DNA from: Lusitaniella coriacea LEGE 07157
Lineage (GTDB): Bacteria; Cyanobacteriota; Cyanobacteriia; Cyanobacteriales; Spirulinaceae
Assembly (NCBI RefSeq): GCF_015207425.1
Contig: NZ_JADEWZ010000003.1
Location: 124,001-188,000 of the forward strand
Reading direction: 5' to 3'
Length of the DNA stretch: 64,000 bases
Positions 1-64,000 of the stretch are shown here, piece by piece. The notes beneath the pieces are model-generated. The model did no database searches. It saw nothing but the letters and a program-made list of their open reading frames with translations, and was not told the DNA's origin. The stretch's first letter is position 1. Every line of letters begins with the position of its first letter. Position numbers and translations under genes: made by a program.

Positions 1-335
1 GCGGGTAACGGAGGTAATATTCAAATTGCCACCAATGGCATTTTTGGCTTGCAATTCCGTCCCCAACTTACCCCCTTGAGCGATATTACAGCGAGTTCCC
101 AATTAGGAGTCAGTGGTATTGTCAATATTAGTGAATTCATTACCGACCCCAGTAGCGGCTTGACAGAACTCTCAACGACTTTAGCCGACTCCTCTACTCA
201 AATCAAAAGTGACTGTTCGGCGAGCCAGGGAGGGAAGTTTATTGTCACCGGACGGGGAGGGTTGCCTCCCAATCCCGACGAACGGTTGCAAAGCGATCGC
301 GCGTGGGTGGATATTCGGGATTTATCGGAGTTTCG
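1..335 (+). repeat. 335-bp exact direct repeat, copy 1 (may extend left of window)
   Basis: Bases 1-335 are identical, base by base, to 2573-2907 in the next gene. The first mismatch is at 336 (G here, A in the other copy). The left limit is unknown because it meets the window edge. Lack of synonymous differences inside and divergence just after suggests recent duplication or gene conversion between the tandem adhesin genes. Confidence 0.97.
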
Positions 336-522
336 GGGAGAGAAGACAGCAGTTGAAGGACAAAGGGCAGAAAGCTTTGAGATGCAAGGCGTTGAAGCAA
401 ACAGTTGGCGAGTGAACGAGGCGGGAAATGTGGAATTAGTCGCTGTTGTTTCCAATACGGAAGCACAAACTCCAACGGTTGATTGCGCTGGAGTCCCTCT
501 AACTATTTCATTCTCTCAATGA
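1..522 (+). CDS. Filamentous haemagglutinin-type secreted protein, C-terminal part (5' end outside window)
   Basis: The frame is open from the first base to the stop at 520-522, so the last 173 residues of a longer protein are visible. The sequence is nearly the same as the C-terminus of the following gene: Gly/Asn-rich beta-helix residues, a segment containing SDITASSQLG, then a conserved tail with the pair of cysteines seen around SDCSAS and VDCAG. In that paralogue this is the end of a long right-handed beta-helix adhesin of the two-partner secretion type, so this is probably a surface or secreted protein too. The first 335 bases are identical to the next gene, after which the two diverge. 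The TpsB transporter that such proteins need is not in the window. The call is firm for family membership by paralogy and weak for any specific ligand. Confidence 0.8.
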   Translation, partial: AGNGGNIQIATNGIFGLQFRPQLTPLSDITASSQLGVSGIVNISEFITDPSSGLTELSTTLADSSTQIKSDCSASQGGKFIVTGRGGLPPNPDERLQSDRAWVDIRDLSEFRGEKTAVEGQRAESFEMQGVEANSWRVNEAGNVELVAVVSNTEAQTPTVDCAGVPLTISFSQ

Positions 523-589
523 GAGTTTCGCAGGATCGATGGGCATATTTAAGAGTAAGACGCAAGACGATGCTTTCTACCCCAAACCC

Positions 590-3145
590 ATGTCCCAGAA
601 ATCCTTACTCTCTTCAATCCTTCTCGCCCTCGGACTCCTCTCAACTTCTGCACAAGCGCAAGTGACCCCCGACGGAACCGTTGGCACCGTCGTTACCCCC
701 GCAGGAACCACCTTCACCATCACCGGAGGCACCACAGCCGGAACCAACCTCTTCCATAGCTTTTCAGACTTCTCTGTCCCCACAGGCGGCGCAGCCATCT
801 TCAATAACAATACCAACATTGCCAACATCTTCAGTCGCGTCACCGGAGGCAGCATTTCCAATATCGATGGAGCAATCCAAGCAGCCGGGACAGCCAACCT
901 CTTCCTTCTCAACCCCAACGGTATCCTCTTTGGCTCCAACGCCTCATTACAAATTGGCGGTTCCTTCCTCGCCACCACCGCCGACAGTATGGTATTTGCA
1001 GACAGTCTCTTCAGCGCTACCCAACCCAACGCCACAACCCTACTCAGCATCAACGTACCCATCGGCTTACAAATGGGAGCTAATCCCGGCGATATTCAAG
1101 TAACCGGAACCGGACAAGCTCTTTTTACCAACATCGATCCGCTATTTGCTTTCCCCGCAATTCGGCTACCAGGTCCTGCCAACCTAGAAGTCGCACCGGG
1201 CAAAACCTTAGCTCTGGTTGGGGGAAATGTCACCCTGCAAGGTAGCGGTCTCAGAGCCACCAACGGTCGGATCGAACTTGGGGGAGCAAGCAATGGAATC
1301 GTTGGTCTACAGCCAGACCTGCTGGGCTGGAAACTAGACTACACAAGAGCATTAGCCGATCGAGATATCATTCTTAAGTCCCAATCCGCCGTCGATGCAA
1401 GCGGTTTAATTAGCGGTGGCATTCAACTCGTCGGTCGGCAAATTCAAGTCAGAGACGGTTCGATTGCTCTGATGCAATTGTTTGGCAATGCCCCCACAGC
1501 CGAGGTGAGAGTCACTGCAACAGAACGTGTTGAGGTGGACGGTTTCGACCCGACAAAACTCCTTGCCAGTCGCATTGCTCTTGAGAATCTGAGTAGTGGA
1601 GAAGCAAGCGACCTAACCGTTACAGCTCCTGAGCTTGCTATCCGCAATGGAGGAGAAATTACCCTCTATCATCTCAGCCCAGGTCGAGGAAGCAATATGA
1701 ATTTAAATATCGCTAATTCCGTCTTGATTAGCGGTCGATCTCCCCTGAACATTTCTCGCTCCAGCCGTTTAGGGACAGCCGCCCTTGGCCCTGGAGTGGC
1801 TGGCAATGTAAACATTACTACAAAAAATCTCAGGGTAGACGAAGGTGCTTTGATCGGTTCATTTGCTGGCTCGCCTTTTACGACAGGTTCGGGAGGGGAT
1901 GTCATTATCAATGCCACAGACTCGGTTGAGATCGTCGGTCCCCCTCTAACCAATCAATCTGCTCTCATCGATTCAAGCAGTATCAACTCGTCAACTTTTG
2001 GTCGTAGCGATGCGGGTCGCGTCGCGATCGATACGGCAAGGTTAATTGTAAGAGACGGTGGCGGCATTTTTACCTCGACGGTTGGTAGTGGCAATGCGGG
2101 GGAAGTTTTGGTGAATGCCTCGGAGTCGGTGTCGCTGTCGGGAGCGGGGAGAAATACCAGTATCAGTTCAGCCGCTACGATTAGTCCCATTCAAGATATT
2201 CAACAAGCATCTGGACTCTCTTTCGTTCTGTCTGGCAATGCCGGTCAAGTGGCGATTAATACCCCTAATCTCAGCGTTACAGGTATCGGTAGTACGATAT
2301 CTGTCGCTAACGAGGGGATAGGGTTTGCTGGAGATGTAGAAGTCAATGCTGGCTCCATTTTCCTTGATGATGGCGGTACGATTTTAGCGTCAACGGCTTT
2401 TGGGGAAGGCGGGAATATTATCCTCCAGACCTCAGACTTACTACTTCTGCGCAATGGCAGTCAAATTTCCGCCACTGCTGGGGGAACGGGAAATGGAGGC
2501 AATATCACCATTCAGTCTCCCTTTATTGTTGCGGTTCCCACAGAAAATAGCGATATCACTGCCAATGCCTTTGCGGGTAACGGAGGTAATATTCAAATTG
2601 CCACCAATGGCATTTTTGGCTTGCAATTCCGTCCCCAACTTACCCCCTTGAGCGATATTACAGCGAGTTCCCAATTAGGAGTCAGTGGTATTGTCAATAT
2701 TAGTGAATTCATTACCGACCCCAGTAGCGGCTTGACAGAACTCTCAACGACTTTAGCCGACTCCTCTACTCAAATCAAAAGTGACTGTTCGGCGAGCCAG
2801 GGAGGGAAGTTTATTGTCACCGGACGGGGAGGGTTGCCTCCCAATCCCGACGAACGGTTGCAAAGCGATCGCGCGTGGGTGGATATTCGGGATTTATCGG
2901 AGTTTCGAGGAGAGGCGACAAAATCAGGAGAACAGAGTATGGAACGCATTGATGCGCAAGGCGTTGAAGCGAATAGTTGGCGCACGAACGATCGCGGAAA
3001 TGTAGAATTAGTTGCCGTCATGCCCAATACAGAAGCATCAATCCCTAGCGTGAACTGCGCTGGAACAAGTTCAAAATTTCACACTCCGAGTGAGAGTTTT
3101 TCGTGGAAAATGGGCAATTTAAGAACAAGTATCCCAAAAATTTAA
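590..3145 (+). CDS. Two-partner-secretion filamentous haemagglutinin N-terminal domain protein
   Basis: A predicted secreted beta-helix adhesin of about 851 residues. I chose the ATG at 590 because it is followed at once by a signal peptide (Lys, a hydrophobic run, then AQAQ cleavage) and the typical TPS domain start; an in-frame ATG at 539 adds 17 polar residues. The TPS/haemagglutination-activity domain occupies about residues 25-150, with the family's LFHSFSDF and NPNGILFG motifs. The rest is Gly/Asn/Ser-rich beta-helix (repeated GGxI/GNV patterns), ending in a conserved tail with two cysteines. It lies 67 bp after the stop of a near-identical paralogue and just ahead of the TPR-CHAT gene on the same strand. 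Family knowledge: such proteins cross the outer membrane through a TpsB/FhaC partner, which is not seen here. The ligand is unknown. Confidence 0.88.
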   Translation: MSQKSLLSSILLALGLLSTSAQAQVTPDGTVGTVVTPAGTTFTITGGTTAGTNLFHSFSDFSVPTGGAAIFNNNTNIANIFSRVTGGSISNIDGAIQAAGTANLFLLNPNGILFGSNASLQIGGSFLATTADSMVFADSLFSATQPNATTLLSINVPIGLQMGANPGDIQVTGTGQALFTNIDPLFAFPAIRLPGPANLEVAPGKTLALVGGNVTLQGSGLRATNGRIELGGASNGIVGLQPDLLGWKLDYTRALADRDIILKSQSAVDASGLISGGIQLVGRQIQVRDGSIALMQLFGNAPTAEVRVTATERVEVDGFDPTKLLASRIALENLSSGEASDLTVTAPELAIRNGGEITLYHLSPGRGSNMNLNIANSVLISGRSPLNISRSSRLGTAALGPGVAGNVNITTKNLRVDEGALIGSFAGSPFTTGSGGDVIINATDSVEIVGPPLTNQSALIDSSSINSSTFGRSDAGRVAIDTARLIVRDGGGIFTSTVGSGNAGEVLVNASESVSLSGAGRNTSISSAATISPIQDIQQASGLSFVLSGNAGQVAINTPNLSVTGIGSTISVANEGIGFAGDVEVNAGSIFLDDGGTILASTAFGEGGNIILQTSDLLLLRNGSQISATAGGTGNGGNITIQSPFIVAVPTENSDITANAFAGNGGNIQIATNGIFGLQFRPQLTPLSDITASSQLGVSGIVNISEFITDPSSGLTELSTTLADSSTQIKSDCSASQGGKFIVTGRGGLPPNPDERLQSDRAWVDIRDLSEFRGEATKSGEQSMERIDAQGVEANSWRTNDRGNVELVAVMPNTEASIPSVNCAGTSSKFHTPSESFSWKMGNLRTSIPKI
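2573..2907 (+). repeat. 335-bp exact direct repeat, copy 2
   Basis: Identical to bases 1-335 of the window. It encodes the last beta-helix turns and the start of the C-terminal tail of the adhesin. The sequence on its right side diverges in both DNA and protein. Confidence 0.97.
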
Positions 3146-3288
3146 CTGATACAACTTTTCTCGTAAAAATAAGGTAGCCCATGAACTCCGGTCGAGATCG
3201 CAGAGTAAATATCGCCCAAGACAACACGCGAAAGTACAAATCTACATTGGGATTGAGAGGTCATTCAGCAATCCGTGGAGCAAAAAAT

Positions 3289-5820
3289 ATGCAAAAACTA
3301 ACAACGGCAATAACTTTGGGCGTTTTGGGCTTTGGACTCGCGATCGCGCCCCCATCCCTTGCAACTGAAGCGTCAAGGGTCGAGCGGGTTTCAGCAAGCG
3401 ATATCGCAACGGGAAATCCCCTTGAACGGGGGAGACAACTTTACGAAGCCGGACGCTTTGCGGCTGCTGCCAACGCTTGGGAAAACGCCGCACAAGGCTA
3501 TGAAACCCAGGGCGATCGCGCCAACCAAGCCCTAAGTTTAAGCTATCTATCCCTCGCCCATCAAGAACTCGCTCAGTGGGAAGATGCCAAGGACGCGATC
3601 GCGCGCAGCCTTAACTTACTGCAAAACGACTCAGAAAGCATTGTCCTCGCGCAAGCCCTCAACACCCAAGCGCAATTTCTCCTGGCAACCGGACAACCTC
3701 AAACCGCTCTGGAAACCTGGAAACGCGCCCAACAACGCTACGAACAAGCGGGGGATGTTTCTGGCGCTTTGGGCAGCCAGATCAATCAAGCCCAAGCCTT
3801 ACAAAGCATGGGGTTCTATCGTCGCGCCCGCAACAGTCTCGATAGCATTGCCCAGCAGCTTGACACGATGCCCGATTCTGCTCTCAAAGCAAGTGGTTTT
3901 AGGAGTTTGGGAATTGCCCTAGAAGCCATTGGGGATCTCAGAACCAGTTGGGATATGCTCAAAAAGAGTTTGACGATTGACGAAGCAATTGGCTCGAAAA
4001 ACGACCTCAGTCCGACGTTGCTCGCCCTGGGAAACGTGGCACAGGATTACGGGGCAACCGATGCCGCCCTCGATTACTTCGAGCGAGCAGAACAAGCAGC
4101 GCTCAATCCCTTAGAACGCATAGAAGCACAACTCAATCAATTTACCCTCTATGTTCAGGTCGAACAATGGTCGAAAGCAGCTTCCCTTGCAGCACAACTC
4201 CAACGCCAACTTTCCGAATTACAGCCAAGTCGGAGAACGGCTTATAGCACGGTGAATTTTGCGAATAATTTGCTGGCGATGAACTTGCAAGGACAGCCGA
4301 TCGATCGCGCGAGATTGGGAGAATTGCTGGCGAATGCGGTGCAACAAGCCAGAGCGATTAACGACCCCCGCGCGGAGGCTTATGCCCTGAATAAATGGGG
4401 CGCGCTCTACCTGCAAAACGGACAGCTTAACGAAGCCGCAGACCTGACCGAAAAATCCCTCGCGATCGCGCAAACCATTCAAGCCGCCGATATTTCCGCG
4501 CAATCTGCTTGGCAATTGGGTCGCATTCAACGGCAACAGGGGAAAAAACAGCCCGCGATCGCGTCCTACACCCAAGCGGTTAAAGCCTTACAATCCTTGC
4601 GGAAAGATCTCGTCGCAATCGATCGCAATATCCAGTTCTCCTTCCGAGAAAGTGTCGAACCCATTTACCGGGAACTGGTTGCCCTTCTTCTGGATGCCAA
4701 CCCATCTCAAAAAAATCTCGCTCAGGCTCGCGATCTGATCGAAGCCTTGCAACTCGCAGAACTCGATGATTTCTTCCGTCAAGCCTGCCTTGACGCGCAA
4801 CCGAGGCAAATCGACCAAGTGGATAAGAATGCTGCGGTTATCTACCCCATCATTTTGCCTGACCGCATTGCCGTCATCTCCTCTGCCCCCGGACAGCCGA
4901 TTCAGTACCACGCAACGCGAATTTCTCAAGCAAAAGCCGAAAAAGCCCTACGAGAGCTTCTCGCCGCGCTCAACCCCGTTTCAGACAACCGAGAACGCTT
5001 GCGCCTCTCCCAACAAGTTTACGACTGGCTGATTCGTCCCGGCGAAACCCAAGGTACATTCAAAGAGACGAAAACCCTTGTCTTCGTCCTCGACGGACTG
5101 CTGCGCAACATTCCAATGGCAGCCCTGCACGACGGCGAACAATACTTAATCGAAAAACACGGTATCGCGCTGTCTCCTGGCTTGCAACTTTTAGAACCGC
5201 GATCGCTCCAACGGGAACAACTCAATGCAATTACGGCTGGGATTAGCGAATCGCGCTTTGGGCTGAGTGCCTTACCTTCGGTTAAATCAGAACTGAAGGA
5301 AATCGCTGAATTACTGCCCTCCTCTACCCTGCTCAATCAAGAATTCACCAAAGCCGCCCTCGCCGAACAAGTCGCCAATCGTCCGAGCAATATTATCCAC
5401 CTGGCAACCCACGGACAATTTAGCTCCCGCCAAGAAGATACCTATCTTTTAACCTGGGAGGGACGGATGAACGTGCGAGAACTCTCCGATTTATTGCAAA
5501 GTCGAGAAATCAGTCAAAATGCCGCGATCGAACTTCTTGTTCTAAGTGCCTGCGATACTGCGGCTGGAGACGATCGCGCGGTGTTAGGTTTAGCTGGATT
5601 TGCCGTTCGTTCTGGCGCTCGCGCCACCGTTGCAACCCTTTGGCCCGTCAAAGATCGCGCGGCTGCTAAGTTAGTCACGGAATTTTACGAAGCCCTCAAA
5701 CAACCCGGAATCACCAAAGCTGAAGCTTTGCGTCAAGCGCAGCTCTCTCTTCTGAACGATGAGAGTTTCAGCGATCCATTTTTCTGGTCTTCTTTCGTAA
5801 TTGTAGGGAATTGGTTATAA
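3289..5820 (+). CDS. Exported TPR-CHAT caspase-like protease (cassette A)
   Basis: A protein of about 843 residues with an N-terminal signal peptide, TPR repeats and a C-terminal CHAT peptidase domain. The ATG at 3289 is preferred: it starts a clear signal peptide (MQKL, hydrophobic run, cleavage near SLA-TEA). The longer in-frame start at 3181 adds 36 polar residues. TPR-like helical pairs (LERGRQLYEAGRFAAAANAW and later repeats) fill about residues 45-440. The CHAT domain fills the last 350 residues, with the dyad His in HLATHG (codon 5410) and Cys in LSACDT (codon 5551), both intact. CHAT enzymes are clan CD cysteine peptidases, usually cytoplasmic, so an export signal is notable. The gene follows the adhesin gene and precedes DUF928 genes; a paralogue sits at 55568-58174. 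Substrate unknown. Confidence 0.9.
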   Translation: MQKLTTAITLGVLGFGLAIAPPSLATEASRVERVSASDIATGNPLERGRQLYEAGRFAAAANAWENAAQGYETQGDRANQALSLSYLSLAHQELAQWEDAKDAIARSLNLLQNDSESIVLAQALNTQAQFLLATGQPQTALETWKRAQQRYEQAGDVSGALGSQINQAQALQSMGFYRRARNSLDSIAQQLDTMPDSALKASGFRSLGIALEAIGDLRTSWDMLKKSLTIDEAIGSKNDLSPTLLALGNVAQDYGATDAALDYFERAEQAALNPLERIEAQLNQFTLYVQVEQWSKAASLAAQLQRQLSELQPSRRTAYSTVNFANNLLAMNLQGQPIDRARLGELLANAVQQARAINDPRAEAYALNKWGALYLQNGQLNEAADLTEKSLAIAQTIQAADISAQSAWQLGRIQRQQGKKQPAIASYTQAVKALQSLRKDLVAIDRNIQFSFRESVEPIYRELVALLLDANPSQKNLAQARDLIEALQLAELDDFFRQACLDAQPRQIDQVDKNAAVIYPIILPDRIAVISSAPGQPIQYHATRISQAKAEKALRELLAALNPVSDNRERLRLSQQVYDWLIRPGETQGTFKETKTLVFVLDGLLRNIPMAALHDGEQYLIEKHGIALSPGLQLLEPRSLQREQLNAITAGISESRFGLSALPSVKSELKEIAELLPSSTLLNQEFTKAALAEQVANRPSNIIHLATHGQFSSRQEDTYLLTWEGRMNVRELSDLLQSREISQNAAIELLVLSACDTAAGDDRAVLGLAGFAVRSGARATVATLWPVKDRAAAKLVTEFYEALKQPGITKAEALRQAQLSLLNDESFSDPFFWSSFVIVGNWL

Positions 5821-5974
5821 AAATTCGCGATCGAGTTCAGTAAATCCCTTGTTGCGTCTAGCTTAGAAGTTTGCTTATAGTGGGAATGGGTTCTTGTCAA
5901 GAAAAAATTAATCGCGATCGCTTTCAACTCGAACCCCACTCAGATTTTCGCTTGCAAGCTAAGGAAGAAACGCT

Positions 5975-6307
5975 ATGGATATCAAAATCAAACTTCTTGC
6001 TCGCGCCATTGGTATATCAATATTTCTCCTTATCGGTACCATTGGCATCGATATTCCCAGCGTCAGCGCTGTGGATTTTACACCCCCTTCGGATAACAAA
6101 GCGCCTCGTCAAGGCTCTGGGGGATCGTCGCGCACGCATTTTACACCCTCTAGCGCCCCAACAGAAGAGTCTAGACCCTCGTCGCGCACCAACTTTACTG
6201 CTCCGCCAAGTCGGATTGACGCTACTCCTGCAACGAGTTTTATTTTGCCAGCCGATCTTATTGTTCCGGCAAAAGGACGACCCCTTAACTCTCAAACTTC
6301 CAATTAA
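5975..6307 (+). CDS. Small exported protein related to the N-terminus of the DUF928 protein downstream; possibly a decayed paralogue
   Basis: A 110-residue reading frame with a signal peptide (MDIKIKLLARAIG, hydrophobic run, SVSA cleavage). It then has two copies of the same Pro-rich motif that opens the downstream gene: VDFTPPSDNKAPRQ and SSRTHFTPS, compared with VNFTPPPNNQAPRQ and SRTVFTPPS. It lacks the whole DUF928 globular domain. After the stop at 6305-6307, the same frame continues with protein-like sequence (NREVTEFAPF, then PVITDSVSSTDEVL) broken by another stop, which suggests a gene that lost its 3' part. It could instead be a short functional secreted repeat protein. Kinship with the neighbour is plain; whether it is active is not known. 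Confidence 0.55.
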   Translation: MDIKIKLLARAIGISIFLLIGTIGIDIPSVSAVDFTPPSDNKAPRQGSGGSSRTHFTPSSAPTEESRPSSRTNFTAPPSRIDATPATSFILPADLIVPAKGRPLNSQTSN

Positions 6308-6513
6308 AATCGCGAGGTTACAGAATTTGCGCCCTTTAAACCTTAAAAAAACTATCTTAAATACAAGCCTGTAATTACAGATAGCGTTTCTTCGACTGAT
6401 GAGGTGCTTACTTTACCCTTTACCCAGCCTAAAGTTAACGTACCTTATCAAATAGAGAATTGCTTCGGGGTGCTATTAATCGTTATTTGCTGGCAATCAA
6501 TAGGAAAAATACA

Positions 6514-7539
6514 ATGAACCCTAAAACTCAATTATTAACCCGTTTGTTTAGTACTACGGTATTTGTTGCAAGTGTAAGCGCATACTCTCTGGGTGCCAGT
6601 GCGGTAAATTTTACACCCCCGCCGAATAACCAAGCACCTCGCCAAGCCACTGGAGGAGCATCCCGCACGGTGTTTACCCCTCCCAGCGATAATGCCTCCC
6701 CTCGTCAAACAGCAGGCGGTGCAGCGAGAACGGATTTCACCCCTCCCAGCGATAATGTCTCTCCCTCGCAAACAGCAGGCGGTGCGGCGAGAACGGATTT
6801 TACCCCTCCCAGCGATAATGCCTCTCCCTCGCAAACAGCAGGAGGTGCGGCGAGAACGGATTTCACCCCTCCCAGCGACAATGCCTCTCCCTCGCAAACA
6901 GCAGGAGGTGCGGCGAGAACGGACTTTGCTCCCCCTCACGATAATGTCTCTCCCCGTCAAACAGCAGGAGCGGGTTCGCGTACCCCTTCCGTTACCGCGC
7001 AAGTGCTAGGGGTACAAGCATTGACTCCCCCAAGCTATTACGGCACGACATTACAAGAACGCCCAAAAATTCTCGTCTATCTTCCCGCTTCCAGCGCGCG
7101 AGAAGTCGTGTTTAGTATAAAAGATGAGGATAAAAATTCCATCTATGAAATGACGATTCCAATTACGGGAAACGCAGGAATTGTGAGCGCTCAACTGCCT
7201 CCAGACGCTCCTGCTTTGGAAGTCGGCAAACATTATCAGTGGTATTTTGCCCTGAAAATTGATGGCGAACTGACTCCCCGCAGTCCCTTTGTGGATGGTT
7301 GGGTGGAGCGAATTGCACCCAGTTCAACTCTGGCACAGTCCTTACAGGGAGCCAGTCCGTTAGAGACGGCTGAAATCTTAGGAGAAAATGGGGTTTGGTA
7401 CGACTGCGTGGTCGCTTTAGCCGCCCTGCGAACGACACAACCCACAAACGAAAGCATCCTCGATCATTGGCAAGAGTTACTCGGTTCTGTGGAATTAGAA
7501 AATTTTGCTTCTGCTCCCTTCGTTGTATCGTTGCAGTAG
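6514..7539 (+). CDS. DUF928 family secreted protein with 21-residue tandem repeats (cassette A)
   Basis: A 341-residue protein. The ATG at 6514 begins a signal peptide (MNPKTQLLTRLF, hydrophobic, GASA cleavage); the ORF could open at 6460, but that adds residues without a signal sequence. Residues 33-158 are six tandem repeats of 21 residues with the core FTPPSDNASPSQTAGGAART. Residues from about 170 to the end are the DUF928 domain: YYGTTLQERPKILVYLPASS, then VFSIKDEDK, PPDAPALEVGKHYQW and a C-terminal helix-rich part with VWYDC. DUF928 proteins are common in cyanobacteria and have no assigned activity. The place between a CHAT protease gene and a CHASE2 kinase gene is repeated at 58 kb, so function with those partners is a reasonable inference. 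Confidence 0.87.
   Translation: MNPKTQLLTRLFSTTVFVASVSAYSLGASAVNFTPPPNNQAPRQATGGASRTVFTPPSDNASPRQTAGGAARTDFTPPSDNVSPSQTAGGAARTDFTPPSDNASPSQTAGGAARTDFTPPSDNASPSQTAGGAARTDFAPPHDNVSPRQTAGAGSRTPSVTAQVLGVQALTPPSYYGTTLQERPKILVYLPASSAREVVFSIKDEDKNSIYEMTIPITGNAGIVSAQLPPDAPALEVGKHYQWYFALKIDGELTPRSPFVDGWVERIAPSSTLAQSLQGASPLETAEILGENGVWYDCVVALAALRTTQPTNESILDHWQELLGSVELENFASAPFVVSLQ
6610..6987 (+). repeat. Six in-frame 63-bp tandem repeats in the DUF928 gene
   Basis: Six units of 63 bp (21 codons) starting at the Phe codon 6610. The four central units are nearly identical in DNA and the outer two are diverged, as in a repeat block growing from its middle. The unit encodes a Pro-rich then Gly/Ala-rich stretch with one Arg, which looks like a flexible exported linker. 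Confidence 0.93.
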
Positions 7540-7643
7540 TTGGCTTGGGAATAATAAGTGAAGGGAAAGAAAAAAGCCCAAAGGTCTTAGTTTTTCAGCA
7601 ATTTCTCGAACTTCACTATTCTTCCTAATTGTCAATGCTATCA

Positions 7644-10424
7644 ATGTGGCTCAAACTTAAAACATCACTTCAACAATCCTGGGGTCTGTTCGCGATCGCG
7701 CCTGGTGTTGCTGTTGTAATCGCCCTCAGTAGCTATCTGGGATTGTTCGATCTCCTGGAACGCTCCCTACGCGATGAATTCTTCCGCCTTCGTCCTGCTG
7801 AAGCAATAGAAGATCGAGTCGTTATTGTTACCATTGGCGAATCCGACCTCAAAGCCGTAGGAGATTGGCCAATTCCCGATGCTGTCCTAGCAGAGTTAAT
7901 TGAAAAATTACGGGAAGAACAGCCGAGGGCCATCGGTTTAGACCTCTACCGCGATCTCCCTGAAGAGCCGGGTCACCAGAAATTAATTGAGGTTTTTCGC
8001 TCAACTCCCACATTAATTGGGGTCGAGAAAGTGACGGGAAATCGCGTCGATCCGCCCCCCGCTCTCATGGAACTCAACCAAGTCGCTCTAGCCGATTTAG
8101 TCTTAGATTCCGATCAAAGCGTGCGTCGCGGTTTGCTCTCCTTAGAGAATGAGGAAAGCGTGAAAACGACCTTATCTACGCAAATGGCGTTAAAGTATCT
8201 CGAAGCAGAGGATATTCAATTAGAAGCCATTAATGCCGAACAACAAAAATTGAAACTCGGAAAAGCGACTTTTACCCCCATGCGACGCGGCGAAGCGGGT
8301 TATCGTAAAACTGACTTGGGCGGCTATCAAATTCTAATGAACTGGCGCGGTTCGGTATCCTCCTTCGCCACCATTTCCATGAGCGATGTTTTAGCAGGAA
8401 ATATTCCCGCTAATTTGTTGCGCGATCGCGCGGTTTTAATCGGCTCGACTGCTACCAGCACCAACGATTTCTTTGAAACCCCCTACAGTCGCTCCTTTGA
8501 TTTCCAACCTCAACCGCCCATGCCAGGGGTTTTCATTCACGCCAACCTCACCAGTCAAATGATTCGCGCCGCAATGGAAAATCGCTCGCTCCTTTACGGC
8601 TGGTCGCGCGAAGCACAATGGGCATGGATTCTTGCCTGGTCGATTCTGGGTGCGGGAGGAAGTAGTTGGCTCGAAAGTTCCCGTCGCGGACAACCGGGCA
8701 TTTCAACCAGTATTTTATTAATCGGTCTATCCGGTATCGGTCTGATTCTCATCGGCGGTTCCTACCTTGCCTTTATCGGCGGAATGCTCGTCCCAGTCGT
8801 ACCGCCCTTAGCCGCACTCATGATGGGTGCGATTATTACAACCAATACCTGCAAACAACAGCGACTCAAACTGACCAACCAAGAACTCGAATTTGCCAAC
8901 AATCAACTCTTTGAACACGCCAGAACCCTCAAAGAAAAAGTCAAAGAGCGCACTGCCGAACTTGCTATTGCCAAAGAAAAAGCAGAAGTCGCCAACCAAG
9001 CCAAAAGCAGTTTCATCGCCAATATGAGCCACGAACTGCGCTCCCCTCTCAACGCGATCCTCGGCTTCTCTCAAATCATGACCCGCTCTCAAAGCCTCTC
9101 TCCAGAAAACCAAGAGAGCATTGGCATTATCGCGCGCAGTGGCGAACACCTCCTCACCCTCATTAACAACGTCCTCGATCTCTCCAAAATCGAAGCCGGT
9201 AAAACCACCCTCAACCCCAAAAACTTCGATCTCCATCGCCTCCTCGACGATATCCACGATATGTTTCAACTCAAGGCAGTGGAGAAGGAACTGCAATTGT
9301 TAGTTGAGTATCTTCCCGATGTTCCCCGCTACGTTCGCACCGATGATGTCAAACTGCGCCAGATATTGATTAATCTGATCAACAACGCCCTTAAATTTAC
9401 TGAAGAAGGCGGCGTTTCGGTGCGTGTCGGTATTGCAGGAATGGCGAGCGACAATGGAAGTATTACACCTGGAGAGAAAGAAACCGTTAACCTCACCTTT
9501 GAAATCGAAGATACGGGAGCGGGAATTCCCCCGGAAGACCTCAACAGCTTATTTGAAGCCTTTACGCAAACCGCAACCGGAAGACAAGCTCAAGAAGGAA
9601 CGGGTTTAGGATTGCCCATCAGCCGCAAATTCGTTCAACTCATGGGGGGCGACATGAAGGTATCCTCCCAAGAAGGGAAAGGAACGATTTTTAGGTTTGA
9701 TATTGGCGTTTGCGTTGTCGAGGCAAGCGACTTGGAAGAACAATCGTCGAAATGTCGCGTCGTTGCCCTCGCTCCCAACCAACCCGATTATCGCATTCTG
9801 ATTGTTGATGACAAACCAATCAATCGTCAATTGTTGGTTAAATTGCTCTCTCCTCTCGGTTTTTCTCTCAAAGAAGCCTGTAACGGTCAAGAGGCGGTGG
9901 AGCTTTGGCAAGAGTGGCAACCCCATCTGATTTGGATGGATATTCAAATGCCGGTGATGGATGGTTTTATTGCTACCCGAACGATCCGAGCGCAGGAAAC
10001 CGAGCAAAAAACGGCAATTCTTGCCCTGACTGCCAGTATTTTAGAGGAAGAACGAGGAAGCGTGCTGCAAGCGGGGTGCGATGAGTTTCTGCGCAAACCG
10101 TTTCGGGAGGAGCAGATTTTTAAGGCAATGCACGAATATATCGGCGTTACCTATGTTTACGAAGATTCCACTACAACCGATTCGAGTACCACCGAGCAGA
10201 ATACGAACAAGGTTTTGAATGCGGACGCGATCGCGGAACTCCCCTCTACATTGGTTGAGACGCTGCACCAAGCTATTATTACATCCGATCTTAATGGCAT
10301 TGCAAAAGTGCTTGAAGAGGTTGCCAAAGAAAACAAACCCTTGGCAGAGGTTCTTCAGCAGTGTTTGTATAATTTTGAGTACGAACGAGTTCTCAATTTA
10401 ATGCCCGCTTCGCTCCGAACTTAA
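7644..10424 (+). CDS. CHASE2-domain hybrid histidine kinase with receiver domain (cassette A)
   Basis: A sensor kinase of about 926 residues. Starts at 7629 (TTG), 7635 and 7644 are all in frame; I chose ATG 7644 because the paralogue at 59537 also starts with Met-Trp followed by similar residues. Order: one N-terminal membrane segment, an extracytoplasmic CHASE2 domain (VVIVTIGESDL, then AIGLDLYRDLP) to about residue 320, three membrane segments to about 405, a coiled linker, HisKA with the phospho-acceptor His in MSHELRSP (codon 9030), HATPase with DTGAGIP and GTGLGLP, then a receiver domain with the acceptor Asp in WMDIQMPVMDG (codon 9939) and the conserved Lys in LRKPF. Such a hybrid passes phosphate to an internal receiver; a partner output protein is not adjacent. 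The signal sensed is unknown, but the gene order links it to the exported CHAT and DUF928 proteins. Confidence 0.92.
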   Translation: MWLKLKTSLQQSWGLFAIAPGVAVVIALSSYLGLFDLLERSLRDEFFRLRPAEAIEDRVVIVTIGESDLKAVGDWPIPDAVLAELIEKLREEQPRAIGLDLYRDLPEEPGHQKLIEVFRSTPTLIGVEKVTGNRVDPPPALMELNQVALADLVLDSDQSVRRGLLSLENEESVKTTLSTQMALKYLEAEDIQLEAINAEQQKLKLGKATFTPMRRGEAGYRKTDLGGYQILMNWRGSVSSFATISMSDVLAGNIPANLLRDRAVLIGSTATSTNDFFETPYSRSFDFQPQPPMPGVFIHANLTSQMIRAAMENRSLLYGWSREAQWAWILAWSILGAGGSSWLESSRRGQPGISTSILLIGLSGIGLILIGGSYLAFIGGMLVPVVPPLAALMMGAIITTNTCKQQRLKLTNQELEFANNQLFEHARTLKEKVKERTAELAIAKEKAEVANQAKSSFIANMSHELRSPLNAILGFSQIMTRSQSLSPENQESIGIIARSGEHLLTLINNVLDLSKIEAGKTTLNPKNFDLHRLLDDIHDMFQLKAVEKELQLLVEYLPDVPRYVRTDDVKLRQILINLINNALKFTEEGGVSVRVGIAGMASDNGSITPGEKETVNLTFEIEDTGAGIPPEDLNSLFEAFTQTATGRQAQEGTGLGLPISRKFVQLMGGDMKVSSQEGKGTIFRFDIGVCVVEASDLEEQSSKCRVVALAPNQPDYRILIVDDKPINRQLLVKLLSPLGFSLKEACNGQEAVELWQEWQPHLIWMDIQMPVMDGFIATRTIRAQETEQKTAILALTASILEEERGSVLQAGCDEFLRKPFREEQIFKAMHEYIGVTYVYEDSTTTDSSTTEQNTNKVLNADAIAELPSTLVETLHQAIITSDLNGIAKVLEEVAKENKPLAEVLQQCLYNFEYERVLNLMPASLRT

Positions 10425-10853
10425 GCACTCAGCCATCAGCTCTCAGGTGTCAGCGCGCGATGTACGACTCTAGACATTCTCGCCGTGAAATTGTGCATCG
10501 TTTTGTGTCTCTCTTGCACCCTCACCCTCAGACAGATTATCTTTAAAGAATAAGAGCAAGCGCGATCGCGAAGTTTTTAACGCTGATAACCCCATCTCCC
10601 CCTAACGGTATGCCGCCGAGTCAAGACTTCGGAGAAACAGGACAACCTGCCAGAATCGTCACGACAGGGAATCACTCGATATTAAGACCCCGACCTGGTT
10701 GGTAATAATTATCCTGCTTTTTTTTCTTGCAGACTTGTCGTGAGGAATTCCTCACGTTCGGCGAAATTAAAACTTATAGCACTTCATTATCAAGGAGCCA
10801 TCAATCGGGTCGAATTAACTGAGTTATCGACCAGGAAAATTCAGCATTTTTTT
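10425..10853. other. 429-bp intergenic region with a short dispersed repeat
   Basis: No convincing gene. At 10430-10456 there is a TCAGCCATCAG...GGTGTCAG motif that recurs at 61943-61963, also just after a CHASE2 kinase gene. The stretch 10605-10670 has several small complementary segments (for example CCGAGTC with GACTTCGG), which could form RNA structure, but I recognise no riboswitch or known RNA. The real start of the next gene is at 10854, so a long leader is possible. Confidence 0.5.
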
Positions 10854-11849
10854 ATGAGTACTAATGAATCATTCAAGACCCAGGATCTTCTAGCGCAATA
10901 TGAAGAAGGAGAGCGAAATTTTCGCGAAATTCAGCTTCCCAAAGCAAAATTAGGTCGCGCTCGTCTCAATTGCGCCAATCTTAGTCATGCCAATCTCCGA
11001 AAAGCGAATTTAGATCGCGCACACTTAATTAGCGCCAATTTATCCAGCGCAGACTTGCATCGAGCGAACTTAACTAGAGCAACGTTGATTGATGCCAATT
11101 GCGATCGCGCCCATTTTACCGGAGCAATTCTGATTGAAGCCGATCTCAGTGGCGCAATGTTCGGTCATGCCAACCTAAGCGGCGCGATTCTCAACGAAGC
11201 GTGCTTAGTAGAAAGTAATTTCACGAACGCTCGACTGCTGGATGGCACTCAACTAAAAGGGGTGAACCTGACCGGAGCAAAACTTGCTCGTGCGGTTATG
11301 GTTGGCGCAAACTTGAGTGCGGCGCTATTGATCCGCGCAGTTCTTTCTGAGGCGAATTTGAGTCAGGCAATTCTTAAGGATGCAACCCTGATTCGCGCCT
11401 ATTTAAAACGAATTAATTTCCAGGGAGCGAATCTAGCTGGAGCGGATCTGAGTTTTGCGGATCTGCGCCAAGGGGATTTGAGTGGTGCCAATCTCAAAGG
11501 AGCAAACCTCGAGGGAGCCAATTTAAGTCAGGTCAACTTAACAAAAGCGAACTTAAAGAAAGCCAATTTACAAGAAGCCAATTTGAGTAATGCAAATCTG
11601 CAACAAGCTAAATTAACCCATGCCAATTTATCGGGAACCAATTTGCTCAAAGCCAATTTAGGCAATGCGGATTTGTCCCAAGCCAATCTTTGTCAAGCGG
11701 GGTTGTTATTTACTTATCTCACGGGAGCCAATTTTAATCGAGCGAATCTCAAGGGAACAAATTTAATCGGCGCAAATATCAGCGAGGCAAAGCTTTCTAG
11801 GGGATCGTTAGGGAGTGCGATTCTTCCCAATAGCAGTCAATTTATTTAA
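10854..11849 (+). CDS. Pentapeptide repeat protein
   Basis: About 331 residues, nearly all tandem A(N/D)LxX pentapeptides, for example ANLSHANLRKANLDRAHL. These fold as a four-sided right-handed beta-helix. The ATG at 10854 is preferred over the GTG at 10740, because the 38 residues between them lack repeats. A short non-repeat head (MSTNESFKTQDLLAQYEEGE) precedes the helix and matches the usual cap of cyanobacterial members, where a Leu-rich head leads into the repeats. No signal peptide or catalytic domain is visible, so it is probably cytoplasmic. Functions of the family vary widely and cannot be inferred here. It sits alone between the kinase gene and speD. Confidence 0.9.
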   Translation: MSTNESFKTQDLLAQYEEGERNFREIQLPKAKLGRARLNCANLSHANLRKANLDRAHLISANLSSADLHRANLTRATLIDANCDRAHFTGAILIEADLSGAMFGHANLSGAILNEACLVESNFTNARLLDGTQLKGVNLTGAKLARAVMVGANLSAALLIRAVLSEANLSQAILKDATLIRAYLKRINFQGANLAGADLSFADLRQGDLSGANLKGANLEGANLSQVNLTKANLKKANLQEANLSNANLQQAKLTHANLSGTNLLKANLGNADLSQANLCQAGLLFTYLTGANFNRANLKGTNLIGANISEAKLSRGSLGSAILPNSSQFI

Positions 11850-11953
11850 TCGAACTCCGAACATTCGCTCCCAGGAAAGTGGTCATTCTAGAGAAATTGC
11901 GCCTATGCTAGAGATAGATATTTTGACCCTTTCATGTTGGAGTAACGATAAGA

Positions 11954-12373
11954 ATGAAAAAAGTGGGAACCCATCTGGTGGTAGATGCGTGGCAAGCACC
12001 GGGAGAACTGCTGAATGACCCCGAACGGATTCGCTGCGCGATCGTTGATGCAATTGATGCCGGAGAGGCTACCCTAATCGATCTGTGCGTACACCAATTT
12101 AGTCCCCACGGAGTCACGGCGACAGCAACGTTAGCCGAGTCTCACATTGCGATTCACACTTGGCCCGAACACGGTTATTTTGCCGCAGATTTATTCTTTT
12201 GCGGTCGCGGAAAACCCCAGGAAGCCATGAAACTTTTACAACGGGCGCTGCAAGCGAAGCAAATGCAAATGAGAGAAATCGAAAGGGGTTTTCCCGTTCC
12301 GACACCGGAGATGGCAGCGAACCCAGAAGCCTTCAGCCATACCACCGAGCAAGTGGCTATCTACTCACTTTAA
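11954..12373 (+). CDS. speD: S-adenosylmethionine decarboxylase proenzyme
   Basis: A 139-residue protein of the short bacterial (SpeH/class 1B) AdoMet decarboxylase family, which makes decarboxylated AdoMet, the aminopropyl donor for spermidine. The self-processing site is visible: Ser in LAESHIAIHTWPEHGY is the residue that becomes the pyruvoyl group after cleavage at Glu-Ser, and the following His and the Cys in FFCGRG are the family's processing and catalytic residues. Length is normal for the family. Start ATG 11954 gives the usual MKKVGTHLVVDAW opening. Eighteen bases separate it from the next small gene on the same strand, so the two may be cotranscribed. No spermidine synthase gene is nearby. 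Confidence 0.95.
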   Translation: MKKVGTHLVVDAWQAPGELLNDPERIRCAIVDAIDAGEATLIDLCVHQFSPHGVTATATLAESHIAIHTWPEHGYFAADLFFCGRGKPQEAMKLLQRALQAKQMQMREIERGFPVPTPEMAANPEAFSHTTEQVAIYSL

Positions 12374-12391
12374 AGTTCTGTTGAGGGGAGC

Positions 12392-12691
12392 GTGTTAGAG
12401 GTCGTCCTAATTTTTGTGTTGGCTTTAGTCCCATTTTTTCTAGGTTTTTTCTTAGTCCGAAAAGCAAAGCGAAGATGGCAAGCAAGGCTCAGGCGTATTC
12501 GTTCTGTCGCCTCATTCAGAGCGCGATCGACAATGCCCCATGCTGCGAGCGGCGATACATTTGATATTCACGATTATTTTATCGGTAATTTGAGTTGTCG
12601 CTACAATGCCCGCTCCCCTTATATTCGCTGTGCCATCAATCCAAATGGTCCTTGTGAGAATTGTCCCCACTATCAACCGAGACAATCCTGA
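12392..12691 (+). CDS. Small membrane-anchored conserved cyanobacterial protein (DUF6464-like)
   Basis: A 99-residue protein starting with GTG at 12392. Residues 3-23 are one membrane segment followed by a strongly basic stretch (RKAKRRWQARLRR), which predicts a cytoplasmic C-terminus. The C-terminal half has GNLSCRYNARSPYIRCAINP and then GPCENCPHY: four cysteines that could bind metal. I recall this pattern from cyanobacterial DUF6464 proteins, whose function is unknown. It follows speD closely. A real gene is likely; the family name is less sure. Confidence 0.7.
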   Translation: MLEVVLIFVLALVPFFLGFFLVRKAKRRWQARLRRIRSVASFRARSTMPHAASGDTFDIHDYFIGNLSCRYNARSPYIRCAINPNGPCENCPHYQPRQS

Positions 12692-12731
12692 ATGTAGGCT
12701 GGGTGAGTTCTTTCACTCCGAATAAACAGAG

Positions 12732-14693
12732 CTAGATGACTCGTTCGTTTCCCCCATCAATAGGAACTTGAGCTGCTGTTGTATTGGCAAACAGAGAACC
12801 GCACATTTCTGCGGCTAATTCCCCAACAGCTTGACTCGTCACCTCAACCTTTAAAAGGTTATTGGTTTTATACCCCTCAACCGTCAATCCATAATGATTT
12901 GCGCGTGCCTGTAAAACCTCCTCCGTCCAAACCCCCGTATCGAACACGGCATTGGGATGGATTGTATTAACGCGAATCCCCTCTTTACCCCATTCCAAGG
13001 CTGCAACCCGTACCAGTTGCGTTAAAGCCGCTTTCGAGGCAGAATAAGCCGCCGCACCGGGCCCCGGCGCAGGCACGTTTTTAGAGCCAATGACAACGAC
13101 TCTTCCCCCTTGGGGAGCGAGTTTGAGGAGGGGGTGACACTCCCGCATCAAGGTGAAATTTGCATCGAGATTAATAGACATCACCTTACGCCAATCCTCG
13201 TTACTCAATTGCGCAATGGAACATCCTGCGGGAAATATCCCTGCATTGAGAACGAGCATATCCAAACCGCCAAATTTCTCTACAGCCCGTTCGAGTGCTT
13301 GAAGGATGGCATTTTCGTCGGTGACATCGCAGGTAATTCCGCAAAAGTCGGGACGCGAATACAGGGTTTCAATCTCAGTATTGATATCCAACCCCACAAC
13401 TGCCGCACCGCGCTGTAATAAAGAGGTAACGCAAGCTTTACCGATTCCCGAAGCCGCCCCGGTTACTAATGCCACTTCTCCAGTAAAGACGGGAGGTTTG
13501 CCCCCTTTGCGCAATTTTGCTTGTTCCAAGTCCCAATACTCCACCGCAAAGATATCTTTTGCCGATAAAGCTTGGTAGGAATCCAAGGCAGTCGCGGCGG
13601 AGATAATGTCAATGGTATGGCCGTAAATGTCGGCGACAATGGCAGCTTGCTGGGCGTTTTTCCCGACCGCACACATCCCAAGTTCGGGGTCTAGAACAAC
13701 TCTAGGCGCGGGATCGAGTTGGGTCAGTCCATCGGATGCATGGGCGCGAAAATAGTCGTTGTAGGCTGCGGTGTAAGCGTTTATGTCCCTTCCCAAGAGA
13801 GGGATGCGTTTGGTTCGGATAACGTGGTCTGGGGTGGCGGGGCCTTGTTGGGAAATTGCCCCAATATCTTCTCGTTGGGCAAAGGTTAGGGTTTTTGGGG
13901 TGCGGTGGGTGGCGAGGATGATGGGAAATCCAGCGATTTGAGAGAGTTGATGGCGCAGGGTGGCGAGGGAGTGGCGCAAGGGCTTCTCTTCTTGCGTAAT
14001 ATTTGGGGTTCGGGGGATGGCGTTGTGCTTGTGTAAATAGTCTTCCGCGCGACTGACGAGTTGAACCATCCGTTCGTAGGATTCTTTTGCGGTTGACCCG
14101 AAGGAGAATATCCCGTGATTCATGAGAACCATACCGATAGTATCTTCGGTGGCTTCGGCTGCAAAACGTTGGGCGCAGGCGCGCGCGAGGTCAAAACCGG
14201 GCATGATGTAGGGAATAATGACAACGCGATTGCCGTAAATTTCTTGGATGCGTTCTACGCCGTTGGGGGTGTTGGTAATGGTGACGACGGCATCAGCGTG
14301 GGTATGATCGACGTATTTGTAGGGGAGGATGGCGTGGAGAATGGTTTCGACGGATGGGGCGGGCGCGATCGCGCGGGTCATGTTAGTTTTAAGTTCGTTG
14401 ACCATCTCCGGGTCAGAGAGGGTTTCGAGTTTCGCCAGTTCGAGAAGATGGGGAATGCGAACGGGGGAAAACCCAGCCGCTTCGATGATGGCTAAGTCCC
14501 AACCGCTTCCTTTCACGTAGAGGATGTCTTCTTCTTTACCTAAAATGTTGGTTTCTCGGATTTTAACGGAGGTGTTGCCGCCGCCATGCAGAACGAGGGA
14601 AGGATTGCGTCCTAACAAGCGGGAGGTATAGACCCGCAATCCTAAATCGCCAGGATATTCTTTCGTTTCGCGATCGCGCCACAAACTTTTCAT
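12732..14693 (-). CDS. Bifunctional class II aldolase / short-chain dehydrogenase
   Basis: A 653-residue fusion. Residues 1 to about 390 are a class II aldolase/epimerase domain with the metal-binding HTHAD motif near residue 132 and the second metal His in MNHGIFSF. Residues about 400-653 are a Rossmann SDR domain with the TGAASGIG cofactor loop, LVLNAG, and the YSASK active-site Tyr/Lys. This is the architecture annotated as rhamnulose-1-phosphate aldolase/lactaldehyde dehydrogenase-type bifunctional enzymes: aldol cleavage of a sugar phosphate followed by oxidation or reduction of the aldehyde. No other rhamnose genes are nearby, so the physiological substrate is unclear. It converges on the speD cluster from the other strand. 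Confidence 0.9.
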   Translation of the reverse strand: MKSLWRDRETKEYPGDLGLRVYTSRLLGRNPSLVLHGGGNTSVKIRETNILGKEEDILYVKGSGWDLAIIEAAGFSPVRIPHLLELAKLETLSDPEMVNELKTNMTRAIAPAPSVETILHAILPYKYVDHTHADAVVTITNTPNGVERIQEIYGNRVVIIPYIMPGFDLARACAQRFAAEATEDTIGMVLMNHGIFSFGSTAKESYERMVQLVSRAEDYLHKHNAIPRTPNITQEEKPLRHSLATLRHQLSQIAGFPIILATHRTPKTLTFAQREDIGAISQQGPATPDHVIRTKRIPLLGRDINAYTAAYNDYFRAHASDGLTQLDPAPRVVLDPELGMCAVGKNAQQAAIVADIYGHTIDIISAATALDSYQALSAKDIFAVEYWDLEQAKLRKGGKPPVFTGEVALVTGAASGIGKACVTSLLQRGAAVVGLDINTEIETLYSRPDFCGITCDVTDENAILQALERAVEKFGGLDMLVLNAGIFPAGCSIAQLSNEDWRKVMSINLDANFTLMRECHPLLKLAPQGGRVVVIGSKNVPAPGPGAAAYSASKAALTQLVRVAALEWGKEGIRVNTIHPNAVFDTGVWTEEVLQARANHYGLTVEGYKTNNLLKVEVTSQAVGELAAEMCGSLFANTTAAQVPIDGGNERVI

Positions 14694-14794
14694 GGTGTTT
14701 TAGTGTTAAATTCTGCTTCACTTCAGTTTAGTGAAACACGTTTCGTTTCAAAGTTGACGGCACATTAGGGGTTGTCAACAAGGGAAAAGGGGAC

Positions 14795-15586
14795 TCAACT
14801 CGACGCACTGGTGTAGAAGCGCAAGGCAAAACGCCAAAAACGCTGAGAAACCAAGAATAGAACGACTGCCAAAATTGCAGCGCCAACAATCCAACTGAAG
14901 TGCGTTCGACCCAGCATCGTTTCTGCGGGAATTGTGGTCAAAAAGGCAACGGGAACCACAAAAGTGAAAAAGAAGCGATAGGCGGTCGGATATGCCACGA
15001 TAGGGAAACGACCCGCTTCGAGTAAGCCTCGCAGAACTTCTGTGACGTTATAAATTTTGACGAACCAAATGCTGGTTGCGCCCAGCATAAACCAAAGACT
15101 GTAAAGGATGGCAAACCCAAACACGAGGGGAATCGCGCTGGCAGAATAATTGCCGATGCTCAAATGGAGGCGCGTTCCGGCGTAGAAAATGATGATTAGC
15201 CCAAAAACGAGGTCGGGCAGTCCCCAGGGCGAAATGGTGCGCGAAGACAGCCAAAATTGGCTACTGATGGGTTTGAGAAGAATAAAATCGAGGGTTCCAT
15301 TTTGAACGTGGCGCACAATGCGATTGAGGTTGGGGGCGAGAAATGTTGCGGAGAAGCCTTGCAGGAGAGTGAAAATGCCCAATACAATTAGGGCTTCTTC
15401 CCATTGCCAACCGCGAAAGGTGTAGCCTTTTTGGTAGAAGAGAAAGAGGCTAAAGAGACTACCGGCGAGATTGGTGAGGCTGCTGAGGGCGGCAATTAAG
15501 AAGTTGAGGCGATATTCCAGTTCTGCCGCGATCGCGGTACTCCAAAATAATTTTAAAACCCGTACATATTTTTGCATCTCAAACAT
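14795..15586 (-). CDS. ABC-2 type transporter permease (DUF990-like)
   Basis: A 263-residue integral membrane protein with about six hydrophobic segments. It starts with MQKYVRVLKLFWSTAIAAEL and has EYRLNFL, the typical opening of the ABC-2 family permeases found in pairs with a second permease and an ATPase. The ATPase and partner permease are not in the window, so it is an orphan here. Two starts are possible: ATG 15586, which overlaps the upstream Uma2 remnant by 8 bp, and ATG 15577, which matches the family opening better and does not overlap. Substrate unknown; related systems are annotated for daunorubicin-like or lipid export without firm evidence. Confidence 0.85.
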   Translation of the reverse strand: MFEMQKYVRVLKLFWSTAIAAELEYRLNFLIAALSSLTNLAGSLFSLFLFYQKGYTFRGWQWEEALIVLGIFTLLQGFSATFLAPNLNRIVRHVQNGTLDFILLKPISSQFWLSSRTISPWGLPDLVFGLIIIFYAGTRLHLSIGNYSASAIPLVFGFAILYSLWFMLGATSIWFVKIYNVTEVLRGLLEAGRFPIVAYPTAYRFFFTFVVPVAFLTTIPAETMLGRTHFSWIVGAAILAVVLFLVSQRFWRFALRFYTSASS

Positions 15587-16007
15587 TTGGTTCGATTTCC
15601 GCAGCCCGTAATTGTTCCCTCAAGCGTTCGGTTTGGCTTTCAGCCCGTTCTGCACGTTCGTCCCCCGTCAACAACAAATTCCCTCGATTGTCCCACCAGC
15701 GCAACCAAGGGAGCGCAACATTTTGATACTGACCTTGCCAAATTCCCAACTCCACCCCCAACGGTGTAATGGGAAAGTGACCCCGTTCTGGTGGTTCTAC
15801 CATGCGCCAATAAATGCCGCAATCTTGACCGATGCAATACTGTTCGTCCGGGTGTAATGCTTGAAAAATGGGTTTGATGGAGTCAGTGAGTAGAATGCTT
15901 TGGGGGTGTTCTTGGAAGTTCTCCACGAAGGTACCATCAGATTCAGGCAGTTGGGTATGGTCAGGAAGGGTTTTAGGGAGGTTCGATGGGTTAATGGTGG
16001 AGGTCAT
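15579..16007 (-). pseudogene. Uma2/DUF820-type protein with the nuclease core deleted
   Basis: A 142-residue frame that joins the two ends of a Uma2 protein. Residues 1-75 have the family's N-terminal pattern (LPESDGTFVENFQEHPQSIL, then QDCGIYWRMVEPPERG). From residue about 76 it jumps to the C-terminal strand and tail (GVELGIWQGQYQN, WLRWWDNRGNLL, then a Glu/Arg coiled coil and LRAAEIEPN). About 100 residues that normally carry the PD, E and K metal/catalytic residues are missing, while the frame is kept. An in-frame deletion in a once intact gene is the simplest reading, so nuclease activity is not expected. It lies directly upstream of the ABC permease. Confidence 0.75.
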
Positions 16008-16089
16008 GGCGGTTTGCGAGGTGGGAGATTTGATTTCTATGGTAAAAACTGCCTTTATCTAACACAATACTTACGCAGACATAGCAAAA

Positions 16090-17388
16090 CTACAGCTCTT
16101 TATGGGTGAAAGGTTTTGCGTTAGCGCCGGAATAGGTGGCGGCAATGTGTCCTTTTCCCGTGACTTGGTATTTGTAGGTGATGAGTCCTTCGAGTCCCAC
16201 AGGACCGCGAGGCGGCATTTGTTGGGTGCTGATACCCACTTCTGCGCCAAACCCATAGCGAAAACCATCGGCAAAGCGCGTGGAACAGTTATGGTAAACT
16301 CCTGCGGCATCGACTCGGTTGAGGAAAGTTTGGGCGATCGCGGCGCTCTCTGTCACAATGGCATCGGTGTGTTTGGAACCGTAGGTATTGATGTGCGCGA
16401 TCGCGCGATCTACGGAATCGACCACTTTCACTGCTAAAATCAAGTCGCTATACTCCGTTGACCAATCCTCTTCGGTAGCAGGTTGAATATCGATAATTTC
16501 TCGCGCAGCTTCGTCTCCCCGCAATTCCACATTGGGTAACGCTTCAACTAATTTAGGCAAAAATTGCGGCGCAATCTCTTGGTGAACCAATAAGGTTTCA
16601 ATCGCATTGCAAGCAGCAGGATATTGGGTTTTGGAATCTACCGCAACCGCAATCGCTTGCTCCATCTGGGCATCTTTATCGATGTAGAGGTGACAAATTC
16701 CATCCGCGTGTCCGAGAACGGGAATGCGAGTATTATCTTGGACGTAACGAACAAAAGAATTCGACCCTCTGGGAATAATTAAATCCACGTATTCATCCAG
16801 CGCCAGTAATTCCCGAATTTCCTCTCTAGTCGTCAGCAATTGCACCGCGTCGGGATTCACAGCAGTCGAACGCAAGCTTTCTTGAATCACCTTAACCAGC
16901 GATTGACAGGAACGAATCGCTTCCTTTCCCCCTTTGAGAATCACCCCATTACCCGATTTAATCGCGAGGCTGGTAATTTGAATCAAAGCTTCCGGACGCG
17001 CCTCAAAAATAATCCCCAATACGCCGAGGGGACAGGTAACGCGCTTGAGAACCAAACCGTCGTCAAGTTCCCTGTGAATTTGCACGGACCCCACGGGGTC
17101 GTGGAGTTTGGCGACATCTCGCACCCCGGCAATCGCTGCTTTTAATTTCGATTCTCCCAATTTCAAACGCGCGTATAAGGGTTTGGCAATCCCTTCTGAT
17201 TCAGCCGCTTGACAGTCTGCTTCGTTTGCCGCAAGAATTTCAGCAGAAGAAGATTCTAAGGATCGCGCGATCGCGTCTAGCGCCTGATTCCGTTCTTCCG
17301 TCGATAATACCGCCAACTGACGCGCTGCTTGGCGAGTATGTTTAGCAAGTTCGGTTAACGATAGCGTTGTCACTGAAGAAGTAACCAT
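16090..17388 (-). CDS. proA: Glutamate-5-semialdehyde dehydrogenase (gamma-glutamyl phosphate reductase)
   Basis: A 432-residue NADPH-dependent reductase of the aldehyde dehydrogenase superfamily, the second step of proline synthesis. Visible family motifs: the Rossmann region [28 protein letters not shown], the catalytic Cys in YPAACNA, and the C-terminal part [22 protein letters not shown] followed by RGPVGLEGL. Length and start (ATG 17388) are normal. It is a single gene; a Uma2 gene lies 21 bp upstream on the same strand and could share its transcript. Very confident. Confidence 0.97.
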
Positions 17389-17409
17389 TTCATTTACATT
17401 AAAGTGCCA

Positions 17410-18132
17410 CTAAATTGTATCCGGGTCGATATTCAACTCTCGCAACTTGGCTGCAAGTCGCTCTGCTTTTTGTTGAGCAAGTTCTTTTTGTTCTCGTTCA
17501 GACTCTTTTTTTTCTCGTTCGGATTGAGCATCTTCTTCTGGCGTAGGAACCAATTCCCCTTCCGGCGTAAAAAATCGTAATAGTCCTTGCTCGATTCCCA
17601 AATATAGCTCTAACTGCTGACTCCACAAATGCTCTCTATTGTTTGCTTTTAGGGATCGATATTTCCCATCCACCAAATGAAACCCTGCAAATTCTAGAGA
17701 ATAGGGATCGAACCAAAAATAATCCGGGGTGCGAAAGGTATCTTGGTACAGTTTTTTCTTCAATCCTTTATCTGTCTTTGCCGTAGATTCCGAGAGAATT
17801 TCAAGAATAAGATTGGGATATTTTCCCTCTTCTTCCCACACCACCCAACTTTTCCGGGTTTTTCGTTCGGTGTCTAACACCACAAAAAAATCGGGTCCCC
17901 GAAAGTTTTTATCTTTACGCTTCTCGTCGCTATAGTAAATGGTCAGGTTGCCCGCCACATAAAAATCATTCCGGTCTTTCCACAACCATTTGAGACATTT
18001 GAGTAAGAGCATGATTTGCTCTAAGTGCAGTTCGGTTTCCAAGGGAGGTTCGTCGCTATATAAATCTCCAGGGGGAAAGATAACACTTTCTGTGAGGTCT
18101 GGGGAAGTTGCTATTTCTTGAGTGAGGGTCAT
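17410..18132 (-). CDS. Uma2 (DUF820) family PD-(D/E)xK nuclease-like protein
   Basis: A 240-residue protein. The Uma2 core runs to about residue 190, with the metal/catalytic set visible: Asp in RGPDFFVVLD, Glu in LILEILSEST and Lys in KKKLYQDTF. Next is FWFDPYSLEFAGFHL and a charged C-terminal coiled coil (SEREKKESEREQKE) ending in LRELNIDPDTI. The family resembles restriction-type nucleases, spreads in many copies through cyanobacterial genomes and has no agreed function. The next gene upstream is a close tandem paralogue differing mainly in the length of the coiled coil, so a local duplication is likely. Confidence 0.88.
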   Translation of the reverse strand: MTLTQEIATSPDLTESVIFPPGDLYSDEPPLETELHLEQIMLLLKCLKWLWKDRNDFYVAGNLTIYYSDEKRKDKNFRGPDFFVVLDTERKTRKSWVVWEEEGKYPNLILEILSESTAKTDKGLKKKLYQDTFRTPDYFWFDPYSLEFAGFHLVDGKYRSLKANNREHLWSQQLELYLGIEQGLLRFFTPEGELVPTPEEDAQSEREKKESEREQKELAQQKAERLAAKLRELNIDPDTI

Positions 18133-18165
18133 GGGAAAAGTTGGGTGTTGAGGCTTGTATTCTAT

Positions 18166-19056
18166 TTAAATTGTATCCGGGTCAATATTTAACTCTCGTA
18201 ACTTCGCTGCCAATCGTTCTGCTTTTTGTTGAGCAATTTCTTTTTGTTGCCGTTCGGATTCTTTCTGTTGTCGTTCGGATTCCTTCTGCTGTTGAGCCAA
18301 TTCTTTCTGTTGCCGTTCGGATTCTTTCTGTTGTCGTTCGGATTCCTTCTGTTGTTGAGCCAATTCTTTCTGTTGCCGTTCGGATTCCTTCTGTTGCCGT
18401 TCGGATTCCTTCTGTTGTTGAGCCAATTCTTTCTGTTGCCGTTCAGCTTGAGCATCTTCTTCTGGCGTAGGAACCAACTCCCCTTCCGACGTGAAAAATC
18501 GCAATAGTCCTCCCTCAATCCCTAAATACAACCCTAACTGTTGACTCCACAAATGCCCTCTATCATTCGCTTCTAAAGGTTCGTACTTTCCATCCACTAA
18601 ATGAAACCCGGCGAATTCAGATGTGTAAGGATCGAACCAAAAATAATCCGGCGTACGGAAGGTATCTTGGTAGAGTTTCTTCTTCAATTCGCGATCGATC
18701 TTTGCTGTCGAGTCTGAGAGAATTTCAAGAATGAAATTGGGATATCTCCCCTCTTCTTCCCACACCACCCAACTTTTTCGAGTTTTGCGTTCGGTGTCTA
18801 GCACAACGAAAAAATCGGGTCCCCGAAAGTGTTCGTTTTTACGCTTTCTATCGCTATAGTAAATGGTTAGGTTTCCCGCCACATAAAAATCGTTTTTCTC
18901 TTTCCACCACCATTCAAGACAATTGAGGAGTAGGATGATTTGCCGCAGGTGCAGTTCGGTTTCCAAGGGAGGTTCGTCGCTATATAGATCGCCAGGAGGA
19001 AAGATAGCACTTTCTGTGAGGTCTGGGGAAGTTGCTATTTCTTGAGTGAGGGTCAT
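18166..19056 (-). CDS. Uma2 (DUF820) family protein with expanded heptad coiled coil
   Basis: A 296-residue tandem paralogue of the previous gene. The ATG at 19056 gives the same MTLTQEIATSPDLTES start as the neighbour; the frame is open to 19152 but those residues look non-coding. The core has Asp in RGPDFFVVLD, Glu in FILEILSDST and Lys in KKKLYQDTF, so it could be active. Residues about 205-275 are ten successive 7-residue units of the type ERQQKEL/AQQQKES/ERQQKES, all in heptad register, compared with about three units in the paralogue. It ends in the same LRELNIDPDTI. Function unknown. Confidence 0.88.
   Translation of the reverse strand: MTLTQEIATSPDLTESAIFPPGDLYSDEPPLETELHLRQIILLLNCLEWWWKEKNDFYVAGNLTIYYSDRKRKNEHFRGPDFFVVLDTERKTRKSWVVWEEEGRYPNFILEILSDSTAKIDRELKKKLYQDTFRTPDYFWFDPYTSEFAGFHLVDGKYEPLEANDRGHLWSQQLGLYLGIEGGLLRFFTSEGELVPTPEEDAQAERQQKELAQQQKESERQQKESERQQKELAQQQKESERQQKESERQQKELAQQQKESERQQKESERQQKEIAQQKAERLAAKLRELNIDPDTI
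18235..18444 (-). repeat. Ten in-frame 21-bp repeats encoding heptads
   Basis: The DNA repeats with a 21-bp unit and a higher-order 63-bp period (three different heptads in order). Because 21 bp is exactly one heptad, gain or loss of units keeps the coiled-coil register, so the locus can change length without breaking the structure. Confidence 0.93.
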
Positions 19057-19093
19057 CGTCGTTTGTCCACTAACGGGTAATAGGTGTATCGCT

Positions 19094-19861
19094 TCACATG
19101 GGAATGCGCAAAAGCAAAGAAAAGACTCCAAATCCCAACAGCAGCGACCCACTCAAGGGATTAATCCAACTCGACCAACGGCGCAATTCCAATAGTTTTT
19201 TAATTGAGGCGGTAAATGTTCCAGCGATAATGAGTGGCATAACATAGCCTAGGGCATAAATCAGTAGAAAACTGCCCCCAAGCACCAAATTTTGCGTCGA
19301 TATGACCCAAGCGAGTAGGGTGGCTAAGACGGGAGTGCTGCAAGGGGAAGCGACTAAGCCAAAAGTCAAACCGAGAAGATAGGAACGCACGCCTTTTGGC
19401 CAATTGGGAGAAATCCATTCCGTTCCTCCCCAAGAAGGAAATTGTAGGGGGAGGATTTCGAGTAAGTTCAATCCCATCAAAATGGCAATCAGGCTGACTA
19501 AAATCGGCAATCCTACACCAATTTGCCCGTAAACTCGCCCTACTGATGCGGCAAAAATTCCCAATCCGGCGAGAGTGGTGGCTAAACCGAGGGAAAACCA
19601 GGCGGATTGAAGGGTGGCTTGCCAGCGTCCTTGTTCTTCGTAGCCGCCAATATAGCCAATGGTAATTGGCAGCATGGAGAGCATACAAGGGGTGAGACTG
19701 GTGAGCAATCCGGCAATGAAAATGATGGCAAAACTCAGTCCGTTCAGGTGTGCGAGTTGTTGGCTAACGAGGGTATTGGCAAGTTGGGAGAGTTCGTAGA
19801 GTTGGGTTGAGAGGGTATCGAGCATGGTCTGTGGGGTGAGAAAGAGAGGCGCTGTTTGCAT
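19094..19861 (-). CDS. ccdA: Cytochrome c biogenesis protein CcdA
   Basis: A 255-residue polytopic membrane protein of the CcdA/DsbD family that carries electrons from cytoplasmic thioredoxin across the thylakoid or plasma membrane to keep apocytochrome c thiols reduced. Six membrane segments can be traced. The two redox cysteines are present in the family's positions: LTSLTPCML in the first segment and GLVASPCSTPV in the fourth, both followed by Pro-rich turns. Length is normal. In many cyanobacteria it neighbours ccsB or a thioredoxin-like gene; neither is seen here. Confidence 0.95.
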   Translation of the reverse strand: MQTAPLFLTPQTMLDTLSTQLYELSQLANTLVSQQLAHLNGLSFAIIFIAGLLTSLTPCMLSMLPITIGYIGGYEEQGRWQATLQSAWFSLGLATTLAGLGIFAASVGRVYGQIGVGLPILVSLIAILMGLNLLEILPLQFPSWGGTEWISPNWPKGVRSYLLGLTFGLVASPCSTPVLATLLAWVISTQNLVLGGSFLLIYALGYVMPLIIAGTFTASIKKLLELRRWSSWINPLSGSLLLGFGVFSLLLRIPM

Positions 19862-19904
19862 TTTATCTCACGCGATCGCACAGAGCCGCATCGACCATGC
19901 GTGC

Positions 19905-19932
19905 CGCGGAGCGGATCCCTGCGGGATCGCGC
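19905..19932. repeat. Short hairpin-forming dispersed repeat (GCGGATCCC...GGGATCGC type)
   Basis: A GATCCC/GGGATC inverted repeat with a 3-base loop, GC-rich, next to HIP1-like sequence, between ccdA and hli. I recall similar GGATCCCTNCGGGATC palindromes as common intergenic repeats in cyanobacteria. No function can be assigned. Confidence 0.6.
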
Positions 19933-20014
19933 GAATGTCCCATAACCCTTAAAACCATAAGTCCAGATTATGTCTTGAGATTTTCACAAAGGGTTGCAGT
20001 TATTTTAAATATTC

Positions 20015-20032
20015 GTTACATTAATTCACATA
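20015..20032 (+). promoter_or_regulatory. Probable HLR1 element (RpaB-binding type) upstream of hli
   Basis: The sequence GTTACATTAATTCACATA fits the HLR1 consensus (two TTACAWW half-sites separated by three bases) with a single mismatch in the second half (TCACA for TTACA). It lies 34 bp before the hli start codon, where HLR1 sites of light-stress promoters are found. A further TTTACA and TTACA follow at once. Known biology: RpaB binds HLR1 and controls hli genes by light intensity. Binding here is inferred. Confidence 0.6.
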
Positions 20033-20066
20033 GGTTTACAAGAGCAACTTACAGCGAGGCAACATC

Positions 20067-20219
20067 ATGGAAAATGAGAACCGCAACAACTTCAAATTTG
20101 GTTTCAACGCTGGTGCGGAGAACTGGAATGGTCGCTTGGCAATGATTGGGTTTGCAGCCGCGCTCATCATCGAACTCGTAAGCGGTCAAGGCGTTCTTCA
20201 CTTCTGGGGTCTTCTGTAA
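20067..20219 (+). CDS. hli: High-light-inducible protein (one-helix chlorophyll a/b-binding family)
   Basis: A 50-residue protein translated from ATG 20067 to TAA 20217: polar head ([20 protein letters not shown]), then the chlorophyll-binding helix [17 protein letters not shown] and a short tail ending in VLHFWGLL. The ExxNGRxAMxGF signature is intact (Glu in AENWNGR), which identifies the Hli/SCP family that binds chlorophyll and carotenoid in thylakoids and protects photosystem assembly during light stress. A good HLR1-type site precedes it and a strong hairpin terminator follows, so it is a single-gene unit. It is too short for common ORF length cut-offs. Confidence 0.95.
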
Positions 20220-20271
20220 TCAATTAAATTTTTAGTTAATTGCACGAACCTCTATCAATCTCAAAATCAAT

Positions 20272-20310
20272 AAAAAAGCTGGGCTTTCTTCTGTGGAACC
20301 CAGCTTTTTC
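20272..20310. terminator. Bidirectional intrinsic terminator between hli and sigA
   Basis: AAAAAGCTGGG and CCCAGCTTTTT form an 11-bp perfect stem around a loop of about 15 bases. T-runs follow on both strands, so it can end hli transcripts rightward and sigA transcripts leftward. Confidence 0.88.
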
Positions 20311-20383
20311 TTATGGACGATTCGCAAATACTAACCCAGTTATTGGGTAAAGATTTGAGTTCTACTCCCTTAAACCTCAATCC

Positions 20384-21505
20384 TTACCGGATGTACTCTT
20401 TGAGGATACTGTTGCGATTGGGGTGGCGAAGTTTGCGCAATGCTTTCGCTTCTATTTGCCGAATCCGTTCGCGGGTCACGTTGAAGATTTGACCGATTTC
20501 CTCTAAAGTCTTCATCCGTCCGTCATCTAAGCCGTAGCGGAGGCGCAGTACGTCGCGTTCGCGGGGACTGAGGGTATCGAGAACGTTTTCTAAGTCTTCT
20601 CGCAAAAGGCTTTTTGAGACTTGATCCTCTGGGGTTTCGCCATCGGCTTCAATGAAGTCACCCAAACGAGAATCTTCTTCTTTTCCAATGGGGGTTTCGA
20701 GGGAAATGGGAAGTTGAGCGGATTTGGCGATAAATCGCAACTTCTCGATGGTCATTTCCATGCGGGTTGCAATTTCTTCCTCTGTGGGTTTGCGTCCCAT
20801 TTCTTGGGAGAGGATTTTTGTGGTTTTTTTGATGCGAGAGATGGTTTCATAGAGGTGAACGGGCAGTCGAATGGTTCGAGACTGATCCGCAATTGCTCTG
20901 GTGATGGCTTGTCGAATCCACCAGGTTGCATAGGTTGAAAACTTGTAACCTTTGGCGTGGTCGAATTTTTCTGCTGCACGTATCAAACCTAAAGATCCTT
21001 CCTGGATTAAATCTTGGAAAGATAGCCCTCGATTCATGTATTTTTTGGCAATGGAGACAACGAGGCGCAAGTTAGACTGCACCATTTTGTCTTTTGCCCG
21101 TCGTCCGACAAAAAGGCGACGACGAAAATCTTGAAGATCGATATTAACTTCTTCTGCCCACTCCCGATCGTTGGGAATGCGATCGAGTTCTTCCACTAAG
21201 CGTTCGCGGATACGCTCGAATTCTAATAATTCCGCAATTTTACGCGCTAGCTCGATTTCTTCTTCTGCTCGAAGTAGGCGAATTCGACCAATCTCTTGCA
21301 GGTAGACGCGAATGGAATCCTCTGTATAAGGCTTCTTTTTGCTTTGATCGCGCGATCGCTTTGGGGTTGTTTTCCGCTCTTTTGTGCGACCTGCATTGAG
21401 GTTCACTTCTTCTTTTGCTGCTCGTGCGGGTTCTCCTTCAATTAAGAGTTCCAGCTCATTTCGAGGCAGATTAATTGTTGCGAGTACATCGTTGGCCTGG
21501 GTCAT
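20384..21505 (-). CDS. sigA: Principal RNA polymerase sigma factor (group 1 sigma-70)
   Basis: A 373-residue sigma-70 factor. A basic N-terminal region of about 55 residues leads to region 1.2 ([16 protein letters not shown]), region 2 with [31 protein letters not shown] and [14 protein letters not shown] (the -10 recognition helix), region 3, and region 4 with [11 protein letters not shown] and the helix-turn-helix ending in [14 protein letters not shown]. The tail [11 protein letters not shown] is typical of cyanobacterial group 1 factors, as is the total length; group 2 factors are shorter and differ in this tail. Single gene with a long 5' region (more than 500 bp), consistent with several promoters, though none is proved. 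Confidence 0.95.
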
Positions 21506-22018
21506 GCCGTTTTTCCTCTTGCTCCTTCAGTTCAAGACCAAAACTTCATTAATGTTAGTCAATATTCTTCAAATGTGTCAGATTTTGTCCAACTCCATTT
21601 GGCAATTCAACTTTAACTTACCGAAAGTGTAAGTCAAGTCCGCAGGTTGCATTCCTTTATCTTGCGTTGGGTAGTCCTGCGGATACCTTCGCCACCGTTT
21701 CATGGGTTGAAGACTTTTTAGATTGTAGCCTCTCTGACAAAAATTGGGTTTGTAAATTGCAGGTTTTTTTCTCAGTAAGGGGTTTCACCCATTCGTGTAG
21801 AGAAACTCAACCTTTTCAATCATTTTGCTTATTCTCCGTGTAGATGCTGTGAAGCCTGTCAGATATTGTAGTGAATTCCACGGGAAAGGATCGAGTGAGT
21901 TTCGTTAATATCATCGAATTTTTGCATTAATACCATTTACAATTTCTTTATTTAGTACATTTGTTTTGGTTTTTTCTGTTGGAACATTGCAATTCGATCG
22001 ACAGTGAAAAAGTTTGGT
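21506..22018. other. 513-bp upstream region of sigA; no gene seen
   Basis: A+T-rich from about 21900 onward. No supported ORF, tRNA or known RNA. It presumably holds the sigA promoter(s) on the minus strand and the downstream end of the deacetylase gene; I cannot place them with confidence. Confidence 0.5.
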
Positions 22019-22720
22019 TCAAACTGATAGGTCAGGGACATTTTTTTCTTCTGAGCGATCGCGCTGAAATTCATCAATGGTTGTAAATTGATAGCCTCGT
22101 TCGAGGAGTTGAGGGATTAACATCTCAGCGGTTTGCGCAACGTCTTGTCCGCCACATTTGCCATCGTGCAGGACAATCAGCGAGCCATTTTTGACTTGAG
22201 AGAGAACTCGTCCCACAACAGTGGAAATGCCGGGACGCACCCAATCTTCCGGAACGACACTCCACATAACGGGACGATAGTTCCACTGATGGATATGTTG
22301 TAGGGTCTGCGGCACGAATAAGCCATTAGGGGGTCTGACATCGCGCAGATTGTGGAGATCGATTTGACAGGCGGACGCGATCGCGCGTTGGTTTTTTTGT
22401 AAGCTGTCGCGCAGTTCTGGAGGGGAAAGGAGAGGAAACGAATGATGGTAATAGCCGTGGAGTCCAATCCAGTGTCCCCGTTGGTGGACTTCTTTGGCAA
22501 GATCGGGATATTTTTCGACGCAGGTTCCCAGCAAAAAAAAACTGGCTGAAATTTGATAGAAATCGAGAATTTTTAGTAATTGAGGCGTGTAGGTGGGATG
22601 GGGACCATCGTCGAAGGTGAGGGCAATACGGGGGCGATCGCGCGAACCCGTCCACAAACAACCGGGAAAGGCGGGTTTGAGAAGGCGATAGAGCAGGGGA
22701 TAGAGTGGAGCAAATTGCAT
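22019..22720 (-). CDS. Polysaccharide deacetylase family protein (NodB homology, CE4)
   Basis: A 233-residue protein with the CE4 motifs in order: the catalytic base and metal Asp in ALTFDDGPHPTYT, the metal His region GLHGYYHHSF, the Arg/Pro motif DVRPPNG, then VMWSVVPEDW and LHDGKCGG. Members remove acetyl groups from N-acetyl sugars of chitin-like or peptidoglycan polymers. No clear signal peptide, although the N-terminus (FAPLYPLLYRLLKPAF) is somewhat hydrophobic, so location is uncertain. The substrate is not predictable. Single gene convergent with nothing close by. Confidence 0.92.
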   Translation of the reverse strand: MQFAPLYPLLYRLLKPAFPGCLWTGSRDRPRIALTFDDGPHPTYTPQLLKILDFYQISASFFLLGTCVEKYPDLAKEVHQRGHWIGLHGYYHHSFPLLSPPELRDSLQKNQRAIASACQIDLHNLRDVRPPNGLFVPQTLQHIHQWNYRPVMWSVVPEDWVRPGISTVVGRVLSQVKNGSLIVLHDGKCGGQDVAQTAEMLIPQLLERGYQFTTIDEFQRDRSEEKNVPDLSV

Positions 22721-23072
22721 TGAGGTTTATATTGATGCGGGATACCCGATCTCTAGCACAATAGTGATGTAAGCCTTCAGCTTAGAGATTGGCAAATACA
22801 CCCGATCTAAAGTTGATTTTGAGGACGAGGAAAGCTGACGACTAATCGCTGAGTGCTTACTGCTATAGCGTTTCCAATGGAAGCGCTAAACCCAACACCC
22901 ATTTCTCATATCCCCCAAATAACACCTGTGTCTCTTTCTACTATTCCCTGTTCCCTGTTCCCTATTCCCTTTTGCCGTCGCGCAAAGTTCCATATCCCAA
23001 AAGTCAACGCTATATAACTAGCAAGTTGAATTATTCGCACTTGATAAGGACTCCCGAACGGAATCGATCGAA
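22721..23072. other. 352-bp intergenic region with short repeats
   Basis: No gene seen. It contains an imperfect palindrome at 22865-22887 (TAGCGTTTCC with GGAAGCGCTA). It also has a tract of TTCCCTGTTCCCTATTCCC at 22945-22970, the same kind of pentamer-rich tract seen in the repeats at 33934-34002 and 61964-62048, and an AACGCTATATAAC motif near 23010 that recurs at 50320. Confidence 0.6.
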
Positions 23073-24413
23073 ATGTCTCATTTTTTTGACCCAAGAACGC
23101 TCAAATCTCAAAAACGCGCGATCGCGGCACTTCTAATCCTCCTAGTTAGCGGTTGTCGTCAAACTTCCCAATCTGTTTCCCCAGAAGCGCCCCAACAGCC
23201 CCTAATGTCGCGCTCAACGCCTGCAAGCTGCGATCGCGCCGATCCCTTCGCCACTGCTGCGAACAAAGCTCAAACGGCAGCAAACCTGGCTCAAAACGCG
23301 CGATCGCCCCAGGAATGGCAAAAAGTTGCCCTGCACTGGATGCAGGCAATCGAACGAATGGAAGCGATTCCCCTATCGAGTCCCAAGCGACCCTTTGCGG
23401 AAAAGAAAGTTCGAGAATACCAGCAAAATTTGGTCATTGCCCAAAACAATGCTGCTGTGGGTCAGCAATTGCCCTTTGAGAGTTTTGAGAGTCGGTTCCT
23501 AGACGAGCAATTGTTGCTGTATCTCTCTTACGTGGCGGCAATGGGAACGCCAGATATTTTAGTTGTGGGCAGTTCTCGCGCATTGCAAGGAGTCGATCCC
23601 CAACAGTTAGAGGCAGAACTTGCCCAACGCGGTCAGCCGAATGTTAAGGTGTTCAATTTTGGGGTGAATGGCGCAACGGCTCAAGTGGTCGATACGATTG
23701 TTAGAGAGATTATTCCCCCAGAACAGTTGCCAAAGTTGATTATCTGGGCGGATGGGGTGCGTGCGTTTAATAGCGGACGAGTCGATCGAACCTACAACGC
23801 GATCGCTCCCTCGAAAGGATATCAAAAACTCCTCACCTCTGGCGTTCGTCCCACACTGCCGATGGAAGAAACCAATTTCGACAACGATTGCGATCGCACT
23901 CACGGAATGTCCATTTCTCAAATTCTCAATTTTTTCCCAATTGAGATGGCGCAAGCGACCGATGTGAATGCGATTAATGCCAATGGCTTCCTTCCAGATG
24001 CAACTCGGTTCAACCCTGCAACTTACTACCAAAAATATCCTCGCGTGGCGGGTCGGTACGATAGCGATTATGCCAACTTGAACCTATGGGGTCAGCAAAC
24101 CGTCGCGCTCAAGCGTTTGGTGGCTTATACCAAAGAACAAAATATCCCCCTAATCATCGTCAATCTTCCCCTGACTCAGGATTACCTCGATCCCGTCCGC
24201 CAGCGTGCGGAACAGCAATTTGCGGCGTTCATGCAATATCTCGCCCAACAAGAGGGTTTTGTTTTTACGAATTTCAATCAATATTCCGCATTGCAAAACA
24301 ACAACCTTTTTACCGATCCCAGCCATCTTAATCGCTTTGGCGCGATCGCGGTTTCCCGTCAACTCATAACTCAACCTCAGATCCCTTGGGAAAAACTGAC
24401 TCAACCGCAGTGA
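23073..24413 (+). CDS. Lipoprotein with SGNH-hydrolase-like domain (DUF1574-like)
   Basis: A 446-residue protein with a lipoprotein signal: basic start, hydrophobic run and lipobox LVSGC with Cys at residue 28. After a helical region (about 40-140), an SGNH-like fold begins at DILVVGSSRALQGVDP, where GSSR takes the place of the GDS nucleophile motif with Ser in position. It ends with the block V-like motif DPSHLNRFGA that would supply Asp and His. This layout resembles the cyanobacterial DUF1574 family. Some relatives act in polysaccharide O-acetyl metabolism, but that is family speculation. Likely attached to the outer face of a membrane. Transcribed alone, converging on a Uma2 gene. Confidence 0.75.
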   Translation: MSHFFDPRTLKSQKRAIAALLILLVSGCRQTSQSVSPEAPQQPLMSRSTPASCDRADPFATAANKAQTAANLAQNARSPQEWQKVALHWMQAIERMEAIPLSSPKRPFAEKKVREYQQNLVIAQNNAAVGQQLPFESFESRFLDEQLLLYLSYVAAMGTPDILVVGSSRALQGVDPQQLEAELAQRGQPNVKVFNFGVNGATAQVVDTIVREIIPPEQLPKLIIWADGVRAFNSGRVDRTYNAIAPSKGYQKLLTSGVRPTLPMEETNFDNDCDRTHGMSISQILNFFPIEMAQATDVNAINANGFLPDATRFNPATYYQKYPRVAGRYDSDYANLNLWGQQTVALKRLVAYTKEQNIPLIIVNLPLTQDYLDPVRQRAEQQFAAFMQYLAQQEGFVFTNFNQYSALQNNNLFTDPSHLNRFGAIAVSRQLITQPQIPWEKLTQPQ

Positions 24414-24425
24414 GTTCAAAATTGC

Positions 24426-25178
24426 TTATTCCGGCTCAATTCCCAGACAACGCAATTGTTCAGCTAAACGTTCGGCGCGATCGCGTTCCTGTTCTGCACG
24501 TTGGCGTTCTAACTTCGTGCGTTGACGTTCTCGTTCTACCCGTTCCCGTTCCTCTTCCAGTCGTTCTTCAGGCGAGAGCAATCTTTGACCATTTTGGTCG
24601 TACCAATACAACCATTCTCGCTCCCAATTGACGTAAATTCCTACCTCGCGACCAATCCCCAAGCCAATTTCCGGCATCCAACAGGGTTCGCCTTCTTGAC
24701 GAACGTATTCCCCCTCTACTAAACGATAAAGTTCAAAGGGTTCGTGCCGATCGCGCGCATGGTATTGCGGGTTGTAAATCAAATAATACAAAACCCCTAA
24801 ACGAGCGTAAGTCTCCATTTTTTCGTCATACTCTCCCCCATAGGTACGCGAGACGTATTCCAAGACGAAAATCGGAACGATCCAATTTTCATTCCAAATG
24901 ATGTAACTCGGTCGTCCGAAAGGTTGTACGGTATGTTCGACTCCCAAACTTAACAGCGCATCGGGAACAATGGGAACTCTAGGATTTTCTCCGGTGGTGT
25001 GGAAGATTCCCATATTGACCCCAAAAAACCAATCCTTGCGATCTGCCCACAGCCAGTTGAGAATGACACGAAGTAGAGTGGGGACAATAATTTGTAACTC
25101 GTTATCCACAGGGCGATCGTCGGAATCAGGAAGTTCTTCGATAGGGGGTAAATTTTGTGGCGGATGATATCTTACCAT
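24426..25178 (-). CDS. Uma2 (DUF820) family PD-(D/E)xK nuclease-like protein
   Basis: A 250-residue protein from ATG 25178 (an in-frame start at 25208 adds ten residues). Core residues: Asp in VPIVPDALLSLG, Glu in IFVLEYVSRTY and Lys in YDEKMETYARLG, followed by VLYYLIYNPQ. The C-terminus is a heptad-like charged coil (ERERVERERQRTKLERQ) ending LRCLGIEPE, a tail shared with the Uma2 remnant at 15.6 kb. It is a different subgroup from the tandem pair at 17.4-19.1 kb. Function is unknown; the family is thought nuclease-like from its fold. Confidence 0.87.
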   Translation of the reverse strand: MVRYHPPQNLPPIEELPDSDDRPVDNELQIIVPTLLRVILNWLWADRKDWFFGVNMGIFHTTGENPRVPIVPDALLSLGVEHTVQPFGRPSYIIWNENWIVPIFVLEYVSRTYGGEYDEKMETYARLGVLYYLIYNPQYHARDRHEPFELYRLVEGEYVRQEGEPCWMPEIGLGIGREVGIYVNWEREWLYWYDQNGQRLLSPEERLEEERERVERERQRTKLERQRAEQERDRAERLAEQLRCLGIEPE

Positions 25179-25246
25179 GAGCGGGTTGGAGTCGCGTCTT
25201 TGCTGCAATTGTAGCGTTTCTGCCCTGTGGTAAGGTTGCTTATTCC

Positions 25247-26041
25247 CTAGAGTTCCTTCTCTTGAACTCTTGTCACTCTGTTTCGCGGTACAATTGGCTC
25301 GTCAAATTCGGGCTGAGTGGGAGAATGCCGGAGATTGAGGGGCATTTTGAGTGTGGGTCTTCTTAAATCGGGGTTGCGCGGTTCAAATGCCTGAAGTCCT
25401 TCAAGTACTGCATCTCGCACGATCGCTTCTGATTCTTGTCCTAACAAAAGATGAAAATATTGCACCACCTGCGCGCGATGGGGAGTGTTGAATGACTCTT
25501 TTGCTGCCAAGCGAGTCAGTTGGCGCACGGCGATGAGGCGCTTGAGGGGATCGGGTTGGGTTAAATCTGCGAGGAGTCGATCGTATTTGTCTTCGTTGGA
25601 GTGAGTTTGAGAATCGATCGCGCGCCAAGATAATAATGCAAGGGTCAATAGCGTTCCCAACCCTTGAAGAATAGCGCCTACCGCTAACCAACGATTTTCG
25701 ACATTTGCCCAAATTGAGGCTGCCATATAGGTCAAAAGTGCGGCAATTCCCCCACTACTGACAGCTAGGGTAAATTGCCGATGGGTGCTGCTGAAGAATT
25801 TTTGGAGATTGACTTGGTAGGCGTGCCAGTTTTGACCTTGGAGTTGATAAACACCCCACATTGCACCAATCCCAACCGTTGTTGCGAGGAGCAGCTTCCA
25901 GTTCCAAACCAGCGCGATCGCGATTCCAATTGCAGCGAGGAACCAACGACTAGAGGTGAGAAATCGACGCTCCAATTTAATGCCTGTGAGTTCCTGGAAA
26001 AAAGAAAGAAGCGGCTTTCGCCTGGATGACACTTGTGCCAC
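25247..26041 (-). CDS. Membrane protein with armadillo/HEAT-like C-terminal helices
   Basis: A 264-residue protein. The N-terminal half has several hydrophobic stretches (RWFLAAIGIAIALVWNW, LLLATTVGIGAMWGVY, two more to about residue 140). The C-terminal half is helical and soluble, with repeats such as DPLKRLIAVRQLTRLA and SEAIVRDAVLEGLQAF that look like armadillo/HEAT helices. I believe this is a conserved cyanobacterial family without assigned function. It faces the sensor kinase gene across a 266-bp gap with nothing recognised in it. Confidence 0.65.
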   Translation of the reverse strand: MAQVSSRRKPLLSFFQELTGIKLERRFLTSSRWFLAAIGIAIALVWNWKLLLATTVGIGAMWGVYQLQGQNWHAYQVNLQKFFSSTHRQFTLAVSSGGIAALLTYMAASIWANVENRWLAVGAILQGLGTLLTLALLSWRAIDSQTHSNEDKYDRLLADLTQPDPLKRLIAVRQLTRLAAKESFNTPHRAQVVQYFHLLLGQESEAIVRDAVLEGLQAFEPRNPDLRRPTLKMPLNLRHSPTQPEFDEPIVPRNRVTRVQEKEL

Positions 26042-26307
26042 GGAAGTTCCCTACATTACGAACAGATTCTGTATTGCTATTAGCATACAAGGTCACAGTC
26101 AACAGTCAACAGCGCCTGACGGCAAGGCAGATGAGGCAAACCTATGCCGACAAAGAAAGTGAGAAACTTGCTCGATCCAGACTGTATAAAGGTTCGAGCC
26201 ATCGAGCGCAATTTTTAGTTTCTGGAGAGAGTCAACAGTCAAGGGAATCAGAGAGTTAAGATACCACTATGTCTCCGCCTCATCTAAAAGCTCCCCCCAG
26301 CTTCCCG

Positions 26308-27714
26308 TCACTCTAACTTAGCGGCAGGAAGACGCACGGTAAAAATAGTTCCGCGATCTCGAAGAGCCGCATCTCCGATGCGATCGCGGACGCTTTCTAC
26401 CCCAATTTGTCCCCGATGATTGTTCGCAATGGCTCGCGCGATCGCGAGTCCCAAACCCGTTCCCGTTGACACTGGAGAATTTGAAGTGCGCGATCGCGCC
26501 GGATCGACCCGATAAAATCGATCGAAAATGTGGGGTAGATCGGACTCTGGGATTCCTCTTCCCGTATCTTCAATCCGAACTTGCAAAATGGGGTGGCGAT
26601 CGCGCTTAATTCGTTGTAGTTCCACCGCCACCGCTCCCTTTTCCGACTCTTCCGGGGATTGAGGTTGCGCGTACTCTAACGCATTACTTATTAAATTAGT
26701 AAACAAACGTGCCAAACAATCCCAATCGCCATCAACCGCAAAGACATCTTCTCCCAGATCGGAATCATCTGTTGGCGCGATCGCGCGAAGGGATAAATAG
26801 ATTTTTGCATTTTCCGCGATCGCGCGCTGCTCCTCAATCGCCTCAATCAACAACGCATCCAAAGGAAGGCGCTGAAACTCCACCTGCAACATTCCACTAT
26901 CCGATCGCGCCAAAAACAGCAGATCGTTCACCAAACGACCCAACCGCCGCGTCAACCGTTCGATGACCTCCAACTGTCGCCGTTGGAACTGGGGATCTGC
27001 ATCGGGATACGCCAGCATCATCTGTACGTTCGTTTGAATCGTTGCAATTGGATTGCGCAACTCGTGGGACGCATCAGCAGTAAACTGCTTTAAACTTTGA
27101 TAGGATTGCCGCACCGGTTCGATCGCCAGACCCGACAAAAACCATCCAATTCCCGCAACGCACGCGATCGTCACTAACGCACCGATCGTTAAATCCAAAA
27201 TCAACTGACGAATCGGTTTAGTCACCTCAAACCAAGGATGGCTGACGCGCAAATATCCCAAAACCTCGCGACCCTTTTCAATTCGTTTCGTCACCTGACG
27301 CAAGCATCGCCTAGAATCGTAGCGATTGCCTCCCGGCAACAAGCGTACCTCTCGCACCGTTTGACTCTTCGGATAGAGTTGGATCGGGATATCCAGCGCA
27401 CCGGAAAACGTAGACCACAACAACTTTCCATTGGGACTGAACCACTCTAGATCGATGCGATCGTCCTCCACCGCCTCCGCATTATTGCGAAAACTCTCCT
27501 CAATATTGACGCGACTTCCCCCCTTTGATTGGGGTAAGGTTTGAATCGAAAGTGATCGCTCGACAACTTCAACAACATGTTTGAGCGTATCGTCCATCCG
27601 CTCGATTAGCGTCGTGCGAACGTATAAATAAACCCCCGTCGCAAACAAAAGAAATAAAATTGCAGTGACGGCAGTGTACCAAATCGCTAAACGGCGACGA
27701 GTTGTTTGAAACAT
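26308..27714 (-). CDS. Two-component sensor histidine kinase
   Basis: A 468-residue membrane kinase. First membrane segment at about residues 12-30, an extracytoplasmic region of about 135 residues, second membrane segment at about 170-195, then HisKA with the phospho-acceptor His in DASHELRNPIATIQ, and HATPase with NALEYAQ (N box), DTGRGIPESDLPHIFDRFYR and GTGLGLAIA. All key residues are intact. The opening FQTTRRRLAIWYTAVTAILF reminds me of the cyanobacterial ManS/RppB-type kinases (manganese or metal/redox sensing), but I cannot confirm that. No response regulator gene is adjacent, so it is an orphan in this window. Confidence 0.9.
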   Translation of the reverse strand: MFQTTRRRLAIWYTAVTAILFLLFATGVYLYVRTTLIERMDDTLKHVVEVVERSLSIQTLPQSKGGSRVNIEESFRNNAEAVEDDRIDLEWFSPNGKLLWSTFSGALDIPIQLYPKSQTVREVRLLPGGNRYDSRRCLRQVTKRIEKGREVLGYLRVSHPWFEVTKPIRQLILDLTIGALVTIACVAGIGWFLSGLAIEPVRQSYQSLKQFTADASHELRNPIATIQTNVQMMLAYPDADPQFQRRQLEVIERLTRRLGRLVNDLLFLARSDSGMLQVEFQRLPLDALLIEAIEEQRAIAENAKIYLSLRAIAPTDDSDLGEDVFAVDGDWDCLARLFTNLISNALEYAQPQSPEESEKGAVAVELQRIKRDRHPILQVRIEDTGRGIPESDLPHIFDRFYRVDPARSRTSNSPVSTGTGLGLAIARAIANNHRGQIGVESVRDRIGDAALRDRGTIFTVRLPAAKLE

Positions 27715-27743
27715 GGGAACGGGTTAGAGCAGAACGTCCAAAG

Positions 27744-28610
27744 CTAAAACGCAGGTGCAGGTATCCCCTCTTCTGTATTTTCCCCGTACTGAGAAACCAT
27801 TGCCTCTTCAACCCCTAGAGGCTTGAGTCCCCGCGTGATTTGATGAATCCACCAAATTTCTTCTGTTTGGACAGCATCAAAACCTGCTGCACCCATCCAA
27901 GCATCCGTACTACCCTTCGCGTAGTCTTGAATGTATGGCTCCTCGAACACATTAGTTAGCCACTCCGTATGGCGGAGAGTCTTTTGATTACCATCAAGAA
28001 TCGTGACCTGTCCGCCCGGTTGCAGCAGGCGGAAGCACTCCCGTAGGATCGATTGAGAAATCGCTGGGGGCGTTTCGTGGAAAAGTAGCGAAGCCGTCAC
28101 GAGGTCGAAGGATTCGTTAGGAAAGCCCGTTGCTTCAGCTTTACCGTGTTGCCATTCAATCCGTAACCCTGCTTCTGTGGCTTTATGTTCTGCCATTGCC
28201 AGCATATAAGGCGATAAATCCAGTCCAATCACCTCTGCTTGGGGAAACGCTTTTTTCAATAAGAGCGTTGTCGAACCCGTTCCGCAACCAAGATCCAGAA
28301 TGCGTCGCGGCTGTCCGCCAATGCGATTAATGGCTTCCTGACGCACCCATATTTCACCGGGAGGAAGAACGTATTGAGTGATGGGATCGTAGGTAATTGC
28401 AGCGTCTAAATTCAAGTAGCCGCCTTCAACACCGTGGAAATTTTGCGAGAGGTAGTAGTCTGGATAAACTAGGTCGGGTTGACAGACGCGATCGCGCAGC
28501 GCCTCCCAATCTTTGCTTTTGGACAATTGTCGCATTTCCTCTTCATCCAGCAGGAAACTAAAAATCGGTTGGAGAAAGCGATTCCAAAGGGTATCTTGAC
28601 GCACTGCCAT
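27744..28610 (-). CDS. Class I SAM-dependent methyltransferase
   Basis: A 288-residue protein with the AdoMet-binding Rossmann motifs: RRILDLGCGTGSTTLLL (motif I) at about residue 105, AEVIGLDLSPYML (motif II), and FDLVTASLLFHETPP. The N-terminal 95 residues are a family-specific cap with VYPDYYLSQNFHGVEGGYLN. I recall similar proteins across cyanobacteria without a known substrate. The start ATG 28610 is reasonable. The kinase gene follows 29 bp after its stop on the same strand; whether they share a transcript is unclear. Confidence 0.88.
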   Translation of the reverse strand: MAVRQDTLWNRFLQPIFSFLLDEEEMRQLSKSKDWEALRDRVCQPDLVYPDYYLSQNFHGVEGGYLNLDAAITYDPITQYVLPPGEIWVRQEAINRIGGQPRRILDLGCGTGSTTLLLKKAFPQAEVIGLDLSPYMLAMAEHKATEAGLRIEWQHGKAEATGFPNESFDLVTASLLFHETPPAISQSILRECFRLLQPGGQVTILDGNQKTLRHTEWLTNVFEEPYIQDYAKGSTDAWMGAAGFDAVQTEEIWWIHQITRGLKPLGVEEAMVSQYGENTEEGIPAPAF

Positions 28611-28795
28611 AGGAATAATTGGGCGAAAAAATCAGGTGGATCGATGACTTTACGAATTGTAACAACAAAATCCCTTAACGAAACGGGCTAAAGAGACTCT
28701 GATATGAAATCCGGTTGAATGTCCTCAGCTAGGACTGACACGGTGAAAGAATCGATCCACAAATTGAAAATTGACAGACTACTAGACAAGTTGAG

Positions 28796-29956
28796 TTATT
28801 TAGCCTGATGTTTCTGCAAAACGCGATCGAGTGCTTCAAGTAGCACGACAACATTCTCGCGCCGACTGTTGAAACCCATCAACCCAATCCGCCACACCTT
28901 ACCACCAAGTTCCCCCAATCCCCCAGCAATCTCAATGTTGTACTCGTCAAGGAGTTGACGCGCAACGGCTTTCCCATCAACTCCTTCGGGAATGCGAACC
29001 GTTGTTAGAGTGGGCAAGCGATATTCTTTTTCCACATGACAAGTCAGCCCTAAATCTTCCAATCCCTGCCAAAGTAACTCAACATTATCTTGATGGCGCT
29101 GCCAGCGTTCTGCCAATCCTTCCTCAGCAACGAGGCGCAAAGCTTCCCGCAAGGCGTAGCTCATATTGATAGGTGCCGTATGATGATAGGTGCGCTCGTC
29201 TCCCCAATATTTACTCACCAAAGACATATCGAGATACCAGTTAGGAACTGTGGTTTTGCGGCGATGCAGCTTCTCCACAGCGCGAGGACTAAGCGTTAAG
29301 GGGGAGATTCCCGGCGGACATCCCAGCCCCTTTTGACTGCAACTATAGGCCATATCAACGCCCCAGCGATCGAGGAATAAAGGAACTCCCCCTAAACTGG
29401 TAACTGTATCAACCAGCAGCAAACAATTATACTCGCGACACAATTCGCCCACGTCTTCGAGAGGCTGACGCGCGCCTGTGGAGGTTTCTGCGTGAACGAG
29501 GGCGAGAATTGCAGGACGATGGGTTTCGAGGTTTTCCCGAATTTCTTCTAAAGAAAAGACTTGTCCCCAAGGTTTCATCATCTTACGCACGTCAGCACCA
29601 TAGCGTCCTGCCATATCGACGAGACGATGACCGAAATAGCCCTTTACACCCACCAGAACCACATCGCCCGGTTCTACGGTATTGGCAAGAGTGGCTTCCA
29701 TCGCAGCGCTTCCCGCCCCGCTAACGGGAATGGTCAGTGGGTTATCCGTCTGCCAAGCGTAGCGTAGGAGGGTCTGAATTTCATTCATCAGTTGAATGAA
29801 GCAAGGATCGAGGTGACCGACCTGGCGCATAGTTAAAGCTTGTAGAACGCGGGGATGGGCGTTGGAGGGACCAGGGCCCAGGAGAAGGCGTGGGGGAACG
29901 TCCAGTTGAGGAAATTGGACGCGATGAGTTTCGTTGATTTCGGTGGGAGCGTTCAT
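28796..29956 (-). CDS. Class V aminotransferase (alanine/serine--glyoxylate type)
   Basis: A 386-residue PLP enzyme of fold type I, subgroup V. Visible: the N-terminal LLLGPGPSNAHPRVLQAL, the substrate/cofactor loop VSGAGSAAMEATLAN, Asp in LLLVDTVTSLGGVP and the Schiff-base Lys in YSCSQKGLGCPPG. Likely reaction: alanine (or serine) plus glyoxylate to pyruvate (or hydroxypyruvate) plus glycine, as in photorespiratory glycolate metabolism. Older cyanobacterial annotations call this protein a soluble hydrogenase subunit, a name with little support. Single gene, divergent from tpiA across a 285-bp region holding both promoters. Confidence 0.93.
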   Translation of the reverse strand: MNAPTEINETHRVQFPQLDVPPRLLLGPGPSNAHPRVLQALTMRQVGHLDPCFIQLMNEIQTLLRYAWQTDNPLTIPVSGAGSAAMEATLANTVEPGDVVLVGVKGYFGHRLVDMAGRYGADVRKMMKPWGQVFSLEEIRENLETHRPAILALVHAETSTGARQPLEDVGELCREYNCLLLVDTVTSLGGVPLFLDRWGVDMAYSCSQKGLGCPPGISPLTLSPRAVEKLHRRKTTVPNWYLDMSLVSKYWGDERTYHHTAPINMSYALREALRLVAEEGLAERWQRHQDNVELLWQGLEDLGLTCHVEKEYRLPTLTTVRIPEGVDGKAVARQLLDEYNIEIAGGLGELGGKVWRIGLMGFNSRRENVVVLLEALDRVLQKHQAK

Positions 29957-30241
29957 GGGTTTTACTAAATTTTTGTTACATTTGCTACATCTTTTTCAGA
30001 GTATCGGAAATGGGTTCTCGACGGAAGTCAGAGGGCGATTCTGAAGGAAGTTACGAAGCGGAACGCCTGACAAGTAAAGATTTCCCTCAATCAAATGTCG
30101 ATTGACTTCAAGCTGAAGCGTTCGATCTCCATTGCCAGAAAAAGCACGCCAATTTCCCGCTTAACCTCGCGTTAATCTCCTTAACGTTTTAAACTTAAAT
30201 TTGCAATATTGCGTCTAAATCTAAGCTCGTTAAAATAAGCC

Positions 30242-30967
30242 GTGCGAAAAATTCTCATTGCTGGTAACTGGAAAATGCACAAGACTCAGGCGGAAGCCGA
30301 GCAGTTCTTACAAGCATTTCTGCCAGAGTTGGAAAAAACCGATAAGGAACGGGGAGTCATTCTCTGTCCGACCTTTACCTCATTGGACGTAATGTCCAAA
30401 AATCTTCATGGAAGTCTTGTGCGCCTGGGGTCGCAAAATATTCACTGGGAGGATTCAGGAGCCTATACGGGAGAAATTTCGGGGGCAATGCTCCTCGAAC
30501 TGAGCGTAAGTTACGCGATTGTCGGTCATAGCGAACGCCGCCAATATTTTGGAGAGACAGATGAAACGGTAAACTTGCGTCTCAAAGCCGCTCAAAAGCA
30601 CGGAATCACGCCGATTCTCTGTGTTGGCGAAAGCAAGGCTCAACGGGACAACGGGGAAACGGAAAAGGTCATTAGCGCTCAAATTGAAAAAGATTTAGTG
30701 GATGTAGACCAAACTCAGCTTGTCATTGCCTACGAACCGATTTGGGCAATTGGGACGGGGGATACCTGCGGTTCGGTAGAAGCCAATCGCGTCATTGGTT
30801 TAATTCGCTCTCAGTTAAGCAATCCGGATGTTCCTATTCAATATGGCGGTTCGGTGAAGCCGAATAATATTGATGAGATTATGGCGCAGTCGGAAATTGA
30901 TGGGGCATTGGTGGGAGGAGCTAGTTTAGATCCTGCGGGTTTTGCTCGAATTGTGAATTATCAATAA
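30242..30967 (+). CDS. tpiA: Triosephosphate isomerase
   Basis: A 241-residue TIM barrel enzyme interconverting dihydroxyacetone phosphate and glyceraldehyde 3-phosphate in glycolysis and the Calvin cycle. Substrate Lys in AGNWKMHKT, catalytic His in [10 protein letters not shown], catalytic Glu in [11 protein letters not shown] and the phosphate loops YGGSVKPNN and VGGASLDP are all present. The start is GTG at 30242, and the sequence begins only three residues before the conserved AGNWK. Ends 91 bp before folP on the same strand, so the two may be cotranscribed. Confidence 0.98.
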
Positions 30968-31058
30968 ATTTGGGACGGGGTTTCTTTGCACTGTGGGGTT
31001 TCCCTGATACCAATTCTCGCTCGCGCGATCTAATCTACTGTAGGGGTATAGCACTGCT

Positions 31059-31946
31059 ATGCCCCTAACTCTTGCTCAATCTCAACGTACAAGCATGATG
31101 AATAGCGCTTCAATTCTGGAGATTCGCGGGCATTCTTTTGCCTGGGGAGAACGAACCTATGTAATGGGGATATTGAATGTTACCCCAGACAGTTTTAGCG
31201 ATGGCGGAGAGTTCAATACGCTAGCGACGGCACTGGAACAGGCGAAACAGATGGTAGCAGATGGGGTAGATATTGTGGATGTAGGCGGTCAGTCTACGCG
31301 ACCGGGTGCGGCGCAAATTGGATTGGAAGAGGAACTCAATCGTGTTGTTCCTGTCGTTCGAGCGCTGCGAGAGGAAACGGATGTACCGATTTCTGTGGAT
31401 ACCACTAGGGCTGCGGTGGCGAAAGCTGCGGTTGAGGCGGGTGCGGATATTGTAAACGATATTTCCGGTGCTACGTTTGATGACGAGATGTTGCCGATTG
31501 TTGCCGAATTGGGGGTTCCCGTCGTGTTAATGCACCTTCGCGGTACGCCAGCAACAATGCAATCGCTCACCACCTACAAGGATTTGATGGGGGAGATTTA
31601 TCAATTTTTAGAGGGGCAAATTGAAAAGGCAGTTCGGTCTGGAGTCGCGCGATCGCGCGTTATCATTGACCCCGGTATTGGTTTCGCGAAAACCCACGTC
31701 CAAAATTTGGAAATTTTTCGCCGCTTGAGCGAGTTTCACCCCTTAAATGCGCCCCTTTTAGTCGGCCCCTCGCGCAAAAGCTTCATCGGTCATATTTTAG
31801 AACGCAGCGACCCCAAAGAGCGCCTGTGGGGGACAGCAGCCGCTTGTTGCAGTGCAATTGCTGGAGGAACGGATATCCTGCGAGTGCATGATGTTGCCCA
31901 AATGCGGGATGTTTGCCGCGTTGCCGATGCCCTCTGGCGAAGCTAA
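31059..31946 (+). CDS. folP: Dihydropteroate synthase
   Basis: A TIM-barrel enzyme of up to 295 residues that joins 4-aminobenzoate to 6-hydroxymethyl-dihydropterin pyrophosphate in folate synthesis. Motifs: MGILNVTPDSFSDGG (phosphate-binding loop), VDVGGQSTRPGA, PISVDTTRA, NDISGATFD, IDPGIGFAKT and GPSRKSFIG. Starts are ambiguous: ATG 31059, 31095 and 31098 are in frame, and the family usually begins close to the last two. Follows tpiA. The TrmFO gene downstream also uses folate, but lies on the other strand. Confidence 0.96.
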   Translation: MPLTLAQSQRTSMMNSASILEIRGHSFAWGERTYVMGILNVTPDSFSDGGEFNTLATALEQAKQMVADGVDIVDVGGQSTRPGAAQIGLEEELNRVVPVVRALREETDVPISVDTTRAAVAKAAVEAGADIVNDISGATFDDEMLPIVAELGVPVVLMHLRGTPATMQSLTTYKDLMGEIYQFLEGQIEKAVRSGVARSRVIIDPGIGFAKTHVQNLEIFRRLSEFHPLNAPLLVGPSRKSFIGHILERSDPKERLWGTAAACCSAIAGGTDILRVHDVAQMRDVCRVADALWRS

Positions 31947-32365
31947 GAGAAAACTCGGATCTTTTGAGGTTTGGCAATTGGCGATACCGAATTTGTTCGG
32001 GGTTTAAACTTACACTATCAATATTGACTCTTTGCTATCTTTACGTCTTTTTCCCGATGCAATTTTCTTGGATCCTCCTAAAAGGTAATTTGCCTCTATC
32101 CGAAGAAGGAATGTTCAGTAATATTACTAATTCTATTTGATTACTTCTTTGGGATTCTTTTTGGAGAATTTAAGCCTTCAAACCTAGCAATAGAATATCG
32201 CTATTTCCATGATTTTCATCTATTTTTACCCATGAATCCCTTTAAGCTTCCCAATATAGCATGAGCTTCATATATCTTTAAACTCATCCTCAGATTTATC
32301 TTCTACACTTAGATGAAGTGGATAAAATCCATTTTTTAATATCGTCGCTCCTTTAAAAACTTATT
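31947..32365. other. 419-bp A+T-rich intergenic region; nothing recognised
   Basis: Low complexity and A+T-rich, with no supported reading frame, tRNA or clear terminator. It should hold the end of the folP transcript and the promoter of the small zinc-ribbon gene. Confidence 0.5.
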
Positions 32366-32551
32366 ATGAATAGCTGTCCCTGTTGCACCCAACAAATGGT
32401 TCTTTACGCCGGAAATAACCGTTTATATTGGTATTGCTGTAATTGTCGCCAAGAAATGCCAGATTTGCTCAATGTGATGTTGACGGCAAGGCAAAAGCAT
32501 CAAAAACCGTCAAATGTGCAAACTAAAAAAGAAGTCGCTATTGCAACGTAA
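32366..32551 (+). CDS. Small zinc-ribbon protein
   Basis: A 61-residue protein with two CxxC pairs: CPCC near the start and CCNC about 17 residues later, in the frame [15 protein letters not shown]. This four-Cys knuckle is typical of very small cyanobacterial zinc ribbons of unknown role. ATG 32366 is the only sensible start. Its last 14 bases overlap the end of the convergent trmFO gene. Function not known. Confidence 0.72.
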
Positions 32552-33911
32552 GTGCGGCTGGAATGTTGTTGATTTGACTCCACCACGTTTCAAGATCCAT
32601 TAAAGCGCGATCGCGATAAGCCCCGTATCTCTCCCGTTTATTGCGAATGCGCTTTTCTGTGGGCGGTAAAATGCCAAAATTCGGCGGCATCGGTTGGAAG
32701 TGTTTGGGCGAGGCGGAGGTAATAAACTCAAACAGCGCTCCCATCATTGTGGTGGGGGGTAAGACAATAGGATCGAGTCCTCGCGCCAACCGTGCGGCAT
32801 TGGTTCCCGCCAACCAGCCCCCCGCAGAAGCGGCAGTGTAACCTTCGGTTCCCACCAATTGTCCCGCAGCGAATAAGGTGGGACGTTTTTGAAATTGCAG
32901 GGTTGGGTTTAATAACTCAGGGGAATTAATAAATGTGTTGCGGTGCATCACGCCCATGCGCACAAATTCTGCCGCCTCCAAACCGGGAATCGTGCGAAAA
33001 ACGCGCTTCTGTTCGCCCCAACGCAAATTGGTTTGAAAGCCCACCATATTCCAAAGTTGTCCGGCTTTATCCTCTTGTCGCAATTGCACGACGGCATAGG
33101 GGCGCTTGGATTGGTTTTCTGGGGCGCAAAAGTCCCCGTGACGCGCGTCAAACAATCCCACCGGTTTTAGGGGTCCATAGCGCATCGTCTCTTCGCCGCG
33201 CTGGGCAAGTTCTTCAATGGGGAGACAGCCTTCAAAGAATTTCGCATTTTCTCGCTCAAACTCCTTTACAGGCGCTTGTTCCGCTTTGCACAGCGCTTGC
33301 TGAAACTGGCGATACTGCTCTGGATTCATGGGACAGTTGAGATAAGCCGCTTCGCCTCTGTCGTAACGAGAGGCAAGAAAGGCGATGTCTCGGTTAATGG
33401 ATTCTCCCACAATAATCGGACTGGCAGCATCAAAAAAGCTGAGGTAATCCATTCCGGTGAAGCGCTGTAAATCTTCTGTTAGAGACTCGCTGGTGAGGGG
33501 TCCTGTGGTGAGGACAACGATGCCTTCTGGGGGAATGGCGGGGATTTCGCCCCGTCGCAATTCAATGAGGGGGTGAGAGGAGAGAGTTTCGGTGAGTTCT
33601 TGGCTAAACACCGCGCGATCCACTGCCAGCGCGCCCCCGGCGGGGACAGCGTGTTCGTCGGCTTTTTGGACAATAATCGAACTGAGGTTGCGCAGTTCGC
33701 TGTGGAGAAGTCCTGCGGCGCGATCGCTTGCCATTGCCCCAAAGGAGTTGCTACATACCAATTCTGCTAACTCTTTGGTGTGGTGTGCTGGGCTAGTGCA
33801 AATCGGACGCATTTCGTGCAGCACGACGGGGATGCCCGCACGAGCAATTTGCCAAGCGGCTTCTGTTCCCGCTAAACCACCACCGATTACTTGAATGGGT
33901 GTTTGAGTCAT
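32538..33911 (-). CDS. trmFO: Methylenetetrahydrofolate--tRNA (uracil-54-C5)-methyltransferase, FAD-dependent
   Basis: A 457-residue flavoprotein that makes ribothymidine at position 54 of tRNA using methylene-THF and FADH2. The FAD-binding loop [18 protein letters not shown] is at the N-terminus, followed by VVLHEMRP, the CSNSFGA segment with a family cysteine, [11 protein letters not shown] and the C-terminal [20 protein letters not shown]. Length is typical. It ends by overlapping the small zinc-ribbon gene tail-to-tail by 14 bp. Single gene. Confidence 0.97.
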
Positions 33912-33933
33912 TCTTTATTTAACCTTATATAAG

Positions 33934-34002
33934 TTTCTTCTTACCATTCCCTATTCCCTTGTCCTAGCAAGAGTTGTAGATAATTCACATCAGACGTGAA
34001 TT
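33934..34002 (-). repeat. Composite dispersed intergenic repeat (copy 1)
   Basis: Read on the minus strand: AATTCACGTCTGATGTGAATT, a short spacer, CTTGCTAGGACAAGGGAATAGG, then a purine tail TAAGAAGAAAC. The same arrangement occurs on the plus strand at 61964-62048, partly at 63261-63309, and its first module alone at 41004-41027. It lies in the gap between trmFO and the site-2 protease gene. Confidence 0.8.
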
Positions 34003-34003
34003 G

Positions 34004-35488
34004 CTAAATATTCATCCACTGAGCAACAGCTCCAGGTAGGGGGAGCAAAATGATCGCTAGCAATGCTAGGGCTAATAACCCTAACAAATCGCGACCGCTA
34101 TTTAAATCTGTCACGTCATTTAATGCCGGTTCGTCGGTGAGGGGCATAAAGAGTAGGGTAATTGCCCAGAAAACAAAGAAACCTTTCTGGAAAAACGCCA
34201 ACGGAAGCATTAATAAACGAGTGACTTGACCGATCGCGACTGCCATTCTTTGCCCAAACATGGCGTGAACGATATGTCCGCCATCGAGTTTGCCGACGGG
34301 CATTAAATTTAATGCCGTGACCATTATCCCAAGGGAACCCGCAATGGCTAAGGGGTGTAAATCGATCGCGGTATCCGGGGCTAGGCGACTGCCTAATGCG
34401 AGTTTACTCAAGATAGAGAACAAGAAGGAAAAGCGAGGATTGAGAGCCAGAGACTCCAGATCGACGATGCCAGCAGTCTCAGAGAGGGGGACGACTTCAG
34501 ACAGGGACAGTCCCCAAAGGAGAAGAGGGAGTGTTACAAGAAACCCGCCAATAGGACCCGCGATCGCGATATCAAAAAGAGCTTTGCGATGGGGAACTGG
34601 GGATTTCATTTGAACAAATGGTCCCAAAGTCCCGATGGGTAAGGGCATCGGAATGAAATAGGGGAGTGTGGTACGAATGTTATAACGAATTGCCATGAAG
34701 TAGTGGCTCAGTTCGTGAGCGCTTAAAATGGCGATAAACGGCACACTGTAATAAAGAAAGGCAAGTTTTAAGGCTTCTAGGTTTTCGTAGACTAGGGCAG
34801 GAGCCTCGCGATCGATTTCGACCACTCCCCCAAAAATGGTCATTGTAAAGAGTGTGATGAAAAATAGGGCTAGGGCTAAAAGTGGGCGATTGAGCCGTTC
34901 GTCTGGGCGATTTTGGTCTTTTGCCCAAGGGTTGGGAACGAGGGCGAAAAAGGGTTGGTTGGGCAAACCTTCTTGGAAAATGATCAAAAAGCGGTCGCCA
35001 AACTTGCTTTCAATATTCTCGCGAATGGTTTGATATGCCGCATCGGGATTGGAGCGCAACTTCCCACGACAGAGAATGGCTTGGGGGTGATAATCCAAGT
35101 GTTGTAGGTAATAGGTTCCCCAGGGAAAACAGTTGCGGAGTCGTTTTTCTTCTTCGGTGGTGATGGGACGCAGTTTCTTTTTTGATTCTTCGCGATCGCG
35201 TTCGAGAGTATCCTCCTGAAAAGGGGTTTGAGTTTGGGAAGCTGGCTCTTCTCGCCGTCCTTGTTGAATCAACCACAAGTACAATAGAGGACAAGCAATC
35301 AACGTCCCGATCGCGAGTCCAATTGGCAGTTCCTCTTGCATGACGACACTCCAGGCTTTCCAGAGGATTGCTGGGGTCATTAGGGCTAACCACAACATCC
35401 AAAGGGGCGTTTGGGTGAGACGGGCGACACTGCGCTTAACCATCGTGTAAGTAAAAAGACCCAAAAGGATCAAGAGTAACCATTCCAT
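34004..35488 (-). CDS. Site-2 protease family membrane metalloprotease (EGY1-like)
   Basis: A 494-residue polytopic M50 protease. The first 60 residues hold two membrane segments; a soluble region of about 140 residues follows, then a membrane domain with the zinc motif HELSH (in LSAHELSHYFMAIRY) and the second metal site NLMPVGKLDGGH with its Asp. Length and layout (long N-terminal soluble part, no PDZ domain) match the EGY1-type proteases of cyanobacteria and chloroplasts, while the RseP-type protease is a different gene at 51.5 kb. Substrates are probably membrane-anchored regulators, by family analogy. Starts at ATG 35488. Confidence 0.93.
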   Translation of the reverse strand: MEWLLLILLGLFTYTMVKRSVARLTQTPLWMLWLALMTPAILWKAWSVVMQEELPIGLAIGTLIACPLLYLWLIQQGRREEPASQTQTPFQEDTLERDREESKKKLRPITTEEEKRLRNCFPWGTYYLQHLDYHPQAILCRGKLRSNPDAAYQTIRENIESKFGDRFLIIFQEGLPNQPFFALVPNPWAKDQNRPDERLNRPLLALALFFITLFTMTIFGGVVEIDREAPALVYENLEALKLAFLYYSVPFIAILSAHELSHYFMAIRYNIRTTLPYFIPMPLPIGTLGPFVQMKSPVPHRKALFDIAIAGPIGGFLVTLPLLLWGLSLSEVVPLSETAGIVDLESLALNPRFSFLFSILSKLALGSRLAPDTAIDLHPLAIAGSLGIMVTALNLMPVGKLDGGHIVHAMFGQRMAVAIGQVTRLLMLPLAFFQKGFFVFWAITLLFMPLTDEPALNDVTDLNSGRDLLGLLALALLAIILLPLPGAVAQWMNI

Positions 35489-36656
<1,168 letters not shown>

Positions 36657-36695
36657 TCGCGCTGGTACTATTGGTCGCGATCGGCGACTAGCTAA

Positions 36696-37238
<543 letters not shown>

Positions 37239-37278
37239 GCGATCGCGTCTAAGAACCGATCGGACTTGAGTCCTTGAG

Positions 37279-37360
37279 ACTTGGGGGTTTTGAGTACGGT
37301 ATTTAGCCCATTTTAAGGTTAAGTATTCACTTAAGAACCCCCAAGTTCATTTTTGGGTAA
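37279..37360 (+). terminator. Long hairpin after cpeA, possible terminator or processing site
   Basis: CTTGGGGGTTTT at 37280-37291 pairs with GAACCCCCAAG at 37335-37345 across a loop of about 43 bases, followed by a T-rich run. The right arm can instead pair with TTTTGGG just downstream (CCCAA...TTGGG). It lies between cpeBA and cpeYZ and could lower expression of the lyases compared with the abundant antenna proteins. The stem is seen; the role is inferred. Confidence 0.5.
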
Positions 37361-37469
37361 ACTCGATCGGCGATACACTTAAAGTTGCTACGATTTATCG
37401 AGTTTCCTCATCAAATGAGGTGCAAAGATTTTAAGCTTAAGACAAATAGGCAATAGGCAATAGAAAAAA

Positions 37470-38753
37470 ATGGATAAGCGCTTTGCCAACCTGTTTGGAT
37501 TAACAGAAGAAAAGGCAATTGCCGTACTCGATACGCCCCAAGATCGATTGGGAGAAGATGATTCTCGCTACATTGCAGCATCCCATTTAGCGAGTTGTCC
37601 TAGCGATCGCGCGATCGCGGCACTGACCAGAGCGATAGAAAATACAGAATCCTCCTTGGATAATCGCATCGTGCGGCGAAAGTCGATGGAGTCCCTGGGA
37701 CGATTGCAAGCAAAGTCTGCATTGCCCATCGTTCGCACGGGTTTAGCTGATGACGACTGCTACACCGTAGAAGTGGCAGCCTGGGCAATTGGTGAAATTG
37801 GCACTGAAGATGCAGAAATTCTCGAAGAAATCGCTCAATTATTGGAAAAACCGGAACAACTTTATCGCCCCATCATCCACGCTCTAGCTAAGTTAGATTA
37901 TCGACCCGCATTAGAGCGAATTCGCAAACACACCCATTCTGAAGACGAACCCACTGCAAGCGCCGCGATCGCGACGATTTGCCGCTTTACGGGGGATTAC
38001 AGCGCAATGGCTCGAGTCGTTGAGCTATTGCAACACTCCAGTGTTAATGCCCGACGCAGTTGCATCCAAGACCTGATCGACGCGAAGTATTATACTGCCC
38101 TTCCCAATATTGCCCGTTGTCCCGTTTCCGCCATCTTCCGCCTGCGCGCCATTCGCTTGCTAGCAGAAGCGGGTTTGAATTCGGGGGAACTGAGTTTTGA
38201 GGGGATTCAACCCAGTTTGGAAAAAGTGTTGCGCGATCGCCCCCAAGACATCGATCTCGTTCACGAATACGATCGTCCCCCAACCTTAGACTTCGCCATT
38301 GGCGAACTGTATCAAACGGATTTTGGGCGCTGCTATTTGGCAAGCCAAACTTTAATAGAGAAGTATCCGAACGAAGCGCCAGACGCATTACTGGCAACTT
38401 ATGCCAAAGAAGCCCACAACGATTATGGCGCTCACTACCACGTCATGAAACTGCTCGGTTGGCTGCGACACGCTCCCGCCTACGATCTCTTGGTGAAAGC
38501 CCTACACAACCCAGCACCTCAGTTTCGCAAGTCTCGGATTGCTGCCGCGATCGCGCTGGGAGAATTGGGGGAACCTCGCGCCATCCCCGAACTGAAAACC
38601 TGTTTGGCAACAAAAATATGGGATCTTAAGTATGCCGCTTTGATGGCACTCGAACAATTGGGAGATTTGCGCGATCGCGCACTCGTCACGAACGACCCAG
38701 ATTTTTTAGTGCGTGCCAAAGTTAAAACCCTACCCAACACCGTAGAACAATAA
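37470..38753 (+). CDS. cpeY: Phycoerythrobilin lyase CpeY (HEAT-repeat, E/F-type)
   Basis: A 427-residue HEAT/armadillo-repeat protein (repeats such as AAIALGELGEPRAIPELKTCL and VAAWAIGEIGTEDAEILEEI). It belongs to the CpcE/CpcF lyase superfamily, and size plus place after cpeBA identify CpeY. Known biology: in other cyanobacteria CpeY attaches phycoerythrobilin to Cys82 of CpeA and works better with CpeZ. The gene starts 231 bp after cpeA with only 4 bp to cpeZ, so cpeY and cpeZ are translated as a pair. Confidence 0.93.
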   Translation: MDKRFANLFGLTEEKAIAVLDTPQDRLGEDDSRYIAASHLASCPSDRAIAALTRAIENTESSLDNRIVRRKSMESLGRLQAKSALPIVRTGLADDDCYTVEVAAWAIGEIGTEDAEILEEIAQLLEKPEQLYRPIIHALAKLDYRPALERIRKHTHSEDEPTASAAIATICRFTGDYSAMARVVELLQHSSVNARRSCIQDLIDAKYYTALPNIARCPVSAIFRLRAIRLLAEAGLNSGELSFEGIQPSLEKVLRDRPQDIDLVHEYDRPPTLDFAIGELYQTDFGRCYLASQTLIEKYPNEAPDALLATYAKEAHNDYGAHYHVMKLLGWLRHAPAYDLLVKALHNPAPQFRKSRIAAAIALGELGEPRAIPELKTCLATKIWDLKYAALMALEQLGDLRDRALVTNDPDFLVRAKVKTLPNTVEQ

Positions 38754-38757
38754 ATCC

Positions 38758-39378
38758 ATGACAACCGATTCTCTCTTTGAACAACTCAAACATCCCAATC
38801 CTCATATGCGATCGCGCGCTATGTGGGAACTGGCAGACAATGCTGATGAAACGATGATTTCTCGACTTATGGCAAACCTGGGAGAAGAAGATGTGGTCTA
38901 CCGTCGAGCCTCTGTTAAGACCCTGGGCGCGATCGGAATTGATACGGTGTCGCCACTGATTGAATCCCTACTGAATAGCGACAATGTGACCGTTCGGGGG
39001 AGTTGCGCCAAAGCACTGGCACAAATTGCCGTTAACCATCCCGATACTCCTTTTCCCCCCGAAGGCATTGCCGGTTTAAAAACAGCCCTAAATGACGCTA
39101 ATCCCGTTGTAAATATTGCTGCTGCAATGGCATTGGGTGAAATTGGTAGTCCCGCTTTAGAGGCATTGAAAGATACCTTAGAAACAACGGATAATGTTGC
39201 CCTAGCCGTTGCCATTGTCAATGCACTTGCGGCAGTGGGGAACGATCGCGCGGCGGAAATTCTCGCAACCTTAACAGAAGGCGAATCGGTGGATAGTTAC
39301 GTGCGCGAGATGGCAACCAGCGCCTTGTCTCGCCTGGAATTGGTGAGTACCTATAAGCGCCCTAAATCTAACCAATAA
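38758..39378 (+). CDS. cpeZ: Phycoerythrin lyase partner/chaperone CpeZ
   Basis: A 206-residue HEAT-repeat protein (RASVKTLGAIGIDTVSPLIE, AAAMALGEIGSPALEALK) directly after cpeY with a 4-bp gap. Length, order and repeats identify CpeZ, a member of the E/F lyase family shown elsewhere to act with CpeY and as a chaperone-like factor for phycoerythrin beta bilin attachment. Last gene of the cpe group; a repeat element follows its stop. Confidence 0.92.
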   Translation: MTTDSLFEQLKHPNPHMRSRAMWELADNADETMISRLMANLGEEDVVYRRASVKTLGAIGIDTVSPLIESLLNSDNVTVRGSCAKALAQIAVNHPDTPFPPEGIAGLKTALNDANPVVNIAAAMALGEIGSPALEALKDTLETTDNVALAVAIVNALAAVGNDRAAEILATLTEGESVDSYVREMATSALSRLELVSTYKRPKSNQ

Positions 39379-39386
39379 ATTGTCCT

Positions 39387-39434
39387 ACTGGTTTGTCAGT
39401 TTTCAATTTGTGGGTCAATTCTTTCTCCGCGTCT
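39387..39434 (+). repeat. 48-bp dispersed repeat (copy 1), after cpeZ
   Basis: Matches 48373-48420 at 42 of 48 bases in my alignment, in the same orientation. Both copies start within a few bases of a stop codon (cpeZ here; the coiled-coil membrane protein gene there). Further right, at 39462-39490, there is a CACTGAGCGTGTCGAAGTG motif, a type I recall as a frequent cyanobacterial intergenic repeat. Confidence 0.8.
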
Positions 39435-39595
39435 CCCATTCCCCGTGTCACTGTATCTCCCGGTCACTGAGCGTGTCGAAGTGCCGTGTCATCAAAAGCG
39501 TCACCCTAAGTCACAATTTAAATGCACAACAGCTTACTTTATCTCCCCTTCTCTTCTCCAACTTCCCCAGCTTCCCCGGCTTCCCGTCTTAGCAA

Positions 39596-40453
39596 TTAAC
39601 CCTTAACTCCACTTCCCGCATTGGTGGGAATAATGTAGCGCTGAACAAAGGCAAACAGCAACAGAACGGGAGCAATAGAAATAACCGAACCCGCAGCAAG
39701 TAAACGCCAGTCGAGGGAAAAAGTGCTGGCTAGGGCAGCCACACCAAGGGGTAGGGTATAGTAATCTGGGCGATCGGTGACGATTAAAGGCCAAAGAAAG
39801 TCGCTCCAAGAGCCAATAAACACGAAAATAGCGAGGGTTGTGAGGGCGGGACGAACCGCAGGGAGCATGATGTGCCACCATAACCCTAATTCAGAGCAAC
39901 CATCCATACGAGCCGCTTCCTCAAGTTCTTTGGGTACGCCTTGAAAGGCTTGGCGCAGCAAGAAAATGCCAAAGGCGGAGGCTAAACTGGGGAAAATAAT
40001 GCCGAGGTAGGTGTTTTTGAGTCCTAGCTGCACGATGAGGACGTAGAGAGGGATCATGACGATCTGAAAGGGAATCATCAGTGTGGAGACAATAAGCGCA
40101 AAGATAAGATCGCGCCCTCTAAATTCCAAACGAGCAAGGGGATAGGCAGCAAGGGAGCAAAATAGCAGGTTGAAGGCAACGCTGAGTAGGGCAACAAAGA
40201 CACTATTAAAGATATAGCGTCCGAAGGGGACGGTTTCCCAAACGGCGAGAAAGTTGTTGAAGGTGGGGTGCTGGGGGAAGATTTGGGGAGGAAAGCTGAA
40301 GATATTTTCTTCGGGGGATTTGAGTGCTGTTCCAATCAACCAAAATAGGGGAAATAACATGACTAGCGCGATCGCGCCCAAAAATAAATACATCCCCAAT
40401 GCTTTTAATCGGGGATTGCGCAGGATAGCTCTGAATCGTTGGTTATCAAGCAT
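39596..40453 (-). CDS. Carbohydrate ABC transporter permease (MalG-type)
   Basis: A 285-residue inner-membrane permease with about six membrane segments. The start ATG 40453 is chosen: the frame is open upstream to 40615, but that part overlaps the next gene and reads as its antisense shadow. The binding-protein-dependent transport motif EEAARMDGCSELGLWWHIMLPAVRPAL (split here as EEAARMDGCSELG and LPAVRPAL) is the coupling loop for the ATPase. Relatives import oligosaccharides or glycerol phosphate. The MalF-type partner, binding protein and ATPase are not adjacent. Overlaps the stop of the cyclo-ligase gene by 8 bp. Confidence 0.93.
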   Translation of the reverse strand: MLDNQRFRAILRNPRLKALGMYLFLGAIALVMLFPLFWLIGTALKSPEENIFSFPPQIFPQHPTFNNFLAVWETVPFGRYIFNSVFVALLSVAFNLLFCSLAAYPLARLEFRGRDLIFALIVSTLMIPFQIVMIPLYVLIVQLGLKNTYLGIIFPSLASAFGIFLLRQAFQGVPKELEEAARMDGCSELGLWWHIMLPAVRPALTTLAIFVFIGSWSDFLWPLIVTDRPDYYTLPLGVAALASTFSLDWRLLAAGSVISIAPVLLLFAFVQRYIIPTNAGSGVKG

Positions 40454-41003
40454 CGAACATCTCCCAGCCTTCTTCGGTACAAACGCCCTGCAACGGACAA
40501 TCCCAATCTTCAACGGGCAGTTTGCGAACGAGGGCAAAGTTAAAAATAATCCCAATTCTCGGTTGAGATGACCATTCTTGCAACTGAAACATTCGGTCGT
40601 AAAAGCCGCCGCCATACCCTAAACGATAGCCCGCGCGATCGCAAGCCACCGCAGGAACAAGGATTAAATTGACTTCCTGGGGTTTTATAAGTGGTGCATT
40701 GAGTGTAGGCTCAAAAATGCCGTAACTTCCTTTTTGCAAGGGTTCTCCCGGCTTCCAGCAATGCCAGACGAGCGATCGCGCGTCGCATCGCGGCAACCCC
40801 CAAATCTTATCGTCACGGACAAATAAAGAACTTAAATCCAGTTCCTGGCGAAAACTTTGATACGCAAGAATCGTTTTCGATTCAGTCCATAAAGGCAATG
40901 TTTGCAAATGGGCGCAAAGACGATTGCTCTTTTCCCGTACAAGGTTTGAAGAGAGGGCTTTTCGCCGTTCTAGAATTTGGCGACGCAATTGGGTTTTATT
41001 CAT
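40446..41003 (-). CDS. 5-formyltetrahydrofolate cyclo-ligase
   Basis: A 185-residue enzyme that converts 5-formyl-THF to 5,10-methenyl-THF with ATP. The family pattern is clear: MNKTQLRRQILERRKAL at the N-terminus, LILVPAVACDRAGYRLGYGGGFYDR (given here in part: VPAVACDRAGYRLG and GYGGGFYDR) as the nucleotide/folate site near the end. Length is normal. Its last bases overlap the start of the ABC permease gene, so the two are translated in series although functionally unrelated. Confidence 0.95.
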   Translation of the reverse strand: MNKTQLRRQILERRKALSSNLVREKSNRLCAHLQTLPLWTESKTILAYQSFRQELDLSSLFVRDDKIWGLPRCDARSLVWHCWKPGEPLQKGSYGIFEPTLNAPLIKPQEVNLILVPAVACDRAGYRLGYGGGFYDRMFQLQEWSSQPRIGIIFNFALVRKLPVEDWDCPLQGVCTEEGWEMFDA

Positions 41004-41027
41004 GAATTACGCCTAATGTGAATTAGA
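41004..41027 (+). repeat. Short copy of the dispersed CGCCTAATGTGAATT repeat
   Basis: GAATTACGCCTAATGTGAATT right after the cyclo-ligase start, matching the first module of the composite repeats at 61964-62048, 63261-63309 and (inverted) 33982-34002. Confidence 0.7.
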
Positions 41028-41059
41028 GTCACCAAACCCGCATTCTACTGTATTATCTC

Positions 41060-41083
41060 CCCTCTCCCAAAATTGGGAGAGGG
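41060..41083. repeat. Perfect palindromic repeat CCCTCTCCCAA/TTGGGAGAGGG
   Basis: An 11-bp inverted repeat with two bases between the arms, making a 24-bp palindrome. I recall this kind of palindrome as widespread in cyanobacterial intergenic DNA. It lies between the cyclo-ligase promoter region and the ferredoxin terminator. Confidence 0.85.
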
Positions 41084-41122
41084 CTTACAGGGCTTCTGGG
41101 TAATACACATTAAGCATAAATT

Positions 41123-41153
41123 AAAAACAGGGACCCAGAATGGATGCCCCTGC
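41123..41153 (-). terminator. Probable terminator of the ferredoxin gene
   Basis: On the minus strand CAGGGGCATCC, a short loop, and GGGTCCCTG form an imperfect stem followed by TTTTTAA, about 70 bp after the petF stop. Confidence 0.65.
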
Positions 41154-41222
41154 TTTAAAAAGCTTCTAACCTGAATTATTTAGGATTTTTCAATCCTTCA
41201 AACACTGACGAACGAGAAGGAC

Positions 41223-41522
41223 TTAGTACAGTTCTTCTTCCTGGTGAGTCATGATGGTGCAGTCGGAGGTGGGGTAAGCTACGCAAGTTAAAACATAACC
41301 AGCTTCGATCTGATCGTCATCGAGGAAAGATTGATCGGATTGGTCAACAGTTCCTGCGGTGATTTTACCTGCACAAGTGGAGCAAGCACCAGCGCGGCAG
41401 GAGTAAGGAAGATCGATTCCTTGCTCTTCTGCTGCGTCGAGAATATATTCGTCATCGGGAACTTCGATGGTTGTGTTCAGCCCTTCTGCTTCGCTAACCA
41501 AGGTAACTTTATAGCTTGCCAT
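41223..41522 (-). CDS. petF: [2Fe-2S] plant-type ferredoxin
   Basis: A 99-residue ferredoxin that takes electrons from photosystem I and gives them to FNR, nitrogen and sulfur assimilation and thioredoxin reductase. The four cluster cysteines are in the canonical spacing: [11 protein letters not shown] (three) and LTCVAYP (fourth), with acidic residues ([13 protein letters not shown] tail) for partner binding. The ATG at 41522 gives the normal [10 protein letters not shown] start; the longer frame to 41603 is not family-like. Single gene with its own terminator. Confidence 0.97.
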
Positions 41523-41873
41523 TAAGTGTCTCCTCTTCTTAAAAATGATCGGTCTGCGGCTTACTGACAGGCAAGAGATTTTGCTCTTCCAAGTAAGCTT
41601 CAACTTTGATACTACGGGAAAAATTTCCTTTGTTTAACGCGCATTAGTAATGAGATTCTTAATCAATCTTAAAATAAGATTACCTTATGTTTAATTTGAT
41701 TGCAAGTTTGAGGTAAATGTAAGCCACAAGACAACTCGTAACGCCATAAACAAGAAGGTTTCTCGGTTTTTTTTGACTTACCTTTTTTTAACTGTATTCC
41801 TCGTATTTCTATATAATTTAAGATTATAGAAAAGATAAACTTTAATAGGGAAAGAGAAATTTCTCAACATCGA
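41523..41873. other. 351-bp A+T-rich region between petF and the oxidoreductase gene
   Basis: Divergent promoter region: petF reads left, the oxidoreductase right. No gene or known RNA seen. A GAGGAGAC ribosome-binding site for petF lies just outside its start (minus strand, 41527-41534). Confidence 0.5.
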
Positions 41874-42875
41874 ATGACTCAATTAAAAACCGCCACTCCT
41901 TTTTCTTCTTCCCCCATCCAAGTTGGACTGGTTGGGACGGGTTATGCTGCAACGCGCAGAGCAGAAGCCTTCCAAGAAGACGATCGCGCGCAACTTGTCG
42001 CTGTTGTCGGTCATACTCCAGAAAAAACCGCTCAATTTTGTCAAACGTACAATGTCGAACGGTGCGAGAGTTGGCAAAAATTAGTTGAGGATCGGCGTTT
42101 AGAAGCGATCGCGATCGCGTCAATCAATCGAGATCGGGGCGCGATCGCGCGATCCGCCCTTGAAGCCGGAAAACACGTTATTGTCGAATACCCCCTCTCC
42201 CTCGACCCCGCAGAAGCCTCTGACCTCATCGAACTCGCCAAAGATCGCGGTAAACTCCTCCACATCGAACACATCGAACTCTTGGGGGGCTTACATCAAG
42301 CCCTGCGTCAAGCCCTGCCCGCGATCGGCAACATCTTCTACGCCCGCTACACCACCATCTCCTCCAAGCACCCCGCCCCGCGACGCTGGAGTTACAATCA
42401 TCACCTCTTTGGGTTTCCCCTCTCTGCTGCCCTTTCCCGCGTTCATCGCTTCACCGACCTCTTTGGCACAGTCGCATCCGTCAGTTGCCAAGCCCGATTT
42501 TGGGACACTTCCGACGGCTACTACTCCGCTTGCCTCTGCGACGCACAGTTACGCTTCCACAACGACTTAATCGCCGATATTACCTACGGGAAAGGAGATT
42601 GTTTCTGGAGGTCAGAGCGAACCTTTGAACTGCACGGCGATCGCGGAACCCTCATTTTCGACACGCAACAAGGAACCTTAATCCGAGGAGACGAAACAAC
42701 CCCCATCGAAGTCGGTTCTCGCCGAGGACTCTTCGCCAAAGACACCACCCTTGCCCTCGATGCCATCATCAATGGAAAACCCCTCTACATCTCGCCCCAA
42801 GCCAGCGCCTATGCCCTGAAAGTCGCAGATGCCGCACGAATTTCCGCAGAAACAGGGCAAACCTACGAATTATAA
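41874..42875 (+). CDS. Gfo/Idh/MocA family oxidoreductase
   Basis: A 333-residue NAD(P)-dependent enzyme. The N-terminal Rossmann fold has VGLVGTGYAATRRAEAF and VIVEYPLSLDPAEA with the Lys before it (GKHVIVEYP, in place of the usual EKP), and the C-terminal alpha/beta domain has FELHGDRGTLIFD. Members oxidise or reduce sugars, inositols or related compounds; the substrate here is not predictable. The catalytic Lys of the usual EKP motif is replaced by Tyr in EYP, which may change chemistry. ATG 41874 is the start. It is the last ordinary gene before the accessory island. Confidence 0.88.
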   Translation: MTQLKTATPFSSSPIQVGLVGTGYAATRRAEAFQEDDRAQLVAVVGHTPEKTAQFCQTYNVERCESWQKLVEDRRLEAIAIASINRDRGAIARSALEAGKHVIVEYPLSLDPAEASDLIELAKDRGKLLHIEHIELLGGLHQALRQALPAIGNIFYARYTTISSKHPAPRRWSYNHHLFGFPLSAALSRVHRFTDLFGTVASVSCQARFWDTSDGYYSACLCDAQLRFHNDLIADITYGKGDCFWRSERTFELHGDRGTLIFDTQQGTLIRGDETTPIEVGSRRGLFAKDTTLALDAIINGKPLYISPQASAYALKVADAARISAETGQTYEL

Positions 42876-42983
42876 ATGTAAGAGTACCCTAACGGGACTT
42901 TAGCAAAATTCAATTGAATGCAGTCCTGACGATTCGGGAGAATCTGCGTAGAATAGAGCCAGTACCGCTCGTTTCAGCGCGGC

Positions 42984-43229
42984 ATGACCCAACCTGATTT
43001 TTCAATCTACCTGCAATCCATCTGCGAGAACGACAAGTATCGACGCTGGTGGAGTCTTTACACCGTCACCAATGTTGAGGGCAAGATTCGCGACGAATCC
43101 CAGTTTTCGCCCTTTGATTTTGGCTTGATGGTGGAACGGGTTGTACCGCAAGAGAAAGAAAAAACCGAGCGATTGTCTGTCCTAAAAGGGATTTGTATGG
43201 AAATTTTGATCTTTCTCTACACATTCTGA
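42984..43229 (+). pseudogene. Truncated N-terminus of a NACHT-type NTPase
   Basis: An 81-residue frame. Residues 1-70 (QPDFSIYLQSICENDKYRRW, SLYTVTNVEGKI, FDFGLMVERV and ERLSVLKGI) match, from memory, the opening of large cyanobacterial NACHT proteins that then continue into a P-loop preceded by a GKPGSGKST-like motif. Here the homology stops at about 43195, and the frame ends after a few unrelated residues. The rest of the gene (normally more than 500 residues) is gone. Its end overlaps the stop region of the convergent TPR gene, so it marks the left junction of the island. This is seen in the sequence; the family match is recalled and not computed. Confidence 0.65.
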
Positions 43230-44546
43230 GCAAGGACAGCAATTGAGAATCAAGCCAGATTTATATCTTCTGACGTGTCGGAATTTAATTTTATAGTAAG
43301 CTCCAAGTCCATACAAGCCTATTGCAAATTTGTATCCTACAGACAAAGATTTTAATCCCAACAAGCTACGAAATTCATGAGAATAAATAATTTTTGATAG
43401 TGTTTTTATTGACAAAATAAGTTTGATTTTTCTTGTGTATAGTTGCAGCAATCTTATTAGTGACTCCAAATAACCTCGATTATATCCAGTTTCTTGTGCT
43501 AATCTTGCTGCTTCTCTAATTTGTTTTTCTTTTTTATAAAAAACTTCTTGAGAGGTTAAAGATGTTTCCGAACCTCGACCAATTAAATTTGCTAATGCTA
43601 AACTTACTTGAACTTTTCCCGATTGACTACCACAATCCGAGAAAATCTTAAAACTTCTATCATAATGATACTTTGCATTTTTAATTAATCGACAAGTTTC
43701 AAGTATTTGTCCCATCCTCAAGTGATAAAAAGCAGTTGCACCTACATCTAAAACCAAGTTGTGTCGCTTACAGTTCATTTCGATGAGCTTTTGTGCCTCA
43801 ATATAAAATTGAGCAGCTTTAACAAAGTCATATTCTGCAAGATGAACTCGACCTAAATAGTGCGTACCAGTACTTAAAAGCCTTAAGCACATACCTGATT
43901 CTTGCAAATCATAAATATCTTCAAACTTTGCTTTTGCTTTTTTAAGATATTTTTTTGCCTTTAAGAAATCGAAGCGATAAAAATGATATTTCCCAAGCCC
44001 CAACCATATTTTAGCTAATTCAATGTCTGTGTTTGAAGTTTCCAAGCTCAGATGTTTGCACTTATCTAAGCATTTTTTCATTTTTTTGTATTTACTATTA
44101 TTTTCATGGTACGCTGCTAAATATAGAATACTGTTTAATTTTTCTTGCTTATTCTTTGATAAATTTACTGCCTGCTGCAAATCACTTTCAGCTTCAACAA
44201 CACGAACATTCAAAGATTGATCGCATTTGTATTTTGCTATATATAATTTCGCAGGAATCTCTTCTTGAAATTCGCTATACTTATCAAGCAATTGTATAAT
44301 TTTTCTTAGCCACTCTAATGTTCTATTTGTTTGTATTGCTTTGTTTGCAAATTTATTTATTAGAAGAAAGCATTTGTGCAAGTTTTTTTGATCATTCAAA
44401 TTATTTTCTATGCATCGTATAACATGAGCTAATTCAATACCAGCTTCAGATGTTTGAATTAGACTATCTAAGGGCTTAGAGTAACAATCTCTTCGATTTT
44501 TCAATCTATCCCTAAGTCTTTTTGTTTTCTCATGATCTCTAAGCAT
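43182..44546 (-). CDS. TPR-like helical repeat protein, partner of the NB-ARC ATPase
   Basis: A 454-residue protein built from helix-turn-helix repeats of TPR type (AKIWLGLGKYHFYRFDFLKA, LRMGQILETCRLIKNAKYHYD, VQVSLALANLIGRG and others) over almost the whole length. It has no signal peptide or catalytic motif. The C-terminus has a Cys cluster, NCCPCSECV, that could bind metal. It begins 6 bp after the NB-ARC gene stop, so the two are translationally linked. In known STAND proteins the TPR/WD repeats sit in the same chain as the NTPase and sense the trigger, so this looks like a separated sensor. A+T-rich and without HIP1 sites, unlike the flanks. Exact role unknown. Confidence 0.78.
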   Translation of the reverse strand: MLRDHEKTKRLRDRLKNRRDCYSKPLDSLIQTSEAGIELAHVIRCIENNLNDQKNLHKCFLLINKFANKAIQTNRTLEWLRKIIQLLDKYSEFQEEIPAKLYIAKYKCDQSLNVRVVEAESDLQQAVNLSKNKQEKLNSILYLAAYHENNSKYKKMKKCLDKCKHLSLETSNTDIELAKIWLGLGKYHFYRFDFLKAKKYLKKAKAKFEDIYDLQESGMCLRLLSTGTHYLGRVHLAEYDFVKAAQFYIEAQKLIEMNCKRHNLVLDVGATAFYHLRMGQILETCRLIKNAKYHYDRSFKIFSDCGSQSGKVQVSLALANLIGRGSETSLTSQEVFYKKEKQIREAARLAQETGYNRGYLESLIRLLQLYTRKIKLILSIKTLSKIIYSHEFRSLLGLKSLSVGYKFAIGLYGLGAYYKIKFRHVRRYKSGLILNCCPCSECVEKDQNFHTNPF

Positions 44547-44552
44547 AGAAAA

Positions 44553-45908
44553 TTAAATCTCAAAATTTCTTATGAATTCATACAACAAATTATGAATTAA
44601 GTAACGAGGCTCACCAGTCAAGCTATTAATACTTTGGAGTAAAGAATACTCAAGGCATTCTCTAATTGCACTTTTAAATTCTTGATCATCTAAACCAGCA
44701 GTTTCCTGAAGTAGGTGACGTTCAAGGGGAGTATTTGAATCTAAAGCAGTCATAGCCCTTAAAACTAACCAGGCATTTTCTGAAATAGAACTCAGGAACT
44801 CAGCATAGAGAAAATCGTAGAGTTCTTTTTGTTGATAAAGAGCTTGAAAAATTTCGTGTAGAGGAGAGTCATCAAGAGCAATTAAATTAATCAGCAGTAA
44901 TACAGTTAATGGAATACCATTAGATACATTAAAAATCGGATTCAAGTCTGAATCTGAAGCTTCACGAATTCGTTTTATATGAGATCCTTTGTATCTAATT
45001 AATTCTAAAGTTGCTAATAAACTGATACCATTTATTTCTAACTCTCTCACTTCTGTAGTTAATTTTTGTATTTTGGTTCTAGACGTAAAGATGATTTTAC
45101 TTGGTCTTAAATTATCAACTTGACTATAAGGATTGAATTTTTTTAGAACGCTTGCATGATCCTCAAGAGTTTCTAGATTATCTATTACAATCAAATATCG
45201 ATCGGTATTAAGAACTGATTTTAGAGTAAAAAAGTGGTCTTTTATAGTACTAGGTAAGTTGACCTCTAGCTGTTCTGCAATATCATATATCAAGCTATCA
45301 ACATTAAGTCTTGAGCCATAGCTGATTTGAGAACTGCTTGCGATCTGAAAGCAGGTAGTTTTCGCAGTTACCCAGGCTATCTTATAAAAACCAGCATTAA
45401 CTGCATACTCTCTAACCAGCTTTTCTGCAATAGAGGTTTTTCCAACTCCTCCTACACCAACGATACTTATCAACCAACTTCCTTCCGCATCTTGCAAATA
45501 TCCCTGCAATTGAGTTAAATATTTTTCTATTCCAAAAAGCTTTTCTTTAGAGATATTCGCTCTTTCTCTTAAAACTTGTTCGATATTTTCTTGAATAATT
45601 ACCTGATTATGTGCGTTTTCGTTATAAACAACTTTTCTCCAGTCTAACGCTAAGACTTTGCAGTATGCTTTGAAAGCTTTTGCATTGATAGGGTTAGTTC
45701 TATATAAAAAACGTCTCCAAGTCCCGCCAGAAATACCTTTTTCATACTCAACTTCTTGATCGTTTTGTTCCTTTTGCCATGCTGGATTGAGAATTTTGCT
45801 AGCTTCCTTAAGCCATCGGTCGTCCTCAACCGTCCATCCTTTACTCTCTCTAGCTTGTTTTATATTGTCTAGACCTTCTTTTGAGGCTATTAGTGTATCG
45901 CCTGACAT
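44553..45908 (-). CDS. STAND-family NB-ARC ATPase with N-terminal HTH-like domain
   Basis: A 451-residue protein. Residues 1-95 resemble the XRE-like N-terminal domain of cyanobacterial NB-ARC/NACHT proteins (EGLDNIKQARESKGW, then FKAYCKVLALDWRKVV), with an insertion. The NB-ARC region follows: P-loop GVGGVGKTSI at 151-160, the strand/Walker B YLIVIDNLE at 238-246, SKIIFTSRT at 270-277 (sensor-1-like Arg) and the GLPL-like NGIPLTVLLL at 330. A winged-helix part ends the chain. No effector nuclease, protease or TIR domain is visible, and its TPR partner is the next gene. STAND ATPases switch to oligomers on ligand sensing in plant, animal and bacterial defence. First gene of a two-gene leftward operon, divergent from the vWA operon. 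Confidence 0.87.
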   Translation of the reverse strand: MSGDTLIASKEGLDNIKQARESKGWTVEDDRWLKEASKILNPAWQKEQNDQEVEYEKGISGGTWRRFLYRTNPINAKAFKAYCKVLALDWRKVVYNENAHNQVIIQENIEQVLRERANISKEKLFGIEKYLTQLQGYLQDAEGSWLISIVGVGGVGKTSIAEKLVREYAVNAGFYKIAWVTAKTTCFQIASSSQISYGSRLNVDSLIYDIAEQLEVNLPSTIKDHFFTLKSVLNTDRYLIVIDNLETLEDHASVLKKFNPYSQVDNLRPSKIIFTSRTKIQKLTTEVRELEINGISLLATLELIRYKGSHIKRIREASDSDLNPIFNVSNGIPLTVLLLINLIALDDSPLHEIFQALYQQKELYDFLYAEFLSSISENAWLVLRAMTALDSNTPLERHLLQETAGLDDQEFKSAIRECLEYSLLQSINSLTGEPRYLIHNLLYEFIRNFEI

Positions 45909-45931
45909 ACTCTATATATCGAAAACTGTCA

Positions 45932-46012
45932 AGATCGTAGCTGTTCAGCTTGATCTATTCCTACTCTTTTATCGATCTTAGCTGACCAAATGATCTTAAC
46001 CGATCTGGCTGA
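45932..46012. promoter_or_regulatory. Candidate operator array in the divergent promoter region
   Basis: Between two divergent operons there are three copies of a GATCkTAGCTG-like motif: AGATCGTAGCTG (45932), CGATCTTAGCTGA (45973) and CGATCTGGCTGA (46001), plus a fourth, inverted copy CAGCTTGATCT (45946). The first and inverted copies form a 25-bp dyad. Such an array is typical of binding sites for an HTH regulator; the HTH-like domain of the NB-ARC protein is one candidate. The repeats are seen; the binding protein is inferred. Confidence 0.6.
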
Positions 46013-46108
46013 AATTCGGAAGCTTACGGCATAGTGGAAGTCTCGTTAGCAAAATCTGATTTGCCTTCAATTATTTAACTCGTGTACTTTCACTGGAGGA
46101 AATGCAAA

Positions 46109-46345
46109 ATGAGTTCTTGGCAAGATGTTGGTCAGAACTTGGAAGCTAAAGTTACGAGACGCGGACAAGTTCTATTTCGCGACAAGGGTCAAACTACTGA
46201 ATATCCTCATCTGACTGTAGATGTAAACAGTCAGGGCAAGATTATTAATTGGCATCACTCTGAGGAGAGTTGTGGTACTCGTTTTGGTTCGCGAGAAGCA
46301 GTATTAGTAGAACTGGCATATCTCAAGAAGAGAGGCTTACTTTAG
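46109..46345 (+). CDS. Small protein of unknown function, first gene of the vWA operon
   Basis: A 78-residue protein from ATG 46109, with GGAGG nine bases before it; the GTG at 46082 would include the ribosome-binding site, so it is rejected. The sequence (MSSWQDVGQNLEAKVTRRGQ, then TVDVNSQGKIINWHHSEE and AVLVELAYLKKRGLL) suggests a small alpha/beta fold with no membrane segment. I do not recognise the family. It lies 103 bp before the vWA-like gene, on the same strand, and divergent from the NB-ARC operon. Confidence 0.68.
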   Translation: MSSWQDVGQNLEAKVTRRGQVLFRDKGQTTEYPHLTVDVNSQGKIINWHHSEESCGTRFGSREAVLVELAYLKKRGLL

Positions 46346-46448
46346 CCATTTTTATCAACATTTGAGTCGGAAGACTAGATAAGTTCCACAACTATTTAGT
46401 GTCCCGACTCTCCTGATACAGGATACATAGCAGGAGAACAAGCAAATA

Positions 46449-47114
46449 ATGAGACTAGGACGTATACAACTAATTGTGCTAATTGGGGGCTTTTTCACAC
46501 TCGCTGGATTGATCGTTAAATCTACTCAATTTCCCGATTCTCCTTGTTGCCCACCAAAACCACGAAACTCACAATTCGTTCAAGTGGTCTTACAACCTAA
46601 CACTTCTGAGAGTGCTTCTCTCACAGAAGATTTTCTCTACTTCTTTTCTCGTGAGGTAAGACCTCACCACTGGGTTGAGGTTAGTGTTGTTACTAATTCA
46701 GGAGTCGAAGTCTTTTATTCCAAACAAGCAACCCGTCGTGCCATCCAAAATTTACGAGAGTCAATCGATGGGGATAAATCTACAGATCAGTTAGATCCAA
46801 CTCCATCAGATAAAGCTCGTTTGGTTGAAGGATTACAGCGTTTTAGCGATCGCGTTGTAGACACCCAAGGCAAACACTCAATCTACTTCTACATGGTTAC
46901 AGAAGGGACGACAGACCCAGAGGCAATTACCCACATTCGAGAGATTGCAAAACGACTCTCTAAACAAAACTTAGAAAATGCTCACCTTTACATTCTGGGA
47001 CTGAGTTCTAACAACCGATTGCCATTAACAGCCGCACTTGCACCAATTGGAGATCGTGTTGAATTTGCCAGCGCTGACTACGATGAGTGGATTCAATTAC
47101 TCAGAAAATTTTAG
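46449..47114 (+). CDS. Membrane-anchored vWA-like protein
   Basis: A 221-residue protein. Residues 8-24 are one membrane segment, followed by a Cys-Cys-Pro-Pro stretch. The rest has the strand order of a von Willebrand A domain: FVQVVLQPNTSES (where DxSxS of the MIDAS site would be, here without the first Asp), VEVSVVTNSGVEVFY, HSIYFYMVTEGTTDPEAI (TDG-like position), AHLYILGLSSNN and VEFASADYDEWIQLLRKF. If correct, the metal site is degenerate, so it would bind partners without the usual metal. The gene ends 12 bp before the next membrane gene. The fold call rests on my pattern reading. Confidence 0.6.
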   Translation: MRLGRIQLIVLIGGFFTLAGLIVKSTQFPDSPCCPPKPRNSQFVQVVLQPNTSESASLTEDFLYFFSREVRPHHWVEVSVVTNSGVEVFYSKQATRRAIQNLRESIDGDKSTDQLDPTPSDKARLVEGLQRFSDRVVDTQGKHSIYFYMVTEGTTDPEAITHIREIAKRLSKQNLENAHLYILGLSSNNRLPLTAALAPIGDRVEFASADYDEWIQLLRKF

Positions 47115-47126
47115 GAGGGAAACGTC

Positions 47127-48374
47127 ATGAAATTTTTTAAATCATTCTGGTTATGGCTGCTGGGGGGTCTATTTTGGGATTCCCCTTTGCTCCCCTGGTC
47201 ATTGGGTACATTCAACAAAGAAACATTGTTTGAAGATGTTCATACACATCCCCTTGCAAAACTTTTGGAGTACGGTCAGCAAGAACTATTCCAAAGGTTT
47301 TATTGTGTCGTTCTAACAACCGCACGCAGAGTTCGCCGAGAAGAAGAGGAATTAGCAGACCTTCTTTCTAAACAAGAAGAATTTGCAGCACAAGTTGCCT
47401 CTTTAGAGGGTGAAGTTGCCAATAGACCTAAAGCAACTCCAGACTCTGAAACCTACGAAATATTGACCCAGATACCACCCAAGCCCACTATACCAAAATG
47501 GGAGGTTTTCTTGACTGTTGGACTGTCATCCATGTTACTTTTGGGAATTGTTGAATTCCTAGGATTTAACCTGCAAAGTTTGACACTTGATAAACTTCCC
47601 CTACTAATGTTGGGTTTGGCCTTTGCAATTTGTATTAATCTTGCTGAGTACAAAGGAATTGTTGGGCTTGTAAAAGGGGTGCGACGCTATGATCCCAAAC
47701 GTAGTTTCCACAATGATCCGAGATATGCAGAAACAGTTCCCTTCTGGTCTCGCATTCAGTCAGGAGATGCAGCGATCTGGACATCAATTGCTATTGTTGT
47801 TATGGAAACTTGTTTTGCAGCGCCTGGACTCATTAATTTACTTCATCCAGATGAAAAGAAAAAATTTCTGTTTCAACTTACAGTCTTCGCAGCCGCAGGT
47901 TTAGCCGCATTAGTTAATATTATTCTTGCTTGGGGCAATGCTTTAGCTGAAATTCAATGGGAGCAGACGATGGAAGAGTATAAGCTCGAACTCAAACGAG
48001 AATTGGAAGCAAGGCAACAAAACCCAGAATACAGAGAACAGTACGAGCGCAATTGGCAACAACAGCAAGAGATTCGCAAACAGACTCAAGAACTATACAG
48101 CAAATTAGGTGCAGCTAAAGCTCATTTACAGGAAGTTACCAAACAGGTTGCGAAGAAGGAGCAAGATGTTTCCACAATGCGCGAGCAAGCTCGACGAGAG
48201 TACGAGCGTTGGGAAATAGCAGTACGACGTTGGATGCAATCACATCCTGATATTGTCGAACGTTTCATAGAATATTATCCTCAGTGGCAGGAAGAGGACG
48301 ACGAATCTTCAAATAATGGATATCGCCGACTTAAGCCTGTGAAGCAATCGAATAATGTAGTCAATCCAAACTAG
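47127..48374 (+). CDS. Polytopic membrane protein with long cytoplasmic coiled coil
   Basis: A 415-residue protein of unrecognised family. The N-terminus is hydrophobic (LWLLGGLFWDSPLLPW), a coiled coil follows (about residues 70-100, REEEELADLLSKQEEF), then membrane segments near 130-150, 158-175, 215-235 and 250-270. A long charged coiled coil comes next from about 280 to 380 (WEQTMEEYKLELKRELEARQ and QELYSKLGAAKAHLQEV), with an acidic tail. It starts 12 bp after the vWA-like gene and is the last gene of the operon. A stalk-like coil attached to the membrane would suit scaffolding or sensing. No enzyme motif is visible. Confidence 0.72.
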   Translation: MKFFKSFWLWLLGGLFWDSPLLPWSLGTFNKETLFEDVHTHPLAKLLEYGQQELFQRFYCVVLTTARRVRREEEELADLLSKQEEFAAQVASLEGEVANRPKATPDSETYEILTQIPPKPTIPKWEVFLTVGLSSMLLLGIVEFLGFNLQSLTLDKLPLLMLGLAFAICINLAEYKGIVGLVKGVRRYDPKRSFHNDPRYAETVPFWSRIQSGDAAIWTSIAIVVMETCFAAPGLINLLHPDEKKKFLFQLTVFAAAGLAALVNIILAWGNALAEIQWEQTMEEYKLELKRELEARQQNPEYREQYERNWQQQQEIRKQTQELYSKLGAAKAHLQEVTKQVAKKEQDVSTMREQARREYERWEIAVRRWMQSHPDIVERFIEYYPQWQEEDDESSNNGYRRLKPVKQSNNVVNPN

Positions 48375-48420
48375 TGGTTTGTCCGTTTTCCATTTGTGGA
48401 TCGATTCTTTCTCCACGTCT
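48373..48420 (+). repeat. 48-bp dispersed repeat (copy 2), after the island operon
   Basis: Matches 39387-39434 at 42 of 48 bases. It starts directly at the stop codon of the coiled-coil membrane protein gene, so it may mark the right edge of the island. A GC-rich palindrome GGCGGGCATTGCCCGCC follows at 48481-48497. Confidence 0.8.
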
Positions 48421-48560
48421 CTGTGTCACCCTTAACGCACAAGATCGAGGTTGACAGCGAGCAGCATTTCTAAAAATTAAGGCGGGCATTGCCCGCCAAC
48501 CCTGGCGCTCGATCTTGTCCGCTTTTCCATAAAATAGAAAAAAATAGCTGCGATCGAGTT

Positions 48561-49106
48561 ATGCTAACCCTAGCCCAATGGTCGGTTAAAGACTATCACC
48601 GGATGACAGAAGCAGGAATTTTGCGCGATCGTCGGGTTGAATTACTGACGGGTCAAATTGTTGAGATGAGTCCGGAAACTCCCCTGCATTACAACACAAC
48701 CAAACGCGGCGTGCGGTATTTAGAGGAATTGTTGCGCGACTTGGCAGAAGTTCGCTTCAATGGCCCGATTACCCTCGCCACATCAGAACCCGAACCGGAT
48801 ATTGCCATTGTTCGATTGCCGGAGTCACAATACAACGATTGCCATCCCAACGCAAGGGATATTTTCTGGCTGATTGAGGTGGCAAATACCAGTCAAAAAA
48901 AGGATTTGGAGGTCAAAAAGACAATTTATGCAACCGCACAAATTCCCGAATATTGGGTTTTGGACGTACAAAAGCGAACGATAACTGTCTTTCAGAATCC
49001 CCAGGATAATGACTACACAGACGAATGGGAAGCCAATCGAGGCGAGATTGTCCCCCTCGCATTCCCGGATGTTCGAGTGTCGGTAGAACGATTGTTGCAG
49101 GGATAA
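48561..49106 (+). CDS. Uma2 (DUF820) family nuclease-like protein, short subgroup
   Basis: A 181-residue protein from ATG 48561 (the open frame upstream to 48489 is not family-like). It is the common Uma2 form: MLTLAQWSVKDYHRM, then GILRDRRVELLTGQIVEMSP, with metal residues Asp in EPEPDIAIV, Glu in FWLIEVANTSQ and Lys in LEVKKTIYA, and EYWVLDVQKRTITVF. Complete, without a coiled coil, unlike the larger copies at 17-25 kb. The catalytic set is intact, but the cellular role is unknown. It lies just right of the accessory island. Confidence 0.9.
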   Translation: MLTLAQWSVKDYHRMTEAGILRDRRVELLTGQIVEMSPETPLHYNTTKRGVRYLEELLRDLAEVRFNGPITLATSEPEPDIAIVRLPESQYNDCHPNARDIFWLIEVANTSQKKDLEVKKTIYATAQIPEYWVLDVQKRTITVFQNPQDNDYTDEWEANRGEIVPLAFPDVRVSVERLLQG

Positions 49107-49431
49107 TTTATGTAGGGATATGAGAGAACGTGCTACTCCTCTTCATTTCTTGTTTGAGTGAGTCCGTATCTTATCAACGTTGCGGTAGTCGAATCTGCAA
49201 GGTAATTAAAAACACGCGCCTGAAAATTTCACAAGAATTTGCCCAATTCCCTGGCGGATCGAACGGGAAAGATCGTGTAAAGTTGAGTTAGGGGCATCTT
49301 GACGTTTAAATAGTGAATCCAAAAATTGAGTCGCGATCGCAGCAAGTCTTATGAGCGGTCGCGGATTTTGCTTTTTTTTCTGAGGAACTTCACTAAAATT
49401 ACTCCATCTGCACGATACGGGTGACGCAACC
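49107..49431. other. 325-bp intergenic region; nothing recognised
   Basis: One HIP1 site at 49333 and a T-rich run near 49370. No gene, tRNA or clear terminator. Confidence 0.5.
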
Positions 49432-49935
49432 ATGTCCAGCAACGCACTAACTCTCCATCCTATTCTTCCTCCCACTCAAGTTTTGAGTCATCTTCATAGC
49501 GGTCAATTGCTGCGGATAGATGCGCCTCGTGGAAGTGCGATGATTATTTGTCATCGCCACCATGCTGAAATTGCGGGGCCCGGTGCGGCGATAGGGGGAG
49601 TGTTGGATATTGATTGCTATCGTGCGATTCCTATTGGTAAGGTTGCGTTGGTTTATCCTGAATCTGCGATGGAGAGGAGAGAGGCTTTTTTAGTTCGACA
49701 TCAATGGATTGAAAGTACGCAACGGGTTGCAAATTACCCGGTTCCTTTACAGCGTGCCACTATTATTTTGAAGATGTTGCGTAAGTATTGTGGTGCGGAA
49801 GCGTTTAGTTATTTACCGGATGACGCGATCGCGCAATTAGTTGGCGTTTTACCTCAAACCATCGTAACAGCCCGCAAACATCTCGATCGTTTGACTCGAA
49901 AATCTGTTTCGCGAACCTCTTCGATCGCGGTTTAA
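49432..49935 (+). CDS. Conserved protein with C-terminal HTH-like segment
   Basis: A 167-residue protein that I do not recognise with certainty. Residues 1-100 look like small beta strands (LLRIDAPRGSAMIICHRHH, GKVALVYPESAMERRE). The C-terminal 50 residues read as a helix-turn-helix (DDAIAQLVGVLPQTIVTARKHLDRL), as in Crp/Fnr-type winged helices, where a regulatory beta-domain precedes the DNA-binding part. A transcription regulator is plausible. Transcribed towards petL, which lies on the other strand. No signal peptide. Confidence 0.6.
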   Translation: MSSNALTLHPILPPTQVLSHLHSGQLLRIDAPRGSAMIICHRHHAEIAGPGAAIGGVLDIDCYRAIPIGKVALVYPESAMERREAFLVRHQWIESTQRVANYPVPLQRATIILKMLRKYCGAEAFSYLPDDAIAQLVGVLPQTIVTARKHLDRLTRKSVSRTSSIAV

Positions 49936-50011
49936 TCGAGAAAGGAGATTGATGCAATACGGGGTCAAGAGTAGGGACGTTTAGATGAAACGCCCGTACA
50001 GAAATGCCTTT

Positions 50012-50104
50012 TTAGATGAGATTGATTGCACGGAAGCCAAAATAAAGAACGAGCGCGATCGCGCTAAATGCTGCCAAAATGCCAAAGTATGCAACGATAG
50101 CCAT
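50012..50104 (-). CDS. petL: Cytochrome b6f complex subunit PetL (probable)
   Basis: A 30-residue reading frame on the minus strand: MAIVAYFGILAAFSAIALVL, then YFGFRAINLI. One membrane helix with a short basic tail, as in chloroplast PetL proteins, which share the YFGFLLA...I(K/R/N)LI pattern. AAGGAG lies ten bases before the start, which supports translation. PetL stabilises the b6f dimer in the thylakoid. Other one-helix photosynthetic subunits look alike, so PetN or a Psb subunit is a weaker alternative. It is below normal ORF length cut-offs. Confidence 0.65.
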   Translation of the reverse strand: MAIVAYFGILAAFSAIALVLYFGFRAINLI

Positions 50105-50189
50105 TGAAAATTTCTCCTTAAAACTTCACCAAAGTTATAACTTGGAATCATTATCTAATGATTGGGGCTGAACGAGCAACCAGAGACAG

Positions 50190-50225
50190 AGTAATTACCA
50201 ATTACTAATTACCAATTACCAATTT
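50190..50225. repeat. AATTACC-type short tandem repeats
   Basis: Four imperfect copies of AATTACC(A)/AATTACT in a row; its reverse complement (AATTGGTAATTGGTAATT) recurs at 62091-62117. Intergenic. Confidence 0.75.
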
Positions 50226-50330
50226 GGGTTACGGGGAGTAAGGTACACACTCTACTGCCTAATGCCCACTGTTCATTGCCTCAAGCTTAAAGTTTTGTAC
50301 CTCACCCAACTGAGAAACGCTATATAACCC

Positions 50331-50864
50331 CTAAAACTTCAATCCCACGCCGCCTTGGAGGGAAAAAGCGGGTCCTCCGCCATTACGGAAGGCATCAAAG
50401 GCAATAATGGCATTACCGAAAACCACCGTATTGCTGTTGGGAATCACGTAATCAATTCCCGGTTGAATGGCAAAGCTGGTTTTATCGCCGATGGGGGAGG
50501 GAGTTGTTCCATCTGTCCCCGCGAAGGAGACTCCCGCACCCACGTAGGCATCGGTTTGCCAATTGAGGGGAATATCGTAGGATACCGTGGGAACGACTGC
50601 TACCGAGTCTCCAATCAATGCTTGGGTGCGTAGGGAAACGGGAAATTCCAGAAATTTGTAGCGAAACGCGATTACTGCGCCAATTTGTCGCCCTTCTCCT
50701 GTATTGTCGTTGGTGAGTCCAAAAGTGGGCCCAACTCCGACATAACTCCCGTATGCGGCTTGTGCTTGGGCGGGTTGAGACGCGATCGCGCCCTGTAATA
50801 CTGTTATTGCAACAACTCCGCTCAAAAGTTGTGGAAACCCAATGTGAAAACGCTTCATATCCAT
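50331..50864 (-). CDS. Small outer-membrane beta-barrel protein
   Basis: A 177-residue protein with a signal peptide (MKRFHIGFPQLLSGVVAITV, cleavage after AQAQA) and alternating hydrophobic/polar strands (GSYVGVGPTFGL, QIGAVIAFRYKF, SFAIQPGIDYVI), ending in a C-terminal Phe (GGVGLKF), the usual outer-membrane insertion signal. Size suits an eight-stranded barrel. No specific family is recognised and the role is unknown. Start could be ATG 50864 or the ATG two codons later. Confidence 0.75.
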   Translation of the reverse strand: MDMKRFHIGFPQLLSGVVAITVLQGAIASQPAQAQAAYGSYVGVGPTFGLTNDNTGEGRQIGAVIAFRYKFLEFPVSLRTQALIGDSVAVVPTVSYDIPLNWQTDAYVGAGVSFAGTDGTTPSPIGDKTSFAIQPGIDYVIPNSNTVVFGNAIIAFDAFRNGGGPAFSLQGGVGLKF

Positions 50865-50945
50865 ACAAACCCCTCAACACAAAATTACATTGACAATCTC
50901 GATCTTTGAGCCGATTTTAACGCAATATCGATCTCCTGCTCGACC

Positions 50946-51284
50946 TTAAGATTCCGGGGATTGCGGTGCGATGAAGAATTTATAAACCCCATAGATCAAA
51001 ACGCCCAGAATTGCCATACTAATTAAAGCGGAGACGATTTGGAAAACAGTTTTCAGAAGGGAAAAACTGACCGAAATCGCAAAGAGTCCCACTATAACTT
51101 TCCCAACAACAGGCAAACGATCGAACCATTCTCGCGCTTGTTGGAGATACTGTTGCGCTTTCTCGCGATTTTTCCCATTCAACCAACTGGGTTGCTGCGG
51201 CTTTCCATTGGGAGAAAATGGGTTAAAGGGCGATTCAACTTCCACCTCTACTTCGCGAGATTTTTGCCGATCTTGAGAATTCAT
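50946..51284 (-). CDS. Single-span membrane protein of unknown function
   Basis: A 112-residue protein: charged head (QKSREVEVEVESPFNPF), a helical part (KAQQYLQQAREWFDRL) and a C-terminal hydrophobic segment of about 45 residues (VIVGLFAISVSFSLLKTVFQ and ISMAILGVLIYGVYKFF) that could form two helices. Reads as a conserved cyanobacterial hypothetical protein. Divergent from rseP across 222 bp. Confidence 0.6.
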   Translation of the reverse strand: MNSQDRQKSREVEVEVESPFNPFSPNGKPQQPSWLNGKNREKAQQYLQQAREWFDRLPVVGKVIVGLFAISVSFSLLKTVFQIVSALISMAILGVLIYGVYKFFIAPQSPES

Positions 51285-51506
51285 AGTTAACTCTTCCTCA
51301 TTACCAATGCTGCGGATAGATTCTTGCTACTGCGATCGCGTCGATTCTTGATTATTTCAGAACTCGCGGTCTATCCGGCGCGCGATCGCGACACCTTAAC
51401 AGTTTAACGTGTTTGGCTCGCATCCCATCACCGAAACAGCCTGCATTGCAAGGGAATGTTCTAGAATATACAAAACCTTTAGCCTCTTGAAACTTGGGAT
51501 AAATCT

Positions 51507-52598
51507 ATGTCAGTTTTGGCAGCGATCGCGGTCTTAGCTCTTTTGATCGTCGTACATGAATTTGGTCACTTCTCAGCAGCGCGTTTGCAAAATATTCGAG
51601 TGAATCGGTTTTCCATTGGTTTTGGCCCGATTTTGCTCAAAAAACAAGGCCCGGAAACCGAATATGCCATTAGAGCTTTTCCTCTCGGCGGATTTGTCGG
51701 TTTTCCCGATGACGATCCCGATAGCGAAATTCCCCCCGACGACCCAGACTTACTGCGCAACCGTCCCATTTTAGATCGGGCAATTGTGATTAGTGCGGGA
51801 GTCATTGCCAACCTGATTTTTGCCTACTTCCTACTCGTCTCTCAATCTGCAATTTTGGGCGTTCCCGAAAGCGCTAACCCGCAACCGGGCGTAATTGTTA
51901 CTCAAATTATCTCCTCAGACTCCCCCGCAGGACGGGCAAATCTGCAAGCAGGAGATCGGATTCTTGCCATTGACAATCGACCCCTTCAAGCTTCAGAGGA
52001 AGCTGCCAAAGTCTTCAAACAAACCATTGAAACCTCCGCCAATCAATCTCTAAACCTCACCGTAAAGCGCGGAAAAGAGCAACTCGCGATCGCGCTAACC
52101 CCCGATGCAGACAAAGCAGGAAAAGGTAAAATTGGCATTGGTTTAGCACCAAACTTTGAACTGATTCGCCGCCCTCCCAACAGCATTTTTGAAGCTTTCA
52201 TTGTTGGCGCTAAAGAATTTCAACGCATGAGCGTTTTAACCACAAAAGGCTTTGCTCAATTAATCGGCAACTTCCAAGAAACCGCCCAACAGGTTGCCAG
52301 TCCTGTCAAAATCGTGCAAATTGGCTCGGATCTCGCCAAATCTGATGCCGGAAGTCTCTTCCAATTCGGAGCGCTAATTAGCATTAACCTCGCGATTATT
52401 AACATTTTGCCCCTTCCCGCCCTTGATGGCGGTCAACTCGCCTTTTTGCTCCTTGAAGGACTGCGCGGCAAACCCGTCCCCAGCCGAATTCAAGACGGCG
52501 TTATGAGAACGGGCTTAGTGCTGTTGTTAGGGCTAGGAATGTTTTTAATCGTCCGCGACACGACTAATTTAGCCATCTTCCAGCAACTCCTTCCTTAA
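51507..52598 (+). CDS. rseP: RseP-type site-2 membrane zinc protease
   Basis: A 363-residue M50 protease with a PDZ domain. The zinc motif HEFGH is in the first membrane segment (VVHEFGHFSAARL), followed by RFSIGFGPILL; the PDZ domain is at about residues 125-205 (AGRANLQAGDRILAIDNRPL) and the third metal site is in LPLPALDGGQLAF. RseP-type enzymes cut membrane-anchored anti-sigma factors and remnant signal peptides. Start ATG 51507. It precedes nth and rpsN by short gaps (31 and 63 bp), so the three may be one transcript. Confidence 0.95.
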   Translation: MSVLAAIAVLALLIVVHEFGHFSAARLQNIRVNRFSIGFGPILLKKQGPETEYAIRAFPLGGFVGFPDDDPDSEIPPDDPDLLRNRPILDRAIVISAGVIANLIFAYFLLVSQSAILGVPESANPQPGVIVTQIISSDSPAGRANLQAGDRILAIDNRPLQASEEAAKVFKQTIETSANQSLNLTVKRGKEQLAIALTPDADKAGKGKIGIGLAPNFELIRRPPNSIFEAFIVGAKEFQRMSVLTTKGFAQLIGNFQETAQQVASPVKIVQIGSDLAKSDAGSLFQFGALISINLAIINILPLPALDGGQLAFLLLEGLRGKPVPSRIQDGVMRTGLVLLLGLGMFLIVRDTTNLAIFQQLLP

Positions 52599-52629
52599 AA
52601 CTAAATGGAATAGAAGCGACCCGAAAACC

Positions 52630-53283
52630 GTGAGTATTACCCGCAAGCGAGCCACAAAAAAACAGCGCGCGATCGAAATCCTGATTCGCCTCAAACGCGA
52701 ATATCCCAACGCCACTTGCAGCCTGAACTACGAAACCCCCGTTCAGCTTTTGGTCGCAACCATTCTCTCCGCTCAATGTACCGACGAACGGGTCAATAAA
52801 GTCACCCCAGACCTTTTTTCTCGTTTTCCCGATGCAGCCGCCCTTGCAGGGGCAGATCGCGAGGAATTAGAGACATTAATTCGTTCGACGGGGTTTTATC
52901 GCAACAAAGCCAAAAATATTCAAGGCGCTACAGACAAAATCATTCGGGAATTTGGCGGAAAAATTCCCCAACAAATGGAGAAAATACTGACCCTTCCCGG
53001 AGTGGCGCGTAAAACCGCCAATGTCGTTCTCGCTCATGGATTTGGCATCATTGAAGGCGTAACCGTCGATACCCACGTCAAGCGCCTCAGCCAGCGTCTC
53101 GGCTTAACCGAACATAAAGATCCCGTGAGAATCGAGCGCGATTTAATGTCCCTGCTGCCGCAACCAGAATGGGAAAATTGGTCAATTCGCCTCATCTATC
53201 ACGGTCGAGCAGTTTGCAAGGCGCGCAAACCTGCTTGTGCAGCTTGTGGGTTAGTCGATTTATGTCCCTCCGCCCAGGCATAG
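52630..53283 (+). CDS. nth: Endonuclease III
   Basis: A 217-residue DNA glycosylase/AP lyase that removes oxidised pyrimidines. Helix-hairpin-helix LPGVARKTANVVL with the catalytic Lys, the Asp in VTVDTHVKRLSQRL, and the C-terminal [4Fe-4S] cysteines in C-x6-C-x2-C-x5-C spacing (CKARKPACAACGLVDLC). GTG start at 52630. Second gene after rseP. Very confident. Confidence 0.97.
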   Translation: MSITRKRATKKQRAIEILIRLKREYPNATCSLNYETPVQLLVATILSAQCTDERVNKVTPDLFSRFPDAAALAGADREELETLIRSTGFYRNKAKNIQGATDKIIREFGGKIPQQMEKILTLPGVARKTANVVLAHGFGIIEGVTVDTHVKRLSQRLGLTEHKDPVRIERDLMSLLPQPEWENWSIRLIYHGRAVCKARKPACAACGLVDLCPSAQA

Positions 53284-53346
53284 TTTTTTCCTGGAGATCG
53301 GATATGATAGAAAATACTGTCTAAAATCCCAAAACTGTAAAAATTT

Positions 53347-53649
53347 ATGGCTAAGAAGTCGATGATCGAGCGCGAGAAAAAGCGCCGTCACCTCGTTGAA
53401 AAGTATGCGGATAAGCGAGCTGAGTTAAAAGAACAATTTAGAACGGCATCCTCCCAAATGGAGAAGTTGGAGATTCACCGCAAAATCCAGCAATTGCCGA
53501 GAAGTAGCGCTCGCAATCGCCTGCGCAATCGCTGCATGATTACCGGAAGACCCAGAGGGTACTACCGCGATTTCGGTCTGTCCCGCAACGTGTTTCGGGA
53601 ATGGGCCCACGAAGGATTATTACCGGGCGTTGTTAAATCGAGCTGGTAG
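53347..53649 (+). CDS. rpsN: 30S ribosomal protein S14
   Basis: A 100-residue protein of the longer, zinc-free S14 type common in cyanobacteria and plastids: basic head ([20 protein letters not shown]), then [20 protein letters not shown] and the conserved end [15 protein letters not shown]. Located away from the main ribosomal operon, as is usual for cyanobacterial rpsN. Confidence 0.98.
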
Positions 53650-53704
53650 CATTTTCCTAACATCCGCGATCGATTATTCCATGATGGAAAGCCGATCGCG
53701 GGTA

Positions 53705-54034
53705 TTACTGACCGCAACATCGATCGATTCCCAAACTATCGAGTAGCAAATCGCTAACAGCATTCGCGATCGCGAACTCGCTATAAAAACTCTTGCTAAA
53801 ATCAAAAGCCTGCATCTCCGTTACAATGGCAATGACCAAAGAACCCAGATCGTTTTCCCCCTCCAAGCGCTGTCGGACAAAGATTTGAGACGCTCTCTGG
53901 GCAATTTTTTGGTTGATCGGTTCGGGAAGAAATTCGCGATCGAGCCAAGTTTGTAGTGTATTTCGCAACCACTCTCCCTCTTGTTGAGGGTCTTGCATTG
54001 GCGGTAGGGTGATGGGTGGAATGGGTTGAGTCAT
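53705..54034 (-). CDS. Conserved cyanobacterial hypothetical protein
   Basis: A 109-residue mostly helical protein (QEGEWLRNTLQTWLDREFLP, NQKIAQRASQIFVRQRLEG, then AVSDLLLDSLGIDRC). No signal peptide, metal site or known domain; codon use matches the neighbours. Length and composition look coding, and I recall similar proteins near rpsN or aat in other cyanobacteria, but cannot name the family. Confidence 0.62.
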   Translation of the reverse strand: MTQPIPPITLPPMQDPQQEGEWLRNTLQTWLDREFLPEPINQKIAQRASQIFVRQRLEGENDLGSLVIAIVTEMQAFDFSKSFYSEFAIANAVSDLLLDSLGIDRCCGQ

Positions 54035-54134
54035 ATAGAAAAATTTAAAATAATAGAAGTGAAAATTAAAATTAAGGGAGCCTACCAGTATTTTATTTTA
54101 ATTGTTCGATTTATGAATTTTCGTTCCCGATCTA

Positions 54135-54710
54135 ATGGAGTTTGACATTCCTGCAATTATTGAAGGTTATGCCAAAGGATATTTTCTGATGGCAAATGAT
54201 ACAGGTGATTTGGGTTGGTATTCAAGTCGCCAACGCACAATCGTTCCCCTCGACGAGCGCTTTCGCTACCCCAAATCCCTGCAACGCATTCTTAACCAAA
54301 ATCGCTTTAGCATTTCGATCGATCGCGCTTTCTATGACGTTTGCGAGGGTTGTGCAGACCGCGAAAAAACTTGGATATCGACCGAACTGAAGGCAATTTA
54401 TCGGGAACTTTACCAAAAAGGATGGGCGCACAGTTTTGAAACTTGGCAAGGGAATGAATTAGCTGGCGGTATTTTAGGAATTTCCCTGCGAGGTGCTTTT
54501 ATTGGAGAATCGATGTTTTACCGCATTCCCGACGGTTCTAAGGTTGCGATGGTTAAACTCGTCGAGCATCTGAGGGAACGGGGGTTTCTTCTCTTCGACG
54601 TGCAATTGCAAAATCCTCACCTCGCTCGTTTTGGCTCGCAAATGATTAGCGATCGCAAGTATCAAGAGTTGTTGAAAGAGGCAATCGTGCAACCCTGTAC
54701 CTTTCGCTAG
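54135..54710 (+). CDS. aat: Leucyl/phenylalanyl-tRNA--protein transferase
   Basis: A 191-residue enzyme that adds Leu or Phe to proteins with N-terminal Lys or Arg, marking them for ClpS/ClpAP-type degradation (N-degron pathway). Family motifs: YAKGYFLMAN near the start, RRYP-like FRYPKSLQRIL, GWAHSFETWQGNELAGGILG (split GWAHSFETW and GGILG), GESMFYR and the C-terminal FDVQLQNPHLARFG. Length is short for the family, as in other cyanobacteria. Single gene. Confidence 0.95.
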   Translation: MEFDIPAIIEGYAKGYFLMANDTGDLGWYSSRQRTIVPLDERFRYPKSLQRILNQNRFSISIDRAFYDVCEGCADREKTWISTELKAIYRELYQKGWAHSFETWQGNELAGGILGISLRGAFIGESMFYRIPDGSKVAMVKLVEHLRERGFLLFDVQLQNPHLARFGSQMISDRKYQELLKEAIVQPCTFR

Positions 54711-54743
54711 GGCGTTCATTCAGAGTCCTCTAATCCTATAGTA

Positions 54744-54935
54744 TTACTTAAGTTCATTGGAAAAAGTGTGGTCTGACCCCTCAGCCCGATCCTGGGCAAT
54801 CCATGCTATTACTGTTTCATCTGCATTGTTCCAGTATTCTTGATTTTCCCATTGGTATAGAAAGAAACATTCTTTAGGAGAGTTTTGTGGGAAATATTTA
54901 GGTATTGGGTTCTCTTGAGCGCCTGTTGCAACCAC
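54744..54935 (-). CDS. Short hypothetical frame, possible gene remnant
   Basis: A 63-residue frame starting with GTG. The sequence (NPIPKYFPQNSPKECFFLYQ, then DETVIAWIAQDRAEG) is protein-like but has no known domain. The frame is closed by a stop shortly before the GTG. It could be the 3' remnant of a lost gene next to the HTH fragment. Weak support. Confidence 0.3.
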   Translation of the reverse strand: MVATGAQENPIPKYFPQNSPKECFFLYQWENQEYWNNADETVIAWIAQDRAEGSDHTFSNELK

Positions 54936-55041
54936 GAGCGATGGAATGTTTGGGCAATTGAGTTAAAGCAACGCGCGCGCACTCTCTTATCGGATGTTGA
55001 TTCTCAATATCAATATTGAAAACGAATCGTTCTGTTCAGCC

Positions 55042-55290
55042 ATGATGATCCTTAGCCCCATAACGTTGAATATTACTGAAACTTCGCAAGACTTGCAGCT
55101 TTTACTCAGCCAACAGTCACAACCGTATCTACGCGATAAGATTGTTGCGCTCTACCTCTTAAAGTTAGGTAAAGTGAAGAGTTTCTCTGATTTAGCAAAA
55201 ACTATTGGCTACGACACTAATATCATTAAACACTGGTTGCAAATTTATAGTACCCAAGGCTTACAAGGTTTCTTGCGGGTCAATCCCTAA
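55042..55290 (+). CDS. HTH protein resembling the N-terminus of IS630-type transposases
   Basis: About 82 residues (start ATG 55042 preferred; 54994 possible). A helix-turn-helix runs over residues 25-75: YLRDKIVALYLLKLGKVKSF, DLAKTIGYDTNIIKHWLQIY, STQGLQGFL. This is the pattern of the DNA-binding head of cyanobacterial IS630 transposases, but the DDE catalytic part is missing after the stop. Either a transposon remnant or a free HTH protein. It sits just upstream of the second CHAT cassette. Confidence 0.55.
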   Translation: MMILSPITLNITETSQDLQLLLSQQSQPYLRDKIVALYLLKLGKVKSFSDLAKTIGYDTNIIKHWLQIYSTQGLQGFLRVNP

Positions 55291-55567
55291 ACAACAAAAC
55301 AATCTAATACGTAATATCACGGCAATACCGGCATCAATTTTAAAGATTTGATGTCGGTTGCTTGTATAGGACAGACAATAAACTGACCCGTAGGCTAACA
55401 TATTAGCAGCAACACCCCGTTAAAGTGGATTGTCTGCTATCGGGAAGAGTGCATATTGCAAATTGCAATCGCGATCGCGTCTACTATTCTCAAACTTTTC
55501 ACATTTCCCAACTTCAATAAGCTTTAGTCGCTATTGTTGTTGGCTGTTTACAGTCGAACTGAAAATC

Positions 55568-58174
55568 ATGGTCAGTTTTCCCTTAAAACCCAGAAGAATC
55601 CTCGCAAAGATTCGATTATGGCGCAAGTCGCGATCGCGCTGGGATTTTGCCACGTTTTTGGGCTTAGTCGTCTTGACGTTCCTCTGGGTTGTTGCCCAGC
55701 CCGCGATCGCGCGCGACGGAAATTCATCCGCCCAAGCGAGCGAACCAATCTCGCTCCTGCAAGAAGGAACGCAACGCTACCAAGCCGGACAGTTTTCTGA
55801 AGCTGCCGCAATTTGGCAGCAAGCGACTCAGGAGTACGAACGTCAAGGGGATACTTTCAAGATGGTTCAAGCGCTTAACTATTTAAGCGTTGCCTATCAA
55901 GACTTGGGTCAGTGGGAAGAAGCACAAAGGGCAATCTCGAAAAGTTTGGACTATTTGCAAGCTCAGAAGGATTTGGAATCGGAAGAAATTGCCCTCTTCG
56001 CTCAAACCCTCAACAATCAAGGGAGCCTGCAACTAGCAAGAGGAGAAACGGAAACGGCTCTAGAGACTTGGAAGCAAGCAGAGGATCTCTACGATCGCGC
56101 GGGAAATGAAACGGGGAGATTGGGAAGTCAGCTCAATCAAGCCCAAGCCCTACAAGTTTTGGGTCATTACCGACGCGCTCAAAGTCAGCTAGAGAAAATT
56201 AACGCCCAACTGCAAAAGCAACCGGATTCTTTACTCAAAGCTCAAGGATTGCGAAGTTTGGGACGTACCCTGCAAACCGTAGGAGATTTAGTCCAAGCGA
56301 AAACCGTTCTCGAACAAAGTTGGCGCATCAGCGAACAATTGGGGGCAACCGGGGATACGGGAGCCACCTTATTCAGTATTGGCAACGTCGCCCGCGACCT
56401 ACAACGGGGCGATGTAGCGCTGTCCTACTATCAAGAGGCTGCAAAAAAAGCCCGAACCCCGATCGCGCGCCTTGAAGCTCAACTCAATCAACTCAGTCTC
56501 GCGATCGCTCAGTGTCGGGGAAAGACAGCAAGCTGTTCGACAGAACTTCGCCCCCTCCTCTCAGAGATCAAAGGGCAATTGATCCCCCTACAACCCAGTC
56601 GCTCTACGATCTATGCCAAAGTGAATTTGGCAGAAAGTATGATGGTCTTGGGCGAGAATCCCCAAAACACCGCGCAATGGCTTGCCACTGCGGTGCAACA
56701 AGCCAAACAACTGCATGACCCGCGATCGGAAGCTTACGCCCTCACGCAACTGGGCAAACTTTATCGTCAAACCGAACAATTCACAGAAGCCCAAAACTTA
56801 ACCCAACAAGCCACGCAGATTGCTCAGACCATCAATGCCGACGATATCGTCGCCCGTTCCGCTTGGCAAATGGGTCAACTCCTCCGACAAGCCAAAGAGA
56901 CAAAAAGCGCGATCGCGTCCTATCAAACCTCAATCAACGCCCTCAAATCCCTGCGCAGCGACCTGGTGACCGTCAATCGAGATATTCAGTTTGACTTCAA
57001 AGAAAGCGTCGAACCCGTTTATCGAGAATTTGTCAGCCTCCTCCTGCAACCGGGCGCAACCCAGGAAGATCTTCAAACCGCGCGAGAAGCAATAGAAGCC
57101 TTGCAAATTGCCGAATTGGATAACTTCTTCCAAGAAGCCTGTTTGACCGCCCATTCCGTCCAAATCGACCGCATTGATGCCAAAGGAGCCGTCGTTTATC
57201 CCATCATTTTGCGCGATCGACTAGAAGTTATTTTATCCATACCGCAACAACCCTTACGCCACTACACCACTCAACTCCCCCAAGAAGAACTCGAACGCAC
57301 CTTTCAAAAACTTTATTCTTCTTTCTACTTAGGTTATTCTGGAGAAGAACGTTTGTTGATTGCTCGACAAGTTTATGACTGGTTAATTCGACCCGTCGAA
57401 ACAGAACTGACTCAGAGCAACATCAAAACCTTAGTATTTGTTTTGGACGGTTTTCTGCAAAACCTGCCAATGGGTGCGCTCTACGACGGCAAACAGTATC
57501 TCATCGAAAAATATAGTATCGCTCTGAGTCCTGGGTTACAGATTTTTCCCAAAGGTCTAGAGACAGAGAAACCCGAAACTCTAACGGCTGGACTCACAGA
57601 AGCTCGACAAGGTTTTCCCGCACTCCCTGGCGTTCAATCGGAGGTGAAGCAAATTTCGGCTGAGGTCGAAGCCAAAGTCCTTCTGGATCGGGAATTTACC
57701 CGTAGTGCTTTCCAAGACCAGATTAAAGCCAAAGACTTTAATATCGTCCATCTGGCAACACACGGTCAATTTAGCTCCGATCCCGAACAAACCTTCTTGC
57801 TCACCTGGGACGATCGAATCAATGTCAAAGACTTCGACCGTCTCCTAAGAGCAAATCAGCAAGGAGATCGAGCGATCGACCTACTCGTTCTCAGCGCTTG
57901 CCAAACCGCCTCCGGCGATCGGCGAGCCGCTCTGGGGTTAGCGGGCTTCGCCCTGCGTTCGGGCGCTCGCAGTACCCTTGCCACCCTCTGGTCGGTGAGC
58001 GATCGTTCTACTGCCGAGCTAATGGCTGAGTTTTACCAACAGCTTTCCCGTGCTGATCGCAACTTGACCAAAGCCGAGGCACTCCGCCAAGCGCAAATCA
58101 AACTCTTGAGAACGCCAGCCTACAACCATCCCTACTTTTGGGCACCTTTTGTACTCGTTGGAAATTGGTTGTAA
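55568..58174 (+). CDS. Exported TPR-CHAT caspase-like protease (cassette B)
   Basis: A protein of 868 residues, paralogous to 3289-5820. The start ATG 55568 opens a long basic head and an export signal (LGLVVLTFLWVVAQPAIA, cleavage before RDGNS); the frame extends to 55430, but that part is not protein-like. TPR repeats (EGTQRYQAGQFSEAAAIWQQ and following) cover about residues 70-450; the CHAT domain has its dyad His in HLATHG (codon 57761) and Cys in LSACQT (codon 57899), both intact. Followed by DUF928 and a CHASE2 kinase, as in cassette A. There is no adhesin gene beside it. Probably acts outside the cytoplasm; the substrate is unknown. Confidence 0.92.
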   Translation: MVSFPLKPRRILAKIRLWRKSRSRWDFATFLGLVVLTFLWVVAQPAIARDGNSSAQASEPISLLQEGTQRYQAGQFSEAAAIWQQATQEYERQGDTFKMVQALNYLSVAYQDLGQWEEAQRAISKSLDYLQAQKDLESEEIALFAQTLNNQGSLQLARGETETALETWKQAEDLYDRAGNETGRLGSQLNQAQALQVLGHYRRAQSQLEKINAQLQKQPDSLLKAQGLRSLGRTLQTVGDLVQAKTVLEQSWRISEQLGATGDTGATLFSIGNVARDLQRGDVALSYYQEAAKKARTPIARLEAQLNQLSLAIAQCRGKTASCSTELRPLLSEIKGQLIPLQPSRSTIYAKVNLAESMMVLGENPQNTAQWLATAVQQAKQLHDPRSEAYALTQLGKLYRQTEQFTEAQNLTQQATQIAQTINADDIVARSAWQMGQLLRQAKETKSAIASYQTSINALKSLRSDLVTVNRDIQFDFKESVEPVYREFVSLLLQPGATQEDLQTAREAIEALQIAELDNFFQEACLTAHSVQIDRIDAKGAVVYPIILRDRLEVILSIPQQPLRHYTTQLPQEELERTFQKLYSSFYLGYSGEERLLIARQVYDWLIRPVETELTQSNIKTLVFVLDGFLQNLPMGALYDGKQYLIEKYSIALSPGLQIFPKGLETEKPETLTAGLTEARQGFPALPGVQSEVKQISAEVEAKVLLDREFTRSAFQDQIKAKDFNIVHLATHGQFSSDPEQTFLLTWDDRINVKDFDRLLRANQQGDRAIDLLVLSACQTASGDRRAALGLAGFALRSGARSTLATLWSVSDRSTAELMAEFYQQLSRADRNLTKAEALRQAQIKLLRTPAYNHPYFWAPFVLVGNWL

Positions 58175-58271
58175 CCTTTAACTAGGGGCTATTCCAATTG
58201 ATAAACAATCTTGACTTTAATATTCTTATCGTCCGCACGCTAAAAACCCCATTACGAAGCTTAGGAGTTCT

Positions 58272-59462
58272 ATGATGACTCTCACTAAACCTACTCCCTA
58301 CCAAATTTTTGTTTTATTCGGTCTAACCGGAATGCTCGCAATCGCTCCCAATCGGGCTGCGGCTCAAATTGTGTCTGAAGAGTTGCCTGTGAATGTGCAA
58401 TTCCAGGCTCCAAACGATGCCGCCCCCGCACGTACGACAGGTGGAGCAGTTCGCACGAAAGATCGCCCTTTAGAAGAAGCAGCAGAAACTCCTCTAGATA
58501 GTATTCAATTCCAGCTCCCTCAAGAACAATTAACCGAGGGAGAAAGTCTTATTGCTCCGACTCCCAACAACAATTCCTCTGTTTCTAGTCAGACCCAGAT
58601 TCAATTTCTCCCTCCCCAAGAACCTCATCCCGATAATATGTTTAATGGGATCGTTCGGGGAAACATCCGCTTCGCACCGCCGAAGAGTCCCACTCCCGTT
58701 GCCACAACTGGAGGGGGAATTCGAGGAAGTATCGCCTTCGCACCGCCAAATAACCCAACTCCCGTCGCCACGACTGGAGGGGGAATTCGGGGAAATATCA
58801 CCTTCGCACCGCCAAATAACCCGGCTCCTGTCGCCACAACTGGAGGGGGAATTCGGGGAAATATTACCTTCGCATCGCCAAATAACCCGGCTCCCGTTGC
58901 CACGACTGGAGGAGGGGTTCGCGGCGAAGTTGAGTCTGAGGTGATTCCTTTGCTCCCGGAAACTAAAGCAGGATATACCATTGCGCCTCGCCCCACCCTA
59001 TACCTTTACATACCGCCCACGTCCGTTCGGCAAGTCTTTTTTAGTTTGCAGGACGAAAATCGCCAAACAACCTACCAAACAACCCTGGAGATTTCGGGTC
59101 AAGGCGGAATTGTTAGCATCACGCTGCCGGAAAACGCGCCGGAATTAGAAGTTGGCAAATATTATGCTTGGTTCTTTGCTCCCATCGAACCAGACGGAAT
59201 ACTGCGCCCGGATAATTATGGGGTTACGGGGTGGATCAAGCGCGTTGCGGTTCCTTCGGAAGTACAAGATGTATCTTTAAGCCCCCTCGAACGAGCTGCG
59301 GTTTACGCTGAGTCGGGGATTTGGTACGATACGCTGGAAATCTTAGCTTCCGCTCGGCAGGTGCAAGCAGAGAATACTTCTCTCGGAACTGAGTGGACGG
59401 ATTTGCTCAAACAGGTTGGACTCGAAGCTGTTGCCGATCGACCCTTGGTCGAAGAGTTATAA
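58272..59462 (+). CDS. DUF928 family secreted protein with 22-residue tandem repeats (cassette B)
   Basis: A 396-residue protein with a signal peptide (hydrophobic run, NRAAAQ cleavage) and AGGAG four bases before the start at 58272. Several loose Pro-rich FxPP motifs (residues 38-130) lead to four regular 22-residue repeats with the core FAPPNNPTPVATTGGGIRG (residues 134-221). The DUF928 domain then has PRPTLYLYIPPTSVRQVFFS, then LPENAPELEVGKYYAWFF, with IWYDTLEIL at the end. It is clearly paralogous to 6514-7539, although the repeat unit differs in length and sequence. Activity unknown; position implies partnership with the CHAT and CHASE2 genes. Confidence 0.87.
   Translation: MMTLTKPTPYQIFVLFGLTGMLAIAPNRAAAQIVSEELPVNVQFQAPNDAAPARTTGGAVRTKDRPLEEAAETPLDSIQFQLPQEQLTEGESLIAPTPNNNSSVSSQTQIQFLPPQEPHPDNMFNGIVRGNIRFAPPKSPTPVATTGGGIRGSIAFAPPNNPTPVATTGGGIRGNITFAPPNNPAPVATTGGGIRGNITFASPNNPAPVATTGGGVRGEVESEVIPLLPETKAGYTIAPRPTLYLYIPPTSVRQVFFSLQDENRQTTYQTTLEISGQGGIVSITLPENAPELEVGKYYAWFFAPIEPDGILRPDNYGVTGWIKRVAVPSEVQDVSLSPLERAAVYAESGIWYDTLEILASARQVQAENTSLGTEWTDLLKQVGLEAVADRPLVEEL
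58671..58934 (+). repeat. Four in-frame 66-bp tandem repeats in the second DUF928 gene
   Basis: Four units of 66 bp starting at the Phe codon 58671, nearly identical in the two middle copies. The encoded unit is Pro-rich followed by Thr/Gly-rich and one Arg, like the 21-residue unit of the other DUF928 gene, but independent in DNA sequence. Confidence 0.93.
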
Positions 59463-59536
59463 AAAATTGAGAGAAGTATAATATTACTTCTTGAGCTTCC
59501 TAACCTACTAATTTCTCAATTCTGACCCGCGATCGG

Positions 59537-61933
59537 ATGTGGCAAAAACTGAAACACAAAATTGGCGAATGGCGTGGAATTCTGACAATTGCGTCTAGTG
59601 TCGCTGGATTGACGATCGCGGGAAGTGCAATTGGAGTTTTTCAATTACTGGAATGGGCGACGATCGATCGCTTATTTCAACTGCGTCCGGCAGAACCGGT
59701 CGATTCGCGTATTGTGATTGTGACGATTGACGAGCCGGATATTCAGTATCTTGGCGAATGGCCCATGAGCGATCGCGACATGGCTAGCGTTCTGAAAAAA
59801 ATCGCCGCACAACAACCTAAAGCCATTGGGATTGATATTTATCGCGATCTACCCGTCGAACCCGGACACGAAGAATTAGTAGAGGTATTTAAGTCCACGC
59901 CAAATTTGATTGCTATTGAGAAAGTCGGTGGCGAAACCGTTGCTCCTCCTCCTGCATTGGAAAAAACCGATCGAATTGCGGCAGCGGATATGGTTATCGA
60001 TGCAGATGGGAAAGTGCGTCGAGGGTTGATTGGTCTGGGCACAAAAGAGGGTGCTTGGAGAGAGGGATTGGGTGCAAAGTTAGCACTCACCTATTTAGAG
60101 GAAGCAGAGTTATCCTTAGAAACCTTGGACGAGGAGAAGCAAATTTATCAGTTAGGGGAAGCCGTTTTCGTCCCCCTACAGGGCGATGAAAGCCTTTATG
60201 TGGGTCGCGAGGGGTTTACAGGTGGAATCCCCCTAACCCTGGGAGAAATCGCTGCCCAAGTCAAACAGTGGTGGAAAGGCGATGCCGGAGGCTACCAGAT
60301 TATCTTGAACTATCGAGGGCAAATCGACCGCTTCCATCATATTTCCCTCACCGACGTGCAAGAGAACAAAATTCCGCCGGATTTAATGCGCGATCGCGTG
60401 GTCTTTTTGGGCGTAACCACCCCCAGCCTCAAGGATGTATTTCCCACCCCCTACACCAATACTTTCCTCGCCACTCCAGTTCCCACGCCGGGAGTCGTCA
60501 TCCATGCCAATCTTGCCAGCCAGATGATGAGTGGGTCGCTAGACGGTCGTTCTATGCTCTACGCTTGGGACAGAACCGCAAATTGGCTTTGGATTGTCCT
60601 TTGGTCTTTTATTGGGTCTGTGGGCAGTTGGAGTATTCTTCAAACCAAACTGGTTAACAAGAATATCTTTTTCCTCGGAACCCTCAGCTATGTTGTTTTG
60701 GCAAGCTGCTTACTGGTAGGAGGCGGTTATTTCTCCTTTCTTGCGGGTTGGGTCATTCCTTTATTTTCTCCGTTCTTTGCCCTCAGTGCTTCAGCAATTC
60801 TGGCAGCCAATTATTACAATCAATGGCAATTAAAGCAGGCGAACGAACAGTTAGAAAACTATTCTCGAACCCTGGAGTTTAGAGTTGCCGAAAGGACGAA
60901 AGCTCTCTCTCAAGCCCTAGAAGACTTAAAAGCAACCCAGGATGAATTGATTCAAAAAGAAAAAATGGCGGCTTTGGGTCAATTGGTGGCGGGAGTCGCT
61001 CATGAGGTTAATACGCCTTTGGGAGCAATTCGCTCCTCGATTAGCAATATTGATAGTTTTTTGAAAGATCGCCTCGAAGCATTGCCCGATTTTTTCCGAA
61101 CCCTATCTTCCGAACGGCAAAAAGATTTTTTCAATCTCTTGCAATATACAAAGGAAAAGACTGCTCCTCATTTATCTTTTCGGGAAAGACGCAAAATCAA
61201 ACGGCGTTTTATCGCTCAACTCGAGGATGAAGAGATTCCCGATGCAGACATTCTTGCGGACACTTTGGTGGATATTGGGGTACTTGATGCCTTAGAACCG
61301 TTGTTGCCATTACTTCGAGATCCCGATCGCGAAAATATTCTCGATATTGCGTACCAACTGACCAGTTTACAACGCAATGCGAGAACGATTTCCAATGCAA
61401 CCGATCGCGCGGCAAAAGTGGTTTTTGCTCTGAAAACCTACAGCCATTACGATGCGTCGGGGAATAAGGTCAAAACCAACGTGGTAGAGGGAATCGAAAC
61501 GGTTCTTACGCTCTACACCACCCAACTCAAACAAAGAGTGGAAGTCCTGCGGGAGTATGACGAAGAAATTCCTATCATTTGGGGGTATTCCGACGAACTC
61601 AACCAAGTTTGGACGAATTTGCTTCACAATGCGATTCAGGCAATGGATAACAAGGGGGAGTTGAAGATTGGGGTCAAGTACAAACAGGACAACCTCGAAA
61701 TCACATTTACCGATAATGGTCAAGGCATTCCCACAGAAATTCAAGACAAAATTTTTCAACCCTTTTTTACAACAAAACCGCCAGGAGAAGGGAGTGGGTT
61801 AGGACTGGATATCGTGCGGAAAATTCTGGAAAAACACCAAGGAACGATCGATTTCCAATCAGTTCCCGGCGAAACCACATTTCGAGTGATGCTTCCCATC
61901 AATTCTGGTGAGGAAATGTTGGTGTCTGCTTGA
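59537..61933 (+). CDS. CHASE2-domain sensor histidine kinase (cassette B)
   Basis: A 798-residue kinase, paralogous to 7644-10424 through the CHASE2 region. One N-terminal membrane segment, extracytoplasmic CHASE2 (RIVIVTIDEPDIQYLGEWP, IGIDIYRDLP), three membrane segments (about residues 350-430), a coiled linker, then a kinase core with the His in GVAHEVNTPLGAIRSS (codon 61001) and HATPase with DNGQGIP and GSGLGLDIV. Between the H and N boxes is an insertion of about 100 residues (from LPDFFRTLSS to YQLTSLQRNARTI), a known feature of one cyanobacterial kinase type. There is no receiver domain, unlike the cassette A kinase, so it needs a separate regulator. ATG 59537 starts directly with Met-Trp. 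Confidence 0.92.
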   Translation: MWQKLKHKIGEWRGILTIASSVAGLTIAGSAIGVFQLLEWATIDRLFQLRPAEPVDSRIVIVTIDEPDIQYLGEWPMSDRDMASVLKKIAAQQPKAIGIDIYRDLPVEPGHEELVEVFKSTPNLIAIEKVGGETVAPPPALEKTDRIAAADMVIDADGKVRRGLIGLGTKEGAWREGLGAKLALTYLEEAELSLETLDEEKQIYQLGEAVFVPLQGDESLYVGREGFTGGIPLTLGEIAAQVKQWWKGDAGGYQIILNYRGQIDRFHHISLTDVQENKIPPDLMRDRVVFLGVTTPSLKDVFPTPYTNTFLATPVPTPGVVIHANLASQMMSGSLDGRSMLYAWDRTANWLWIVLWSFIGSVGSWSILQTKLVNKNIFFLGTLSYVVLASCLLVGGGYFSFLAGWVIPLFSPFFALSASAILAANYYNQWQLKQANEQLENYSRTLEFRVAERTKALSQALEDLKATQDELIQKEKMAALGQLVAGVAHEVNTPLGAIRSSISNIDSFLKDRLEALPDFFRTLSSERQKDFFNLLQYTKEKTAPHLSFRERRKIKRRFIAQLEDEEIPDADILADTLVDIGVLDALEPLLPLLRDPDRENILDIAYQLTSLQRNARTISNATDRAAKVVFALKTYSHYDASGNKVKTNVVEGIETVLTLYTTQLKQRVEVLREYDEEIPIIWGYSDELNQVWTNLLHNAIQAMDNKGELKIGVKYKQDNLEITFTDNGQGIPTEIQDKIFQPFFTTKPPGEGSGLGLDIVRKILEKHQGTIDFQSVPGETTFRVMLPINSGEEMLVSA

Positions 61934-61942
61934 GTGACAGCT

Positions 61943-62117
61943 ATCAGCCATCAGGTGTCAGCTCAATTACGCCTAATGTGAACACCCTGAAATCCTTGCT
62001 AGGACAAGGGAATAGGGAACAGGGAATAGGGAAGAGTAAGAAGAAATTACCGCAAAGTAAGGGTTTTAGCTTCTAATATACATTAAGCGTCAATTGGTAA
62101 TTGGTAATTGGTAATTG
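61943..62117 (+). repeat. Cluster of three dispersed intergenic repeats
   Basis: In order: TATCAGCCATCAGGTGTCAGC (also at 10430), the composite repeat 61964-62048 (CAATTACGCCTAATGTGAA, CTTGCTAGGACAAGGGAATAGG, two GGGAATAGG pentamer runs, purine tail; also inverted at 33934-34002), then AATTGGTAATTGGTAATTGG (inverted at 50190). No gene. Confidence 0.82.
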
Positions 62118-62128
62118 CCTCCTCGTGT

Positions 62129-62680
62129 CTATCCAGCGAGGGGATGAAGACGAATTTCCGTTCCCGTGTATTGGGGAGTCCACCCTTCGGTGGTGGTGAA
62201 GTAGCGCACTGCTTTAATCCGTCGTGCGGGAGTCAAACAGAACCAATGTTCCGTTCCTGCTGGAACGTTGATGTATTCTGGAGCTTGGATGGTGAGTTCT
62301 AACTGTTTGCCATCGGGGCGTACAAATCCGAAAATCCCTTCTCCTTCAATAATGTAGCGAACTTCATCATCTGCATGGGTATGGACGCGATCGAATTTAG
62401 AGAGTAATTGATCCAAATTGGGAATTTGGGGATGCAGGACGATTAAATCGCGAGATTGATAGCCCGCATTTCGTTTTAACTCCTCAAAATAGCCATCTAA
62501 TGCTTCGAGGACTCGTACTTTTTCTCTATCCTCTAAGGATTCTTTTGCCAACAATTGTTGGATTTCGGGATCGTCTCCCGTCGTCCAATGGGATAAATTA
62601 ATATTCAGACGGGCAAGTTCGCGATCGATCTCTTCTGTGTTGGTATAGGTTGTTCCATCTTCTAGGCGTAAAATAGCCAT
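62129..62680 (-). CDS. mtnD: Acireductone dioxygenase
   Basis: A 183-residue cupin that oxidises acireductone in the methionine salvage pathway. Metal residues are visible: HTHADDEVRYI with two His and Glu, and the third His in PAGTEHWFCL, in the order of the ARD family. Depending on the bound metal (Fe or Ni) the product differs, which cannot be read from sequence. No other methionine-salvage genes are adjacent. Start ATG 62680 gives the common MAILRLEDG opening. Confidence 0.94.
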   Translation of the reverse strand: MAILRLEDGTTYTNTEEIDRELARLNINLSHWTTGDDPEIQQLLAKESLEDREKVRVLEALDGYFEELKRNAGYQSRDLIVLHPQIPNLDQLLSKFDRVHTHADDEVRYIIEGEGIFGFVRPDGKQLELTIQAPEYINVPAGTEHWFCLTPARRIKAVRYFTTTEGWTPQYTGTEIRLHPLAG

Positions 62681-62783
62681 ATTTCAACTCCAGTGAATTA
62701 GGACAGGGGACGCGCGATCGACAGGGTAGATTGTATTCTACTCGCACAGTGTCTACAATATCTTTACTCAACGGATAGAGAAG

Positions 62784-63278
62784 ATGCGCAATGCTCCCCA
62801 TTCAAAAAACTGTCTAAACGAACAAGGAATTTATCCTTGTCCCGTCTGTCGCTGCGGTCAGATTACCGTTCTGCCGTTGATGGAGGCAATGAGTTGTAAC
62901 TTTTGCAATCATATTTTTACGACTAACTTCGAGCAGCAACTGCTCAAGTTGGCAGATAGCCAACCTAGCTTAACGTGGCGTTGGAATGGCAAGACCTGGA
63001 AAGGATTGCAACATCCCGGTTTGCAGTTAGGTTGGGATTACCTGATTGTGGCGATTGCTTTCGTGGTTTTGCCTACGGCAATTGTCGGGTGTTCGGCATA
63101 CCTATTTCCCCCCATTCCCGGAACGCCTTTGGCTTGGTTGCCTTCGGTGTGGATTTTGTTGACTTTTATGGCTCATCTGGCTTGCGTGGCTTGGCTTGCG
63201 GTGGAATATTATCAGTTGCCGATTTTGCTGTACTTTAGGGCGATTGGACGACGCTTGTTTAATTTACGCCTGATGTGA
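62784..63278 (+). CDS. Zinc-ribbon membrane protein
   Basis: A 164-residue protein. A zinc-ribbon-like head has two Cys pairs (CPVCRCGQI and CNFCNHIF), followed by a soluble segment (LTWRWNGKTWKGLQHPG) and three hydrophobic segments (DYLIVAIAFVVLPTAIVG, WLPSVWILLTFMAHLAC, AVEYYQLPILLYF). I recall cyanobacterial proteins with this layout, but no function. Start ATG 62784. Divergent from mtnD. Confidence 0.7.
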   Translation: MRNAPHSKNCLNEQGIYPCPVCRCGQITVLPLMEAMSCNFCNHIFTTNFEQQLLKLADSQPSLTWRWNGKTWKGLQHPGLQLGWDYLIVAIAFVVLPTAIVGCSAYLFPPIPGTPLAWLPSVWILLTFMAHLACVAWLAVEYYQLPILLYFRAIGRRLFNLRLM

Positions 63279-63309
63279 ATGACCTAAAACCCTTGCTGGA
63301 ACAAGAAAC
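63261..63309 (+). repeat. Partial copy of the composite dispersed repeat
   Basis: TTTACGCCTGATGTGAATGA, then CCTTGCTGGAACAAG, as in 61964-62048 but diverged and without the purine tail. It includes the last bases of the zinc-ribbon gene. At 63330-63352 a further palindromic GCGCCTAAT...ATTAGGCGC relates to the same motif. Confidence 0.65.
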
Positions 63310-63363
63310 AGCAATACGATAGGGGTTTGAGCGCCTAATCTGCATTAGGCGCGATTTCTTAGT

Positions 63364-64000
63364 TTAGCCGCTCGCTTTGCGTTCTTTAACGAGAGTGGAA
63401 CTCACCCACGCACCTTTGGCATCATAGCTGCGGATAAAGCGCTGTCGCTGGTTTGGTTCTGTTAACCAACCGGATTCTAATATGAAGGGATGACCGGGTT
63501 TGATGTTTAGGGGGCAATTTGCTGATGCGCCATCGGGAAGAAAGAGAATTTGTACGGGGAAGTGTCCTTCGTCGAAGAGCAAGCGGTTGGGGTGAATCTG
63601 GGCGGTGGAGGTTAGAGTATTGTTGCCAAAAGAGAGACTTTGGGAAAGGCGATTATCGCTTTGACGCTCGACTTTAAGGCAAGTGGGGAAGGTTTGAGAA
63701 GGCGCGCGATCGCGGTAGAGTGTTGTAGCTTCTCCTTGCCATTCTCCAATTAATTGTTCGATGGTTAAAGGCAGACGTTCGGGAGGAGAGGTTCCCACTA
63801 ACTTTTCTCGAATCAGCGTTAGGCGATCGAATTGATTGGAACGATTGTAAAGTAAGACAAGGCGCAAGCGGCGATTTCCCTCAATCAACCCCAATTCTGC
63901 GCCAAATTCGCCCCCAAATCCCCATTGCAGCGAACCTTGGGAAAAGGCTCCGTCCTCAAAAAATAAAATATGATAGGGCGGACTGGTTGAATCCCAAACT
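63364..64000 (-). CDS. DUF3598 family protein, 3' part (5' end outside window)
   Basis: The frame on the minus strand is open from the right edge of the window to the stop at 63364-63366, so the last 211 residues are seen; the common start at 63894 is internal (upstream residues GSLQWGFGGEFGAEL are protein-like). Motifs such as NRRLRLVLLYNRSNQFDRLT, IGEWQGEATTLYRD and SWL-like ESGWLTEPNQRQRFIRSYD fit the DUF3598 family of lipocalin/CpcS-like proteins found in cyanobacteria, which have no firm function. Family assignment is recalled, not computed. Confidence 0.7.
   Translation of the reverse strand, partial: VWDSTSPPYHILFFEDGAFSQGSLQWGFGGEFGAELGLIEGNRRLRLVLLYNRSNQFDRLTLIREKLVGTSPPERLPLTIEQLIGEWQGEATTLYRDRAPSQTFPTCLKVERQSDNRLSQSLSFGNNTLTSTAQIHPNRLLFDEGHFPVQILFLPDGASANCPLNIKPGHPFILESGWLTEPNQRQRFIRSYDAKGAWVSSTLVKERKASG

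Follow-up and report, generated by a model that had tools for sequence, protein, structure and literature searches.

Cassette B of Lusitaniella coriacea as a lineage of an old cyanobacterial operon inherited as a block, possibly for outside-in surface sensing

In the adhesin-release system LapA/LapG/LapD of Pseudomonas fluorescens, a periplasmic cysteine protease (LapG type), a large surface adhesin (LapA) and an inner-membrane signalling protein (the c-di-GMP receptor LapD) cooperate (PMC3032545). Dgc2 of Leptolyngbya boryana is a CHASE2 diguanylate cyclase which represses gliding motility and biofilm formation, the ligands of CHASE2 being stated as unknown (PMC10581220). HetF of Anabaena is a membrane-linked cyanobacterial putative CHAT protease with an N-terminal CHAT domain, one TM segment, TPR and a role in cell division (PMC8406250). 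The WD40/CHASE2/DUF928 cluster of Nostoc punctiforme is an earlier case of CHASE2 and DUF928 genes found together; in the portion of that paper at hand, it is presented as a WD40 neighbourhood in one of seven surveyed species, and CHAT, an adhesin and wide conservation are not mentioned (PMC5587647). This paper is the sole mention of DUF928 found in the literature searched. Only a passing mention of sll1891 was found, and the search, confined to papers outside subscription, gave no account of the four-gene unit described below.

The window considered here is a stretch of 64,000 nucleotides of the 5.86 Mb genome of L. coriacea LEGE 07157 (C3:124001-188000). It contains two cassettes, A and B:

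539-3145, + strand: TPS-domain adhesin, cassette A (Pfam TPS, 3.9e-66)
3181-5820, + strand: TPR-CHAT putative protease, cassette A (Pfam CHAT, 4.6e-63)
6460-7539, + strand: DUF928 protein, cassette A, ATG probably at 6514 (Pfam DUF928, 5.1e-56)
7629-10424, + strand: CHASE2 hybrid kinase (HisKA-HATPase-receiver), cassette A (Pfam CHASE2, 9.4e-66; HisKA, HATPase, Response_reg)
54711-55567, no strand: gap upstream of cassette B, site of the TPS adhesin in close relatives, with one 98-aa ORF at 54994-55290
55568-58174, + strand: TPR-CHAT caspase-like putative protease, cassette B, 868 aa (Pfam CHAT, 1.1e-64; TPR_12, 4.1e-21)
58272-59462, + strand: DUF928 protein, cassette B, 396 aa (Pfam DUF928, 6.4e-52)
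59537-61933, + strand: CHASE2 receptor histidine kinase, cassette B, 798 aa (Pfam CHASE2, 1.3e-63; HATPase, 3.8e-26; weak HisKA)

The likeness to the Lap system is an analogy only: the Pfam matches are to CHAT, CHASE2-kinase and TPS, i.e., the parts are CHAT, TPS and CHASE2 with output enzymes, although second-messenger chemistry is shared by some versions of the present operon. DUF928 has no counterpart in the Lap system, and Lap signalling is inside-out whereas the operon is proposed to work outside-in. Dgc2 combines a CHASE2 sensor with GGDEF, like a third cassette described below, but is reported as a stand-alone protein that includes a PAS domain, and CHAT and DUF928 are unmentioned in its description (PMC10581220). 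Unlike HetF, the cassette CHATs have the TPR first and an export-type N-terminus; the HetF NCBIfam model weakly matches a CHAT-CHASE2 fusion protein.

The three ORFs of cassette B, all on the + strand, are paralogous to those of A and have the same order and orientation, as claimed in an earlier note made from the sequence. The identities are 48% for CHAT, 38% for DUF928 and 40% for the CHASE2 protein (510 aligned residues). The spacing, said to be the same, is similar rather than identical, the gaps in B being 97 bp (CHAT/DUF928) and 74 bp (DUF928/CHASE2). The CHAT protein of B (219 bits against PF12770, curated Pfam cut-off 24) begins with an ATG at 55568, followed by a signal-peptide-like hydrophobic N-terminus with an AxA-like site, and has a His-Cys dyad in HLATHGQF and LSACQT. 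The DUF928 protein (176 bits against PF06051, curated Pfam cut-off 26) consists of a signal-peptide-like start, tandem FAPPNNPxPVATTGGGIRG repeats and, last, the DUF928 core; in A the tandem repeats read FTPPSDNASPxQTAGGAART. The repeat units thus differ in sequence, as noted earlier, yet both expand one family motif, FxPPxxxxPxxTxGGxxRG. The DUF928 N-terminus contains one copy of this motif in 30 out of 59 trios (those used for the trees below) and two to seven copies in 25.

The CHASE2 protein of B comprises TM1, an ectodomain (about 32-345), TM2-4 and, on the C-terminal side, HisKA/HATPase. HisKA is under the Pfam cut-off (23.4 vs 26.9), but the H-box HEVNTP and GSGLGL are visible in the sequence, so that ectodomain, TM helices and H/N/G boxes of a CHASE2 receptor kinase are all recognized. 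In this kinase (59537-61933), H-box and N-box are separated by a long insert of about 150 aa. The kinase of A ends in a receiver domain; that of B is a kinase without receiver. A scan for promoters and terminators gave matches below chance level.

Cassette B is indeed a second copy, as had been proposed, but there are also many variants and a third full cassette, on the minus strand of C1 (L064:6549-11824), in which the DUF928 gene is shortened and the output is GGDEF. The genome totals are 18 CHASE2, 14 DUF928, 42 CHAT and 30 TPS matches, a few of them below cut-off. Eleven of the 14 DUF928 genes adjoin one of the 18 CHASE2 genes (simple binomial, about 1e-16); since, in addition, the gene order recurs across cyanobacteria, chance clustering is excluded. 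Most other CHASE2 proteins of the genome end in adenylate/guanylate cyclase or PAS-GGDEF. It must be noted that a GDSL lipase/acylhydrolase gene takes the place of DUF928 after a cassette-type CHAT at L079:654-4459 (C20), and that at L074:1759-6960 (C81) DUF928 adjoins a 1463-aa Peptidase_C14 caspase - nSTAND1 - WD40 protein.

For the wider comparison, 80 named loci were retrieved by alignment with the CHATs of A, B and the third cassette, and classed by profiles built from this genome. These loci are not independent, because they were found with these three CHATs and include many related Nostoc. They are nearly all cyanobacterial, two coming from one bin titled Gracilibacteria, which is probably mislabelled. 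The order CHAT>DUF928>CHASE2 is found in 43 loci and a rearranged one, DUF928>CHASE2>(kinase)>CHAT, in 7; the search for further cassettes proposed in the earlier note thus yields, besides the third one in this genome, about 50 among the 80. The other loci are CHAT>DUF928 truncated by the end of the contig (6), CHAT>DUF928 without CHASE2 (5), CHAT without DUF928 (12), at a contig end (6) or with CHASE2 alone seen (1). In L089, CHAT is fused to TPS and the order is DUF928>TPS-CHAT>CHASE2. The CHASE2 outputs of the 43 trios are HK-REC (21), adenylate cyclase (11), GGDEF (6) and HK (3), two being cut; all four kinds are present on CHASE2 proteins of L. coriacea. In Nostocales (L142, L143, L146, L149, L178-L203), a second kinase gene, of the REC-kinase type, nearly always lies 3' of CHASE2-HK-REC with a few-base overlap; it is absent from cassette A.

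In a sample based on DUF928 (45 genes of eight relatives), CHASE2 lies within two genes in 27 cases, CHAT in 20 and neither in 15. DUF928 is found with CHASE2 but without CHAT in 10 of the 45, and with CHAT but without CHASE2 in 3, as expected of a bridging part. Solo copies exist, comprising the majority of CHAT genes, three of this genome's 14 DUF928 genes and 15 of the 45 in the relatives; the proteins of the trio are therefore linked, not obligate.

Trees were calculated for CHAT, DUF928 and the CHASE2 sensor from 59 trios, with a short search for the CHAT and CHASE2 trees. Cassette A groups with the identical set of 16 cassettes in all three trees (support 100, 100/100 and 99), and cassette B with L106, L124, L125, L137 and L161, next L133 (99, 100/97 and 99). 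The position of the shortened DUF928 of the third cassette is uncertain, and the CHAT branch of L118 is suspiciously long. The between-tree distance correlations are rho 0.80, 0.885 and 0.745. When partners were swapped among paralogues within a genome, the means fell to 0.55-0.68 and the observed rho was reached in 2, 2 and 5 of 2000 draws; without three long-branch loci, rho is 0.801, 0.903 and 0.755, and values as high occurred in 3, 28 and 0 of 3000 swaps. In this genome, the true A/B/C pairing ranks first of six in every tree comparison. The tree check suggested in the earlier note thus gives congruent A and B copies, true partners doing better than swapped ones. Since A and B each keep constant partner cassettes in the three trees and withstand the swap control, they are two old, separately inherited lineages and not a local duplication: of the earlier idea of duplication as a block, inheritance as a block stands, recent duplication does not. 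That the three work as a unit is supported by the congruent trees, the swap control and the recurring order, with the qualification of the solo copies.

The B proteins share about 57-58% identity with their counterparts in a cassette of genome G004, and 38-48% with those of A. Among 12 other genomes of the family, a B-type CHAT is found in G004 alone (60%), whereas the others either reach 43-49% or give no match at the threshold applied. This patchy spread may be due to differential loss or to transfer.

The earlier note also stated that B lacks the adhesin. None is linked to B: tblastn found no adhesin remnant in the upstream gap (54711-55567), and the 98-aa ORF (54994-55290), transposase-like in appearance, has no Pfam match. 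However, in the five closest relatives of B (L106, L124, L125, L137, L161) a TPS gene precedes the cassette, either immediately or with one small ORF intervening. The TPS tree unites the A-type adhesins found in other genomes (97), TPS genes co-segregate with cassette type, and the B-type cassette adhesin of G004 has as its sister a solo TPS gene of L. coriacea, C28:65622-68441 (100). The two are 58.6% identical (next best 38%), i.e., at the level of the trio, and no CHAT lies downstream of the C28 gene. The adhesin orthologue of B is therefore probably displaced to C28, i.e., detached and not lost. A TPS gene is upstream of CHAT in 23 of the 43 CHAT>DUF928>CHASE2 loci, and a second one lies upstream of the cassette A adhesin, just beyond the window edge (C3:122117). 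From gene content and co-segregation, the adhesin is normally part of the unit. As to two-partner secretion, the A adhesin has a TPS domain, and six ShlB matches are found elsewhere in the genome, none adjoining the cassettes. It is well supported that TPS adhesin, TPR-CHAT, DUF928 and CHASE2 with an exchangeable cytoplasmic output form a unit, an operon widespread in cyanobacteria.

The dyad motif of CHAT is present in 59/59 trios, and export-type N-termini, judged by hydrophobicity alone, in 56/59 for CHAT and 50/59 for DUF928. The AF2 model of the B CHASE2 protein (pLDDT 92.1) has an N-terminal TM helix, an alpha/beta ectodomain and three more TM helices. These N-termini, the dyad and a receptor ectodomain modelled as external suggest that CHAT protease, DUF928 and CHASE2 sensor are on the same side of the membrane. 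The modelled DUF928 core (pLDDT 89.7) is an Ig/Fn3-type beta sandwich with three to four C-terminal helices. Its matches to PDB structures are weak (Ig/Fn3/CBM-like, with a TM by query of about 0.4 or less), therefore carbohydrate binding is not claimed. The CHASE2 fold has no PDB match at E <= 0.001, and sequence searches gave no convincing PDB relatives for DUF928 or the CHASE2 part.

CHAT and CHASE2 are also found in one polypeptide: five CHASE2 proteins of this genome have an N-terminal Pfam CHAT match and a sixth (C11) has a similar region without Pfam match. No recognized output domain was found in the six, and DUF928 is downstream of three of the six genes, DUF1822 being upstream of several. 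Their CHAT part, without signal peptide, would be cytoplasmic by modelled topology, which suggests that CHAT is not always external and may also serve as output. These proteins are related evidence for the cassette, not proof. A second operon type is apparent, i.e., DUF1822, a HetF-like CHAT-CHASE2 fusion and one or two DUF928 genes (L062:6158-11713 on C12, L065:3650-8880 on C37, L066:4911-10052 on C10); it also occurs in relatives (e.g., L110, L112, L117, L123), often opposite an exported-type CHAT and a TPS gene. Single ORFs with both a TPS secretion domain and CHAT are found at L033, L039 and L041, and in C2, C12, C33 and C4; the CHAT domains of these ORFs form a group sister to the cassette CHATs.

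The shared side of protease, DUF928 and sensor, together with the adhesin, suggests surface sensing linked to proteolysis. That B belongs, as one of its lineages, to an old cyanobacterial operon inherited as a block and serving such outside-in sensing is a proposal to which we give even weight. As to which protein is cleaved, how DUF928 meets CHASE2, which way the signal runs and how the cell responds, we infer the following sequence: (i) the adhesin would be exported by the two-partner pathway; (ii) in the periplasm or at the surface of the cell, the exported CHAT protease would target the adhesin, DUF928 or both; (iii) DUF928, as an Ig-like adaptor, would couple the proteolytic event to the CHASE2 ectodomain; (iv) the CHASE2 receptor would then alter its output, a histidine phosphorelay in B. 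More specifically, and only tentatively, an exported caspase-like protease may read the adhesin state and relay it via DUF928 to CHASE2, one input block thus serving four output chemistries (kinase, phosphorelay hybrid, cAMP, c-di-GMP). Several observations count against surface sensing: the 12 CHAT loci without DUF928, the third or so of DUF928 genes in the eight relatives without either partner nearby, the cytoplasmic CHAT predicted for the fusions, and export deduced solely from hydrophobicity.

The flow could also be biosynthetic: CHAT and DUF928 would secrete, process or anchor the adhesin, CHASE2 merely reporting envelope status to tune expression. Such adhesin maturation or quality control would fit the upstream TPS genes of the trios, the TPS gene adjoining CHAT in 8 of the 12 CHAT loci without DUF928, and the TPS-CHAT ORFs; nevertheless it appears rather unlikely, given the DUF928-CHASE2 pairs without CHAT nearby (10/45) and the retention of B without a linked adhesin. 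CHAT as a death effector triggered through CHASE2, i.e., a caspase-like defence or cell-death module, is improbable. The CHAT of Craspase is a caspase-like protease (PMC9729208), the catalytic dyad is retained and one DUF928 gene adjoins the caspase-STAND-WD40 protein of C81, but the cassette CHATs have export-type N-termini, the outputs are signalling domains and not toxins, and the associates are adhesins. Moreover, among the PADLOC anti-phage defence models only weak and generic matches were obtained (TPR, partial BovA), on which ground identity with a defence system is rejected. As to a recent segmental duplication of the three genes in this chromosome, without wider meaning, it would explain why A and B, 50 kb apart, are alike in order and orientation; it is rejected as most improbable, since each of the three trees puts A and B in separate supported clades, and B is nearer to the G004 cassette than to A.

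The conserved operon gives CHASE2 and DUF928 named partners, an exported-type protease and an adhesin, in tractable cyanobacteria. If the outside-in reading of adhesin and protease is true, it would provide the first known kind of CHASE2 ligand and the first function for DUF928. It bears on how filamentous cyanobacteria connect surface contact with c-di-GMP, cAMP and phosphorelays.
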